A stretch of DNA of 52,652 nucleotides from NCBI GenBank assembly GCA_022763185.1, contig JALEGL010000010.1, positions 1-52,652 on the forward strand, in the 5' to 3' direction. The translations under genes were made by a program, and so were the position numbers. How positions within the stretch are numbered: position 1 is the stretch's first letter; every line of letters starts with the position of its first letter. The DNA comes from a bacterium. Its GTDB lineage: Bacteria > Bdellovibrionota_G > JALEGL01. Shown one piece after another: positions 1 through 52,652 of this stretch. The notes beneath the pieces were generated by a model. That model saw nothing but the letters and a program-made list of their open reading frames with translations, was not told the origin of the DNA and did no database searches.

Positions 1-232
1 GCTCCAATTTGCTGGGGATCTTCTAAAAGAATAATATCTTCCATCATTTGTAATAAAACTTCGTCTCCTTCTTCCTTTGATCTATCACTATAAATTGAAT
101 TTCTGTATGGATAAGGATCCGGAACACGAATAACCCATGAGTCATCAGGAGAAAAAAATGTCTTCTTGGATCACCACTCACAGCCATCGCACCAAATGAA
201 CTACCATGATACGATCTGTAAATTCCAGTCAC
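1..232 (-). pseudogene. Class III aminotransferase fragment, frameshifted and cut by window edge
   Basis: Reading leftwards on the minus strand, this gives an internal piece of a PLP-dependent class III aminotransferase. The peptide YRSYHGSSFGAMAVSGDPRR is followed, after a shift of one base, by SPDDSWVIRVPDPYPYRN and then SKEEGDEVLLQMMEDIILLEDP. Both halves match the same stretch of that family as I remember it. The frame breaks in a run of seven A at about 159-165 (plus strand), where one more base would restore HFFSPDD. The piece has no N-terminal part: similarity stops near 232, where an unrelated plus-strand reading frame begins. The C-terminal part lies beyond the window. It is probably a dead remnant. 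A homopolymer sequencing error would explain the frameshift but not the missing front. Confidence 0.6.
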
Positions 233-713
233 AATAAAGAGTGCTCCAAATAACTTCGTTGCTTTCAGTTCTCACGTTGCTAAAGGTTTAATTTTTATAA
301 ACTTCCCTAATTTTGATACCTTAGAAAACGCAGAAATATCTACATTTCAAATGGCTATTGATTTTTTCCATGAAATTGGACATCAGGTTCTCATGATTTA
401 TCTTTTATCTGATAAGATAATCACATAAGATCCTTCAATATTAGTATTTTCTGGAGCAAAAAACACACTGCGCCCATCATTTAGATCCTTGCATAGTGCT
501 TTTGCCTTACTTTACATGTCAATAGCTGCAAGATCGCTATATGAATACTCGTACACTAACCTTAGCCAGTATTTAAAAACAGAAACTTCTTCATATTCTA
601 TAGCATTAAGAAAAAATATAGATGATATAAAGAAGAAGTGTTCATTCACTAAATTTGGTAAACTTATAATTGACGAAATAGACTACTTATGTGACGATCT
701 ATCTCATGAATAA
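222..713 (+). pseudogene. HExxH peptide-modification (aKG-HExxH hydroxylase-like) gene remnant
   Basis: The plus frame open from 222 encodes NFVAFSSHVAKGLIFINFPN, then a zinc/iron-type motif FHEIGHQ at 366-386. An in-frame TAA follows at 426-428, and then the same frame continues with SGAKNTLRPSFRSLHSAFAL to a stop at 713. The order, HExxH, then a short variable stretch, then an R-P-x-x-x-x-L-H-x-A-F block, matches what I recall of the HEXXH-motif putative peptide-modification family (2-oxoglutarate-dependent peptide beta-hydroxylases of RiPP pathways). The internal stop and the missing N-terminus argue for a pseudogene. The front is lost exactly where the aminotransferase fragment begins on the other strand, so 222-240 looks like a recombination junction. 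The family call is from memory and moderate. Confidence 0.45.
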
Positions 714-1560
714 TAAAGAAAAAGACATTTTATCTAGCTTGCTTGAAAATCAAAAGATTTCTGATGAAGAATATTTACTGATTTCAATTGATACAACACC
801 TAAACGCCCATAATAGATTTTAGTTGGATATTTTTCATCATCTTCAAGAATCTTTTTACCTAAGATCGATTTCTTCTGCGATAAAGATTGAAAAGCCTTT
901 GTGCGCAGTAATTAATCCAGGAATATCTACCCAAAAACACTTTAATGTTGTCTTTCCTCAAAAAGACAAGCCATATAATAAAGAGATTATAGCTAGCTTT
1001 CGAGAAAAATATTTAAAAAAAATGTTGAAGGTTATTTTTATGCACTCGAATCAAAATTTGAAAAACTCGCCGATGAAGAGTTTCAGTATTTTTATGCGGA
1101 ACCTTTTTTGAAAAACTTCAATGAAGAAATATCAAACCTTACTTATGAACAGTGTTATTCTGAAAGTGAATTTTCAAAAATATTAGGTGTAATTTTTTCT
1201 TTACCAAAAAATGAAGAAATAACATTTTCTAAAAAACTGGTTTCAGTGTCAAAAAAAATTCGTGTCCAACTTTTTATTGTTAAGCATAATAACAAAGTAT
1301 GTGGTTGCTTTTCTTTATTTAAAACTAGAAAAAACTATTTTATTTTAGCGAATGCAGGATTAATACAATCTCACAGAAATTTAGGATTGGGTTACGAATT
1401 ATTTAAAATAATCCGCTATGCATCTACACTTCCTATTGTTCTTGACTCAAAAGAACCTAAACTAACTAATACAATACTTCCAAAAAGTAATTACACCTTT
1501 TTGAGCAAAATTTACTTAGTAAGGCTTGAAAAATATTTCAATATCCTTAGCCAACTCTAA
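706..1560 (+). pseudogene. Broken GNAT acetyltransferase-like gene (two disruptions)
   Basis: The gene reads in three pieces. An ATG at 706 overlaps the previous stop (ATGA) and gives a 35-residue piece ending at 813. A second frame from 824 runs to an eight-A run at 1015-1022. There the frame must shift to continue as VEGYFYALESKFEKLADEE and on without a break to 1560. The C-terminal part contains CGCFSLFKTRKNYFILANAG and the acetyl-CoA-binding type motif HRNLGLGYELF (R-x-x-G-x-G), which suggests the GNAT fold. The overlap with the HExxH remnant suggests the two were once co-transcribed, perhaps in a peptide-maturation cassette. Alternatively the 35-residue ORF is a separate peptide and only the rest is one gene. 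Homopolymer error could explain the break at 1015 but not the one near 815. Confidence 0.4.
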
Positions 1561-1610
1561 AAAATAGATTTATATTCATAAAAATATACTTTGTGATTTA
1601 AATAAATATG

Positions 1611-1677
1611 AATTCCGGGGACAGCTACCGTAATTCTTCTACTCACATAATACTAATTCAGTCAACTATCCCCGGAA
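1611..1677. repeat. REP-like inverted repeat, CAGTCGACTG family variant
   Basis: AATTCCGGGGACAGCTACCG at 1611-1630 faces TTCAGTCAACTATCCCCGGA at 1657-1676, so the GGGGA and TCCCC ends pair as an inverted repeat. Related copies occur at 4672-4740, 6071-6105, 6192-6255, 51028-51054 and 52558-52590. The GGGGACAG...AATTC style resembles sequences near REP-associated tyrosine transposases in many proteobacteria; that comparison is from memory. No transposase gene is in the window. Confidence 0.75.
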
Positions 1678-1700
1678 CTACCTGAATTACGAGAATATAA

Positions 1701-1836
1701 GGTACCTGGTTACTTTGAGAAGTTGTAAAAAATCCACATTATTTAAAATAAGCAGCTCCCTAAAAAATTATACCTAGAAAAGTTTTATTTTAAAGATTTA
1801 TCTAGAAAAAACCTGCTCCCAAAAGTAACCGGGTAC
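1701..1836. mobile_element. 135-bp MITE-like element, copy 1 (complete)
   Basis: The element starts with GTACCTGGTTACTTT (1702-1716) and ends with AAAGTAACCGGGTAC (1822-1836). These are inverted repeats with one mismatch. The interior contains AGCAGCTCCCTAAAAAATTA and TTTATCTAGAAAAA, shared with the copies at 2126-2237 and 3644-3778. It has no coding capacity, so it fits a non-autonomous element. No clear target-site duplication is seen beyond the palindromic GTAC end itself. Confidence 0.75.
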
Positions 1837-2125
1837 TTTTCACCTTTTCATTCTGTATTTTTAAGTTGGCCTTTCTTCAAGGCAACTAAATTTTTATTTG
1901 TTCTCCAGTACACCTGATCACATCATTGCATGTCTAATTTTTGTACATATATGTATCAATTCTAAACATCTGTTTGTTAACTTTCGATGTGAATGTAAAT
2001 AATTTGTTGTTAATTATTTAGTTTTGTTCGTCACATATAAGCTAAAACTATGTGGTAACCCCTCTTACGTTTCAAATTACTTACCTGTAATGGTTGTTAA
2101 AACTTTGGCATATCAATTGCTTAAA

Positions 2126-2237
2126 GCTACCCGGTTACTTTGGGGAGTTGTAAAAAATCTACACTATTTAAGATAAGCAACTCCCTAAAAGATTATACCT
2201 ACAAAAGATTTATTTTAAATATTTATCTAGAAAAATC
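2126..2237. mobile_element. MITE-like element, copy 2 (right end missing)
   Basis: It begins with CTACCCGGTTACTTTGGGGA and follows copy 1 through TAAGCAACTCCCTAAAAGAT and TTTATCTAGAAAAATCT. It then diverges at about 2237, before the right inverted repeat. The copy is therefore truncated. It lies about 130 bases upstream of the lipoprotein gene at 2366. The stretch between copies 1 and 2 (about 1840-2125) shows no gene and no further repeat that I can see. Confidence 0.75.
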
Positions 2238-2365
2238 TAGTCAATAAAGGAACAAAATTAACTATTAAGTTTGAAGAAAGGAAAGGTATGAGAAAATAAT
2301 GAACATTTATCAATATGTTAAATTCAATTGCTTAACACTAACACATCGTGTTAGAAGGTGGTGAT

Positions 2366-2836
2366 ATGAGTTTAGTTATCAAAATAAATATAATATTAAT
2401 ATTCACAGTTCTTTTTTGCTTCATTGTATTGTCTTGTAATAAACAATCTTCTGTAAATCAAAATACTTCCACAGATGACAAAACAAAAATTAAAGATTCT
2501 GGCCAAGAAAATGATCAAATTGTGTCTGAAACTGAGGTATATGAGCTATATTCCTATACGAGAAGAGCATTAACTGCTTGTGAATGGCTTGAGGAGAAAG
2601 AGCCCGAGCTACTCAAAGCGATTAAAGATGATCCTGAAAAGGCAGATTTTACTTTTGATTTTACTCAAAAAGAGTGCATTCAAGTACAAAATAACAAAGT
2701 AGTTATGAAAAATACTAAGAATTGTGTCGATAACTATCAAGTCTTTTTAAATGTCATGTTAAATGTATATGGCATTAAGGATGCCGATAGAGAAAGCTTG
2801 ATTCATTCAAAATGTATAGAACCTTTTTTCAATTAA
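2366..2836 (+). CDS. Putative small secreted lipoprotein, unknown function
   Basis: This is a 156-residue protein from the ATG at 2366. An AGAAGGTGG ribosome-binding sequence lies just upstream, which favours this start over the GTG at 2348. The N-terminus has a hydrophobic segment ending in a lipobox-like IVLSC, followed by N-K-Q and a Ser/Thr/Asp/Lys-rich linker of about 40 residues, so it is probably an outer-membrane or periplasmic lipoprotein. The mature part is acidic and has three further Cys-containing positions (TACEW, KECIQ, NCVDN) plus one near the C-terminus (SKCIE). I do not recognise the family. The 3' end overlaps the next gene by 25 bases, so the two are probably translated from one mRNA. 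The pair is enclosed by MITE-like copies 2 and 3. Confidence 0.7.
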   Translation: MSLVIKINIILIFTVLFCFIVLSCNKQSSVNQNTSTDDKTKIKDSGQENDQIVSETEVYELYSYTRRALTACEWLEEKEPELLKAIKDDPEKADFTFDFTQKECIQVQNNKVVMKNTKNCVDNYQVFLNVMLNVYGIKDADRESLIHSKCIEPFFN

Positions 2837-3558
2837 TTATATTAGCAATTATTTTATTTCAAAATCATTTATTTTCACAAATAATTATTAATGTTGGCCC
2901 TAAAGGACCAGTAAAATCAAACCTTTCTTTTGAAGAGCGAATTGAATTATTGAATGACAATGTTATCAATCATGAATATGATTCAGAAGGATATTTGATA
3001 ATCCGAAATGAAAAAAAGTTAAATAAATATATAAATAGAGCTAAAAACTTTTTATTACAATGCGAGTTCTTTTTCTTTGCATATAATTATAAGTATCAAT
3101 TTTTAGAAAGAAACGATCTTTTAGGCTTTATTATAAAAAAAAGGACATCTCAAATTGGGAGTGCTTATTTTGACTCTAATACATGCGGCATGTGGGATTA
3201 TGAAGGTAAGCAAAATCATCTATATTTCAGTGATTACCATGCGAACAGTTTAGTTTCCGATTCTTTAGCTGTGAACTGTAAATGGGAATATCTAATTCCA
3301 CACGAAGTATTGCATGCAGCCAATATTCTTCATAGAGAACAAGATAAGTTATTCGAACAAATTGGAATTAAGCTAAAAAACGATGTGTTCGATAGAATAT
3401 TAAAAGAGTGTAAAATTAATCCAGCAGATAAAAATATAGAAATGTGGTGGGTAAACCCAAGATATGATGAAAAAAGACCCATACATGAGTTTGGCTATGG
3501 AGGATTGGATAAAGATATTATGCTAGAGAGCAATTTGTATAATGATATTAAATGGTAG
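2812..3558 (+). CDS. Putative secreted metzincin-like zinc metalloprotease
   Basis: This is a 248-residue protein with a signal peptide (about residues 1-22, ending HLFSQ). It contains HEVLHAANILH at residues 164-174. The spacing H-E-x-x-H-x-x-x-x-x-H is that of metzincin zinc proteases (HExxHxxGxxH), with Asn in place of the usual Gly. About 63 residues later comes DKDIMLES, whose Met237 could be the Met-turn under the active site. This is seen in the sequence; proteolytic activity is inference. Length and overall sequence do not match a metzincin family I can name. The start overlaps the upstream lipoprotein gene, suggesting translational coupling. Secretion suggests a target outside the cytoplasm, for example the envelope, a prey or host cell, or a competitor. 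Confidence 0.6.
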   Translation: MYRTFFQLIILAIILFQNHLFSQIIINVGPKGPVKSNLSFEERIELLNDNVINHEYDSEGYLIIRNEKKLNKYINRAKNFLLQCEFFFFAYNYKYQFLERNDLLGFIIKKRTSQIGSAYFDSNTCGMWDYEGKQNHLYFSDYHANSLVSDSLAVNCKWEYLIPHEVLHAANILHREQDKLFEQIGIKLKNDVFDRILKECKINPADKNIEMWWVNPRYDEKRPIHEFGYGGLDKDIMLESNLYNDIKW

Positions 3559-3643
3559 TAGATACATGCAATGCCATAAAACAGTTACAAATCGGGTACA
3601 TTATAGGGTGAATGTTTTTCTAGCTAAACTTTGAAGTCACGAG

Positions 3644-3778
3644 GTACCCGGTTATTTTGGGTAAGTGTAAAATATCCAAATTATTTAAGATAATTAACTT
3701 CCTAAAAAATTATACCTACAAAATATTTATTTTAAATATTGATCTAGAAATAATCTGCTGCCCAAAGTAACTGGGTAC
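3644..3778. mobile_element. 135-bp MITE-like element, copy 3 (complete)
   Basis: The ends GTACCCGGTTATTTTGGG (from 3644) and CCCAAAGTAACTGGGTAC (to 3778) are inverted repeats of about 18 bases with two mismatches. The interior matches copies 1 and 2 (CTTCCTAAAAAATTATACCT, then a TCTAGAAATAATCTGCTG stretch). Length equals copy 1. It lies 52 bases upstream of the glutaminase-like gene and could also affect transcription between the neighbouring genes. Confidence 0.75.
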
Positions 3779-3830
3779 TTTTTCTTATTTTATAAATAGT
3801 ATATACTGATTAGCTGTAGGGTATTAACGA

Positions 3831-4457
3831 ATGATAAAAAATGTCTATAGCTTTAACTTTTCAGATCCAAGAACTTGTATTGGCAGCGTATTAAAATTAT
3901 GCATTGCAATTCTAATAATTGCTACGCCTGTTTTTTCACAAAATCAAATAATGAATAATTACCCAAGCTGCAAGAGCCTTGAAAATGAAAACATTAAAAA
4001 ATTAACTCAACATTTAAATGATATTTACGCTACAACGGATTCAAATAAAATCGTACATGCTTATGAAACATTAACTACCAATAGATTTACACCAATCTAT
4101 TGCATCACCGAATGTAAGTGTTTATTTGATCAGTACACCCAGAGCATTGAATTGTTTGATGACCTTGGCTTTTATGTTTTTGAAATTAACCTTAGACAAA
4201 GTAAATATCCTAACAGAGTACAGATGACGACAGGCGAAAAAACCGTTAGCTATAATCACCACACAGCATTATTATTGTACGATCAAAATGATGCCTGTTA
4301 CTTTATAATTGATCCAATATTACAGAAAATGAAAAATAATATTAAAATTCATACTGCATTAACGCCATCCAAATGGGTAAAACATTTTACAAATATTGAA
4401 AATAATCATTTTTCTATACGTCATATAAATAGTTTTTTGTGTTCAGATGAAGAATAG
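3831..4457 (+). CDS. Putative secreted protein-glutaminase-like deamidase
   Basis: This is a 208-residue protein with an N-terminal hydrophobic segment (about 17-36, ending TPVFSQ), so probably exported. The body has the ordered triad expected of protein-glutaminase/transglutaminase-fold enzymes: Cys in TECKCLFDQY (95 or 97), His in NHHTALLLYD (143 or 144) and Asp in FIIDPIL (161). The xHH-hydrophobic strand followed by a hydrophobic-D-P motif is typical of the family that deamidates protein glutamine side chains. This family assignment is made by eye. It stands alone after MITE-like copy 3 but shares secretion and AT-rich composition with the metzincin-like gene. Alternatives are a papain-like peptidase or a catalytically dead relative. 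Confidence 0.5.
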   Translation: MIKNVYSFNFSDPRTCIGSVLKLCIAILIIATPVFSQNQIMNNYPSCKSLENENIKKLTQHLNDIYATTDSNKIVHAYETLTTNRFTPIYCITECKCLFDQYTQSIELFDDLGFYVFEINLRQSKYPNRVQMTTGEKTVSYNHHTALLLYDQNDACYFIIDPILQKMKNNIKIHTALTPSKWVKHFTNIENNHFSIRHINSFLCSDEE

Positions 4458-4593
4458 CCTAATTTAAACTTTTTACTTCTGACAATTAACCCTTTTATTA
4501 AAAATTAATATATGCACACATCGAAGTCTTTAATATGTTAGTTATTTAAATAATAATATCAATGCTTACCAATTTATATCCAAAATCTAGTAA

Positions 4594-4663
4594 AATTCAG
4601 GACACATCAGGTATTCTTAAAAATCGTCTATAGTAATTGGAATATATAGTGTGTCCCTTGATT
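4594..4663. repeat. REP-like inverted repeat (GGACACA/TGTGTCC type)
   Basis: AATTCAGGACACA at 4594-4606 faces TGTGTCCCTTGATTT from about 4650, giving a stem with arms GGACACA/TGTGTCC around about 40 bases. It differs from the CAGTCGACTG repeats next to it. The whole gap 4458-4831 holds only this and the following repeats. Confidence 0.5.
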
Positions 4664-4671
4664 TCATATAT

Positions 4672-4740
4672 TTAATTCTAATTCAGTCGACTGTCCCCGG
4701 AATTTTTTAATTCTAATTCAGTCGACTGTCCCCGGAATTT
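4672..4740. repeat. Two tandem 35-bp copies of the CAGTCGACTG repeat
   Basis: TTCTAATTCAGTCGACTGTC followed by CCCGGAATTT is present twice with a period of 35 bases (first copy from 4672, second from 4707). Both point the same way. The opposite-orientation copy is at 6071-6105, so together they bracket the two genes between. Confidence 0.9.
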
Positions 4741-4831
4741 GGCTACCTAAAGCACTTTGACGATACATCAAAAAAGTGTTAAATCATCAAAGATAATCAA
4801 AAAATAAATTATATAGGCTGGAGAATAAGAA

Positions 4832-5476
4832 ATGGCTAATTTACCTTATGTAAACTCGACTGGAGCCTTGAGAAAATTACTTGAAAAAATTAAAGAAGCT
4901 CAAACTCCTCAAACTTTCACACATGATTATTTGAATACTAAACTGGGTATCTCAGAAAGAGCAATGATACCTTTACTAAAAAGAATTAATTTTTTAGACC
5001 AAAGCAGTGTTCCAACACTACTTTATAAAAACTTTAGAAATCCAAATAAAACAAAAACAAGCATGGCAGCAGCAATTAAAAAAGGATATAGCGATTTATA
5101 CTCAATGAATGAGTACGTCCACAATTTATCAGACTCAAAACTAAAAGATTTAATTGTACAAGTTACTGGTAATGATCATGATTCATCTGCGACAAAAGCT
5201 ACAAAAAACACTTTTTTAGCGTTAAAAGAATTTGCATCTTTTGATGAGCTTGAAAAAACTATAAACGGAAGTGCTCAAGAAAAGAATACAGTGGATGATA
5301 GTAATAAACAAATGGCCAATTACAATCCTCAATCAACTAAAAAGGAGGCCTTAGATAATCAAAGTATTGGTCTAAATTTAGGATATACTATAAATTTAAA
5401 TTTACCAGAAACTACCGACATTGAAGTCTTTAATGCTATTTTTAAAAGTTTATCAGAGCACTTTTTACAAAAGTGA
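4832..5476 (+). CDS. DUF5343 family protein
   Basis: This is a 214-residue protein starting MANLPYVNSTGALRKLLEKI. Residues 1-150 follow the DUF5343 pattern as I remember it: an N-terminal LPYV-S-T-G-L block, FTHDYLNTKLG, IPLLKRINFLD, a Y-x-x-FRN segment, KKGYSDLYSMNEYVHNLS and LIVQVTG. The first part looks like a winged-helix or DNA-binding-like fold (inference). After about residue 150 comes a low-complexity Asn/Ser/Lys linker and a C-terminal piece of about 40 residues (INLNLPETTDIEVFNAIFKS). The molecular function of DUF5343 is not known to me. It is followed after 9 bases by the Swt1-like HEPN gene, so the two form an operon and probably act together. Confidence 0.75.
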   Translation: MANLPYVNSTGALRKLLEKIKEAQTPQTFTHDYLNTKLGISERAMIPLLKRINFLDQSSVPTLLYKNFRNPNKTKTSMAAAIKKGYSDLYSMNEYVHNLSDSKLKDLIVQVTGNDHDSSATKATKNTFLALKEFASFDELEKTINGSAQEKNTVDDSNKQMANYNPQSTKKEALDNQSIGLNLGYTINLNLPETTDIEVFNAIFKSLSEHFLQK

Positions 5477-5485
5477 GAAAAATAA

Positions 5486-6064
5486 ATGAAAAGTATTAAA
5501 GATCAAGTGAGACTTTTTGGTATGACTACCTTACAGATAGAATCTTCCAAAAAAAAAGTTGAAAAAAACTATAATTTAAGCCTAAGTCCCAAAAAAAATC
5601 TTCGTAAAGATAATACTTATTATCCACAATTTGACGAAGTAATTCGAAATAAGGCTAAAATAATGTCTGAGCATTATGAAGTGTTTTATTGTTTAGAAAA
5701 TTCAATTAGGCAAATTATTAGAGAAGTTATGACTAAAAATTTCGGAAATGCATGGTGGGAAAATGCTGTTGATCAAAATATAAAACAGGAAGTTCAGAAG
5801 AGAATCCAAAAAGACCAAGATTCTGGTTTTACTTTGAGATCTGAAGATAATTTAGATTTTTCTAACTTTGGAGAACTTTCTTCAATTATTGAAAAGCAGT
5901 GGCAATTATTTGATGATATATTTACAACAAAAAATGCGATGAAAAAGGTAATGGCATCACTCAATACTCTTAGAGGACCAATTGCTCACTGTTGTGACCT
6001 TGCAGAAGATGAAATATTGAGGCTTCAATTAACTATAAAAGATTGGTTTCGATTAATGAGCTAA
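5486..6064 (+). CDS. Swt1-like HEPN domain protein (probable RNase-type toxin/effector)
   Basis: This is a 192-residue protein. Residues 60-190 look like the Swt1-like HEPN domain: YCLENSIRQIIREVMTKNFG, then WWENAV, FGELSSIIEKQWQLF, and the HEPN signature LNTLRGPIAHCCDL. R163-x4-H168 fits the R-x(4-6)-H motif of metal-independent HEPN ribonucleases. The N-terminal 55 residues are basic and unassigned. It is nine bases behind the DUF5343 gene and its stop is six bases before an inverted copy of the REP-like repeat. HEPN proteins are common in toxin-antitoxin, abortive-infection and CRISPR-linked systems. Here DUF5343 may be the partner that senses or restrains it (inference). Confidence 0.7.
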   Translation: MKSIKDQVRLFGMTTLQIESSKKKVEKNYNLSLSPKKNLRKDNTYYPQFDEVIRNKAKIMSEHYEVFYCLENSIRQIIREVMTKNFGNAWWENAVDQNIKQEVQKRIQKDQDSGFTLRSEDNLDFSNFGELSSIIEKQWQLFDDIFTTKNAMKKVMASLNTLRGPIAHCCDLAEDEILRLQLTIKDWFRLMS

Positions 6065-6070
6065 CCTTTT

Positions 6071-6105
6071 AATTCCAGGGACAGTCGACTGAATTATAAT
6101 TAAAT
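6071..6105. repeat. CAGTCGACTG repeat, inverted relative to the 4672-4740 copies
   Basis: AATTCCAGGGACAGTCGACT followed by GAATTATAATTAA is the reverse complement type of the repeats at 4672-4740, with one difference in the GGGG block. The same extended form, including GAATTATAATT, occurs at 52558-52590 after the KAP gene. Confidence 0.85.
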
Positions 6106-6191
6106 TACAAAAATCAAAAACAAAAGGCATTCTCATCCAAAACCCTGGTGGTGGTCGAAGTACAAGCCACAGACTTACAAACAAGCTTTAG
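6093..6191 (+). pseudogene. 33-codon C-terminal gene fragment between repeats
   Basis: In the frame ending at the TAG at 6189-6191 the stretch reads KSKTKGILIQNPGGGRSTSH and then RLTNKL. A basic tail with N-P-G-G-G-R-S-T resembles the end of a winged-helix domain in some mobile or regulatory proteins. I cannot name the gene. It has no start and lies exactly between repeat copies 6071-6105 and 6192-6255, so it may be the last piece of a gene carried with them. The reading frame could also be chance. Confidence 0.25.
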
Positions 6192-6255
6192 TAATTCAGT
6201 CGACTTAATTGTAATTATGCAAATGGGAGAATTACGGTGGCTGTCCCCGGAATTT
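6192..6255. repeat. CAGTCGACT / GGCTGTCCCCGG REP-like element
   Basis: TAATTCAGTCGACTTAATTG at 6192-6211 is followed at 6229-6255 by GAATTACGGTGGCTGTCCCC and GGAATTT. The second part matches the reverse complement of 1611-1636 (GGGGACAGCTACCGTAATTC) with one change. The element ends 16 bases before the ATG at 6272, so it probably forms the 5' untranslated region of the second HEPN gene. Confidence 0.75.
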
Positions 6256-6271
6256 ATTGTATAATTCCAAA

Positions 6272-6943
6272 ATGGAAAAATTAGAAAAAATTAAAAAGAA
6301 GTTTAGTGACTTAATTATTACAGGCAATAAATTCTTAGATAACTGTGGACTGGAAAGGGATAATGGTATCCCAATAAGAAGACCTAGCAATGTTGATTAT
6401 CTTCAATTTAGAACTGAGGCAACAAATTTAGTCAAAAGAGTTTGTGGAGAAGAATCTGTACACTATTATGAATTAAAAAAAATATCAGACGATAAGACAA
6501 AAGCCCATAACAGCTATTACTTTAAGGAATGTCTCGGCATTGTCAAAGCTGCTCTATCTGATTACGAAGATGGATTTTTATTTGACCTTAAATCTTTAGT
6601 TCAAGCAGAGCTACTTGGTGACTTTATAGATCAGTGTGAAGAACTTTTTGAAAGTAATTATATAAGTGCTGCAGCATCATTATGTGGAGCAGTTTTAGAG
6701 GATTCGTTACGTAAATTAAGTTTAAAAAATAATATTAAGATTGATGATAAAACTAAAATAAGTGTATTAAACGCTAACTTAGCAAAAAAAAATATTTATA
6801 GTAAACTTGTAAGTAAGCAAATTATTGCTCTAGCTGACATAAGAAATAACGCTGATCACGGACATCACAAGGAGTTTACAGATGATGATGTCAAAAACAT
6901 GATCAAATATACAAAGCGATTTCTCGTAGACTTTTTAGGTTAA
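6272..6943 (+). CDS. HEPN-like domain protein
   Basis: This is a 223-residue protein from the ATG at 6272; a TTG at 6257 would lie in the repeat. Residues 95-220 form a helical domain of the type found in many unannotated proteins: LLGDFIDQCEELFESNYISA, AAASLCGAVLEDSLRKLS, IYSKLVSKQIIALADIRNNA, then DHGHHKEFTDDDV. R191-x4-H196 fits the HEPN catalytic motif R-x(4-6)-H. The N-terminal 95 residues are unassigned. It has the same strand and AT-rich character as the DUF5343/Swt1-HEPN pair just upstream but is separated from it by repeats. It could therefore be a separate conflict gene, an antitoxin-like helper, or an unrelated HEPN protein. Confidence 0.55.
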   Translation: MEKLEKIKKKFSDLIITGNKFLDNCGLERDNGIPIRRPSNVDYLQFRTEATNLVKRVCGEESVHYYELKKISDDKTKAHNSYYFKECLGIVKAALSDYEDGFLFDLKSLVQAELLGDFIDQCEELFESNYISAAASLCGAVLEDSLRKLSLKNNIKIDDKTKISVLNANLAKKNIYSKLVSKQIIALADIRNNADHGHHKEFTDDDVKNMIKYTKRFLVDFLG

Positions 6944-7095
6944 TTCATTTGAATCCATTTCTCATTGGAGAGTTTAAAATCAACTTTATTTTTTTGAAAA
7001 GGCGCTTTGCTATAATTATGCAGGCTTTATTGATCAATTGACTGAAGTTTGGTGAAAATCCAACTCCATTCCACAAACAATGTTATTTATTTTCA

Positions 7096-7545
7096 TTATT
7101 CTTTTTCTGAGTAACATGTCACTGATATTCCCAACATCTTACCTCTCGATTTATATATGAAGTTATTTGCATCATACACGGGATCTTTACTATAAACAGA
7201 TTTAGAACATCCTACTGCATTATTGCTTACTATTACGTCACCAACTCTGCATTCAACCCATATTCTTTCTGAGTTTGTTATTCCTAATTTACTTTGCTCC
7301 TTAGAGATTTTATCAATGTCATATTGAAACTGACATGAAGTATTTATCTCTTTATTATTTACACCATTTTGAATTAATTTATTTATATTACTATTAGTAT
7401 ATGAAGATTTTTTTCTATTTATAGGTTGCCCATAGACTTTTTCAATATCAATTTTCCATTGAATTACATTTGACGAACTATTGGCAAATAGATTAAAAAC
7501 AAATACGAATAAAGAGAATATAAGGAAAATTTGATAACGTTTCAT
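7096..7545 (-). CDS. Secreted protein of unknown function
   Basis: This is a 149-residue protein with a clear signal peptide (MKRYQIFLIFSLFVFVFNLF, cleavage probably after ANS or nearby). The mature part contains four Cys (TSCQF, VECRV, VGCSK, VTCYS), enough for two disulfides, and is rich in Asn and Ser. I do not recognise a family. It is a monocistronic minus-strand gene at the border between the AT-rich accessory region and the glmS operon. The gap 6944-7095 between it and the HEPN gene holds no repeat or gene that I can see. Confidence 0.6.
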   Translation of the reverse strand: MKRYQIFLIFSLFVFVFNLFANSSSNVIQWKIDIEKVYGQPINRKKSSYTNSNINKLIQNGVNNKEINTSCQFQYDIDKISKEQSKLGITNSERIWVECRVGDVIVSNNAVGCSKSVYSKDPVYDANNFIYKSRGKMLGISVTCYSEKE

Positions 7546-7655
7546 AATATAAATTATACATAGAATTAATACTTTTGGTAATTTTCAATTAAAAATTTTA
7601 TTCACTATAAAAATAAAAATCTCTAGTTACTACTTGGGATAATCCACTCTCTCCC

Positions 7656-9476
7656 CTACTCCACCGTAACAGCCTTAGCCAAATTTCTGGGCTGATCCAC
7701 ATCCAAGCCCTTTTGATCCGCTACATGATACGCAAAGAGCTGCAGCGGAATGTTTTCTAGAATGGGCCTGATTAAGGTGTGGCATTCTGGGATGCGTAAA
7801 CAATCATAGTTTTGATCCAGCTTTAAATCTTGTACCTGTTTTTCAGTACATACAATCAAGACTTTGGCATCCCTGGATTTAACCTCTTCTATGTTGGATA
7901 AAGTTTTTTCTTGATGAATACCCTCACCCAAAATGGCCATGACTGGCATGTTTTGATCTATCAGTGCAATGGGACCGTGCTTCATTTCTCCGGCGGCATA
8001 GGCTTCTGCGTGAATGTAAGAAATTTCTTTAAGCTTTAAAGCACCTTCAAGGGCTATGGCATAAGCATCTCCACGGCCTAAAAATAAAAAACTAGAATAC
8101 TGCATGTACTGCTGCGCCATGGAAGCCAAATTAAGGTTTAAATCTATGCACTGCTGTACGGCTTCTGGCAGATGCAAAATAGCATGCACCAGCTCACTGA
8201 CCTTGTCTTTACTCTTAGCCTGTAACATATGCACACACAGCATGGCCAGAACCGACAGTTGCGTTGAAAAAGCTTTGGTAGACGCCACACCAATTTCTGG
8301 ACCGGCTTGCGTGTACAAGACATAATCAGCGGCTCTGGCAATGGAGCTGTCCATGTTATTGCAAATGGCCAAGCAAGTTGCATTTTTATCTTTGGCTTCA
8401 TGCAATGCGGCCAAGGTGTCTGCGGTTTCTCCAGACTGGGATATGCCCACCCATAAGGTTTTATCATCTAAGATGGGGTCATTGTATCTAAACTCAGAAG
8501 CCAACTCCACATCACAAGGAATTCTTAAGTACCGCTCAAACCATTGTTTGGCCAATAGGCCAGAGTGGTAGGATGTTCCGCAAGCACAAAAAACTATTTT
8601 GTTGAATTCTTCTGTATCTAAGCCATCCAACTCAGACAAGCTGACTTTGGCTTCTTGCTCACTGATGCGTGAGCGCATGCTGTCAGCAATGGCTCTGGGT
8701 TGCTCTAAAATTTCTTTGTACATGAAGTGCTTGTGGCCATCTTTTTCTGCGGCTATGCGTGACCAGGTGATTTTTTTTACTTGGTAGTCTAATTCATTAT
8801 TATTAAAGTCTTTAAGCGTCAGCTGGTCTTTTTCTATGATGGCCATTTGATGATCTTCTAAAATCACCACATCTTGCGTGTATTCTAATAAAGCGGGGAT
8901 ATCTGAGGCCAAAAACATTTCATTGTTGCCCACTCCCACTATTAAAGGACTGGCATTTTTAGCCACCAAAATTTTTTCTGGCTCAGTGGTAGACATGGCG
9001 GCAAAAGCAAATGAACCTCTGAGTTGCGCAATACTAGTTAATACTGCCTGCTCAAAATCCAGGCCATTGTGTTTCATGTTGCACTCTATCAACAGTGGAA
9101 TGATTTCTGTGTCTGTCTCTGAGCTAAACTGTGCGCCCTTGTTGATTAAGTTTTGTTTGATCTCTAAATGGTTTTCTATGATGCCGTTATGCACCACCAC
9201 CACATGCTCTGCCCGGTGTGGATGGGCGTTTTCATCACTGGGCTTGCCATGCGTGGCCCAGCGGGTATGGCCTATGCCCACATGACCGGGGGCAGATTCA
9301 TGTTCCAGTTTTTTTTCTAGCTCTACCAACTTACCCTTGGCCCGAATCACCGAGATATCTTGATCTAAAACCGCAATTCCCGTTGAGTCATAGCCCCGGT
9401 ATTCTAGTTTTTTTAAATTGTTGATGACAATATCTTTGGCGTTTTGCTCACCAATGTAACCGGCAATTCCACACAT
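7656..9476 (-). CDS. glmS: Glutamine--fructose-6-phosphate aminotransferase (isomerizing)
   Basis: This 606-residue, full-length GlmS makes glucosamine-6-phosphate from fructose-6-phosphate and glutamine, the first step towards UDP-GlcNAc for peptidoglycan and lipopolysaccharide. The N-terminal Ntn glutaminase domain begins MCGIAGYIG with the nucleophile Cys2 and continues with LEYRGYDSTGIA, GHTRWATHG and HNGIIEN. Two SIS domains follow (FCACGTSYHSGL, GISQSGETADTL, STKAFSTQ), and the protein ends in the conserved LAKAVTVE. It lies 3 bases behind the glmU-like gene, an operon order common in proteobacteria. No glmS ribozyme was seen upstream, and none is expected inside an operon. Confidence 0.97.
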   Translation of the reverse strand: MCGIAGYIGEQNAKDIVINNLKKLEYRGYDSTGIAVLDQDISVIRAKGKLVELEKKLEHESAPGHVGIGHTRWATHGKPSDENAHPHRAEHVVVVHNGIIENHLEIKQNLINKGAQFSSETDTEIIPLLIECNMKHNGLDFEQAVLTSIAQLRGSFAFAAMSTTEPEKILVAKNASPLIVGVGNNEMFLASDIPALLEYTQDVVILEDHQMAIIEKDQLTLKDFNNNELDYQVKKITWSRIAAEKDGHKHFMYKEILEQPRAIADSMRSRISEQEAKVSLSELDGLDTEEFNKIVFCACGTSYHSGLLAKQWFERYLRIPCDVELASEFRYNDPILDDKTLWVGISQSGETADTLAALHEAKDKNATCLAICNNMDSSIARAADYVLYTQAGPEIGVASTKAFSTQLSVLAMLCVHMLQAKSKDKVSELVHAILHLPEAVQQCIDLNLNLASMAQQYMQYSSFLFLGRGDAYAIALEGALKLKEISYIHAEAYAAGEMKHGPIALIDQNMPVMAILGEGIHQEKTLSNIEEVKSRDAKVLIVCTEKQVQDLKLDQNYDCLRIPECHTLIRPILENIPLQLFAYHVADQKGLDVDQPRNLAKAVTVE

Positions 9477-9479
9477 GGC

Positions 9480-10523
9480 CTATTCTTCTCCTAAAACTGT
9501 GTTGGCCCCTAGCTTTACACCCTCACCCAGATTTGCATGATACACACTGCAATTGTTGGCAACCTTGACATGATCACCCAATTGGCTGTTAATGATGCAA
9601 GTGCCTGAAGCAATGTGGTTGTTTTTACCCAGCTCGCTTTGCCCTCTCACAATAACCTCGCCCTGCAAAGCAGAATCTTGGCCAATTTTAACTTCTGATT
9701 CAAGCGTGATGCTGGCTGGATCTTCTAAATGAACGCCGTTATCCAGAAAATAAGAGGCTTTTTCATCCAAAAAGAAACGAGTGACATCAGCCAAGGCGCT
9801 TCTGTCATTGACGCCCATGATTTCTAAAGACTCTTTTAAAACCATGCGTCCCACGCGTAAATTTTGGCTGCGGGCCATTTCTACCAAATCGGTCAAATAC
9901 AGCTCATTTTGTTTGTTGGCTGGCTTAAGCTGCGTGATATTCTCCCATAAAAATTTGGAATCATAGATACCTATGCCGGTATTGATTTCACAAATTTCAC
10001 GTTCATAGGCTGTGGCATCACGGTGTTCTACTATTTTGGATACGCTGCCATCGGCATTGACAATCACCCGACCATAGCCATCAGGATCGTCCATTTCAGC
10101 GGTAAGAATGGTTAAGGCATGCTTGGCAGATTCATGCATCATCCACAAACGGCGCAAAGTTTCCACTCTAATCCCAGGGATATCCCCATACAAAACCACA
10201 ATGGGCCCAGAAAAATCAGCAAAGCTGTCTTTGGCTCTGGCCACAGCATCGCCTGTGCCTTTGGGATTATCTTGCATCACCCAATCAATGTTTTTTTCAG
10301 CCTTGAAATAATTTTGCACTTGATCGGCCTGATGGCCAATAACAACGGCTGTTTTTGATGCTTGCAATTGTTGCGCAGTGCGAATAACATAGTGAAGCAT
10401 GGGTTTTCCTGCTATTTTGTGCAATACTTTTGCAATATTGGAGTCCATGCGAGTTCCCTTGCCGGCGGCAAGGATAATGGCAGCCAATGGGTGCTCAGGA
10501 TGTTGGTGCTGTGGTGATGTCAT
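9480..10523 (-). CDS. glmU: GlmU-like N-acetylglucosamine-1-phosphate uridylyltransferase, C-terminally short
   Basis: The N-terminal pyrophosphorylase domain (about 1-230) has the family signature AAIILAAGKGTRMDSNIAKV, then GKPMLHYVI, DNPKGTGDAV and YGDIPGI. It transfers UMP to GlcNAc-1-phosphate. The left-handed beta-helix that should carry the acetyltransferase is only started (about 260-347, with hexapeptide-like VKIGQDSALQGEVIVRG) and the protein stops at 347 residues. E. coli GlmU has 456. The part with the catalytic His and the acetyl-CoA site is absent, and glmS begins 3 bases later, so nothing is hidden downstream. Acetylation of glucosamine-1-phosphate would need another protein. 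The start ATG lies in a divergent region facing the kinase gene. Confidence 0.85.
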   Translation of the reverse strand: MTSPQHQHPEHPLAAIILAAGKGTRMDSNIAKVLHKIAGKPMLHYVIRTAQQLQASKTAVVIGHQADQVQNYFKAEKNIDWVMQDNPKGTGDAVARAKDSFADFSGPIVVLYGDIPGIRVETLRRLWMMHESAKHALTILTAEMDDPDGYGRVIVNADGSVSKIVEHRDATAYEREICEINTGIGIYDSKFLWENITQLKPANKQNELYLTDLVEMARSQNLRVGRMVLKESLEIMGVNDRSALADVTRFFLDEKASYFLDNGVHLEDPASITLESEVKIGQDSALQGEVIVRGQSELGKNNHIASGTCIINSQLGDHVKVANNCSVYHANLGEGVKLGANTVLGEE

Positions 10524-10616
10524 AATGAATATGCGTTATAAACTGAAGTTAGGCAGTAGACAAGGAATAAAAATTGCGCACACAACTAGAAAAAAGCGAG
10601 GAAAAACAAAAGCTTA

Positions 10617-12854
10617 ATGTCTTATAGATATCCGATAAAATTTGGTAAATACCTGCTTACCCGTAGAATTGCCGTTGGCGGTATGGCTGAAGTCTTTAAA
10701 GCCAAACTCTATGGCCCCAGAGGCTTTGAAAAAACCTTGGCCATCAAGCGTATTTTGCCAGAATTCAGTGAAGATGAAGATTTTGTGGCCATGTTTGTGG
10801 ATGAAGCCAGAATTTCATCCAAGCTTCATCATGGAAACATTGTTCAAGTCTTTGATTTTGGTCAAGTTGAAGATGCTTATTATCTGGCCATGGAGTTTGT
10901 TGATGGCAGCAATCTTAAAAATCTATACAGAAAAACCTTAAAATCTCAGAATCTGTTTCCAAGACATCTGGCTATATATATTGCCTTACAGGTTGCTAAA
11001 GCCTTGGAATATGCCCATCAAATCAAGCAAGATGATGATGACAATACGCTTGAGTTGGTTCACAGAGATATCAGCCCACAAAATATTTTAATAGCACACG
11101 ATGGCCAAGTCAAACTCACTGATTTTGGCATAGCCAAAGCCAGCATTAAACTGTCCAAAACTCAACCGGGCAAGGTTCAGGGTAAGTTAAGTTATATGTC
11201 ACCTGAGCAAGCCATGGGCAAAAACCTGGATAGACGGTCAGATATCTTTTCTTTAGGCATCATTCTTTATGAATTAATTTCTGGTGAAAAAGTCTACAGC
11301 TCTGAAGACACCCGTGAACGTTACAAACGCATCCGCAAAGCCCAAATTGAGCCTTTAAAATCCCTAGCACCTGATATTTCTGACTACCTCAATCAAAGCA
11401 TCATGCAGCTCTTGGAAAAAGACCCGTGGGCACGCCCCAATAACTGTTCAGAAGTGATTCAAAAACTATCTGAATCTATTAAAAAATACAGCATGGATGA
11501 GCTGGCTTCAGAGCTATCGACATTAATGCACAGCCAGTTTCCCAAAGAAAGCAGCACTGAGTCCAGCCAGCTCAACAAAACCCCTTCTTTATTGGATGTA
11601 CCCGGCCATTTAATTGAAGAGATCTCAGCTCAAACAGAAGTGCGCCCCGATGATTTAAGCTCTATTGATCACGAAGTAGAGCAACAAAACGTTAAAAAAG
11701 AGCCCCTACTCTTACACAAAATCAAAGAGTGGTTTCAAATGGCCTCTATATATTTGTTTGAGGGCCAAAGAAAAAAATACACTTTTGGACTGCTCATTAT
11801 TATGCTCTTTATCAGTGTTGCCAGTTCTTTTTTTCTTAACACCTTTAATTCTGCAAAACCTAAGCGTGCAGCCATTGAAAAGCCCGCAAGCCCTAATCAA
11901 GAACCAAAAAATCCGATTGTAAACGATCAAACTCAAGAAGATCAAAATAGACCAAGCCCAGATCAAGACCTTGAAGAACTGAGTTCCATTACACAAAAAG
12001 ATCCCCCTAATCTTGATGAAAGCCAAAGCAACTTTTCTGACAATGAACAACCTCGTTCTGTTGGCTCTGGCAATGATGTTAAAACCATAGTCCAACTCAA
12101 ACAAAGACAAGAAAAAATCCACCAAGACCTGGAAGCTGAACAAACCATTCAAGAACTGCAAAAAGACCTTGCCAGCCTTAAGCAAGAAAACCAAGAAAAA
12201 GCCCAAGCTTTAGAGCAAGCCCTGGATGAACTGGAATCGCTAAAAAAAGGGACTCAACAAGAAGTGGTCAAGCAGTGTCCTTCTGGCATGAAAAAAGTTC
12301 AAGGAGGTTCTTTTGAGTATGGTTCTGATGAAAATGATCCTGATCGCAATGACCTAACCGAGCCCTTAGCCAAAGAAAGCAAAGTTAAAACCTTTTGCAT
12401 GGATCAATTTGAGTACAGCACTCAAAAAAACTCTCTGCCCAGAGTCAATGTTTCTTGGCAAAGAGCCTTAGAGTCCTGTCAGCAGCAGAAGAAAAGGCTG
12501 TGTACGGCAGTTGAGTGGGAATATGCATGCAAATCTTTAGAAGATAGCAAGTACGGTTTTTCAACATCTTTTGAACAAAGCCAATGTGCCATTCAAAATG
12601 ACACATTTGAAACCCAAACACTGCAAAACAATTCAAGCAAGAGTGCCTGCAAAAACAGTTTGGATATTTATAACCTCAGCGGCAATGTTCTTGAGTGGAC
12701 ACAAAGCTCAGGGAAACATAGCCCCAATAGCTATGTTGCTAAGGGTGGTTCAATGCAAAGGCCTCTATACCAAGCCCGTTGCTCTGCACAAATTGAACTG
12801 GACGCCGACCTACAAGAGCCTGACTTGGGCTTTAGGTGTTGCAAAAACTTCTAA
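10617..12854 (+). CDS. Membrane-anchored Ser/Thr protein kinase with C-terminal FGE-sulfatase (SUMF1-like) domain
   Basis: This is a 745-residue protein. The eukaryote-like kinase domain (about 8-275) has the Gly loop IAVGGMAEVF, AIK with Lys44, HRDISPQN at 149-156, DFG at 169-171 and an APE-like SPEQA, so it looks active. After a Ser-rich linker there is one membrane segment (about 389-409), then a Gln/Glu-rich periplasmic coiled coil (about 490-545). A formylglycine-generating-enzyme-type fold follows (about 553-745), with NVSWQRALESC, LCTAVEWEYACK, LSGNVLEWT, KGGS and LGFRCC. The kinase would be cytoplasmic and the FGE-like part periplasmic, probably a ligand or signal sensor rather than an enzyme (inference). 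Its N-lobe closely resembles the kinase at 15286, so the two are paralogues. Confidence 0.88.
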   Translation: MSYRYPIKFGKYLLTRRIAVGGMAEVFKAKLYGPRGFEKTLAIKRILPEFSEDEDFVAMFVDEARISSKLHHGNIVQVFDFGQVEDAYYLAMEFVDGSNLKNLYRKTLKSQNLFPRHLAIYIALQVAKALEYAHQIKQDDDDNTLELVHRDISPQNILIAHDGQVKLTDFGIAKASIKLSKTQPGKVQGKLSYMSPEQAMGKNLDRRSDIFSLGIILYELISGEKVYSSEDTRERYKRIRKAQIEPLKSLAPDISDYLNQSIMQLLEKDPWARPNNCSEVIQKLSESIKKYSMDELASELSTLMHSQFPKESSTESSQLNKTPSLLDVPGHLIEEISAQTEVRPDDLSSIDHEVEQQNVKKEPLLLHKIKEWFQMASIYLFEGQRKKYTFGLLIIMLFISVASSFFLNTFNSAKPKRAAIEKPASPNQEPKNPIVNDQTQEDQNRPSPDQDLEELSSITQKDPPNLDESQSNFSDNEQPRSVGSGNDVKTIVQLKQRQEKIHQDLEAEQTIQELQKDLASLKQENQEKAQALEQALDELESLKKGTQQEVVKQCPSGMKKVQGGSFEYGSDENDPDRNDLTEPLAKESKVKTFCMDQFEYSTQKNSLPRVNVSWQRALESCQQQKKRLCTAVEWEYACKSLEDSKYGFSTSFEQSQCAIQNDTFETQTLQNNSSKSACKNSLDIYNLSGNVLEWTQSSGKHSPNSYVAKGGSMQRPLYQARCSAQIELDADLQEPDLGFRCCKNF

Positions 12855-12949
12855 GGGGCCATATTCTTAAGGCCTCAAGCAAAAAATGAATCGCAGAACT
12901 GCACTATCTGTTTGCAAGCTTGCGCATAAACAGACATAATAGAAGTTAT

Positions 12950-13873
12950 ATGTTTTATCAACGTTACTTTTTATTGCTCGTTTTCTCTTTACTCTCTGTG
13001 ATTCATGCTGGCAGTATTGTTGTCATCCAAGGCAATCACACGGCCTTTGGTCAGAAATATTTTGCTGGCTTCTCTTCTTTGGTGAAGCACAAGGTCTCTG
13101 CTTATAAATACAGTCCTGACAGCGAGCTGTCCCTGATGGGTAAAATTCATAGTATCAGACCAGATTTAATCATGACCATAGGTGCTGTCCCCTTGCAAAA
13201 GCTCCTTAAAAAGTTTTCAACCACGCCCATCATTGCTGCTGACTACTACGATGGCACATTAAAAGCCAAAGCCAATTTAGTCATGCTTGGCCAAGCGCAA
13301 CCCATTGAACATGCCTTTGATATTGTGGACATGGTTTTTAAAACACCCATCACCTGGGGTGTTATTTATGATCCAAAGTATTCTCAAGCCGATTACGATG
13401 CTATCACCGCTCTGGCAAAAAAAAAGAACATTAAAGTTTTGGCGGTAAAAGCCGATAAAATTATTGATATCAAATCTGCTCTACCGGCATTTAAAGGAAA
13501 AATTCAGGCTTTTCTTCAACTCAGAGATATTACACTCAATCACCCCGATGCCAATGAAGCCATTGGTAGCTTTTGCCAACAAAATGGCATTGCCTGGGTA
13601 TCTTTAAACCCCTACAATGCCACGCAATACACGCCACTTTTTAGTGCCAGCATAGACCCCATTGTTTTAGGAGAAAAGGCCCACCGTTTGGCTGATAATA
13701 TTATCAGCACCAATACCCTTTCAAAATACACCACGCCCAAAGAAACCCATTCTGAAATCATCAGCACTTTATCCATGAGTACTTTATCAAAGCTGGGTGT
13801 TTCTAATGATCACATCTTAAATGTCCTCAACAGCATAACCAATCAAGGTATCCGTGTTCTTCTGGTCAAGTAA
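12950..13873 (+). CDS. ABC transporter substrate-binding protein (ABC_sub_bind / TrpX-like)
   Basis: This is a 307-residue protein starting at the ATG at 12950; an in-frame TTG at 12920 would add residues before the signal peptide. The signal peptide is MFYQRYFLLLVFSLLSVIHA. The mature protein follows the periplasmic-binding fold of the ABC_sub_bind family: IVVIQGNHTAFGQKYFAGF, RPDLIMTIGAVPLQKLL, a hinge region TPITWGVIYDPKYSQADYD, and a C-terminal lobe with NATQYTPLFSASIDP. Its ligand cannot be read from the sequence; relatives bind small molecules such as aromatic amino acids. No permease or ATPase gene is adjacent, so it may work with a transporter elsewhere or as a sensor for the neighbouring kinases. 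Confidence 0.75.
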   Translation: MFYQRYFLLLVFSLLSVIHAGSIVVIQGNHTAFGQKYFAGFSSLVKHKVSAYKYSPDSELSLMGKIHSIRPDLIMTIGAVPLQKLLKKFSTTPIIAADYYDGTLKAKANLVMLGQAQPIEHAFDIVDMVFKTPITWGVIYDPKYSQADYDAITALAKKKNIKVLAVKADKIIDIKSALPAFKGKIQAFLQLRDITLNHPDANEAIGSFCQQNGIAWVSLNPYNATQYTPLFSASIDPIVLGEKAHRLADNIISTNTLSKYTTPKETHSEIISTLSMSTLSKLGVSNDHILNVLNSITNQGIRVLLVK

Positions 13874-13964
13874 AGCTTTCTACAACTTTGCAATTTAAAT
13901 AATCTCTGGTAAGAGCAAGCTTTGCCTTTGTAAATTTGTTTTAAAGAAAAGAGCTCTAAGATTT

Positions 13965-15272
13965 ATGACCCAAAAACCTGCAAAAAAAGACACCTCCATG
14001 GAAAAAATTGTTTCCTTATGCAAAAGAAGAGGCTTTATTTACCCTTCCAGTGAAATTTATGGTGGCCTCAACAGCTGCTATGATTATGGTCCCTTAGGCA
14101 TTGAATTAAAAAAACGCATCAAGGATTACTGGTGGAACTCCATGGTGAGAAGCCAACAAAACATTGAAGGCCTGGACAGCTCTATCTTAATGCATCCTAC
14201 CATTTGGCAAGCCTCTGGCCATGTAGAAAATTTTACTGACCCTATGGTAGATTGTAAAAATTGCAAAAGCCGTTATCGTGCTGATCAGCTTGAAAATCCA
14301 GACCAATGTCCCAATTGTAAAAAAAATGAACTGACTGAAGCTCGTCAATTTAATCTGATGTTCAAAACGTTTATGGGTCCTGTTGAAGACAGTGCCAATG
14401 TTGTATTTTTACGTCCAGAAACTGCCCAGGGTATTTATGTTAATTACCAAAATGTTTTAACCACTTCCAGACAGAAATTGCCTTTTGGCATAGCACAAAT
14501 TGGTAAAGCGTTTCGCAATGAAATTACGCCTGGCAATTTCACCTTTAGAACCCGTGAGTTTGAACAAATGGAAATGCAATATTTTGTTAAGCCCGGACAA
14601 GATGATCAAGAACTTGAAGCCTGGAAAGAAAAACGTTGGCAGTGGTATTTAAGCCTTGGCATAAATCCAAAAAAATTACGCTTTCATCAACACACCGAAA
14701 ATGAATTGGCTCACTATGCCAAGGGCGCGTTTGATATTGAGTATGAATTTCCTTTTGGTTGGCATGAGCTTGAAGGCATCCATAACCGCACAGATTTTGA
14801 TTTAAAACGTCATGAAGAATATTCCAAAAAAAATCTGCACTACTATGATGAAGCCAGTAAAGAAAAATACCTTCCTTACATTATTGAAACTTCCGCAGGT
14901 TGTGATCGCAGTATCTTATCTGTTTTATGTGATGCCTATCATGAAGAAGAAGAGCGGGTGGTTATGAAATTTTCGCCTAAGCTTGCGCCCATTCAGATAG
15001 CTCTGTTGCCTTTGGTTAAAAAAGACGGTTTACCTGAAAAAGCCAAAGCTGCTCAAGCCAATATTGATTCACAGTGGGTCAGCTTCTATGATGAAAGCGG
15101 TTCCATTGGTAAACGTTACCGCCGTCAAGATGAAATTGGCACACCCTTTTGTGCTACCTTTGATCACGACAGCAATGAAAAAAATACGGTGACTGTTCGT
15201 CATAGAGATAGCATGCAGCAAGAGAGTGTTCATATTGATCAACTGAACCAATTTCTAGCGGATCATATATAA
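13965..15272 (+). CDS. glyS: Glycyl-tRNA synthetase, single-chain eukaryote/archaeal-type
   Basis: This is a 435-residue class II synthetase that charges tRNA-Gly as a homodimer. Visible marks are [31 protein letters not shown], a zinc-type pair CKNCKSRY and CPNCKK, motif 2 ([20 protein letters not shown]) and motif 3 with [10 protein letters not shown]. The C-terminal anticodon-binding domain includes [13 protein letters not shown]. Length fits the alpha2 form; it is not the bacterial alpha2-beta2 GlyQ/GlyS type. The gene follows the binding protein after 91 bases and precedes the second kinase by 13 bases, so it may share an mRNA with the kinase. Confidence 0.95.
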
Positions 15273-15285
15273 GCAATAAATCACA

Positions 15286-16719
15286 ATGAACTTGGGTGAA
15301 TATCACATAGTGGCAAAAATTGGCCAAGGTGGTATGGCCGAAGTTTTCAAAGCAAGCAAAGCAGGGGCAAAGGGATTTAAAAAAACCTTTGCCTTAAAGA
15401 GAATTTTACCCCCTTTCTCAGACAAAAAACATTTTACCAACATGCTTTTTGATGAGGCTCACCTTCAAGCACAACTCAATCATCCCAATTTAGTTCAAGT
15501 CTATGACTTTGCTCATGATCAAGAGCAGTATTATTTAATTATGGAATATGTTGATGGTATTTCTCTAAGAGATCTAAGTCGTCAACTTTGGGCTAGGCAT
15601 GAAAAGATCCCCTGGCAGGTTAGTCTTTATACCATCAGCCAAATGTTAAAAGCTTTGCAGTATATTCATCACAAAAAAAATGAATCTGAATCACTGAATA
15701 TTGTTCATCGTGATGTGAGTCCACAAAACATTTTATTGGCCCGCAATGGTCAAGTCAAACTGGCTGACTTTGGCATTGCTTGGTCAACACTAAAACAAGA
15801 GCAAACGCGATCCGGTGTACTCAAAGGCAAAACATCCTATTTGTCACCTCAACAATTAAACAATACGCCCATCACTGCTTTTACAGATATTTTTGCTACT
15901 GCTATCATTCTTTATGAGCTGATCTGTCAACGCAATCCCTTTCTTGGCCAAAGCGATTATGCAACCATGAAAAATATTGAAGATCTCAATTATATTAACT
16001 CAAAACAACTTGCACCCGATGTTCCACAAAATATCCATCAACTTCTCAACAGTATTTTAAGTTGTAATGACCTTGATTTATCTGCACAAGACATGCTCAT
16101 GCAAATAAACGCCATTCAAGAAAATGACTGGCTGTTAAATGGTGATATTTTATTTACAACTTGGCTAGAGCAACAAAGCCTCATCACTGAAGACAGCAAA
16201 CATGAAGCCTTAGATAAAACAATTTTTTTAACGCACCCTCATACGCAAACCCATAAAACAAAAATCTCTAAAAAAACACCCTACTTTGTACTCTTCTTTA
16301 CAACTTCATTGCTTGTGATTGTATTGTGGCATCAAGGCTACTTTCAAGAGAAGCTACAGCATAAAACACCTCAACAGGTTTTAGACAAAAAGAAACCACC
16401 TAATACAGCGAAACAATCAAGCACTCCTGTTGCTGTAGCAAAGCCTGTAGCTAAAAACAATAAAAAGAAACCGCAAGACTTTTTAAAAAAAAGGCCTCTG
16501 CCATCATCTAAAAAGCTATCCAAAGTAAATTTTATAGGGCCAGAGGGATCAACCATTGTAATCAACGGTGAACATAAACAGATTTTACCTGCGCATGCCC
16601 TTAAACTAGAGGCTGGAACTTATCTTGTACAATGGACTTTAAAAACTGGGCAGAACAAGATTAAACGCATACAATTAAAAGAAGACAGCACAAAAATATT
16701 GCTATGGCATTCTTTTTAA
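15286..16719 (+). CDS. Membrane-anchored Ser/Thr protein kinase with PEGA-like C-terminus
   Basis: This is a 477-residue protein. The kinase domain (about 5-270) has IGQGGMAEVF, ALK with Lys38, HRDVSPQN at 140-147, DFG at 160-162 and SPQQL in place of APE, so it is probably active. A single membrane segment (about 331-350, VLFFTTSLLVIVLW) is followed by a Lys/Pro-rich linker and a small beta domain (about 424-477). That domain has GPEGSTIVINGE and LEAGTYLVQW, which resembles PEGA or similar surface-layer domains. It shares the N-lobe sequence with the kinase at 10617. The stop overlaps the next gene by 16 bases, suggesting that the downstream membrane peptidase is co-translated and possibly functionally linked. 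Confidence 0.88.
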   Translation: MNLGEYHIVAKIGQGGMAEVFKASKAGAKGFKKTFALKRILPPFSDKKHFTNMLFDEAHLQAQLNHPNLVQVYDFAHDQEQYYLIMEYVDGISLRDLSRQLWARHEKIPWQVSLYTISQMLKALQYIHHKKNESESLNIVHRDVSPQNILLARNGQVKLADFGIAWSTLKQEQTRSGVLKGKTSYLSPQQLNNTPITAFTDIFATAIILYELICQRNPFLGQSDYATMKNIEDLNYINSKQLAPDVPQNIHQLLNSILSCNDLDLSAQDMLMQINAIQENDWLLNGDILFTTWLEQQSLITEDSKHEALDKTIFLTHPHTQTHKTKISKKTPYFVLFFTTSLLVIVLWHQGYFQEKLQHKTPQQVLDKKKPPNTAKQSSTPVAVAKPVAKNNKKKPQDFLKKRPLPSSKKLSKVNFIGPEGSTIVINGEHKQILPAHALKLEAGTYLVQWTLKTGQNKIKRIQLKEDSTKILLWHSF

Positions 16720-18869
16720 AACATAAAGTTCTTCTCTTTTTTTATACAATCCTTGCTGCTTTTTTATATTATATTGGCCAAAGTAGTTTTTTATTTAATT
16801 TTGATTATGAATTTTTCTTTATACTCAATGTTTTTTTGTCTTTTCATATTCTTGTTTTGCATTTACGCAAACCCGGTCAGGCTAATGTTAAACATATTTT
16901 ACTGAGCTTTGCTATTGCTATAGCGGTATGCTTTACAGTCAATTTAATCAATCACTCCATATGCAGCTTTCAAGACAGCTTATACTGGTTTACTGTCCAA
17001 AGCCTAAGTGCTTTGCTGGCTAACCTTGCCCTTTTTAAAGTCTGCCAATATCTTTTTCCAAATCAAACACTAAGACGATGTTTAACACACATACTGTTTA
17101 TCATTTTACTCAGTCTACCTGTTGTTTATGATTTAATATTCAGTCCACAGTTATCTTTTTTTCATATTGTATTTGGCTATTACCATGGTCCTATTTACGA
17201 TGCATATATTCCAAAATTAGCCTCATTTTTATTGTTCCGAACATGGACCAGCATTATTGCCCTTTATGTTATTTGTTTTTTTTCTTACCAAAAACTACGC
17301 CTGTTTAATCCAAAATTTAAAACTGCATTGATGCTGATACTTGTGGGCTTACTCATAATTCCTCTTACTCTAAGGCATTCTCTTGGCTGGGTTCAAAGTT
17401 ATACAAGCATACAAAAAACCTTAAACCAACATCTTGGCCTTGGCCCTGTTCATCTCTATTACAGTCCAACAAGCTATACACCCCAACAAGCAAAGGTTTT
17501 ATTAAAAAGTTTGCATTTTGAATACATGTTTTTGGCAAATACCTTAGGGCTTAAAAAGGAAGTCTTAAGCTCAGTCAATGTTTACATTTATCCTGATCAA
17601 TACACCAAAAAAAAACTCATAGGCAGTGGCTTAACCCTTATTGGAAACGCCATGCAAAACAGCATGCACGCTCTTCCTATTAGCCCTGACAATTCAATTT
17701 TACGGCATGAACTTGCTCATATTATTTTAAGACCCTATGGTTTTTATGGTTTATCTACATCCCCCGCTCTTATTGAAGGCTTTGCTACCAGCTTAGAATA
17801 TGAGCGGCATGGTTTATCGGTTCATGAATGGAGCAAAGTTATAGCAGAAAAAAAATTAGTCCCATCTCTGCAAACTCTTTTTTCCCCAAGTGGTTTTTGG
17901 TCTCGCAACAGCTATGTCAGCTACCTTTATACCGGTTCTTTTATGCGCTGGCTTTTACAGAACTTTCCCAAAGATAAAGTTTTGGCCAGTTATGCTGGAG
18001 GGAACTTTAAAAAGCATCTTAAGCAAAGTCTTTTAGATCTTGAACAACAGTGGCTCAAATTTATTGCATCCATTGATATTTCCAAACAAGCTCAAGAAAA
18101 AGCCTTGTTTTTTTTACAACAAAAACCCATCACTCAAAAAAAGTGCCCGCATCAGGTAGCCTGTATCCAAAAACAACAAAAAAGCTGTGCTGATCTAAAC
18201 TGTAAAACAACATATCAAAAAACCATCATTCTATATTCAAAAAACGGTGCCATTCGTCCTCAATTAAAATTACTCCGCTACTATCTAACACAGGGAAAAT
18301 TGGCCTTGGCAAAGCCGCTGATTAAAAAATTAAATTATGAAACGCTTAACCGTCAACAAAGATATTATCTGGATTTAATGCATACAGACTATTACCTTTT
18401 AAATGGGAATAAACTTGCAAGCCAAGCCCTGCTCCTTGAACTCCAAGAACAGCTCACTGAGGATATTGAAAATAATTTAAACCTTTTTATTATACATCAA
18501 CATCTCTTATTTAGATTAGACAACCTAAGCTCAAGTGCTTTACCTGCTTGGCTAAAATCTTATTATCAGAAAAAATCAGTACCTGACTTGGCTTGGGAAG
18601 ACTTAAAGGCAAATCCCATGTTTTATTTGGTTTTGATGTTTCAATATCAAGATTTTTCAGCCTACCCAGAATACCGGCAACAGATCAAATCTATTCAAGC
18701 CCAACAGCAACTATTTTTATTAAGGCTTCAAGCTCAAGCTAGCAGTTCACTTTTTAATTGGGATGAGGCTATAGCTGCTTATACTCAATTATTGAATCAT
18801 CACAGTTATACAAATGGAGAACGATTTTACTATCAGCAACAATTAAATCGTATCAAAAGCCTACGCTAA
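16704..18869 (+). CDS. Polytopic membrane metallopeptidase-like protein (gluzincin motif) with helical-repeat C-terminus
   Basis: This is a 721-residue protein. Residues 1-235 contain about six or seven membrane segments. A peptidase_MA-like domain follows: HELAH at 335-339 and, 19 residues later, Glu358 in LIEGFATSLEYE. This spacing fits a gluzincin zinc site (two His plus a downstream Glu). Residues 470-721 are helical, Gln/Leu-rich and repeat-like (LRYYLTQGKLALAKPLIKKL; NWDEAIAAYTQLLNHHS), resembling TPR units. A two-Cys segment (KKCPHQVACIQ, KSCADLNC) lies between. It begins inside the preceding kinase gene and ends 4 bases into lspA on the other strand. Substrate unknown; a role in envelope signalling together with the kinase is inference. 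Confidence 0.7.
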   Translation: MAFFLKHKVLLFFYTILAAFLYYIGQSSFLFNFDYEFFFILNVFLSFHILVLHLRKPGQANVKHILLSFAIAIAVCFTVNLINHSICSFQDSLYWFTVQSLSALLANLALFKVCQYLFPNQTLRRCLTHILFIILLSLPVVYDLIFSPQLSFFHIVFGYYHGPIYDAYIPKLASFLLFRTWTSIIALYVICFFSYQKLRLFNPKFKTALMLILVGLLIIPLTLRHSLGWVQSYTSIQKTLNQHLGLGPVHLYYSPTSYTPQQAKVLLKSLHFEYMFLANTLGLKKEVLSSVNVYIYPDQYTKKKLIGSGLTLIGNAMQNSMHALPISPDNSILRHELAHIILRPYGFYGLSTSPALIEGFATSLEYERHGLSVHEWSKVIAEKKLVPSLQTLFSPSGFWSRNSYVSYLYTGSFMRWLLQNFPKDKVLASYAGGNFKKHLKQSLLDLEQQWLKFIASIDISKQAQEKALFFLQQKPITQKKCPHQVACIQKQQKSCADLNCKTTYQKTIILYSKNGAIRPQLKLLRYYLTQGKLALAKPLIKKLNYETLNRQQRYYLDLMHTDYYLLNGNKLASQALLLELQEQLTEDIENNLNLFIIHQHLLFRLDNLSSSALPAWLKSYYQKKSVPDLAWEDLKANPMFYLVLMFQYQDFSAYPEYRQQIKSIQAQQQLFLLRLQAQASSSLFNWDEAIAAYTQLLNHHSYTNGERFYYQQQLNRIKSLR

Positions 18870-19354
18870 TTGCTGGCTTTGTTAAAAAACAAAGTATCAA
18901 TGGCAAAAAGAATGGCACCAATGGTAATGGCAGAGTCTGCTACATTGAATGCTGGCCAATGATGTTTGCCAATAAAAACATCTAAAAAGTCAATCACATA
19001 GCCCAAACGTATACGATCAATAATATTGCCCATAGCGCCTGCAAAAATCAATGTGGCTGCCCACTTGACCCAAGCACTTTTTCTTTCCATGCTATAAAAC
19101 ATATAAAATAATACGCCTAAAGCTAGAAAACTACTCAGATGAAATACCCAGCGCGGCCAATTGTGCCCTATACTGAACGCAGCCGCTGGATTATGCACCA
19201 GGGTAAAATGAAAAAAACCTTTAATCACTGGCCAAGACTCTCCCAATTGCATATTTTTTGCAAAGTAAGCCTTGCTTATGGCATCTAAAATCAATACCAA
19301 TACAAAAACCAAAATATACTTTAAAGATTCTTTATTCAGCAGATTCGTTTTCAT
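18866..19354 (-). CDS. lspA: Lipoprotein signal peptidase (signal peptidase II)
   Basis: This is a 162-residue protein with four membrane helices. It cleaves the signal peptide of prolipoproteins in the inner membrane. Family marks are LDAISKAYF near the N-terminus, FHFTLVHNPAAAFS, the GNIIDRIRLGYVIDFLDV block with the first catalytic Asp, and FNVADSAITIGA with the second. Its presence fits the lipobox proteins found here (2366, 43268, 47159). The gene converges with the membrane peptidase gene and its start codon overlaps the proposed comF start on the other strand (CATG). Confidence 0.95.
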   Translation of the reverse strand: MKTNLLNKESLKYILVFVLVLILDAISKAYFAKNMQLGESWPVIKGFFHFTLVHNPAAAFSIGHNWPRWVFHLSSFLALGVLFYMFYSMERKSAWVKWAATLIFAGAMGNIIDRIRLGYVIDFLDVFIGKHHWPAFNVADSAITIGAILFAIDTLFFNKASN

Positions 19355-20081
19355 GCGCTCCTTTTATGTTAATTTTAGCCAATTCACCAGTAAGATCCAT
19401 GCATTTTATGAAAAATATTGCCTGGTTTCCTTACAATACCTAATTCCTTTTCATTGTATTTTTTGCCAGCGCCCCATTCAATATAAAAAAGACAGTTTAA
19501 TGCTGTGTGATTTATGCACAATTCAGTACCATCAACCGTCTTATCAAATCACACTCCTTAAAAAACCTTTGCAGTACTTTCATCACATCAATCTTTTTCT
19601 TTATGACCATCAATGTCGTCAGAGTCTCATCCGAGCAAAATTTAAACATTCTTACCCTGATATTAAAGTATTCATTACTGCAGCAAAACGCTACTTAAAA
19701 CAAAACCTGATTTGTGACCAAGACGCTCAATCTTCTATTTATATCTGTACTGTTCCTGGTGTAAAACAAAGGCTTATTAAAAGAAAGTTTGATCTGCTGT
19801 ATTATATAGGTAAGCAATTGGCCAAACACATGTCTGTTGCGTATAAACCGAGTCTCATCAAGCGTATAAAAAACACACCTGCTCAGAAAAATCTTAGTTT
19901 GGCCCAGAGGCAAAAAAATCTGCAAGGTAGCTGTAAAATCACACAAAATTTGCGCAATAAACATATTATCTTAATTGATGACATCTATACCAGTGGCTCA
20001 ACGGTATCGTATATCAGTCATATTTTACTCAAGGCTGGCGCTCAACAGGTTTATGTTCTCAGCTTGGCTATAAAACCTTAA
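19353..20081 (+). CDS. comF: ComF/GntX-family phosphoribosyltransferase-like protein
   Basis: This is a 242-residue protein if started at the ATG at 19353; the frame is open further upstream inside lspA, so the true start is uncertain. It has an N-terminal zinc-finger-like CIFCQRP...LCDLC and a C-terminal type I PRTase motif, IILIDDIYTSGSTVSYI, with the PRPP-binding Asp-Asp and TSGST. A preceding SLAQRQKNLQGSC block is characteristic of ComF proteins. In competent bacteria ComF supports uptake or processing of transformed DNA; elsewhere its role is unclear. No other competence gene is nearby. Confidence 0.85.
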   Translation: MRSFYVNFSQFTSKIHAFYEKYCLVSLQYLIPFHCIFCQRPIQYKKDSLMLCDLCTIQYHQPSYQITLLKKPLQYFHHINLFLYDHQCRQSLIRAKFKHSYPDIKVFITAAKRYLKQNLICDQDAQSSIYICTVPGVKQRLIKRKFDLLYYIGKQLAKHMSVAYKPSLIKRIKNTPAQKNLSLAQRQKNLQGSCKITQNLRNKHIILIDDIYTSGSTVSYISHILLKAGAQQVYVLSLAIKP

Positions 20082-20105
20082 ATCTGTATTGATCATTGGC
20101 TCAAT

Positions 20106-21119
20106 ATGGGTTATGCAAGCTGGATGAATTTTGGTTTTGATGAGCAAAAAGGTAAAAGACCTATCTTATTTATGGCGCCCATGGAAGGCATTACAGATAT
20201 TCCTTTCAGGCGCCTGGTCAAAAACCATGGTTGCGATATTATTTGTACCCAAATGATTCATGCTCAAGGTTTGTTGCGGGGTGAACAAGCCAGAATGCAA
20301 GAAGCAACGGCTTTAGACCCGGATGAAAAGCCTGTTGGCTTTCAGTTGTGTGGCAGCAATCCTGACTATCTATCTGAAGCTGCCAAAAAAGTGGAAGACA
20401 TGGGTTTTGCTTTTATTGATTTTAATATGGGCTGCCCAGCCAAAAATGTTGTTAAAAGAGGCTCTGGCGCAGCTTTACTCAAAGATCCACCAAAAGCAGA
20501 AAAAGCCATTTTAGCCCTCACTCAATCTGTGAAACACATTCCCATTACTGTTAAGATTCGTGTGGGTTGGGACAACGATTACCACGGCGGTATGGACATT
20601 GCTAAACTTGCTCAAGATGCAGGCGCACAGCTGGTATCGGTCCATGCCAGAACCCGCTCACAAAAATTTAAGGGTCAAGCGGACTGGAACTTAATCAAAG
20701 AGCTCAAAGAAAAAATAAGCATTCCGGTTGTAGGCAATGGTGATATTTTTGAGCCTGACGATGTTGAAAAAATGTATGCTCAAACTGGTGCAGACGGAGT
20801 CATGGTTGCTCGCGGTGCCTTGGGCAATCCATGGATTTTTTCAGGTAAACGCCCAAGTATTGGAGAAATTTATCAAGTTCTCATGCAACACTTTGAAGAG
20901 CATTTAAGCTTTTACCCTAAACAGCGTACAGCCATGATCACTTTTAGAAAGCATATTGTCTGGTACACCAAAGGCATGCGCAATGCCACAGATTTCAGGG
21001 TTAAAGTTTTTAAAGAAAATGATTTAGACAAAGTCAAACAAATGCTGCATGATTACTTTGGTCAATTTGATCCCAATGAATATCCTGACCAGCATGAAGA
21101 TCAATTCAAACGCAAATAA
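20106..21119 (+). CDS. dusB: tRNA-dihydrouridine synthase (DusB-like)
   Basis: This 337-residue flavoprotein reduces specific uridines in tRNA to dihydrouridine. The TIM barrel begins FMAPMEGITDIPFRRLV and includes the active-site Cys110 in FNMGCPAKNVVKRGSGAALL. The FMN/substrate segments VKIRVGW, VSVHARTRSQKFKGQADW, VVGNGDIFEPDD and GVMVARGALGNPWIF follow. The C-terminal helical domain is present (HFEEHLSFYPKQRTAM). An internal Met at MAPMEG could be an alternative start, but the longer form is open and lies 24 bases behind comF. Which Dus subclass it belongs to cannot be settled by eye; DusB is the closest in appearance. Confidence 0.88.
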   Translation: MGYASWMNFGFDEQKGKRPILFMAPMEGITDIPFRRLVKNHGCDIICTQMIHAQGLLRGEQARMQEATALDPDEKPVGFQLCGSNPDYLSEAAKKVEDMGFAFIDFNMGCPAKNVVKRGSGAALLKDPPKAEKAILALTQSVKHIPITVKIRVGWDNDYHGGMDIAKLAQDAGAQLVSVHARTRSQKFKGQADWNLIKELKEKISIPVVGNGDIFEPDDVEKMYAQTGADGVMVARGALGNPWIFSGKRPSIGEIYQVLMQHFEEHLSFYPKQRTAMITFRKHIVWYTKGMRNATDFRVKVFKENDLDKVKQMLHDYFGQFDPNEYPDQHEDQFKRK

Positions 21120-21129
21120 TCAACTCTAT

Positions 21130-21162
21130 GGTACCCAAAGGTAGCCGGTACCTTTGGGTACC
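21130..21162. repeat. Perfect 14-bp palindromic hairpin between dusB and dnaB
   Basis: GGTACCCAAAGGTA and TACCTTTGGGTACC are perfect inverted repeats around a five-base loop GCCGG. It lies between two convergent genes and could stop transcripts from both, although it lacks a strong T-run. The GGTACC..CCGG..GGTACC style resembles the ends of the MITE-like copies near 1700-3780, so it may be a small dispersed repeat. Confidence 0.75.
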
Positions 21163-21189
21163 AAGAAAACATAAGTAACTTTTAAAATA

Positions 21190-22515
21190 TCAATCAAACT
21201 CAATGGCCAGGTTTTCAAAACGCGTACATTCATTTAAGAACGCCAGACGTACTTTACCTACTGGGCCATGCCTGTGCTTTACAATGTTAAATTCAGCAAT
21301 ACCTTTGTCTTCAGTATCTTCATTGTAAACTTCATCCCGATAAATAAAACCCACCATATCTGCATCTTGTTCAATGGCTCCAGATTCACGCAAATCCGAC
21401 AACATAGGTCTTTTGTCATTTCTGGACTCAACAGCACGATTCAACTGAGATAGAGCAATCACAGGCACATCCAATTCCTTGGCCATGGCTTTAAGAGATC
21501 TGGATATCTCGGATATTTCTCTCTCGCGACTTTCACTTTTGCCTTTAACTGTCATCAATTGCAGGTAGTCAACAATAATCAAAGAAAGATCGGTTTGAGC
21601 TTTCATTCTACGCGCTCTAGCCCTTAACTCAAAACTACTTAAAGAGGGTGTGTCATCGATATAAACTCCTGACTCTGACAAAGGCCCAGCAACATGCGTT
21701 AAACGCTGCCACTCCTCTTCATTGAGCATACCTGTTTTAAGCTTTGAAGCGTCAATTCTAGCAGCAGAACAGAGCATCCGCATCACCAACTGTTTCTTTG
21801 ACATCTCCAAAGAAAAAACCGCAACGCCTTTTTTTTCACCCAAAGCCACATTTTCTGCAATATTCATACACAATGAAGTTTTACCCATGGCAGGTCTTCC
21901 AGCTATAATAATCAAATCTGAAGCCTGTAAACCCGCAGTCATTTTATCGATTTCTTTAAAGCCACTGGATAAACCGGTTACCGCTTCTTTGCGCTCAAAA
22001 TTTTGCTCAATCTGGATAAAAGATTCTTTAATGATAGGCGCAATGGGCGTCAATTGACTGTTATTTTGATTTTGAGCAACTTCAAAAATCACCTTTTCTG
22101 CTTGATCCAAGTAAGCCGCAACATCGGTGCCTTCATCATAGCCTTTGGTGACAATATCCGTTGCTGCCGTAATCACACCGCGCAAAATACTTTTATCTCT
22201 AACAATTTTTGCGTAATGCAAAACATTGGCTGCTGTAGGCACAGCTTCAACCAATGACGCTAAATAAACTGCCCCACCAATGGTATCGAGTAAATTTCTT
22301 TCCGTTAATGCGTTGGTTAAGGTAACAAGATCTGCGGGCTGCCTTTTTTCTAATAATTCTGTAACAATTGTATAAATGTCTGCATGGCTTTTTTGATAAA
22401 AATCTTGGGGTGACAAAACCTCTAAGACTTCAGAAGCAGAGTCATTATCAAGCAAAATGGCCCCTAAAACAGACTTCTCGGCATCAATGTTTTGCGGTGG
22501 TACACGCGAACTCAT
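21190..22515 (-). CDS. dnaB: Replicative DNA helicase DnaB
   Basis: This is a 441-residue hexameric 5'-3' helicase of the replication fork. The N-terminal domain starts NIDAEKSVLGAILLDND. The RecA-type domain has Walker A AGRPAMGKTSLCMNIAENVA, FSLEMSKKQLVMRML, Walker B LIIVDYLQLM, and the C-terminal SDLRESGAIEQDADMVGFIY and LNECTRFENL. Its position after rplI on the minus strand is the classic rpsF-rpsR-rplI-dnaB order, but a terminator at 22668-22707 separates it from rplI. It therefore probably has its own promoter in the 216-base gap. Confidence 0.97.
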   Translation of the reverse strand: MSSRVPPQNIDAEKSVLGAILLDNDSASEVLEVLSPQDFYQKSHADIYTIVTELLEKRQPADLVTLTNALTERNLLDTIGGAVYLASLVEAVPTAANVLHYAKIVRDKSILRGVITAATDIVTKGYDEGTDVAAYLDQAEKVIFEVAQNQNNSQLTPIAPIIKESFIQIEQNFERKEAVTGLSSGFKEIDKMTAGLQASDLIIIAGRPAMGKTSLCMNIAENVALGEKKGVAVFSLEMSKKQLVMRMLCSAARIDASKLKTGMLNEEEWQRLTHVAGPLSESGVYIDDTPSLSSFELRARARRMKAQTDLSLIIVDYLQLMTVKGKSESREREISEISRSLKAMAKELDVPVIALSQLNRAVESRNDKRPMLSDLRESGAIEQDADMVGFIYRDEVYNEDTEDKGIAEFNIVKHRHGPVGKVRLAFLNECTRFENLAIEFD

Positions 22516-22667
22516 GGCAATGTCATACTATTGCTGCAATAAATTAACAAGACTTTACTACAATTGGCTATGTTAAAACTTAAAGCTATTGAGTCCAATA
22601 AATCCATTTTATCTTTTAATTTGAAAAGCATCTATAGAGATAATATTCAATATTGATCTAGACTAAT

Positions 22668-22707
22668 AAAAAAAGCTCCTCAGCCACAAAGTGGCATAAG
22701 GAGCTTT
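22668..22707 (-). terminator. Rho-independent terminator after rplI
   Basis: On the minus strand AAAGCTCCTTATGCCAC pairs with GTGGCTGAGGAGCTTTTTTT, giving a GC-containing stem with a short TTT-type loop followed by a run of T. It is 25 bases after the rplI stop and ends the ribosomal-protein transcript before dnaB. Confidence 0.9.
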
Positions 22708-22731
22708 TCATTTTCATGGATCCTGAAATTT

Positions 22732-23196
22732 TTATTCAGTTTCGTCTTCTACTGAAATGCCGTTCACCACCAAGTGGGCTTTGGCCATCAAATCACCGTC
22801 CAATTTAATATCTAAATCGTACTCACCGACTTCTTTAATAGGCGTATCCAATAAGATAGACTTGCGGCTAACCACGTGACCTTTTTCTTCCAAAAATTTC
22901 TGCACATCAATGGATGTCACTGAACCAAAAAGCTTATCATTTTCACCCGCTTTTTTGCTAATTGTGATTTTTTCAGACTCAATGTATTCTTTGGTTTTTT
23001 GCGCAACTGACTTGGCTTTTTCAATTTTGCTGGCCAACATTTTCTTTTGGTGCTCAATTTGTCTTATATTTTGAGCATCAGCCAAAACTGCTTTATTTTG
23101 TGGAAACAAATAGTTGCGAGCATAGCCAGGTTTCACATTCACCACTTGGCCAACATTACCCAAGCTACCCACGGTTTCAATCAATACAACCTTCAT
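22732..23196 (-). CDS. rplI: 50S ribosomal protein L9
   Basis: This is a 154-residue protein with the L9 signature: MKVVLIETVGSLGNVGQVV, VKPGYARNYLFPQNKA, the long connecting helix (IEHQKKMLASKIEKAKSVAQ) and the C-terminal rRNA-binding domain with KLFGSVTSIDVQKFL. The start codon overlaps the stop of the fused S6-S18 gene (ATGA), so the two are translationally coupled. AAGGAAGG just before the ATG serves as the ribosome-binding site. A terminator follows. Confidence 0.97.
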   Translation of the reverse strand: MKVVLIETVGSLGNVGQVVNVKPGYARNYLFPQNKAVLADAQNIRQIEHQKKMLASKIEKAKSVAQKTKEYIESEKITISKKAGENDKLFGSVTSIDVQKFLEEKGHVVSRKSILLDTPIKEVGEYDLDIKLDGDLMAKAHLVVNGISVEDETE

Positions 23197-23837
23197 GATG
23201 CCTTCCTTTCACTTTTGGCAGCCGCATCTCTTTTTTCATAACGATTTTCTGATTTTGCTGCAGCGTCTCTTTTTTCATAACGGTCTTTGTCTGCTTTATC
23301 GCTGATATAGTTAGATGTATAAGAAAGCAAAGCCATTTGTCTTGCACGTTTGATTTCACGTGTGATTAAGTTTTGCATTTGTGCACTTACGCCAGACATA
23401 CGCGCAGGGATAATTTTACCTTTTTCAGTGATGTATTTGGCTAAACTTAGTGGCTCACGAAAGTCTACTGGAACCTTTATACCCTTTTCATTACCAGCAG
23501 CTTCATTTTTAGCATTTTTGCGTTCAATTTCTACTTGAGCTCGCTTTTTCTTATCAAAAGCAAAGGTCGCATATCTTAAAAGATCTTCTTCAAAGCGAAG
23601 TTGCTCATCCATTTGTTTTGGAGCGCCAGAGGCTTGCTCATAAACCCAAGAAACATATTTACCTTGTCTCTCTTTTTTTATTTCATAGCTAAGACGTTTG
23701 GTTCCCCAGTCTTTTCTATTGATAAATTTGCCTGGCTTTTTACCGGCTGTTTTTTCTAATTTTTTACTGATTTTGTTGATGTAATCATCTGAAGCATCTG
23801 CTTTGAAGATAACTATTGTTTCGTACTGTTTGGTCAC
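23193..23837 (-). CDS. rpsF-rpsR: Fused ribosomal proteins S6 and S18
   Basis: This is a 214-residue single reading frame. Residues 1-100 are S6: YETIVIFKADASDDYINKIS, KKPGKFINRKDWGTKRLSYE, and FEEDLLRYATF. After a charged linker (about 100-125) comes an S18 domain: VDFREPLSLAKYITEKGKII, PARMSGVSAQMQNLITREIK and RARQMALLSYT. No stop and no plausible internal start separates them. The S18 part lacks the usual N-terminal Cys-containing region. The tail holds a 13-residue repeat, RYEKRDAAAKSEN, twice. S6 and S18 form a heterodimer on the 30S platform, so a fusion would keep them 1:1. The start is GTG with AGGAGGAG upstream. The gene overlaps rplI by four bases. Confidence 0.88.
   Translation of the reverse strand: MTKQYETIVIFKADASDDYINKISKKLEKTAGKKPGKFINRKDWGTKRLSYEIKKERQGKYVSWVYEQASGAPKQMDEQLRFEEDLLRYATFAFDKKKRAQVEIERKNAKNEAAGNEKGIKVPVDFREPLSLAKYITEKGKIIPARMSGVSAQMQNLITREIKRARQMALLSYTSNYISDKADKDRYEKRDAAAKSENRYEKRDAAAKSERKAS
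23213..23290 (-). repeat. 39-bp tandem repeat in the S6-S18 gene tail
   Basis: TTTTGGCAGCCGCATCTCTT at 23213 and TTTTGCTGCAGCGTCTCTTT at 23252 begin two units with a period of 39 bases, that is 13 codons. They encode the duplicated RYEKRDAAAKSE(N/R) tail. The units differ at several third positions, so the duplication is not very recent. Confidence 0.85.
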
Positions 23838-23857
23838 TTAGACTCCTCCTGGTTTAA

Positions 23858-23905
23858 CAGCTTAACGCTACTATTGCGTAAGCGAGGTTATTTCCTTATA
23901 AGCTG
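23858..23905 (-). promoter_or_regulatory. Possible S6:S18 leader RNA structure
   Basis: On the minus strand, upstream of the S6-S18 start, CAGCTTA pairs with TAAGCTG. Inside this, CGCTTAC and GTAGCG form a second stem with a bulged T. Between the stems is an unpaired TAAGGAAATAACCT. Many bacteria have an autoregulatory rpsF leader bound by the S6:S18 pair. Whether this is one of them is inference from position and foldability only. Confidence 0.35.
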
Positions 23906-23943
23906 CTGTCAGTAGCAGACATCCTTAAAAAATGCAAATGGAT

Positions 23944-24513
23944 TTACGTATTCTGATTGACTTGATTCATGGCCAATTTAGGTCCTTTTTCTAGAATCAA
24001 TTTAAGGTCATCCAGTCCAGGATCAATAAATTTGAGCAGTTTATCATTGGGCCAGCGCGATAAAACATATTTGGCAGTATCTTGCCTTGGGTCTTTATCT
24101 ACACCCACTCTAAAACGCCAAAAATCTTTGCCCCAAGACTGAAAAATAGAGCGCAAGCCATTATGGCCACCGGCTCCGCCAGAAAATTTTAATTTACAAC
24201 TGCCCAATGGCAAGTCCACTTCATCATGAATAACCAAGGTCTCTTGCGGTGTTATTTTATAAAAATGCGCAAAGTTTTGAATGACGGGTCCACTGCGGTT
24301 CATGTAGTTTTGTGGTTTAAGGAAAAAGTAATCTTGTCCCAAATAATGACCTTTGCCAAATACAGCATGCCCTTTTTCTTTCCAATCAGAAAACTGTGAA
24401 ACACTCTCATCTGTAAAATGATCTAAAAGTAAAAACCCCGCGTTATGCGGGGTTTGAATATATTGCTGTCCTGGATTACCTAAACCAACAATCAGTTTAA
24501 TTTGTGTTTCCAT
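23944..24513 (-). CDS. pth: Peptidyl-tRNA hydrolase
   Basis: This 189-residue cytoplasmic enzyme releases tRNA from stalled peptidyl-tRNA. Signatures are LIVGLGNPGQQYIQTPHNAG with the catalytic His in HNAG, FFLKPQNYMNRSG, VIHDEVDLPLG with the catalytic Asp, and FSGGAGGHNGLRSI. It lies 39 bases behind rplY, the usual partner, and upstream of the S6-S18 gene. Confidence 0.96.
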   Translation of the reverse strand: METQIKLIVGLGNPGQQYIQTPHNAGFLLLDHFTDESVSQFSDWKEKGHAVFGKGHYLGQDYFFLKPQNYMNRSGPVIQNFAHFYKITPQETLVIHDEVDLPLGSCKLKFSGGAGGHNGLRSIFQSWGKDFWRFRVGVDKDPRQDTAKYVLSRWPNDKLLKFIDPGLDDLKLILEKGPKLAMNQVNQNT

Positions 24514-24552
24514 CTTCTACAAACCAATCCTATGATTTAGGCTGATACACAA

Positions 24553-25224
24553 TTACTCAGCTTTTTTAGCTTCACCTTCTTCACCGCCATCTGCTGCAGC
24601 GGCTTCTTCACCAGCAACTCCTGGTGCTGCTTGTTCATCTGTATCCGGTGTTAGATCTTTCTCTTCAGGAATCACAACAGACGCAATCGTTACATTGGCA
24701 TCCCCAAGAATGCTGACCCCTTCAGGCAAAGTAATATCATTAATGTGAAGAATATCACCCACATTCATATCACTGACATCAATTTTCAATTGGGTTGGAA
24801 TATCTTTCGGCAAACATTTAATTTCAATACTTCTTCTGATTTGTTGTAGTTTACCACCTTCAGCAACGCCTTTTGGTTTTCCTTCTAGAACAATAGGAAG
24901 CGTAAGTTTAAAAGTTTCACCGGCTTTAACTTCAAACAAATCAAAGTGTAGACGATTCTCTGTCACTGGGTGCAGTTGCACTTCTTTAAGTAGCGCCATT
25001 TTTCCAGTTAGATCTTTATGCTCAGATTCAATTTTTAAAATAGAGTTTACACGTGCTTGCTTGTGGACCTTGGCAAATTCCAAAGTATTAGCCGTAACAT
25101 TTAAAGGGGTTTTCATACCAGGGCCATAAAAAACGCCGGGTAATTCTTTGTTGGCACGGGTTTTACGCGCAGCGCCTTTGCCAATTTCTTCTCTTAAATT
25201 TAATTTTAAATCAATTGTTTTCAT
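24553..25224 (-). CDS. rplY: 50S ribosomal protein L25/general stress protein Ctc
   Basis: This is a 223-residue long-form L25 (CTC type) that binds 5S rRNA. The N-terminal L25 domain includes LREEIGKGAARKTRANKELP, GVFYGPGMKTPL, and LLKEVQLHPVTENRLHFDLF. The TL5-type C-terminal domain (about 95-190) includes LPIVLEGKPKGVAEGGKLQQ. The tail is Ala/Glu/Gly-rich and acidic. It is followed by pth and preceded by prs, the standard order. The 179-base gap before it contains strong hairpins. Confidence 0.96.
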   Translation of the reverse strand: MKTIDLKLNLREEIGKGAARKTRANKELPGVFYGPGMKTPLNVTANTLEFAKVHKQARVNSILKIESEHKDLTGKMALLKEVQLHPVTENRLHFDLFEVKAGETFKLTLPIVLEGKPKGVAEGGKLQQIRRSIEIKCLPKDIPTQLKIDVSDMNVGDILHINDITLPEGVSILGDANVTIASVVIPEEKDLTPDTDEQAAPGVAGEEAAAADGGEEGEAKKAE

Positions 25225-25403
25225 CGTAATTTTACTCCATTCCCTTCTGGGTACTTAGTCATCTGTTGTTTCTTTTCAATGGGGGATCTTCCCCCCTTCT
25301 TAAACGAAAACGCGGTTTTCGTTTAATTCATCCCACCCAGTCGGCTGCGATATAAAATCTCGTCTCCAAGGGGGCTCCTCTTACCAAGTTTATATAACTT
25401 ATT
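25225..25403 (-). promoter_or_regulatory. Structured leader between prs and rplY
   Basis: The gap contains a perfect 12-base inverted repeat, TTAAACGAAAAC / GTTTTCGTTTAA, around three bases. It also has a G6/C5 hairpin (GGGGGGAAGATCCCCC on the minus strand) and a second CCCCC block in GAGGAGCCCCCTTGG that could compete for the same G-run. Such alternatives are expected of a terminator/attenuator or of an rplY leader. Which of these it is cannot be told by reading. Confidence 0.4.
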
Positions 25404-26339
25404 TTATATAAACAATGAACTCACTGAGTCTTCGTTGTGAATTCTTTTCATCGCTTCACCAATTAACTCAGCAACCGATAAAACTTTTATTTTTCCGCAC
25501 TTTTTCCCTTCTTCACTTAAGGGAATGCTGTCAGAAACCACCACAGCTTCTAATTCAGAATCGCAAATTCTATCAATGGCAGGGCCTGACAATACCGGAT
25601 GAACTGCACCTGCATACACTTTTTTTGCGCCATGTTCAAGTAGAACCGGAACAGCTTGCGTCATGGTTCCGGCAGTATCAATCATGTCATCTAAAATAAT
25701 AGCCGTCATCCCTTTAACTTCACCAATCAAGTTCATGACTTTGGAAACATTGGCTTTTTCTCGACGTTTGTCAATAATTGCTAATGAAGCGCCAAGGTGT
25801 TTAGCATAAGCACGTGCTCTTTCCACACCACCGGCATCAGGAGACACTATCACCAGAGGGTCTTCTTCTTGCTTAAGTTTTTCAAAATAATTCACCAACA
25901 CGGGTTTTGCATAGAGGTGGTCAAAAGGAATATTAAAAAAGCCTTGAATTTGTGCAGCATGCAAGTCCATAGACAACACTCTGTCTGCTCCAGCAGCTTC
26001 TAAAAGATCTGCAACCAACTTAGATGAGATGGGTGTCCTGGGAGCTACTTTACGATCTTGGCGAGCATAACCATAGTAAGGGATAACTGCAGTAATTCTT
26101 TTTGCTGAAGCTCGCTTTAGCGCATCAATTAGCACTAAAAGCTCCATTAAATTATCATTGGCTGGATTGCAGGTGGATTGAACAATAAAGACATCTTCCC
26201 CACGCACATTTTCTTTAACTTCAACCCAGGTTTCACCGTCGCTAAAAGAGGTTACCGTGGCATCACCAAGACTTACGCCTAAATACTCACAGATGTTGAC
26301 AGCTAATTTTTGATTGGAATTGCCGGTAAATACTTTCAT
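25404..26339 (-). CDS. prs: Ribose-phosphate pyrophosphokinase (PRPP synthetase)
   Basis: This 311-residue enzyme makes PRPP from ribose-5-phosphate and ATP, feeding purine, pyrimidine, His and Trp synthesis. The start is set at [13 protein letters not shown], the normal N-terminus of the family; the frame is open 13 codons further up. Marks are [77 protein letters not shown] and the PRPP loop [16 protein letters not shown]. It heads the rplY-pth-rpsF group; ispE and tRNA-Gln, usually next to it, are about 5.4 kb away with other genes in between. Confidence 0.96.
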
Positions 26340-26469
26340 AAATGCTCTTGACATAAATGAAATCATGCAGAATGACAAGGGGTTTTTATTGAAAACAAAC
26401 TAAGGTATGTTAACACAGGAAATAAGGTGAATACAAAAGTATCTTAAACTTAATACGCACAAGGACATC

Positions 26470-26631
26470 ATGCATATTCATAAAAAAGACAATCAAGCCA
26501 TAAAGAAGAAAAAGAAACCAGAAGACCCTGGCCAAGAAAAAATTGAAGATCCAAAAAAGCCCAATCAAGACAATAAAGAAATTCGTTTACCCTCAGACAC
26601 ACCTAAGCCTAAAAAGAAAAAGCTCAATTGA
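26470..26631 (+). CDS. Small Lys/Pro-rich protein (53 aa), unknown
   Basis: ATG at 26470 with AAGGA just before it opens a 53-residue frame. It starts MHIHKKDNQAIKKKKKPEDP and ends PKPKKKKLN. The composition is almost wholly charged (Lys, Glu, Asp) with Pro; no hydrophobic core is possible, so it is probably disordered, perhaps nucleic-acid binding. It is divergent from prs and converges with the MscS gene after 11 bases. The good ribosome-binding sequence supports it; nothing else does. Confidence 0.45.
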   Translation: MHIHKKDNQAIKKKKKPEDPGQEKIEDPKKPNQDNKEIRLPSDTPKPKKKKLN

Positions 26632-26642
26632 CGGTTTATACC

Positions 26643-28028
26643 TTATTGTAAAAGATTATCTTCTTCGTTATTGATATCACTTTTGTTGGCTTGTTCTTGC
26701 AGTTCTCGTGTTTCTGTATCTAAACTGCTTTCTTTCTGCGTTGCTGCCTCACTTACAGATTGAGATGACTGCTTCTGCTCTAGATTAGATTTTTTACTCT
26801 CCACCTTAAGCTGTTTTGCGTTGGAGTCAAGCATCTTAACATCGAGAGCATTAGCAAAAACCACCTCTCTTGCATCATCAGGCATGGATACGTTTTCACT
26901 CATTAAACGTTGTTTTATGTTTTGCGTAATCGCCGATTTAATTTTAACCGGGCTTGTCTGCCGCATATCAATCCAATAATAAACAGATAAATTTACCGTT
27001 GCGGAACCCAGTTCGCTCACTAAAACACTGGGTTTTGGATCACTTAAAATTCTTTCACCAAATTTATGCAATTCGCTAAAGATCAATGTTTTCACCAGCT
27101 CAATCGAGTCATCAAAACCAATCCCCACTTTTATCACATCACGCATTTTAGGGTTGGTTGAAAAGTTTTTGATGACTTCAGTAAACACTTTTGAATTGGG
27201 TATGATAATGTGATTGCCATCATAGTCAATCAATGTTGTCCCCGATGTAGTGACACTATGAACAATGCCTTTTTGGCTACCTATTTCTACAATGTCTCCT
27301 TTGGAAAATAATTTTTTTAAGCTGATCATTAAACTTGAGATATAATTTTCTAAAGAGCTTTTTAAAGAAAGTCCTAAAATCAGTCCTAAAGCCCCTGTAC
27401 CTCCTAAAACTGTTGCCGCCAGTGCATTAAGACCACTGATTTTGATCATAAAATAAATCCCAAGCAAGATCAGAGGTGCTGACAATATTTTTGCTAGTGC
27501 ATTAATAAACAGTGGGCTATCTAATTTTCTATACAGTGTTTTTTTTAGGATCGTATGAAAGACCACGCTTAAGATAAAAAACAAAATGAAGACCATCAGT
27601 GCTGACGCAAAATAAGGCAACATCCTAGAAAATTTAGTTTTAAGGGTATTAACTTCTTTAATTGCCGGCCTTAGGTCAATTTTTTCTGAGCTTTTAACCG
27701 TAATGCTATTGATGCTTGCAACAATACCCGGTGTTTTATTAATTAACTCTGAGGCAAGGGTTTTATGCGAAACTTCTTGGACAGAACCTGAGAGGAAAAC
27801 AATTCCATTTTTTACCTTAATTTTAACGTCTTGATACCAGCCAATGGTTTCAAAAATTTCCAGTAATTTTTTTTCAATAATAAGATCTTTGGGTTGATCA
27901 TTGATTTGAATATCTTTACTGTTAAGCCTTAAGTTTGCCCTATCATTATTTGGATTTGGTAAATCTTGACCATTCAGTTTAAAGCAAATCAAAAAAAATA
28001 GTACTACTAGAAATCTAGTTATTATCAT
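26643..28028 (-). CDS. BON-domain mechanosensitive channel (MscS family)
   Basis: This is a 461-residue protein. The signal peptide (MIITRFLVVLFFLICFKLNG) leads to a periplasmic BON domain (about 45-105; DVKIKVKNGIVFLSGSVQEV). Then come three or four membrane helices (about 135-225) and the MscS pore helix and beta domain: TGALGLILGLSLKSSLENYI, FSKGDIVEIG, GIVHSVTTSGTTLIDYDGNH, IIIPNSKVF. The C-terminal tail (about 400-461) is Gln/Ser/Glu-rich and disordered. It probably releases solutes on hypo-osmotic shock; BON domains bind membranes. It is monocistronic. Confidence 0.88.
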   Translation of the reverse strand: MIITRFLVVLFFLICFKLNGQDLPNPNNDRANLRLNSKDIQINDQPKDLIIEKKLLEIFETIGWYQDVKIKVKNGIVFLSGSVQEVSHKTLASELINKTPGIVASINSITVKSSEKIDLRPAIKEVNTLKTKFSRMLPYFASALMVFILFFILSVVFHTILKKTLYRKLDSPLFINALAKILSAPLILLGIYFMIKISGLNALAATVLGGTGALGLILGLSLKSSLENYISSLMISLKKLFSKGDIVEIGSQKGIVHSVTTSGTTLIDYDGNHIIIPNSKVFTEVIKNFSTNPKMRDVIKVGIGFDDSIELVKTLIFSELHKFGERILSDPKPSVLVSELGSATVNLSVYYWIDMRQTSPVKIKSAITQNIKQRLMSENVSMPDDAREVVFANALDVKMLDSNAKQLKVESKKSNLEQKQSSQSVSEAATQKESSLDTETRELQEQANKSDINNEEDNLLQ

Positions 28029-28101
28029 TGCTGTTAAATACCATAGACATTTATAATTGAATACAGCTTTGTTAAAGCTTAAAGCTCACTTTTAAATAAC
28101 T

Positions 28102-28542
28102 TTACATGGTTGATGATTGTTTCATCATTTCTTCATATTTCTGGGACAGGTTTTGTTTTTCTGATTCATTTAAGACAATGCCTGCTTGTTGAAAAATTTC
28201 ATGCTCTTCTTCTTCTAAATGGTGAAGCAAACGATCTTTTAGATTTTTAAGCGTTACTAACCACGATGAAGAGCTCATATCAGTCTTCTCCAGTTGCTCG
28301 ATAAAATCATCCAATTCTTTATGTTCAGATATGCTGTGTCTAGACAAGTCTTGAGTCCTATCGTATTCAATCAGAGGTTTATAAAAAAACCTTTCTTCAC
28401 ATTTTGCATGGCGTGATAACTCCAGTTTTAATTGAGAAAATATTTTTTTTCTTACCTCTGTATCTCCTGATGTTTCGGCAAGCTGATTGATTAACTTTCT
28501 TTGTAAATCATGATCTTTTCTAAGAGATTCAAATATTGTCAT
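28102..28542 (-). CDS. Hemerythrin (HHE) domain protein
   Basis: This is a 146-residue four-helix protein. It has the metal-ligand pattern of HHE domains: LRKDHDLQRKLI, LELSRHAKCEERFFYKPLIE, SEHKELDDFIEQL and LLHHLEEEEHEIFQQA, giving His and Glu ligands for a di-iron site. It may bind oxygen or nitric oxide, or store iron. The gap 28543-28772 to the divergent permease gene presumably carries promoters for both. Confidence 0.9.
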   Translation of the reverse strand: MTIFESLRKDHDLQRKLINQLAETSGDTEVRKKIFSQLKLELSRHAKCEERFFYKPLIEYDRTQDLSRHSISEHKELDDFIEQLEKTDMSSSSWLVTLKNLKDRLLHHLEEEEHEIFQQAGIVLNESEKQNLSQKYEEMMKQSSTM

Positions 28543-28772
28543 CGTTGATTCCTTTCTTTTTTACCCTTAAATTAAGCATTTCAACATTTAAGTATGTTAT
28601 AGACTTTAGACCGGTATCAACACTACTTACTTTTGATAGCTAAAATAAGACCAAAGTTAGGTTTCATCCACTCTAATTATGCTAGACAATAGTGTGTTTT
28701 TTTATATTAAGAATATTGAAAAACCTGTATTGTAACTTCATGAATTTATCCCAGAAAGACTACAACTAAAAA

Positions 28773-29828
28773 ATGACTTCAAAAAAAAACCCCTCGTTGA
28801 TAGAATCTAAACATATACTTCTTGCATCTGGCACTCTGCTATTGGCTATTTATGCTCAGACCATTATGTTACCTATTGCTTTGGGTACACTTTTTGCCCT
28901 AATTATTGTTCCCATTATTAAATTTTTTGAGAGCAAAGGTTTTTCAACTGTATGGTCAAAAACATTAAGTATTATTTGTTTCGCTCTATTTATTATTGTA
29001 TTTTTATCCGGTGTTGCTCTGCAAGCTTCTATTGTCTCTTCACAATGGTCTGAGATTGAGAAAAAAATAGAAAAAACTCATGAAAGCTATTCAGAAAGCC
29101 AAGCATCCAAAACTATAAACTCTCTTTCCTCAGATAAAAATGGTTATTTTAAACCAACTTTACAAAGTGCTTTTAAAGCTTTTCAATCAGCCCTTGTCGG
29201 TCTGGTTGGGTCTTTTGTATCTATGTTGATTCATTTGAGTTCTGCATTCTTATTTATGATTTTAATCATCATTGAAAAGGAAAGAATAAAAAACTTTTTT
29301 GAAAAGATGTATCCTAAAAAAAAATACGCGAAAATTTTTGATGCAATTGGAGAGAGTGTAACAACGATTAACAGTTATATCTGGGGACGTCTATTGCTCA
29401 CGGGTATTCTCTCTGTTGTTTATGGTATTTTCTTTAGCCTTATTGGTTTGAAGTTTGCTATTCCTGTTGCCATTCTAGTAGCTTTACTTAATATCATTCC
29501 CTATTTAGGTAATTTAATCAGTATTGTTTTTCTAATGCTGATTTCGCTGTTGTCTGAAGATACTTTGTTTGTTGCTTCAATGACCATCTCTATCATTGTG
29601 GTTTATCAATTTATTGAAGGCAATATACTAGAACCTTGGATTTTGGGTGGAAGTGTTAATATTAACCCTCTTACCACCATTCTTGCCTTAACCCTGTTTA
29701 CACTTATTTGGGGAGTCTTTGGTACCTTAATGGCTGTTCCCGCTACAGCTGTGGTTCGTGTATTTCTATCTCACTCAGATCATTATAAACCTTTGGCTTA
29801 TCTGATGAGTGATAGCGAGGAATCATAA
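28773..29828 (+). CDS. AI-2E family transporter (PF01594-type permease)
   Basis: This is a 351-residue polytopic protein with about eight membrane helices. The pattern is that of the AI-2E transporter family: LPIALGTLFALIIVPIIKFF, a cytoplasmic or periplasmic loop with SQWSEIEKKIEKTHESY, then helices with LKFAIPVAILVALLNIIPYL and the C-terminal EGNILEPWILGGSVNINPLT. The substrate differs between members (autoinducer-2 export, Na+/H+ exchange and others) and cannot be read here. It ends with a 12-base-stem hairpin. Confidence 0.88.
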   Translation: MTSKKNPSLIESKHILLASGTLLLAIYAQTIMLPIALGTLFALIIVPIIKFFESKGFSTVWSKTLSIICFALFIIVFLSGVALQASIVSSQWSEIEKKIEKTHESYSESQASKTINSLSSDKNGYFKPTLQSAFKAFQSALVGLVGSFVSMLIHLSSAFLFMILIIIEKERIKNFFEKMYPKKKYAKIFDAIGESVTTINSYIWGRLLLTGILSVVYGIFFSLIGLKFAIPVAILVALLNIIPYLGNLISIVFLMLISLLSEDTLFVASMTISIIVVYQFIEGNILEPWILGGSVNINPLTTILALTLFTLIWGVFGTLMAVPATAVVRVFLSHSDHYKPLAYLMSDSEES

Positions 29829-29868
29829 CAATAAAACGCTGTGTCTTTAAGCGTCACGTTTTATTGTT
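29827..29868. terminator. Hairpin terminator between convergent genes
   Basis: AACAATAAAACG (29827-29838) and CGTTTTATTGTT (29857-29868) form a perfect 12-base stem starting at the stop of the permease gene. T-rich arms on both strands make it suitable as a bidirectional terminator for this gene and the convergent one at 29892. Confidence 0.7.
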
Positions 29869-29891
29869 ATTGTATTTTGAGTTTTTTAAGC

Positions 29892-30602
29892 TTAGTCATT
29901 ACCCCACTCTTTTAAGATATCCCATTGACTTGGCGTTAGAGGGTATCTTAACTCATTAATAAAGCTATTGCCCTCATTGCTAATTAATTGCGCAGGAATC
30001 GCATTTTCAGCTTGCTTAAAACCAAATCTGCTATCTTCAAGGTAAGCCCAACACTCCAAGCGATACTGAATTTGCACTATGCTTGGCTCCCATGCACCTA
30101 CTTTTTCCATGTATCGATACTTAATTAAATTTAAATCTGTATAGCCTTGATAGTACAGCCAGTTTTCACCGTTCACTTCTTTAACGGCAAGACTACTAAT
30201 TAAATCAAGATTTTTAGTATTGCTTGCTTGACCTTCACTAAAAAATTCACTGTAGGGTTTAACAATAATGGGAAGACTTAAATCTAGTGAATAAAATGCT
30301 TTGGTGGTATCATAATTTGCGTTGCTTGCTGGTACAAACGCACAAAATGCTTTGTCTTCTCCAATACTTGGTTTTTGGGGCATAACTTCGTAGTTACCCT
30401 TCTTAAAAACAATAGACGGCAAATCTTGTTTCTCTTTTGTCACTTCCTGAGTCAGTGGAATTGGAGCTCCTGATTTCAACCTCATCATGGCCATACGAGA
30501 TAATTGGCTGTTTTTCATTGCCTTATCAAGTAACGCTTCTTGTGCTTGAACATCAAAAAATGCCACAATAGCACTAACCATTAAAACAACTTTTAACTTC
30601 AT
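29892..30602 (-). CDS. Secreted protein of unknown function
   Basis: This is a 236-residue protein from the ATG at 30602, which has GGGGGAAATT directly before it. The signal peptide is MKLKVVLMVSAIVAFFDVQA. The mature part has few Cys (AFCAF, LECWA) and aromatic-rich strands (FYSLDLSLPIIVKPYSEFFS; NWLYYQGYTDLNLIKYRYME). I do not recognise a family. It is single and convergent with the AI-2E gene. Confidence 0.65.
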   Translation of the reverse strand: MKLKVVLMVSAIVAFFDVQAQEALLDKAMKNSQLSRMAMMRLKSGAPIPLTQEVTKEKQDLPSIVFKKGNYEVMPQKPSIGEDKAFCAFVPASNANYDTTKAFYSLDLSLPIIVKPYSEFFSEGQASNTKNLDLISSLAVKEVNGENWLYYQGYTDLNLIKYRYMEKVGAWEPSIVQIQYRLECWAYLEDSRFGFKQAENAIPAQLISNEGNSFINELRYPLTPSQWDILKEWGND

Positions 30603-30690
30603 AATTTCCCCCAAAAACTTAAATAAAAAATACGACTCTTCGTATCATAAAAACATATACCAAAACAAGCCTGTTTTTTTTAGGTTTAAG

Positions 30691-31575
30691 TTAAGACACC
30701 CTATCGTAGCCCATCAATTCTAAGCGTTTCATTTCACGATGCGCTACTTTAAAGGACTTTTTTTGTTTCCAGTCCTTCCACTGCTCACCAAGAAACCTAT
30801 TGCAAGGTAAGTCAATGGCGGCATGACATATAATACGCTGTAAACCTTTGATTTGATTAAGCCATTGATCATGCGCACGGAGAGAAACACCAAAGGCGCC
30901 ACTTAAGTATTCTACATGATGGAAAAAACCTGAAGGAATATACAAAGTATCTCCTGGATCAAGCGTTACATCGTAGCCTTTAACATACCGTGAGGCTGGA
31001 AACTTTTTATAATTGGGTTGAGTTGGATCAACCATGGCTTGAACTGTAAAAGGTGTGTGGTAAAGCAGTGCTGCTTGCTCGTTTGAAACCAAAAAAAATC
31101 GTTTTTTTCCTTCTATTTGGGTGTGAAATACGGAGCCAAGATCGATATCATAGTGAAAAGGGACTCGCGATCCTTTGCCACCAAAAAATGTATAAATAAA
31201 GCGTTCATTAAACCCATCCATAAGATCAGGGTACACAATATCTTTTTTTAATTCTGGAGCATGCTGAGCAATATTATAAAGAAACATTCTTAATGTGCTT
31301 GGCTGGGTTTCAATCAATGTAAGGTATTCGTTAAACGACATCATTTGCACATCACGTACTTGGTAATTTTTTCCAGCGTTTCTAATCCTGTCATCACAGA
31401 GTGGAATGGTTAAATGACCATAATTTTTCTTCAACCAATCAAAAGTCCACTTTTGGCTTGCCGGCCAGGTATGAGCCAAGTTTTTTATCAACAAAGGTTT
31501 TTGATATTGATGATAATTGTGTTGAAAATCTTGTCTTGTAATATTCTCAACGATATCAACAGCTTTTAAATCCAT
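30691..31575 (-). CDS. Cupin-like (JmjC/cupin_8) Fe(II)/2-oxoglutarate oxygenase
   Basis: This is a 294-residue protein with the double-stranded beta-helix iron site: FHYDIDLGSVFHTQIEGKKR (His and Asp of HxD, then a Lys for 2-oxoglutarate) and LYIPSGFFHHVEYL with the distal His. The N-terminal part PLLIKNLAHTWPASQKWTFD, WLKKNYG is typical of the cupin_8 family, which hydroxylates proteins such as ribosomal components or small molecules. The target is unknown. It lies about 165 bases downstream of the tRNA-Gln terminator. Confidence 0.85.
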   Translation of the reverse strand: MDLKAVDIVENITRQDFQHNYHQYQKPLLIKNLAHTWPASQKWTFDWLKKNYGHLTIPLCDDRIRNAGKNYQVRDVQMMSFNEYLTLIETQPSTLRMFLYNIAQHAPELKKDIVYPDLMDGFNERFIYTFFGGKGSRVPFHYDIDLGSVFHTQIEGKKRFFLVSNEQAALLYHTPFTVQAMVDPTQPNYKKFPASRYVKGYDVTLDPGDTLYIPSGFFHHVEYLSGAFGVSLRAHDQWLNQIKGLQRIICHAAIDLPCNRFLGEQWKDWKQKKSFKVAHREMKRLELMGYDRVS

Positions 31576-31693
31576 GCATGAATCTTAACATTTGAATTGA
31601 TTGATTTGCAAAAAACAAAACTTTTCTGCTTGATTGATCGCTATTATTTTAGATGTACTCACAATAACGTTAAACAGGGGGAACCCTTCAAAC

Positions 31694-31733
31694 AAAAAAC
31701 CCAGGCCCCTTAAAAAAAGAGGCCTGGGTTTTT
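31694..31733 (-). terminator. Terminator directly after tRNA-Gln
   Basis: On the minus strand AAAACCCAGGCCTC pairs with GGGGCCTGGGTTTTTT around a T-rich loop. The stem begins right at the encoded CCA of the tRNA, so the trailer is essentially the terminator. The plus-strand arm is also A/T-flanked. Confidence 0.88.
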
Positions 31734-31808
31734 TGGCTGGGGATGGAGGATTCGAACCTCCGAATGCTGGTACCAAAAACCAGTGGCTTACCGCTTGCCG
31801 AATCCCCA
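31734..31808 (-). tRNA. tRNA-Gln (anticodon TTG)
   Basis: This is a 75-nt tRNA on the minus strand starting TGGGGATTCGGCAAGCGGTA. The anticodon stem CTGGT/ACCAG encloses loop TTTTGGT, giving anticodon TTG. The T arm has GGTTCGAATCC, and the acceptor end TCCCCA-GCCA has an encoded CCA. It matches bacterial tRNA-Gln, including the unpaired-type first base. It is 8 bases behind ispE and probably processed from the same transcript. Confidence 0.97.
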
Positions 31809-31816
31809 ACGATTAT

Positions 31817-32683
31817 TCAAAGCCTATTAAAACATGATGACGTTCCTGTCCATGTAAAAATGATTTTTCCTACATTTTTTAATGCTGGGGCTGAAGCCCG
31901 AGCATGAGCTTCATCATTAAACAAGCCCCATACAGTGGCACCGCTACCACTCATTTGAGCATGCTGGCAGCCTGCTTGCTGCTCCATGATACTGAGGATA
32001 TCCTGTATTTTTGGACATAAAGCAATGGCTTTATCCTGCATATCATTGCCCTGCAGCATAATTTTATCAAGATCTTGCCAGCCTGATACTGGGAAATACC
32101 TTTCTTTGGCCATTACTTCCTGCCCACGATTCAAAGCCTGATATATCTTAGCCGTGGATACTTCTTGCATGGGATTAACCAGCACAATAGGCTTTTTTTC
32201 AACGCTTGCTTCAGCTTTGCAATTAACCCCTCTGCCCTCAACATACATTAAGTCTTGATCAAACAAAAAGAAAGGAACATCAGACCCAAGTTGTTTGCCC
32301 AAATTTAACAACTCCTCAAATGTATAGGCCTTAAAATATTCATTAAGTGCTAACAAACATGTTGCGGCATTGGAACTGCCGCCTGCCAAACCTGCTGCTA
32401 GAAAAATATTCTTTTTTATATTGATAACAATAGAAGACTTGATTTGAGTGTGTTGACAATAAAGCATGGCCGCCTGAAAAACAATATTATTAGGTCCATC
32501 CAGGCGTGAATCGTTTTCTACTTTAACCTCAAGACTGAGCTCTGAATTAGGTTTAAACTCAAAGTTCATTTCGTCATACAAAGAGACTTTCTGCATATAG
32601 CTTTGCATGGCATGATAGCCATTGGCCATTTTTTCATACACTTTAAGATTATAATTGATCTTGGCATAAGATTTTTTATACAT
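31817..32683 (-). CDS. ispE: 4-diphosphocytidyl-2-C-methyl-D-erythritol kinase
   Basis: This 288-residue GHMP kinase of the MEP isoprenoid pathway phosphorylates CDP-ME. Marks are YAKINYNLKVYEKMANGYHA at the N-terminus, the ATP loop AAGLAGGSSNAATCLLALN, LGSDVPFFLF, and the C-terminal MSGSGATVWGLF. Length is normal. Its position upstream of tRNA-Gln and in the neighbourhood of prs fits the order seen in many deltaproteobacteria. Confidence 0.95.
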   Translation of the reverse strand: MYKKSYAKINYNLKVYEKMANGYHAMQSYMQKVSLYDEMNFEFKPNSELSLEVKVENDSRLDGPNNIVFQAAMLYCQHTQIKSSIVINIKKNIFLAAGLAGGSSNAATCLLALNEYFKAYTFEELLNLGKQLGSDVPFFLFDQDLMYVEGRGVNCKAEASVEKKPIVLVNPMQEVSTAKIYQALNRGQEVMAKERYFPVSGWQDLDKIMLQGNDMQDKAIALCPKIQDILSIMEQQAGCQHAQMSGSGATVWGLFNDEAHARASAPALKNVGKIIFTWTGTSSCFNRL

Positions 32684-32803
32684 GTTTTATCTTCATACGC
32701 AGGTTCTTCACACTTGTCACGACTCCAAGTTTGTCTGTTATACTTTTAAAAAACTCGTTAAAAAACTAGCTGCATCCGCGTCTTTTCTGGTAGTAAGGCT
32801 TTT

Positions 32804-33550
32804 ATGGCTGGACATTCAAAATGGAGTAAAATCAAACGTAAAAAAGGTGCCAATGATGCAAAACGTGGCAAAATATTCACTAAACTTATTCGGGAGATTA
32901 CAGTAGCCGCTAAAAACGGTAATGACCCAGATGCCAACCCACGTTTACGCCAAGCCATTGCCACGGCAAAAGCACAAAGCATGCCCAATGACAATATTGA
33001 TCGCGCCATCAAAAAAGGCAGTGGTGACGCTGGCGACGTTAATTATGAAGAAATTTGCTATGAAGGTTATGGCCCTGCTGGAACCGCCATATTGGTAGAC
33101 ACTTTAACCGACAACAAAATAAGAACGGTTGCTGAGGTACGCCATATATTCAGCAAAAATGGTGGAAGCCTGGGAGAGCCCGGATCCGTTGCTTGGAACT
33201 TTGATTCTAAAGGCATGATTGTCATCACGGGCACAGAAAAATCTGAAGAAGAGTTATTTGAACTGGCCATTAACGCTGGCGCCGATGATATTAGCCCTAC
33301 TGCTGATGGCTTTGAAATCACCACCGCCCCAGATGCCTTGTATGAAGTCAAACAAACTTTAGAACAAGATAATTTAACGATTGAAAGCGCTGAGTTGGTT
33401 AAAATTGCTAAAAACCTGGTTCAAGTGGATCAAGAAAATGCAGAAAAAGTTTTAAAATTGGTGGACATGTTGGAAGACAACGATGATGTGCAAAACGTTT
33501 ATACCAATTCTGATATTGATGACGCCATACTAGAAGCCTTGGATGCTTGA
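32804..33550 (+). CDS. yebC: YebC/PmpR family regulator
   Basis: This is a 248-residue protein starting MAGHSKWSKIKRKKGANDAK and continuing with FTKLIREITVAAKNG, NPRLRQAIATAKAQSMPNDN, YEGYGPAGTAILVDTLTDNK and GSVAWNFDSKG. YebC proteins are described as transcription regulators or as translation factors that help ribosomes past hard-to-translate sequences. It overlaps ruvC by eight bases, the usual arrangement in front of ruvCAB. Confidence 0.96.
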   Translation: MAGHSKWSKIKRKKGANDAKRGKIFTKLIREITVAAKNGNDPDANPRLRQAIATAKAQSMPNDNIDRAIKKGSGDAGDVNYEEICYEGYGPAGTAILVDTLTDNKIRTVAEVRHIFSKNGGSLGEPGSVAWNFDSKGMIVITGTEKSEEELFELAINAGADDISPTADGFEITTAPDALYEVKQTLEQDNLTIESAELVKIAKNLVQVDQENAEKVLKLVDMLEDNDDVQNVYTNSDIDDAILEALDA

Positions 33551-34094
33551 AACGCTTAAAACACAAGAAAAAGTTTTAGGCATTGACCCTGGTTCCCTGC
33601 ATACCGGCTACGGTGTTATTAGCCAGCAAGGTAGTCGTTTAATTTACATTGACAGTGGCGTTGTTTCTCCCAATAAAAGCTTAAGCTTTGAACAACGCTT
33701 GAATTTTATTTATGAAACTTTAAAAACAGTTGTTCTTCAACATCATGTTAGCAGCGTCGCTGTAGAGTCTATATTTTATGGTAAAAATGTTAAATCAGCC
33801 TTGATTCTTGCCCAAGCTAGGGCCATGGCATTGCTTCTGGCAGCTCAACACAATCTTAAAGTTTATGAGTATTCACCCACTGAAGTTAAAATTGCCTGCA
33901 CGGGCTATGGTAGAGCCAGTAAAGAGCAAGTAGCCAGCATGATTCAGCATCTTTTTCCCAAGTTTGCCCATAAAGAAACCAGCAAGGCTGATGAAAGTGA
34001 TGCTTTATCGGTTGCTCTATGTCACCTCAACACGCATCCTACAATGTATAAAAAAACTCAGCGCAAGCCTCTAAAAAACAGTTCTCCAAAATAA
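33543..34094 (+). CDS. ruvC: Holliday junction resolvase RuvC
   Basis: This 183-residue RNase H-fold endonuclease cuts Holliday junctions as a dimer. It has the first acidic residue in VLGIDPGSLHTGYG, Glu in VAVESIFYG, and the C-terminal KADESDALSVALCH with two Asp. It starts within yebC and is followed 63 bases later by ruvA. The short gap contains TAAAAT-type promoter-like sequence, so ruvAB may also have its own start. Confidence 0.95.
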   Translation: MLETLKTQEKVLGIDPGSLHTGYGVISQQGSRLIYIDSGVVSPNKSLSFEQRLNFIYETLKTVVLQHHVSSVAVESIFYGKNVKSALILAQARAMALLLAAQHNLKVYEYSPTEVKIACTGYGRASKEQVASMIQHLFPKFAHKETSKADESDALSVALCHLNTHPTMYKKTQRKPLKNSSPK

Positions 34095-34157
34095 AGCAAA
34101 ATTTCCGTTACAGATTTCAAGCTTGCTAAAATAGGGATGAAAAGATAAGAATAAAGC

Positions 34158-34769
34158 ATGATTGGCTTGCTTAATGGCACAATACTTTCTGTAGAGGATT
34201 CAACGGTTACCATAGACTGTCAAGGCGTGGGATATGAGGTGAATATTTCACCCAAACTGCAACAAGGCTTGAATCAACTTATTGGACAAAAAAGTACACT
34301 TTTTATCTATACCCATGTCAGAGAAGACCAAATCAGTTTATTTGGTTTTGCTGAAAAAAAAGAAAAATCCCTGTTCTTAAAACTTCTTTCTGTATCCGGA
34401 GTTGGTGCCAAAACCGCTTTAAACATGCTGGCAACCTTATCTTACGACAGCTTGATCAATGCCATTATTCATAAAGATGTTAAAACCATTGCCAGTTGTC
34501 CGGGTATTGGTAAAAAATCAGCTCAACGCATTGCTGTTGAACTCAATGACAGACTCAGCCACCTGATTTTTGAGCACAAAGGCATGCACGGCGCCAGCCT
34601 AGATCAACAGGCCATTTCTTCTGAGCCCTCAGAAGAAATTATTTCTGCTTTAGCCAATTTAGGTTACAAACGAGAACACATTATCAATGCGCTTAGCAGC
34701 ATAAATCAAGAGCAACCTCTAAGTTTTGAAAGGACCTTCAAAGAATGTCTGAAAATTCTTTCACAATAG
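34158..34769 (+). CDS. ruvA: Holliday junction branch migration protein RuvA
   Basis: This 203-residue protein binds the four-way junction and loads RuvB. It begins [20 protein letters not shown], then [13 protein letters not shown], with helix-hairpin-helix elements [16 protein letters not shown] and [17 protein letters not shown]. The C-terminal domain III ([14 protein letters not shown]) contacts RuvB. It overlaps ruvB by 25 bases. Confidence 0.96.
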
Positions 34770-35812
34770 ACCCGCAAGCGCGTGAACTTGACCCGCAAAC
34801 AACTGGCGTTATAGATCATGATGAATACTCTTTGCGACCACAAAATTTAGGTGAATATGTTGGTCAAAGGAAACTGATCAATAAAATATCTATTTTTTTA
34901 AAAGCCGCGTCTCAACGTAATGAAGCCATGGATCACACTTTGTTAAGTGGTCCTCCAGGATTAGGGAAAACCACTTTGGCTATGATTATTGCCAAAGAAC
35001 TTGGTGTTCAACTTAAATCAACTTCTGGACCAGCCATTGAAAAAGCAGGCGACTTGGCGGCAATTCTCACCAATTTAGAACCGCGTGATGTTTTATTTAT
35101 TGATGAAATTCACCGTATGAATCGTTCGATTGAAGAAATTTTATACCAGGCCATGGAAGACTATCAACTAGATATTATTATTGGCCAAGGGCCTTCTGCC
35201 AGAACCGTAAAAATTGATTTATCACCTTTTACTCTAGTCGGTGCAACAACACGCTCTGGCTTACTCACCTCACCTCTTAGAGATCGTTTTGGTGTAGTAG
35301 AACGCTTAGAGTTCTATGATGATCATGAATTACAAAAAATTGTGACCCGGTCAGCAAAACTACTTAATATAGACATTATACCACAGGCGGCTTTAGAAAT
35401 AGCCACACGTTCACGTGGAACCCCAAGAATTGCCAATAGACTGTTAAAAAGAGTTCGTGATTTCTCCCAAGTTAGTGGTAACCACAACATTGACCTTAAG
35501 AATGCGCAAAACGCCCTGCAACTACTCGAAGTTGATCAAAAAGGCTTTGATGCAATGGATAGAACGATACTTTTAGCCATTATTGAAAGATTTAATGGTG
35601 GCCCTGTTGGTCTGGACACTTTATCTTCTGCCATCAGTGAAGAACGTCATACCTTAGAAGAAGTGTATGAACCGTTTTTAATTAGAAAAGGTTTTATTCA
35701 AAGAACACCAAGGGGAAGAGTTGTCACTTTAACAGCTTACGAACATCTAGGGAAAAAACCACCCCAAACATCTTATATCCATCAACAAAATACCCTGTTT
35801 AAAGCTGAATAA
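34745..35812 (+). CDS. ruvB: Holliday junction DNA helicase RuvB
   Basis: This 355-residue AAA+ ATPase drives branch migration. The N-terminal [12 protein letters not shown] is followed by Walker [17 protein letters not shown], Walker [11 protein letters not shown], sensor [20 protein letters not shown] and the C-terminal winged helix with [18 protein letters not shown]. Full length. It overlaps ruvA. Confidence 0.97.
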
Positions 35813-35848
35813 TAATATTTTTTTGGCTTATAAAACTCAATGGATGAC

Positions 35849-36118
35849 TTAAAACTTTGTTAAGATTAAATAACTTAGCACTCCAAGTACACAAAGAAAA
35901 AAACTAAGCTTCCAATACGAAGGTTTAAGTTTTGTATGACTATACTTCCCAAATTTATATAAAACTTCACCGTCCTGCGCTTTAAAAATCTCAAAGCCGT
36001 TTTTCTTATCGACTGAGCCGTCATAATATAAAGAAATATCTTTCAAAAACAGTTTTTGATTACTATCTTCCATTGCATAGCTGTACTCTGACACATCATT
36101 TCTAACATATAACCACAT
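35849..36118 (-). CDS. Small membrane protein of unknown function
   Basis: This is an 89-residue protein. Residues 1-68 are soluble (a possible small beta domain with LFLKDISLYYDGSVDKKNGF) and residues 69-88 form a C-terminal membrane anchor (LSFFLCVLGVLSYLILTKF). The start codon touches the stop of the upstream gene at 36118, so the two are translated together. It is the last gene of the minus-strand group with the cytochrome c protein. Confidence 0.6.
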   Translation of the reverse strand: MWLYVRNDVSEYSYAMEDSNQKLFLKDISLYYDGSVDKKNGFEIFKAQDGEVLYKFGKYSHTKLKPSYWKLSFFLCVLGVLSYLILTKF

Positions 36119-37137
36119 TAAGGATACTCCGTAATCTCAGCATCTGCATACTTTATCAACTGACCATAACGTTTTTCTTCTAATGCTTTAATTTTAAAAT
36201 ATTGATTTTCTTGTGCCTTGATTTTTTTAAACATCCGATCAAGGTTACTTGATAAACTTAACATTATATTTTTTTTAACTTTAAGCACATTGTATTTTTT
36301 TTGTATCATCGCTACTCTTTGGTAATCTTTTGCATCTGGCTTGGGTAAAGTTAAAAAATCTTCCAAATACTCTTTTATAGCTAAAACATCCAAGTCATAT
36401 TCTGTTTTTGCTGGCGCATGATCTATATATACATTTTTAACACCCCATTTTTTTTCTTCACTTCGCTCACGTTGCAATTTAAAATAAAGTGAATTTTTTT
36501 TTGTTTTTAAAATGGTTTGCGGAATAGTTAGCTTTTGCTCTTTGCCCCATGAAGCTCGACCAGAGTTTTGAGCATAACCAATCAACTGATCATTAACAAA
36601 CACAGCCAATAAATCACTCTCTTCAATATTGCCCACACTAAAATGTAAATAAGTATTCGTCTGCACAGACAATGGATTTTGATTAAAATAAAATTTTAAC
36701 TTTGTTTTTGCTTGAGATTTATCATCAAAAACACCCTGAGCTGACTTTAAGGGTAAAAAAACGGCGTGCTGCTTTGGTATTTGCTGCAGTCTATCCTTAA
36801 AGTTAATTCTGTATAAAGAATAAGCAATGCTTGCAGAAAAAAAAACACAGAAAATATAAAAAAAACGACTGTATTCTACACTGACAAAAAACTTGCCACT
36901 CGTATCTTGTGGTAATTTTGAACAATCTTTAATGGTGTATTTTAGATCAAGCCTTTGAATTGTTTTCCAAAATAAAGGAATCTTTTTATCTAAAATCACC
37001 AGGTCATTTTTGATGGATCGGCCAATACTGTATTTTTTTTTATACAATATTTTTCTGTACTGGATATTTTTTGCCCTATCATTAATTTGTAAATCAAATA
37101 ACATGCTTTTGCTAATTGCAAACCATAGGCCATACAT
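36118..37137 (-). CDS. Membrane protein with N-terminal FHA-like segment
   Basis: This is a 339-residue protein. The N-terminus has KKKYSIGRSIKNDLVILDKK, which resembles the first conserved strand pair of FHA phosphothreonine-binding domains, but the rest of the FHA consensus is not clear. One membrane segment (about 92-109, FFYIFCVFFSASIAYSLY) separates it from a periplasmic part. That part has a beta-rich region (about 150-230) and a helical C-terminus (about 245-335, Lys-rich). It lies 14 bases behind the cytochrome c gene and its stop overlaps the next start. With two Ser/Thr kinases in the window an FHA-like reader would make sense, but this link is inference. Confidence 0.5.
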   Translation of the reverse strand: MYGLWFAISKSMLFDLQINDRAKNIQYRKILYKKKYSIGRSIKNDLVILDKKIPLFWKTIQRLDLKYTIKDCSKLPQDTSGKFFVSVEYSRFFYIFCVFFSASIAYSLYRINFKDRLQQIPKQHAVFLPLKSAQGVFDDKSQAKTKLKFYFNQNPLSVQTNTYLHFSVGNIEESDLLAVFVNDQLIGYAQNSGRASWGKEQKLTIPQTILKTKKNSLYFKLQRERSEEKKWGVKNVYIDHAPAKTEYDLDVLAIKEYLEDFLTLPKPDAKDYQRVAMIQKKYNVLKVKKNIMLSLSSNLDRMFKKIKAQENQYFKIKALEEKRYGQLIKYADAEITEYP

Positions 37138-37151
37138 TAGGTGTAGATATA

Positions 37152-38291
37152 CTAAGCTTTTTTAATTAAGCTTTTGGATAAGCTTTGAATATGATTGATA
37201 ATTTCATTTAAAAGATCAACTTGGTTTAACTCTTTTTTAGAAAATGAAGACGTAAAATTGAACATTTGTGTTTCAAAATCAGTCACTTCTTGAGCATAGC
37301 CTTCTTTAATAAGCCAAGGCTCAACTTTTTTAAAATAATCAAAATACGCTTTCAAAGCAATTTGCCTGGCTTCTCTTTGCTGATCTTTTTCAATCAGCAT
37401 ACGGGTTTTAACAAACAACAACTCAGTTTGGTACAAGCGATTCAACGGCCTTTGTAATTTTTTATTTTGATACATTTCTAATGAACGAATATAACTTACA
37501 CTGGCATTAAGTGCCGAAGGAACAACACCCAAACGCTGAATTCTTTTTTTCAACTCTCCATTGGTTAAATTCATGGTTTTATACCAGGGTACGTACACTG
37601 ACTTTTTTGCTGTGCCTCCAGAATTTTCTTTGGATGCTAAAAACAAAATATAATTGGCCACTGCCCAACGTTCCTGCTCGTTTATTCCTGCAAAAGAAGG
37701 CATATTGGTTGCTTCTACACCATCTTTGATGGTGTTGGCCATCTGAAAGGGAGACAAGCGGTCAACAATATTAGGGTCAGAAAAAGCTGTCGGTTTAACT
37801 TTAAAGGTCTGAGATACCGCTGTATTAGCATCTCCTCGATCACCGTGGCATTGTGCACATATGGTTGCATACACCTTTTTACCTTTTTCCAAACTCGGAA
37901 CTTTTTTGGGAGCGGTGTTTAAATCAAATTTTTTAATTAGATCATTTCTAATATGTTCAATGTTGCTTTCTAATTGGCTAGGCTTGGAAATATTTTTAAA
38001 ATCAGTCACAATTTGCTCAATATAAGCCAACTCTGGACTAACAGGGTTGGACAAGCATTTTTGAGCTTGTTGCATGGCATTTTTGAGCACTCTTTCCACA
38101 ATTTTATACTTATCCATTGAGATAACTTTGATGGGTTGCTCTGAAACAGCATAACGATAATGCCGATAAACATAGTCTAATTTTGATACTAGAATACGTT
38201 TGTCTTCTTGATTACAAACCAAACCTGCTGTTGCCAAAGGTCCAGCAAACAATGTTGAAAACGACAAGCTTACAACAAAACAAAACAACAA
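37152..38291 (-). CDS. Periplasmic cytochrome c protein resembling the soluble part of cytochrome c/FTR1 iron permeases
   Basis: This is a 379-residue protein with a signal peptide (about 1-16, ending TLFAG). Residues 130-215 hold one haem c domain: CAQCHGD with Cys145, Cys148 and His149, and a probable axial Met in TNMPSFAG. The region before it (LDYVYRHYRYAVSEQPIKVI) and the helical C-terminal part (AYFDYFKKVEPWL) resemble the periplasmic modules of cytochrome c/FTR1 family iron permeases as I remember them. The FTR1 membrane domain is absent. It may work with a separate permease, or electron transfer may have been redirected. It heads the three-gene minus-strand group 38291-35849. Confidence 0.65.
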   Translation of the reverse strand: MLFCFVVSLSFSTLFAGPLATAGLVCNQEDKRILVSKLDYVYRHYRYAVSEQPIKVISMDKYKIVERVLKNAMQQAQKCLSNPVSPELAYIEQIVTDFKNISKPSQLESNIEHIRNDLIKKFDLNTAPKKVPSLEKGKKVYATICAQCHGDRGDANTAVSQTFKVKPTAFSDPNIVDRLSPFQMANTIKDGVEATNMPSFAGINEQERWAVANYILFLASKENSGGTAKKSVYVPWYKTMNLTNGELKKRIQRLGVVPSALNASVSYIRSLEMYQNKKLQRPLNRLYQTELLFVKTRMLIEKDQQREARQIALKAYFDYFKKVEPWLIKEGYAQEVTDFETQMFNFTSSFSKKELNQVDLLNEIINHIQSLSKSLIKKA

Positions 38292-38469
38292 TGCATATGT
38301 AGAAAAATACCTGATTACTTTATTATAACCATTAATGAAAAAAAGAAAAGCACCCTAAATTTTTTTTAAGTTTTCATTAAAGCTAAAATACAAAAAAACT
38401 CGCTAAATTGATAACTTATGGATTAATTTCATTTTTCATTGCTCAACAATGTGTTACATTGGCCCACGT

Positions 38470-39822
38470 ATGCAAGTTTCAAAACTCTTATTACCTGAGA
38501 TTGTTGCGGCAATTGAAAACGACGATCTTCAAAGCCTAAAAACGGTTTTTCAAGATTTGCACCCCAGTGATATTGCCGAAGTGGTCAACCAACTCTCCAG
38601 TGAACATGTTGCTGCAATTATTCGCCTTTTACGTTTTCCAAGTGGTATTCATGTTTTTGAGCAACTGGACTTACAAACTCAGGCCAATGTTCTTAACCAC
38701 TTGGGGAGAACCGAAACGGTTAATATTTTAGAAGAACTCTCTTCGGATGACCGGGTAGACTTGGTTCAAAAACTCCCTGAACAAACTGTAAAATCCTTGT
38801 TACCTTTCATCGCAAAAACCGAACGCGATGAAATAAAAAAGCTTTTGCAATATCAAGAAGATTCTGCTGGTGCATTGATGACCACAGAATATGTCAATAT
38901 CCCGGTTGACATGAATGTTAAAACGGCTCTTGCTCACATCAAAAAAGTCGCTTTAGAAAAAGAAACCATTTATTATGTTTATGTTGTTGATGCACAGCGC
39001 AAGCTTATTGGTACTGTTTCCTTGCGTGACTTGGTTTTGGCTGATGATGAATGTCAAATTAGCACAATTTTATCCAAAGATCCTATTGCCTTATCTGTGG
39101 ATGCTGACCTTGAAGAGGTGGTTAAAACATTTGAAAAGTATGACTTCTTGGCTGTGCCGGTGGTTGATCATGAGCTAAAACTGATTGGTATCATCACACA
39201 TGATGACGCTTTTGATACCGTCATTGAAGAGCATACAGAAGATGCACACAGAATGGGGGCCATGCAACCCCTTGAAGACCCCTATTTTCAATCAAAAATA
39301 TCAGATATTGTTAAAAAACGTGGATTTTGGCTGATGTTGCTGTTTTTAGGGCAGTTTTTTACTTTTTCTGCTTTGCAATACTTTGAATCCACCATGCAAA
39401 AAGCGGTTATGCTGATGTTTTTTGTGCCTCTCATCATATCTTCTGGTGGAAACTCTGGCTCACAATCGGTAACACTGATTACCCGTGGTTTGGCTGTAGG
39501 AGACGTAAACAGTAAAGATTTTTTCAAAGTTCTACGCAGAGAAACCTTAGTGGGTTTGCTGCTGGGCTTATTTTTGTGCATGATTGGCATTGTATGGGCT
39601 CATTTTATATGGGGAGCAGAGTTCTATTTATGCATTGCCGTGGGTATTTCCTTGATCAGTGTGGTGACCTTTGGTGCTTTGGTTGGATCACTGCTACCCA
39701 TTATTTTTAAACACTTAGGCCAAGATCCGGCTATCATGTCTTCTCCGTTTGTTGCTTCTATTGTTGATGTGATTGGGATTGTTATTTATTTTTCAGTGGC
39801 CAAAACTTTATTGAATTTGTAA
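38470..39822 (+). CDS. mgtE: Magnesium transporter MgtE
   Basis: This is a 450-residue protein from the ATG at 38470; an in-frame ATG at 38449 would add seven residues. The cytoplasmic N domain (LHPSDIAEVVNQLSSEHVAA) and two CBS domains (about 125-250; ITHDDAFDTVIEEHTEDAHR ends the second) gate the channel. Then come five membrane helices (about 280-450) with the pore motif IISSGGNSGSQSVTLITRGL. It imports Mg2+ and closes at high internal Mg2+. I saw no M-box-like structure in the 178 bases upstream. Confidence 0.93.
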   Translation: MQVSKLLLPEIVAAIENDDLQSLKTVFQDLHPSDIAEVVNQLSSEHVAAIIRLLRFPSGIHVFEQLDLQTQANVLNHLGRTETVNILEELSSDDRVDLVQKLPEQTVKSLLPFIAKTERDEIKKLLQYQEDSAGALMTTEYVNIPVDMNVKTALAHIKKVALEKETIYYVYVVDAQRKLIGTVSLRDLVLADDECQISTILSKDPIALSVDADLEEVVKTFEKYDFLAVPVVDHELKLIGIITHDDAFDTVIEEHTEDAHRMGAMQPLEDPYFQSKISDIVKKRGFWLMLLFLGQFFTFSALQYFESTMQKAVMLMFFVPLIISSGGNSGSQSVTLITRGLAVGDVNSKDFFKVLRRETLVGLLLGLFLCMIGIVWAHFIWGAEFYLCIAVGISLISVVTFGALVGSLLPIIFKHLGQDPAIMSSPFVASIVDVIGIVIYFSVAKTLLNL

Positions 39823-39852
39823 TCCATAGCCATTCCCTATAAAGCAGCTCTT

Positions 39853-41430
39853 ATGAATGAGAAAAATCAGCATCCGCTTCCACTCACAGAACAAGCTTTG
39901 GCCAATTCTTTGGATATCGATGCGCGCAGTACCAGCCAAATAATTGATATTATTCAAAATAATGATCAGGATCTACCTCATCTCTTAAAACAAGTGCAAT
40001 CACAATTGACTTTGTTGGTCAATACAGCTGTTTCTCAAATAGAGCAAGGTGGGCGGATTATCTATGTTGGTGCCGGTACCAGTGGTCGTTTGGGTTATTT
40101 AGATGCTGTTGAGTGTCTTCCTACCTACAACCAGGGAGAAGAAACCATTATAGCGCTTATTGCTGGGGGTAAACAGGCTTTGCACACCGCCGTTGAGGGG
40201 GCAGAAGATGATACAGAACTTGCGGTATCTGACTTAAAAAATATCCAACTTAAAAATAAAGATATTGTCATTGGTCTATCTGCCAGTGGCACCACGCCTT
40301 ATGTTTTATCTGCTTTGGATTTTGCCAAACAGCAAGACTGCTCAACTTGGATAGTCAGCAATAACCCTTTACAACAATCAGACTTTGCGCATCATTATGT
40401 TTACCTTGCTACCGGTCCAGAAGTGGTGACCGGCTCAACGCGTATGAAAGCCGGAACGGCCTTAAAAATGTTTCTCAACTGCTTTTCCAGTGCATGCATG
40501 ATTAAACTGGGACACACTTTTGGTAACTTGATGGTGGATATGAAAGCCACCAACACCAAGTTATCCAAAAGGACTTTAAGAATTACAGACAGTTTATTGC
40601 TTAAAGCACCGCAAGAACCGTTTACTCAAGGACTTAAACATTATATTTTGCAAGAAAAAACCCAAACATCCTATGCGGACAGTGAAAAATATTTAAGCAG
40701 ACACAAAGGTCACCTTAAACAAGCCTTAAGCCAAGACTTAAAATTAGAATTAAACAACTACTCTGCGCTTATTCTTGATATGGATGGCAGCATGCTGCGC
40801 TATCATTTGCCTGTTGGTTTTTCTACCTGGGCAGCTCTAGGATGGGCATACACTATCTATGACCAAATGGAGCAGTGGATAGAGCAATACAAACAAGAAA
40901 AAATAGCTTATGCTGATATTTGGAGTCTTTGCGCGCAAGCCTTAAAAAACAAGCCCATTGATCTGGCTCAGCAAAATTTATTTTGTAGTGCTGGAACTGC
41001 CCCTTACAATAGAGGCTTACAAATAGCACTGCCTTTATTTAAACAACACCTAAAAGTAGGGATTCTCAGCAGTGGTTTAAGCATGGTAGCTGAATCCATT
41101 CAAAGACAATTTGGTTTGGATTTTTCCATGTCCAATACCTTCAATCACAATGGTCATGTTTTTGATGGGACCGTTACTTTAGATGTACCTTATATTGATA
41201 AATACGACTGTTATCGTAAACTTATTCAAGAGCACAATCTAAAGTCAAAAAACATTATTTACGTTGGCGATTCATCCAATGATTTTAGCATTCTTGATGA
41301 GGTGGGCTTCCCTATTTTTTACATTACGCCCCACAACCATCATTTAAAAAATATGGCCAAAGAGCACAAGTGGCATCTGGTCAGTGATTACTATGATATC
41401 TTAAGATTATTTGCGACAGGAAAAAATTAA
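39853..41430 (+). CDS. N-acetylmuramic acid 6-phosphate etherase fused to a HAD-type phosphatase
   Basis: This is a 525-residue protein. Residues 1-300 are a MurQ-type SIS-domain etherase: LTEQALANSLDIDARSTSQI, GGRIIYVGAGTSGRLGYLDA, VECLPTY, TAVEGAEDD, GLSASGTTPYVLSAL, ATGPEVVTGSTRMKAGTALK and GNLMVDMKATN. MurQ converts MurNAc-6-P to GlcNAc-6-P and D-lactate in cell-wall recycling. Residues 301-525 are a HAD hydrolase: D309-M-D311-G-S, ILSSGLSMVAES, and YVGDSSNDFSILDE. Standard MurQ ends at about 300, so the fusion point is clean. The phosphatase may act on the etherase product or on a related sugar phosphate (inference). It is 30 bases behind mgtE. Confidence 0.85.
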   Translation: MNEKNQHPLPLTEQALANSLDIDARSTSQIIDIIQNNDQDLPHLLKQVQSQLTLLVNTAVSQIEQGGRIIYVGAGTSGRLGYLDAVECLPTYNQGEETIIALIAGGKQALHTAVEGAEDDTELAVSDLKNIQLKNKDIVIGLSASGTTPYVLSALDFAKQQDCSTWIVSNNPLQQSDFAHHYVYLATGPEVVTGSTRMKAGTALKMFLNCFSSACMIKLGHTFGNLMVDMKATNTKLSKRTLRITDSLLLKAPQEPFTQGLKHYILQEKTQTSYADSEKYLSRHKGHLKQALSQDLKLELNNYSALILDMDGSMLRYHLPVGFSTWAALGWAYTIYDQMEQWIEQYKQEKIAYADIWSLCAQALKNKPIDLAQQNLFCSAGTAPYNRGLQIALPLFKQHLKVGILSSGLSMVAESIQRQFGLDFSMSNTFNHNGHVFDGTVTLDVPYIDKYDCYRKLIQEHNLKSKNIIYVGDSSNDFSILDEVGFPIFYITPHNHHLKNMAKEHKWHLVSDYYDILRLFATGKN

Positions 41431-41463
41431 AAGACTCTTTGTTTTTTAAAAAGAGTCTTTTAT
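41427..41463. terminator. Bidirectional hairpin terminator
   Basis: AAAAGACTCTTT and AAAGAGTCTTTT form a perfect stem around GTTTTTTAA, with A-run and T-run on the two sides. It separates the MurQ-HAD gene and the convergent isocitrate dehydrogenase gene and suits both strands. Confidence 0.88.
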
Positions 41464-41467
41464 TCTT

Positions 41468-42910
41468 TTATTGACCTTGCCCTAAAGAATAACCTCTCTC
41501 TTCACCAAAACGGTATAAATTTTCAGTCTTAATGACTTCTAAATTTGCCTCTAAAATCTTTTGCTGAAGTTCAATAAGCTCTTGATGCGTAACCTTTTTT
41601 TCATCGTCTTGATGCATAAATCTGCAACGCCAGTGATCGGTACAAAATGTGTGCGGATTGCCTTTTGGAAAAACTTTTACGCCGCGGTTGGTGATCATGA
41701 CCAGTTTAAGATCGGTTGCTTGCGCTACTGCAATCAGTTTTTCTCCTAGAACATCAGGACGTCTGTCATCACAATCAATAAAAACATCCATGCCTTCTAA
41801 TTTTTTCTCTACTTTAGGCTTTTCTTTTAAATGAATACTGATTTTTTGTGAAGTCTCACCGTACTCAACCGCTTTAAGCGTTTGAGGCTTACTGCCCAAA
41901 CGTTCAATCACTGCTTTAGAAAAGTCTTGCGTGCTGACTTTTTCCTTGCTGTTTTGGTCATAAATATCTCCAGTATGAATCCCTTCCTCAATGGTTGTCA
42001 ACCATGCATTTTCTATTTTCTCTGCAACGCTGCTTTGCCCAATATAGTTTAACATTTGAACAGCACCCATAAGTAAACCACTGGGGTTGGCAATGTTTTG
42101 TCCTGCTATGGTTGGAGCTGAACCATGAATGGCTTCAAACATAGCGCACTTTGCACCAATGTTTGCAGAGCCAGCCATACCCACAGAGCCTGTGATTTGG
42201 GCGGCAATATCTGAAACAATATCGCCATAGAGGTTAGGAACAACAATAACATCAAAGTCTTCAGGACTATCGGCGATTTTCGCAGCACCAATGTCTATAA
42301 TCCAGTGATCCACATCCATTTCAGGATAATCTTTGGCCACTTCATCAAAGGTTTTATGAAAAAGACCATCTGTTAACTTCATGATGTTATCTTTGGTCAT
42401 GCATGTAATTTTCTTACGCTTGACACTTTTGGCATATTCAAAAGCAAATCGAATAATTTTTTCACTTCCAGGGGCACTGATCAACTTCAAACATTGATAA
42501 ACTTCTTGAGTTTGACGGTGTTCAATCCCTGCATATAAATCTTCTTCATTTTCTCGTACAATCACCATATCCATTTTAGGATGTTTGGTTTGCACAAAAG
42601 GATGAAGTGACTTGACTGGACGAATATTGGCATACAAACCCAAAGTCTTACGAATGGTCACATTTAAGCTTTTATAACCACCTCCTTGGGGTGTCGTAAT
42701 GGGTGATTTTAAAAAAATGTGGTTTTTGACCAAGGTATCCCAATCTTGCTCAGAAATTCCGGAGGTGTGACCTTTTTTATAAACGTTCTCACCAATTTCA
42801 ATGACTTCATAGTTTAAATCTGCGCCAGATTTTTTAAGAATACTTAGGCAGGCTTCCATTATTTCTGGTCCAATACCATCACCATAGGCTATTGTAATTT
42901 TTTGGCTCAT
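41468..42910 (-). CDS. icd: Isocitrate dehydrogenase (NADP-type, long form with C-terminal extension)
   Basis: This is a 480-residue enzyme of the citric acid cycle. The beta-decarboxylating dehydrogenase core (about 1-335) has ITIAYGDGIGPEIMEACLSI, SLNVTIRKTLGLYANIRPVK, IVRENEEDLYAGIEHRQTQE, VVPNLYGDIVSDIAAQITGS and IHGSAPTIAGQNIANPSGLL. A further domain of about 130 residues (VFIDCDDRRPDVLGEKLIAV; LIELQQKILEANLEVIKTEN) resembles the extension of the Thermus and rickettsial-type enzymes. Cofactor choice cannot be decided by eye; NADP is usual for this form. Confidence 0.88.
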   Translation of the reverse strand: MSQKITIAYGDGIGPEIMEACLSILKKSGADLNYEVIEIGENVYKKGHTSGISEQDWDTLVKNHIFLKSPITTPQGGGYKSLNVTIRKTLGLYANIRPVKSLHPFVQTKHPKMDMVIVRENEEDLYAGIEHRQTQEVYQCLKLISAPGSEKIIRFAFEYAKSVKRKKITCMTKDNIMKLTDGLFHKTFDEVAKDYPEMDVDHWIIDIGAAKIADSPEDFDVIVVPNLYGDIVSDIAAQITGSVGMAGSANIGAKCAMFEAIHGSAPTIAGQNIANPSGLLMGAVQMLNYIGQSSVAEKIENAWLTTIEEGIHTGDIYDQNSKEKVSTQDFSKAVIERLGSKPQTLKAVEYGETSQKISIHLKEKPKVEKKLEGMDVFIDCDDRRPDVLGEKLIAVAQATDLKLVMITNRGVKVFPKGNPHTFCTDHWRCRFMHQDDEKKVTHQELIELQQKILEANLEVIKTENLYRFGEERGYSLGQGQ

Positions 42911-43267
42911 TGTTTAATGCTCTCCTTGTAGCGCTTCAAATTCTGTATTTTAAACATTATTACGATTGTGCACCGTCATTGTTTTTACTTTCAATCCAAA
43001 ACATAAAATTCTGCCTCAGATTTAAAAGTATTTGTATGCTTATCTATATGATTTCGGCTTATAACAGAGAACGATCGGCAAATCACTAATAAGTTAATAT
43101 TTTTTCTTATAAAATGAATGCCTGTTTGGGTGCGATTAATAGCAATTTTCAGAAAAAAGTCTTTTTCTTCTCGGCCTAGAGCATTGTTTGGTAAGACCTA
43201 GAAAACTGGCAGAAGAAAAAACCCGTTATTTTTCTTCTACCTTAGTCAATAAGCTCAAACAACCGTA
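42911..43267. other. 357-base intergenic region with competing inverted repeats
   Basis: No gene was found here. TTTTTCTTCT at 43162-43171, AGAAGAAAAA at 43211-43220 and TTTTTCTTCT at 43229-43238 allow two mutually exclusive stems: the middle arm with the left one (39-base loop) or with the right one (8-base loop). The right stem could end the pepN transcript on the minus strand. The remainder presumably carries the promoter of the isocitrate dehydrogenase gene. Confidence 0.5.
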
Positions 43268-45934
43268 CTATAGTTTATTGAACTGACGAATCTTTACACA
43301 AGTTTCATAAGATTCATGCATAATCAACAAGTTCTTTTTGACAATGGGCAAAAAGCTTTTTTGATTCTTTTTAATAAACTTACCCAATCGCTCAACGGAG
43401 GCTGAGTCACAGCTCACTGGAGCTAAGCCAATGGTGAAACGAGTCAATAACTCCAAGTCACCCTCTTTATTCTTTTCTAGAATAGCCTCAAACAAACGAT
43501 CATAAAAATCTGGCTTGAATTGCTCTTGATCATTCGGGAGCAAATTCCCAATGACCACTGCTTTTTTGGCTAGGGAATCCAGCTCATTGTTCATGAGTGT
43601 GTTGTACCATTCATTTTTAGAAGATGCGTCTGGATATATCACTTTACACGCTATGGCTGATTTAACCCCACCCGATGATTTATCTTTTTCTTGTTCAGCT
43701 TTAAGCAGATCTTTGGCTTTAGGGTGAGCTAAACTATTAAGCGTCTTAATGGCTCCCCATCGCTTATCTTGATCTATAATGAGGCCTTTAATTTTTGTTT
43801 GGCCGTTAAGTAAAGACAAAAGTTGTTCTTGAGCCTGTTGGCTTTCTAAACTGTTGACATATGCGCCATACCACAGCGACTGAAAATCACTTTCGGCTTT
43901 GGCTGCATTAAGCTTTTTCCAAAAGAAATCTTCATATTTTTTTTGTAAGACTGTGTGTTTATCTTTTTGATTTTTCACATAATATAAGACTGCGTGATGA
44001 CTTCCTCTCCTACCAATGATGGTATTGGTGATTTGACCAGCAACATCAACATTGTCTTCTTGATCTAAATGCGCATCCACAATAGACAAATAAGCATCTA
44101 CACTTAATTTTTGATCTTGAACCATGTCCCATAGGCTGCGCCAAATCATAGAGCGATGGTGCGCTGATTCAAACAGGTTTAAGTTTTCTTTTAAAAACTG
44201 TACAGACGCTTCATCAAAAACCACTTTTACAAAGTCATGATCGGCTTCATTGACAAAAACAAAAGCTGGACAATCTTTACCTTCAAACTGATTCAGTACA
44301 GTTTTTTCAGCTTCATACTGGGCAACGGTTTTAGCATAAGCTTTGAGTTGGCCGTCTTCAAGTTTATACAACACAACATTTACCTTATGTGCACGCATGA
44401 CTGCATCTCCAGAAGCAACGCCTTGAATAAGCTCAAAATGTTTTATTTTCTCTCCAGCTTTGCACCCATCTAAATCGGCCTTAATTGTATTTAAACCTTT
44501 GTTTCTCAACCAGTCTCCTACCCATTCTTGCAAGGGTTTTTGTGCACCCTTTTCCAAAGAGCCAACAAAGTCACTCAATTGGGTGTTTTTATAAGCATAG
44601 GTTTTAAAGTAATGGCGCATGCCTTTTTTAAATTCATCTGCCCCAACATAATAGGCCAACTGCTTTAAAGACGATGCCCCTTTGCCGTAGGTGATGCCAT
44701 CAAAGTTAGCAAAAGCTTGGTCGGTACTTTCAATTGTGGCTTCAATAGGATGGGTGGTCACTCTCTGATCTTCTGTATAGGCCCACACTTTTATATCAGC
44801 ATAAAAGTTATGCCATGCTTCTTTAAATTGTGTGTTTTCAGCTATGGCCAAGTAAGACATGTAAGTGGCAAAACTTTCATTGAGCCACAAGTCATTCCAC
44901 CACTGCATGGTCACCAAATTACCAAACCACATGTGCGCCATTTCGTGCAAAATCACTTCAGCAATATTCATTTCATTAGAGCGCGTGTATTTACCTTTTT
45001 TGATGTAACGCTCAGAAAAAGTAATGGCCGCTGTATTTTCCATGGCTCCAGCATTAAAGTCTGGAACAATCACCTGGTCATACTTGCCAAAAGGATAATC
45101 ATAATCAAAGTAAGCATTGAAAAATTCAAAACCTTTTTTTGTGATATCAAACCAAAACTCTTGATTGACATATTTGGCCAAAGATTTACGGGCATAAAGC
45201 TTTAAAGTCATACCATTATGCTCTGATGTCCAGGACGTATAGTCGCCAGCATGCAGTGAAAAAATATAGGTGCTAAAGCGTTTGGTTTTAGGAAAATGCC
45301 AGTGTTTTAAATCGCCTTCGGTTTTAACATCAGACTCTTTTGCAGCAGAAATCACCTGCCAATTTTTTGGGGCCGTTACCTTCATTTCATAGCTGGCTTT
45401 TAAATCGGGTTGATCAAAGCAGGGAAACATTCTGTTGGCATCAAAAGGCTCAAAATTGCTATAAATATAGCTGGTGTTATCTTCAGTATCTTCAAAACGA
45501 TAAAGGCCAGCTCCATCATTGCTGTAAGCATGTTCAAAGGCTATTTCCAAAGTGTTTTTGCCTTCCTTAAGTTGTGTTGGATCAATGCTTAAAAAATTGC
45601 CGTTATAATTGGCTTGATAGCCTTCATCATTAACCTTGAGTGATTTCACTGTCCCACCAATAAAGTCTACGGTTAAGGGTTGGCTCTGGGCTTTGTAATC
45701 AAAGTGAATGATTGAAACGCCACTGAACTTTTCTTCTCCGTGACTTAAATCAAATGATAAGTTGTAGGATACATTCGCAATATGCTTAGACCTAAATTCA
45801 GCATAGCTTTGACTTAAATTAGGTTTGTTTTCTCGATTCATCAAAGTATCTTTCCTTTTTATGTGTTTAGAACAGGCCAAATTTAACATTGTCAATGACA
45901 CAAAAAGCGCTAGGCCAAAAAAATTTTTTCTCAT
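43268..45934 (-). CDS. M1-family aminopeptidase, predicted lipoprotein (PepN-like)
   Basis: This is an 888-residue zinc aminopeptidase. The N-terminus has a lipobox (SLTMLNLAC, Cys21), so this form is exported and lipid-anchored rather than cytoplasmic. The M1 signature is complete: GAMEN at 296-300, HEMAH at 330-334 and the zinc Glu353 in LWLNESFATYMSYL. The N-terminal beta domain (HIANVSYNLSFDLSHGEEKF) and long helical C-terminal domain are present, and length is as in E. coli PepN. It probably trims peptides in the periplasm or at the cell surface, useful for a bacterium that lives on protein. Confidence 0.92.
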   Translation of the reverse strand: MRKNFFGLALFVSLTMLNLACSKHIKRKDTLMNRENKPNLSQSYAEFRSKHIANVSYNLSFDLSHGEEKFSGVSIIHFDYKAQSQPLTVDFIGGTVKSLKVNDEGYQANYNGNFLSIDPTQLKEGKNTLEIAFEHAYSNDGAGLYRFEDTEDNTSYIYSNFEPFDANRMFPCFDQPDLKASYEMKVTAPKNWQVISAAKESDVKTEGDLKHWHFPKTKRFSTYIFSLHAGDYTSWTSEHNGMTLKLYARKSLAKYVNQEFWFDITKKGFEFFNAYFDYDYPFGKYDQVIVPDFNAGAMENTAAITFSERYIKKGKYTRSNEMNIAEVILHEMAHMWFGNLVTMQWWNDLWLNESFATYMSYLAIAENTQFKEAWHNFYADIKVWAYTEDQRVTTHPIEATIESTDQAFANFDGITYGKGASSLKQLAYYVGADEFKKGMRHYFKTYAYKNTQLSDFVGSLEKGAQKPLQEWVGDWLRNKGLNTIKADLDGCKAGEKIKHFELIQGVASGDAVMRAHKVNVVLYKLEDGQLKAYAKTVAQYEAEKTVLNQFEGKDCPAFVFVNEADHDFVKVVFDEASVQFLKENLNLFESAHHRSMIWRSLWDMVQDQKLSVDAYLSIVDAHLDQEDNVDVAGQITNTIIGRRGSHHAVLYYVKNQKDKHTVLQKKYEDFFWKKLNAAKAESDFQSLWYGAYVNSLESQQAQEQLLSLLNGQTKIKGLIIDQDKRWGAIKTLNSLAHPKAKDLLKAEQEKDKSSGGVKSAIACKVIYPDASSKNEWYNTLMNNELDSLAKKAVVIGNLLPNDQEQFKPDFYDRLFEAILEKNKEGDLELLTRFTIGLAPVSCDSASVERLGKFIKKNQKSFLPIVKKNLLIMHESYETCVKIRQFNKL

Positions 45935-46040
45935 ATTTCAGGATTTATGCATGAACACTGCAAATTGCAAATTATTCATATGCTATTGGCATAAAAAGTG
46001 AATAAAACCACATTAAAAACAATATAAATACAAACACATC

Positions 46041-46673
46041 ATGAGGTTTTTTATGCTCAGCCACTACATTCAACAAGGATTTAAGTATTACTTAACATGG
46101 TTCAAACACATCGTTAGTTTTTTTGTCCATTATCAGAACAACTTTGCTGTTCAGTTTTCGCACAGATCACATGCAGATAATGCAAGTTTATACATTTTGA
46201 CGAGCACTCTATTTTTAATTGCTCAACTGACACACAGTGCTTATTGGCCACTTAGCTTTGTTTTATTGTCAAGCATTGCTTTTGCTATTTATTTGCCTGT
46301 TTTTTTGGTAATTACTGCCTTGATCAGCCAAGCCATAATCAATTACTTTAAGCTTGAACCTAAGTTAGATTTAACTTTAACATGGCAATCTTGGCTTAAC
46401 TTTTATCTTTTTTGGTTACCTCTATTGGGACTGAATATATTCCTATCGCAAATACATTTTTTACTCAGTCCCTGTTTCATATTGGTATTTTTATTCGTCT
46501 TGTACAGACTATTTTTACATGTGCTGGGAATCAATCAACATCTGTCACGTAAAATCATCTTCTATGCCGGGATAGTCCCTTTAGGCTTGATTTTACTCAA
46601 TCTACTGCTTAAACATTGGCTTTTTATGAGTCGTTATCAATCTATCAATACTCTGCTCAATACAATGTATTGA
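46041..46673 (+). CDS. Multi-pass membrane protein, unknown (possibly Yip1-like)
   Basis: This is a 210-residue protein. A soluble N-terminal part of about 50 residues is followed by five hydrophobic segments (about 50-70, 73-97, 110-130, 136-160, 170-192). The layout resembles Yip1-type membrane proteins but no motif is decisive. A second ATG at 46053 is an alternative start. It is divergent from the M1 aminopeptidase and upstream of two tRNA genes. Confidence 0.6.
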   Translation: MRFFMLSHYIQQGFKYYLTWFKHIVSFFVHYQNNFAVQFSHRSHADNASLYILTSTLFLIAQLTHSAYWPLSFVLLSSIAFAIYLPVFLVITALISQAIINYFKLEPKLDLTLTWQSWLNFYLFWLPLLGLNIFLSQIHFLLSPCFILVFLFVLYRLFLHVLGINQHLSRKIIFYAGIVPLGLILLNLLLKHWLFMSRYQSINTLLNTMY

Positions 46674-46717
46674 TGCTTGCGTCAGTTTAATTTTTCAAGA
46701 TAATTCTACAAATAGGA

Positions 46718-46746
46718 TTTACTTTTGAGTAAAATTGACCTATACA
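46718..46746 (+). promoter_or_regulatory. Sigma70-like promoter for the tRNA pair
   Basis: TTTACT (46718-46723) and TATACA (46741-46746) are separated by exactly 17 bases, close to the TTGACA/TATAAT consensus. They lie 10 bases before the 5' end of tRNA-Arg, the expected distance for a tRNA transcript start. Confidence 0.55.
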
Positions 46747-46756
46747 AGTGAATCTT

Positions 46757-46833
46757 GCGCCTGTAGCTCAGCTGGATAGAGCAACGGCCTTCTAAGCCGT
46801 AGGTCAGAGGTTCGAATCCTCTCAGGCGTGCCA
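46757..46833 (+). tRNA. tRNA-Arg (anticodon TCT)
   Basis: This is a 77-nt tRNA starting GCGCCTGTAGCTCAGCTGGA. The anticodon stem ACGGC/GCCGT encloses CTTCTAA, giving anticodon TCT (reads AGA/AGG). The T arm has GGTTCGAATCC, and the acceptor CAGGCGT-G-CCA has an encoded CCA. It is followed by tRNA-His after 47 bases. Confidence 0.97.
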
Positions 46834-46880
46834 TTTTCATGGACAAATGCCACAGTCTATGAAAAGAAAAACCCTAAGAT

Positions 46881-46957
46881 GGTGGGTATAGCTCAGTTGG
46901 TAGAGCGCTAGGTTGTGGTCCTGGATGTCGCGGGTTCGAGTCCCGTTACTCACCCCA
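46881..46957 (+). tRNA. tRNA-His (anticodon GTG)
   Basis: This is a 77-nt tRNA starting GGTGGGTATAGCTCAGTTGG, including the extra 5' G (G-1) typical of tRNA-His. The anticodon loop TTGTGGT gives GTG. The T arm has GGGTTCGAGTCCC, and CCCA is at the end. It is probably co-transcribed with tRNA-Arg. Confidence 0.97.
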
Positions 46958-47158
46958 TATCTTTCAACTTCAAAATTCATTTATTTTTCTCCCCCACATA
47001 ACCAGATACGTTTATTTGTTATCTTTTTAGGATAATTTTTCATTTGAATAAGATGGTGTTAATCTTTCAATTCAGTAAAGTTTTTGATGAAGTAACTTAA
47101 AGTTAGATTATCTTCTTATCAAATATACATTTAATTTTAAATCAGAGAGGTTCATGCC

Positions 47159-47716
47159 ATGCGTTTAAAACTGTTTCTTTTAACCATTTTAAGCTTACTT
47201 ATTCTTCAATGCAGTGGGGATAATGTTGAAGAAGAACCCTTACTCAACGCATGTTCAAATAATCCCTGCAGTACAGTGGATACGGCAGCACAATGTTCAT
47301 TAACTGATACACCCTTAGGTTACAGTTGTGAATGTTCCACTGGATTTTTAGATACAGGAACCACTTGTAACGCTTGTGCCTTCAACGATGGTCAAACTAC
47401 CGTTGACAGCACTTCTGGAAACACTCTTTTTTATGTCTCAGGCAGCTGGGGAGTTAGACAAGAAGACTCTTACATCTATGATGATACCAACAGTACCGCT
47501 TATATTGTTGTGAACGTGCCTGAGCCAGGCGAGTGTGATAATAACCTCTGTGACTACCTAAGCTCTATTTACGCTTGCAATCAAAGTACCGGCGTTAAAG
47601 GTGCTTATCAAAGCGCAAGTGGCTTAGCAGGGCATAGCATTATTTTCTTTGATAGCTTTTCTGATTTACAAAATTACAGAGACCTTAGCCAACCTTTATG
47701 CGAAAGCGGTAACTAA
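47159..47716 (+). CDS. Lipoprotein with EGF-like Cys-rich domain
   Basis: This is a 185-residue protein. The signal peptide ends in a lipobox LLILQC (Cys18). Residues 30-73 contain an EGF-like pattern: CSNNPC, AQCSL, YSCECSTGF, TTCNAC. The rest (about 75-185) has four more Cys (GECDNNLCDY, YACNQ, PLCESG) in an aromatic and Ser/Gly-rich domain. EGF-like modules in bacterial lipoproteins are found mainly in predatory or gliding groups; the function here is unknown. AGAGAGG precedes the ATG. It stands alone. Confidence 0.75.
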   Translation: MRLKLFLLTILSLLILQCSGDNVEEEPLLNACSNNPCSTVDTAAQCSLTDTPLGYSCECSTGFLDTGTTCNACAFNDGQTTVDSTSGNTLFYVSGSWGVRQEDSYIYDDTNSTAYIVVNVPEPGECDNNLCDYLSSIYACNQSTGVKGAYQSASGLAGHSIIFFDSFSDLQNYRDLSQPLCESGN

Positions 47717-47835
47717 CTTGTTGTGACAGGTTTTAATATTCTAAGCTTTTTAAATATAGCCTGAGTAACTAGGCCTGTTCACAGATACTCAGGTAAATTT
47801 GACAATCCCATCTCAACTTGGGCATATAGACACAG

Positions 47836-48081
47836 ATGTTAGATTGGATTCAGTACCAAAACATACAGTGCCCCTACTGTGCTGAGTATTTTGAAATTGA
47901 AATTGATACCAGTGCCGGTGCGGATGTCTATGAACTCAATGCAGGCAGCGCAGCAGACACTCTACAAGACCATCAGTACATAGAAGACTGTTACGTGTGT
48001 TGCAGACCCATTAAAATCATGATTGCTCAAGACCCAGAGTCTGGCCAAGTATCCACTAAGGTTAAACGCCTAGACGAGTAA
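47836..48081 (+). CDS. CPXCG-motif cysteine-rich small protein
   Basis: This is an 81-residue protein with two Cys pairs: QCPYCAEYFEIEIDTSAG and EDCYVCCRPIKIMIAQDPES. This is the pattern of the CPXCG-motif family, in which the pairs probably form a zinc ribbon; here the usual CPYCGE is CPYCAE. Function unknown in the family as far as I know. It is followed by a REP-like repeat at 48095. Confidence 0.85.
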   Translation: MLDWIQYQNIQCPYCAEYFEIEIDTSAGADVYELNAGSAADTLQDHQYIEDCYVCCRPIKIMIAQDPESGQVSTKVKRLDE

Positions 48082-48094
48082 AAGCTAAGTTTGT

Positions 48095-48172
48095 TTAAGT
48101 GCCAGGCGTGTTATTTGGATGCACGCCTTCAATATTACGCGCTGCATCCGAAAAAGATGCCTGGCACCTTAA
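48095..48172. repeat. REP-like palindrome (TGCCAGGC / GCCTGGCA)
   Basis: TTTAAGTGCCAGGC (48095 on) and GCCTGGCACCTTAA (to 48172) are near-perfect inverted repeats. Inside, GGCGTG/CACGCC and GGATGCA/TGCATCC add further pairing, so the whole can fold into a branched structure. AAGGTGCCAGGC-type palindromes are seen near REP-associated transposases in other genomes (from memory). It lies between convergent genes and may also act as a terminator. Confidence 0.7.
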
Positions 48173-48176
48173 CTTA

Positions 48177-49364
48177 TTAAAGACTTAACAAGGCATCTGC
48201 CATGGTCACGTCAAAGCACTGCACTTGATCAAAACCAAAAGCAAGCATATGGCCATAAATCAAATACATGTTACTGACGTTGCCCTCAGCATAATCTTTA
48301 TTCTCATTGTAATCCACCATGGCATCCAGACCTTGATTCATTAATTCTGGAGTTAAGCTATTATCTTGCGAGAGCCCTAGGCTGTTCAAACGGTAGTAAC
48401 CTCCGTATTTTAAAACCGAACCTACACCAATAACCGTTGTTATTGGGTTTTGTTCAATCCAGCTCAATGCATTGATGCCCTGGTAAGATATGTCTTCTGC
48501 TGCTTTCTTAGACAATTCAATCACACGCTCTTTTTCACCCTCAATTGATCCAATGGGGTTAGGATTACCAGGTTGTGATTTACCATTATCAAAAGAGTGT
48601 TCCCAACCCTCTGGCTTTTGCTCAACAACTTGACGTCTAAAGTCCACTGAAGCCACGTTGCCTAAACCAATGACCTGGACCTCACCCTGATGATTGGCTG
48701 CAATCAACTGTGTGCTGGCTCCGCCAATATCCCACACCAAAGTGTTTTTTGGATCTTCAACGCCTTTAGCTACAAGAGCAGAAATAAAACCAAGCGCGGC
48801 TTCTTGTTCTTGACTGATGATGCTTACTTCATCAAAGCCAAGATTTTTTATTTGTTTAACAGCGCGTTTGGCTGCTTTTGGTGCATTTTTTTCAAAGGTT
48901 CTAAACGCTGATGTTGCCACAGCCACATATTTATCCTCATAGGCAATGCCAGGGTTTTTCATTTGATAGGCGTGTTTTTCAAGCTTAGCATACTGCAAAA
49001 ATATTTTTATTGCATTAAGACCTTTGTTTAAAGTTTTTGCATCAATCATTCCATCGGGGATGTCGTCAGAGTTTAAGTCTTGCTCTAAGGCTTCAGCATA
49101 ATCAACTTTAATGCTGTCAGAATAATTTGTACCATCAAACTGCGCTTCTAAATCAACTTTTTCAATGCTGCTGTAAACTTTGATGTCTTGCCCTGCTACA
49201 GAAAGGTTAAAGGCATCACTTTGACAAACATTACGACGACCAATTGACATTTTTGTAGAACCTGAACCAATATCCAAAGCCACAATTCGCTCAAAGCAGC
49301 GATCTTTAGCCCAACTTAATGTTAATGAACACGCAATTAAAATTAAAAAATATTTTCTAAGCAC
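48177..49364 (-). CDS. Ppx/GppA-like phosphatase with predicted signal sequence
   Basis: This is a 395-residue protein. The actin-like ATPase-fold features of exopolyphosphatase/GppA proteins are present: IVALDIGSGSTKMSIG (phosphate 1), VAVATSAFRTFEKN, IISQEQEAALGFI and LVWDIGGASTQLI (phosphate 2). Unusually, it starts MLRKYFLILIACSLTLSWAK, a signal peptide or lipoprotein signal (LIAC fits a lipobox). Ppx/GppA proteins are normally cytoplasmic and act on polyphosphate or pppGpp. The start GTG at 49364 has AAGGAGGG before it, which supports the signal-containing start. The substrate in the periplasm is unknown. Confidence 0.8.
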   Translation of the reverse strand: MLRKYFLILIACSLTLSWAKDRCFERIVALDIGSGSTKMSIGRRNVCQSDAFNLSVAGQDIKVYSSIEKVDLEAQFDGTNYSDSIKVDYAEALEQDLNSDDIPDGMIDAKTLNKGLNAIKIFLQYAKLEKHAYQMKNPGIAYEDKYVAVATSAFRTFEKNAPKAAKRAVKQIKNLGFDEVSIISQEQEAALGFISALVAKGVEDPKNTLVWDIGGASTQLIAANHQGEVQVIGLGNVASVDFRRQVVEQKPEGWEHSFDNGKSQPGNPNPIGSIEGEKERVIELSKKAAEDISYQGINALSWIEQNPITTVIGVGSVLKYGGYYRLNSLGLSQDNSLTPELMNQGLDAMVDYNENKDYAEGNVSNMYLIYGHMLAFGFDQVQCFDVTMADALLSL

Positions 49365-49622
49365 AGCCCCTCCTTAAAAGACAATTACACTTTAATATAA
49401 CGCGACGCATATGTTGTTAATAACAATCTGTCAAATGTTTTTAAGAATTATTGCCTAAAGGTTACGGCTCTTCAATGACTGGCATCTGTAAGAGAAGGAA
49501 CCATTGATTTATTTTCATTCTTTGGAGTCTAGAGAGATTAACATTCCAAGCCTCAGAACTGTTGTTTCAAAAATTCATGAAACAAAGCACAAGCTATGCC
49601 TCATATAAACATGGAAGATAAG

Positions 49623-50963
49623 TTAGGTCTTAGGCTTGCTTTTTTTATTAACTGGCTTCTTTGAAGACGAAGTTTTTTTTACCGTGCCTTTGCGTTTAAA
49701 AGGTTTCTTTTTCCAGCGGCCTCTGCTTTTACTGGCATCAATCTTGGCTTTGGCTTTACCGGGCTTGACCACCGCTGCATTTTGCGCCAGATCAGAGTGA
49801 AAAGGCTGCTCTTTGACTACTGCAATGCTTTGTTGGGTTTTCTTTTCTATATTTTTTAAATAAGACTTTTCATCTGCGGTGACCAAAGAAATGGCCTTGC
49901 CCTTTTTACCGGCTCTGGCTGTTCTGCCAATGCGGTGCACATAGCTTTCAGCTTCATTGGGTAAGTCATAGTTGATGACATGCGTAACATCATCAATATC
50001 AATGCCTCTGGCCGCAATGTCCGTGGCCACCAAGACCCTCACTTTATTGTTTGAAAAATCCTTGATGGCTTTTTGCCGAGCCGCTTGCGATTTATTGCCG
50101 TGGATGGCGGCGGCAGATATTTTATTTTTGTGCAAACGCTCCACCACTTTGTTGGCCAAGTGTTTCATGCCCACAAAAATCAAAATCTTTTTAAATGACT
50201 TGTCTTTAAACAAATGCAAGAGCAGCCCTACTTTTTCTTTTTTCTCAACAAACATCACCGTTTGCTCAATGGACTCAACGGTCGTGGACTCCGGAGTGAC
50301 TTCAATTTTTTTGGGATTGACCAAGATTTTTTGCGCCAGAGCATTGATTTCTTTGGGCATGGTGGCAGAAAAAAAGACATTGCGTCTTTGCTTGGGCAGC
50401 ATTGGAATGATTTTTTTAATGTCCCTAATAAAGCCCATATCCAGCATACGGTCCGCTTCATCCAAAACAAACACAGAGAGTTTCTGCAAAGAAAGATGCT
50501 TTTGCTCAATCAAATCCAAAAGCCTGCCCGGTGTAGCCACCAAGACATCCACACCGCTTTTTAAGGCTTTGACTTGCCGTGTTTGATTGACGCCACCAAA
50601 GATCACGGCATAGCTTTGCTTGAGGTACTTGCCATACTCCACAAGGTTATCATAGATCTGAATGGCCAACTCACGCGTGGGCGTTAAAATAAGCACATGC
50701 GTATGTTTTGGAATCAAGCCCAGGTTTTTTTGCTCCAGTTCATGCAAAATAGGAAGACAAAAAGAAGCGGTTTTGCCGGTGCCGGTTTGAGCAATGCCAA
50801 GCACATCATGCCCGGCCAAAAGCATGGGAATGGCCTGCTCCTGAATGGGTGTGGGTGTTACATAAGAAATATCATGCAAGGCTTTTAACAACTTTGCATT
50901 TAAAGGATAGTCAGCAAATACTTTGCCAGATTTAGTTTGAGTCACGCGCCCCTTAAAACACAT
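49623..50963 (-). CDS. DEAD-box RNA helicase (RhlE-like)
   Basis: This is a 446-residue protein with all core motifs: Q motif (TPTPIQEQAIP), A58-QTGTGKT (motif I), PTREL (Ia), GGVNQTRQ, TPGRLLDL (Ib), VLDEADRMLDMGF (II), FFSATMP (III), IFVGMK (IV), TDIAARGIDI (V) and HRIGRTARAGKKG (VI). The Lys-rich tail (about 395-446) probably binds RNA. It resembles RhlE, which acts in ribosome assembly and mRNA turnover. It is the last core gene before the KAP unit. An in-frame GTG a few codons down (VTQTKSG) could be the true start. Confidence 0.93.
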   Translation of the reverse strand: MCFKGRVTQTKSGKVFADYPLNAKLLKALHDISYVTPTPIQEQAIPMLLAGHDVLGIAQTGTGKTASFCLPILHELEQKNLGLIPKHTHVLILTPTRELAIQIYDNLVEYGKYLKQSYAVIFGGVNQTRQVKALKSGVDVLVATPGRLLDLIEQKHLSLQKLSVFVLDEADRMLDMGFIRDIKKIIPMLPKQRRNVFFSATMPKEINALAQKILVNPKKIEVTPESTTVESIEQTVMFVEKKEKVGLLLHLFKDKSFKKILIFVGMKHLANKVVERLHKNKISAAAIHGNKSQAARQKAIKDFSNNKVRVLVATDIAARGIDIDDVTHVINYDLPNEAESYVHRIGRTARAGKKGKAISLVTADEKSYLKNIEKKTQQSIAVVKEQPFHSDLAQNAAVVKPGKAKAKIDASKSRGRWKKKPFKRKGTVKKTSSSKKPVNKKSKPKT

Positions 50964-51027
50964 TCACGCCACATAAACTAGTTTAATTTGATTTAACGTT
51001 AGAATGAAAAAAATACTTTGTTTTTTT

Positions 51028-51054
51028 ATTCAGTCGACTGTCCCTGGGATTAAA
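51028..51054. repeat. CAGTCGACTG repeat, left copy before KAP gene
   Basis: ATTCAGTCGACTGTCCCTGG followed by GATTAAA has the same orientation as the copies at 4672-4740 (one difference in the CCCC block). The partner in opposite orientation is at 52558-52590. Confidence 0.85.
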
Positions 51055-51126
51055 AATTTTTTAATTTTTACCTTTATACTGATAAATCATAGCTTAATGC
51101 ATAACTAATGTATAGAACGTTATATT

Positions 51127-52470
51127 ATGAATGAAAAAATTGAAGGTTTGGTAGAAATACCTGAACATAAAAACATCATAAATAATTTAATACAATATTT
51201 TGAATATGAAAAACAATACTCACCTTTCATGATTACTGGTAGTTGGGGATGTGGTAAATCAACTTTTGTTAAAAGAATAGCTCAAGAAGTTAAAAATCAG
51301 CACAATGAAAAATATGATATTAGAATAATTGATTCATATAAATATGACCACACCGGAGAAGCTTTATTAGTTCTTCTTTCATATATTATTGATGAAAATT
51401 TTAGCAGTGAAGATGAAGTTGTAAATAATATTAAATCAATTTCGAAAATTATAGGTAAAGGAGCATTAAATGTTGGAGTTTCTTTACTTTCAAATGGTTT
51501 AATTGAACCTACAGATATTAAAAAGGCTATTGGAAACATTATTGATCTCAATGAAGAACAGTATATTAAAAAAAAATTGAATAAAATTAAAGGTCTTCAA
51601 GAAGATATTCAAAAGATTAAAGAGTTAATAACTAAAAATTATGAAAAAAGTAAAAAAAAGAAAATATTAGTTATAGATGAACTCGATCGATGTAAACCAC
51701 AATTTTCCATGGAAACAATCGAGATAGTAAAGCATATTTTTGATACTGAAGGTTGTTTTGTAATATTTGTAACAAATTATGATTATACAAAAAAAATAAT
51801 TACAAGCATGTATGGCCTTGATTCTTTCAGCGATGATTATCTTAAAAAGTTCTATAAATATAAGATTCAAATTACTGAATACTCTACACAAGCAGGCAAA
51901 TTTTTAAAATTAGGAACTAAAAGACTTCAAAATCTTTTAATCCAGAATCAAAAAATCAATACATCAAATATTTTTAATAAACAAAACACATATCTGGTAA
52001 AAATTTTTAATGATAAGTCCATAAGCTTTCGGGAAGCTGAGCAAATATACATAAAGATAGATATTATTTGTAAAAGATATTCAAAAGATCTAACCAATTG
52101 GAAAAATACTTTTATAGCAGTATTAGCTTCATATATAGACTATTTTTATCCTGATAAAGTCGATGCTATTATTCAATCAAAACTGACAACAGAACAGTTT
52201 CTAAATTTGATAAAATACAATATACCAGAAATTTTAAAGGATATTTTTGGCAAAAGTCTTAATGATGAAAAAAAACTCTCAAGTAAAAAACTTAAACCTT
52301 CTGACTTACTTATACTTGATTTACTTCGCGATTACGAAAAGACTTTATTATATCCTGAAGAGACTAAGTATGAAATTGATAGTTTTATTGATTATATTCG
52401 GGATTTTCCGCATTTTGATTGTTTAATAAATAAGTTAATAATTTATTTGAAATCTATTCATCTAAGTTAA
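51127..52470 (+). CDS. KAP family P-loop NTPase
   Basis: This is a 447-residue protein. Walker A is GSWGCGKST (38-46) and Walker B is ILVIDELDRCKP (180-191), the D-E-L-D-R-C form typical of KAP NTPases. The sequence before (VEIPEHKNIINNLIQYFEYE) and after (FVIFVTNYDYTKKIITSMYG; YLKKFYKYKIQI) also follows this family. A Lys-rich coil (about 145-178) fills the insert where some KAP proteins have membrane helices; none is clear here. KAP NTPases often occur in phage-defence and mobile-element contexts. The base composition is far more AT-rich than its neighbour's. It has no operon partner in the window and is bracketed by inverted REP-like copies. Confidence 0.85.
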   Translation: MNEKIEGLVEIPEHKNIINNLIQYFEYEKQYSPFMITGSWGCGKSTFVKRIAQEVKNQHNEKYDIRIIDSYKYDHTGEALLVLLSYIIDENFSSEDEVVNNIKSISKIIGKGALNVGVSLLSNGLIEPTDIKKAIGNIIDLNEEQYIKKKLNKIKGLQEDIQKIKELITKNYEKSKKKKILVIDELDRCKPQFSMETIEIVKHIFDTEGCFVIFVTNYDYTKKIITSMYGLDSFSDDYLKKFYKYKIQITEYSTQAGKFLKLGTKRLQNLLIQNQKINTSNIFNKQNTYLVKIFNDKSISFREAEQIYIKIDIICKRYSKDLTNWKNTFIAVLASYIDYFYPDKVDAIIQSKLTTEQFLNLIKYNIPEILKDIFGKSLNDEKKLSSKKLKPSDLLILDLLRDYEKTLLYPEETKYEIDSFIDYIRDFPHFDCLINKLIIYLKSIHLS

Positions 52471-52513
52471 GTAGAAATACTCATGGGCAATTAATGTAAC
52501 TGTACTCTACTTC

Positions 52514-52638
52514 TTTTTCAGATGAAGAGTTCTAAAATCTAAAATTCTGAAATTCTAAATTCTGGGGACAGTCGACTGAATTATAATTTAAGGAGTAAAC
52601 ATACCTATCATATTTTTCAAATGAAGTGTTCTAAAATG
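52514..52638. repeat. 25-bp imperfect direct repeats around the right REP copy
   Basis: TTTTTCAGATGAAGAGTTCT (52514 on) and TTTTTCAAATGAAGTGTTCT (52613 on), each followed by AAAAT, are direct repeats with two differences and a period of 99 bases. The REP-like copy 52558-52590 lies between them. Confidence 0.65.
52558..52590. repeat. CAGTCGACTG repeat, right copy after KAP gene
   Basis: AATTCTGGGGACAGTCGACT followed by GAATTATAATTTA is inverted relative to 51028-51054. It matches 6071-6105 (after the HEPN gene) over about 30 bases, including the GAATTATAATT tail. Confidence 0.85.
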
Positions 52639-52652
52639 ATTTATAAAACACA

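Follow-up and report, generated by a model that had tools for sequence, protein, structure and literature searches.

The window, meaning the whole stretch of 52,652 nucleotides that was analysed, carries a gene in which a MurNAc-6-phosphate etherase (MurQ) is joined to a HAD phosphatase domain. The features of the locus are as follows.

38449 to 39822, forward strand: mgtE, a Mg2+ transporter gene lying 30 bp upstream of the fusion gene (Pfam MgtE, MgtE_N and CBS).
39853 to 41430, forward strand: the MurQ-HAD fusion gene, a single open frame of 525 aa with an ATG start and a TAA stop at 41428-41430.
39880 to 40734, forward strand: MurQ domain, residues 10-294 (NF003915, TIGR00274 and PDB relatives).
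40111 to 40113, forward strand: E87, equivalent of E. coli MurQ Glu83 (alignment; invariant).
40204 to 40206, forward strand: E118, equivalent of E. coli MurQ Glu114 (alignment; invariant).
40759 to 41427, forward strand: HAD-IB-like phosphatase domain, residues 303-525 (start at about 303), with its cap between motifs I and II (PF00702 above cut-off; profile match to phosphoserine phosphatases such as 1f5s; alignment with the fusions of G001 and G002).
40777 to 40785, forward strand: HAD motif I, D309-M310-D311 of D309-M-D311-G-S (invariant in the three fusions; both Asp in all aligned relatives).
40930 to 40932, forward strand: C360, at the position of phosphoserine phosphatase Arg56 and Cys in all three fusions (alignment).
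41068 to 41070, forward strand: S406, the Ser of HAD motif II, in SSG where phosphoserine phosphatase has SGG (alignment).
41200 to 41202, forward strand: K450, the Lys of HAD motif III (alignment).
41269 to 41283, forward strand: HAD motif IV, D473-S-S-N-D477, following a Gly (alignment).
41430 to 41460, no strand: a perfect 11-bp inverted repeat with flanking A/T runs (read from the sequence).

The two domains are separated by no internal stop in the 525-aa frame of the window, and the full match is found once only in the genome to which the window belongs (G000, 2.25 Mb, 97% complete). A search of 96 genomes revealed an intact fusion of 532 aa in G002, with 37% identity to the window protein, and a fusion in G001 that is split over two contig ends, where the piece on contig C192 links the C-terminal end of MurQ to the HAD domain and the N-terminal part of MurQ lies on another contig end. 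These three genomes represent three different families of one order, and the HAD parts of their fusions share 39-48% pairwise identity, a recurrence that is far beyond chance. An assembly chimera or local assembly error is excluded by the presence of the fusion in the two other families. The fourth genome of the order, G003, has neither the MurQ nor the HAD part detected, which is weak evidence of absence from an assembly that is 92% complete and in 340 contigs. The survey across genomes that the sequence-only reading had proposed thus places the fusion in G001 and G002 and nowhere else in about 770 genomes: the profile of the HAD half found no other MurQ fusion in 385 widely sampled genomes or in 388 genomes around the nearest stand-alone relatives, two sets that overlap slightly. 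The 80 MurQ loci listed from named genomes, most of them in enterics, Clostridia and Burkholderiales, include no HAD fusion: none of the matches extends beyond about residue 306. A different MurQ fusion occurs in G091 (L018:520-2343), where a sugar-kinase-like domain (BadF/NagK-like as judged by eye) lies N-terminal to MurQ in one frame and a NagZ-like gene follows immediately 3'. No report of a MurQ-phosphatase fusion was found in the open-licence literature. MurQ, HAD-IB phosphatases, MupP and AmgK-MurU are each already known; the combination of domains is new, and the novelty lies in the MurQ fusion and in its occurrence together with AmgK-MurU-like genes but without NagA or MupP.

The MurQ half is complete, as had been read from the sequence alone. 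Residues 10-294 score 323 bits against NF003915 (cut-off 168), 277 bits against NF009222 (cut-off 255) and 283.6 bits against the TIGR00274 equivalog, slightly below its cut-off of 302, and the PDB relatives 4lzj, 1nri and 4s12 are matched with E of about 1e-60. AlphaFold models this half with pLDDT mostly 75-95. Aligned with 12 MurQ proteins of other phyla, this half keeps all 57 invariant columns, including the equivalents of E. coli Glu83 and Glu114, which we take to be the catalytic glutamates, and a degenerate, regulator-like MurQ is thereby excluded. The window MurQ (39853-40746) nevertheless sits on a very long tree branch of 4.7 changes per column, with its placement unsure, and has a 6-residue gap in the C-terminal helical part that leaves every catalytic residue in place. 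A tree constrained to group the three fusion MurQs is not rejected and has the higher likelihood, and the fusions thus appear in line with one origin.

The HAD half follows MurQ directly, and the D309-M-D311-G-S and GDSSND motifs noticed at first reading prove to belong to a full set, since four of four catalytic motifs of the superfamily are present. The domain scores 35.6 bits against the HAD-IB model TIGR01488, below the cut-off of 45, and structure prediction without homologues gives a model of low confidence, with pLDDT of about 50 for the half alone and 30-56 in the full-length protein. Judged by their conserved residues, both halves look catalytically competent. The fused HAD domains have cap inserts that are absent from the aligned stand-alone relatives. 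The nearest of these relatives adjoin FtsZ-like or rlmN-like genes, and neither AnmK, MurQ nor AmgK is detected in the three genomes with the closest ones, indicating that wall recycling is not the specific task of this HAD family. Of the stand-alone HAD-IB families, the one nearest to the fused domain (L205:4888-5532, relatives in L251-L262) occurs in the majority of the genomes searched in families f105, f262 and f263, mostly genomes of 1-3 Mb, and it probably serves there as a housekeeping phosphatase.

HAD enzymes require Mg2+, and the mgtE gene lies beside or near the fusion in all three fusion genomes, overlapping its start in G002 and nearby in G001; the Mg2+ need of the HAD domain is a possible link, and the proximity is maybe a coincidence. 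Downstream of the fusion gene is a convergent isocitrate dehydrogenase gene (icd), and the inverted repeat between the two is a probable two-way terminator, although it is not listed by a consensus scan. In G001 the gene for a GlcD-type FAD-dependent 2-hydroxyacid dehydrogenase ends on the start codon of the fusion, and G000 has a 53% identical homologue elsewhere in its genome. Some GlcD-type enzymes are D-lactate dehydrogenases, and MurQ releases D-lactate as its second product; the G001 gene fits a role in D-lactate removal. The D-lactate branch, suggested at first reading, is an implausible target of the HAD domain, as D-lactate carries no phosphate; the GlcD-type gene that overlaps the fusion start in G001 is a separate one. 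A phosphoglycolate-like substrate, also named earlier as one to test, is unlikely, given the separate Gph-like phosphatase encoded in G000.

Gene content was read from searches and short stretches in five members of the phylum: G004 and the four genomes of the order (G000-G003). AnmK and AmpG are found in all four genomes of the order and NagZ in all five of the phylum. NagA is above cut-off in none of the five, whether searched with an HMM or with an E. coli query, while 7 of 14 genomes in a control panel are above it. NagB is seen in G000 and, weakly, in G004 but in no other of the five, and a NagK-type ROK protein only in G001 and G003. With NagA absent and NagB and the ROK protein so distributed, the MurQ product is without its usual consumer in G001 and G002. 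In G000, where the sequence-only reading had proposed a check for nagA, nagK and anmK, AnmK is present and neither NagA nor a NagK of the E. coli type is detected, pointing to a non-standard pathway. At about 240.7-242.3 kb of contig C14 of the same genome (L137:4702-6326), a gene for a PIG-L-family deacetylase overlaps a gene for a NagB-like glucosamine-6-phosphate deaminase by 4 bp; the pair occurs in G000 alone and is a possible stand-in for NagA-NagB in that genome.

All five phylum genomes have a gene for an APH-type kinase adjoining one for a sugar-1-phosphate nucleotidyltransferase. The pair is AmgK-MurU-like, scoring 115 and 90 bits where the NCBIfam equivalog cut-offs are 550 and 250. 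The AmgK and MurU of C. crescentus have only 30% and 37% identity with those of Pseudomonas, and mutants back the pathway in C. crescentus (PMC13046382), and a low score by itself is therefore compatible with such a function. According to Borisova et al. (PMC5371407), proteobacteria, above all Beta- and Gammaproteobacteria, have either MurQ or AmgK-MurU, whereas MurQ and AmgK-MurU-like genes coexist in the fusion genomes. The MupP model NF009696 finds no gene above cut-off in the five genomes and does not appear among the NCBIfam matches listed for the fusion; as it is also below cut-off in a control Caulobacter genome, a distant MupP in the phylum could escape it. G000, G002 and G003 have Gph-like genes that match phosphoglycolate phosphatase models best (163-181 bits, against 55-89 for MupP). 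None of the five genomes has a SerB above cut-off; in G000, G001 and G002 the HAD half of the fusion is the match most like SerB. A pair of class V aminotransferase-like and SerA-like genes lies beside purA in G000, G002 and G003 (L245:5765-8492, L247:2451-5161 and L248:2736-4792).

From the catalytic residues of both halves, the conservation of the fusion in three families and the gene content, we infer a bifunctional enzyme of two consecutive steps, a tentative reading on which the case is nearly balanced but which is still the best explanation of the data. AnmK would make MurNAc-6-phosphate from imported anhydro-MurNAc, the MurQ half would split it into GlcNAc-6-phosphate and D-lactate, and the HAD half, through a phospho-enzyme at Asp309 and Mg2+, would strip the phosphate to yield GlcNAc. 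In the E. coli route the GlcNAc-6-phosphate from MurQ must be deacetylated by NagA; in cells that lack NagA, the fused phosphatase may prevent its build-up at the source. A toxic effect of the GlcNAc-6-phosphate that accumulates when NagA is missing is suspected, and in C. crescentus the two nagA copies could not be deleted together (PMC13046382). The resulting GlcNAc would join the pool released by NagZ, and AmgK, as a C1 kinase for both MurNAc and GlcNAc, could together with GlmU rebuild UDP-GlcNAc with the acetyl group retained. AmgK phosphorylates GlcNAc at C1 and has been used to make GlcNAc-1-phosphate (PMC5371407), and the NCBIfam name of AmgK is consistent with this. The earlier idea that the pair could yield a dephosphorylated sugar, by a shortcut outside the standard pathways, is partly supported: AnmK without NagA fits a non-standard pathway, although the dephosphorylation as such is known from MupP (PMC5371407).

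The two-step reading is preferred, modestly, because fused enzymes presumably catalyse consecutive steps in most cases and because G003 has AnmK and AmgK-MurU-like genes without MurQ and without the HAD domain. The gene content of G003, an incomplete assembly, is weak evidence that the HAD domain goes with MurQ rather than with AmgK-MurU. Against the two-step reading count the PIG-L/NagB-like pair of G000, which could handle GlcNAc-6-phosphate, the HAD family's lack of specificity for wall recycling, the AmgK and MurU calls below their cut-offs and the long MurQ branch. A wider proposal, possible but doubtful, is a third route of MurNAc recycling in which AnmK, the fused MurQ/GlcNAc-6-phosphate phosphatase, AmgK and GlmU would lead to UDP-GlcNAc with the N-acetyl group kept and without NagA. 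In mycobacteria an as yet unidentified route that retains the acetyl group has been inferred (PMC13041923), and the third route, if true, would be a parallel to it.

The main rival, itself rather unlikely, makes the protein a branch-point enzyme that sets the split between direct recycling and catabolism. The HAD half would dephosphorylate MurNAc-6-phosphate in place of MupP, as its non-orthologous substitute, and so supply AmgK and MurU with MurNAc; the MurQ half would divert this same MurNAc-6-phosphate to GlcNAc-6-phosphate and D-lactate. The AmgK-MurU-like pairs of all five genomes need free MurNAc where AnmK yields MurNAc-6-phosphate, the phylum has no gene above the MupP cut-off, and the HAD half is carried on a protein that binds MurNAc-6-phosphate. 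However, the two halves would then compete for one substrate, GlcNAc-6-phosphate would persist without NagA, and G003, with AnmK and AmgK-MurU-like genes and without the fusion or MupP, would need another MurNAc-6-phosphate phosphatase unless its assembly has a gap there. That the HAD half acts as a phosphatase of general metabolite repair, or as a regulatory domain, specific for neither the substrate nor the product of MurQ, is unlikely; phosphatases closely related to it are widespread as stand-alone proteins, and those of their genomes that were checked have no wall-recycling genes, but the fusion is kept in three families at about 40% identity and with cap inserts of its own. Lastly, the phosphoserine phosphatase that the searches miss could be the HAD half itself, its link to MurQ being accidental or regulatory. 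This would agree with the SerB searches, the SerA-like and aminotransferase pair next to purA and the nearest solved structures, which are phosphoserine phosphatases, but is disfavoured and improbable: of the M. jannaschii residues that we take to bind phosphoserine, Arg56 is replaced by Cys and Glu20 by His, Gly or Asp (H318 in the window), SGGF becomes SSG(L/I)S, the TIGR00338 score is 46.7 bits against a cut-off of 144, and G003 has the SerA-aminotransferase pair and no fusion.

The two-step reading, if correct, means that the fusion may let this group recycle wall sugars without NagA, which the standard MurQ route needs. MupP was discovered with the expectation that genomes with MurQ would lack it (PMC5371407). 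In the fusion genomes, MurQ and a HAD domain of another type coexist with AmgK-MurU-like genes and no NagA, in contrast to the view of MurQ and AmgK-MurU as alternatives in Beta- and Gammaproteobacteria. At stake is either a third recycling route or a second, independent origin of a MurNAc-6-phosphate phosphatase, and either outcome bears on the effect of wall recycling on tolerance to fosfomycin and beta-lactams.

Compared with known systems, the protein resembles the MurQ of E. coli and of H. influenzae (HI0754, 1NRI) over the whole domain, with about 40% identity and with the catalytic Glu pair and the invariant columns, but it adds a C-terminal phosphatase, occurs without NagA and falls just below the TIGR00274 cut-off. 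The glucokinase regulatory protein GKRP, a SIS-domain relative of MurQ, differs in being a double-SIS regulator with no HAD domain. The HAD half has profile similarity and four motifs in common with the HAD-IB phosphoserine phosphatase SerB (1F5S) and with the PSP-like family TIGR01491, but Glu20 and Arg56 are not kept, SSGLS replaces SGGF, and the fused domain has an extra loop after motif I and a 4-residue insert in the cap. Relative to the Pseudomonas-type route, AmpG, NagZ, AnmK and an adjacent pair of AmgK-MurU-like genes are present in the order, and no phosphatase of the MupP family is above cut-off; Pseudomonas is without MurQ (PMC5371407). With MupP, a Gph-like HAD enzyme, the window protein shares a HAD phosphatase alongside AnmK and AmgK-MurU-like genes and possibly the same reaction, but its HAD domain has no MupP match among those listed, is HAD-IB-like and is fused to MurQ.
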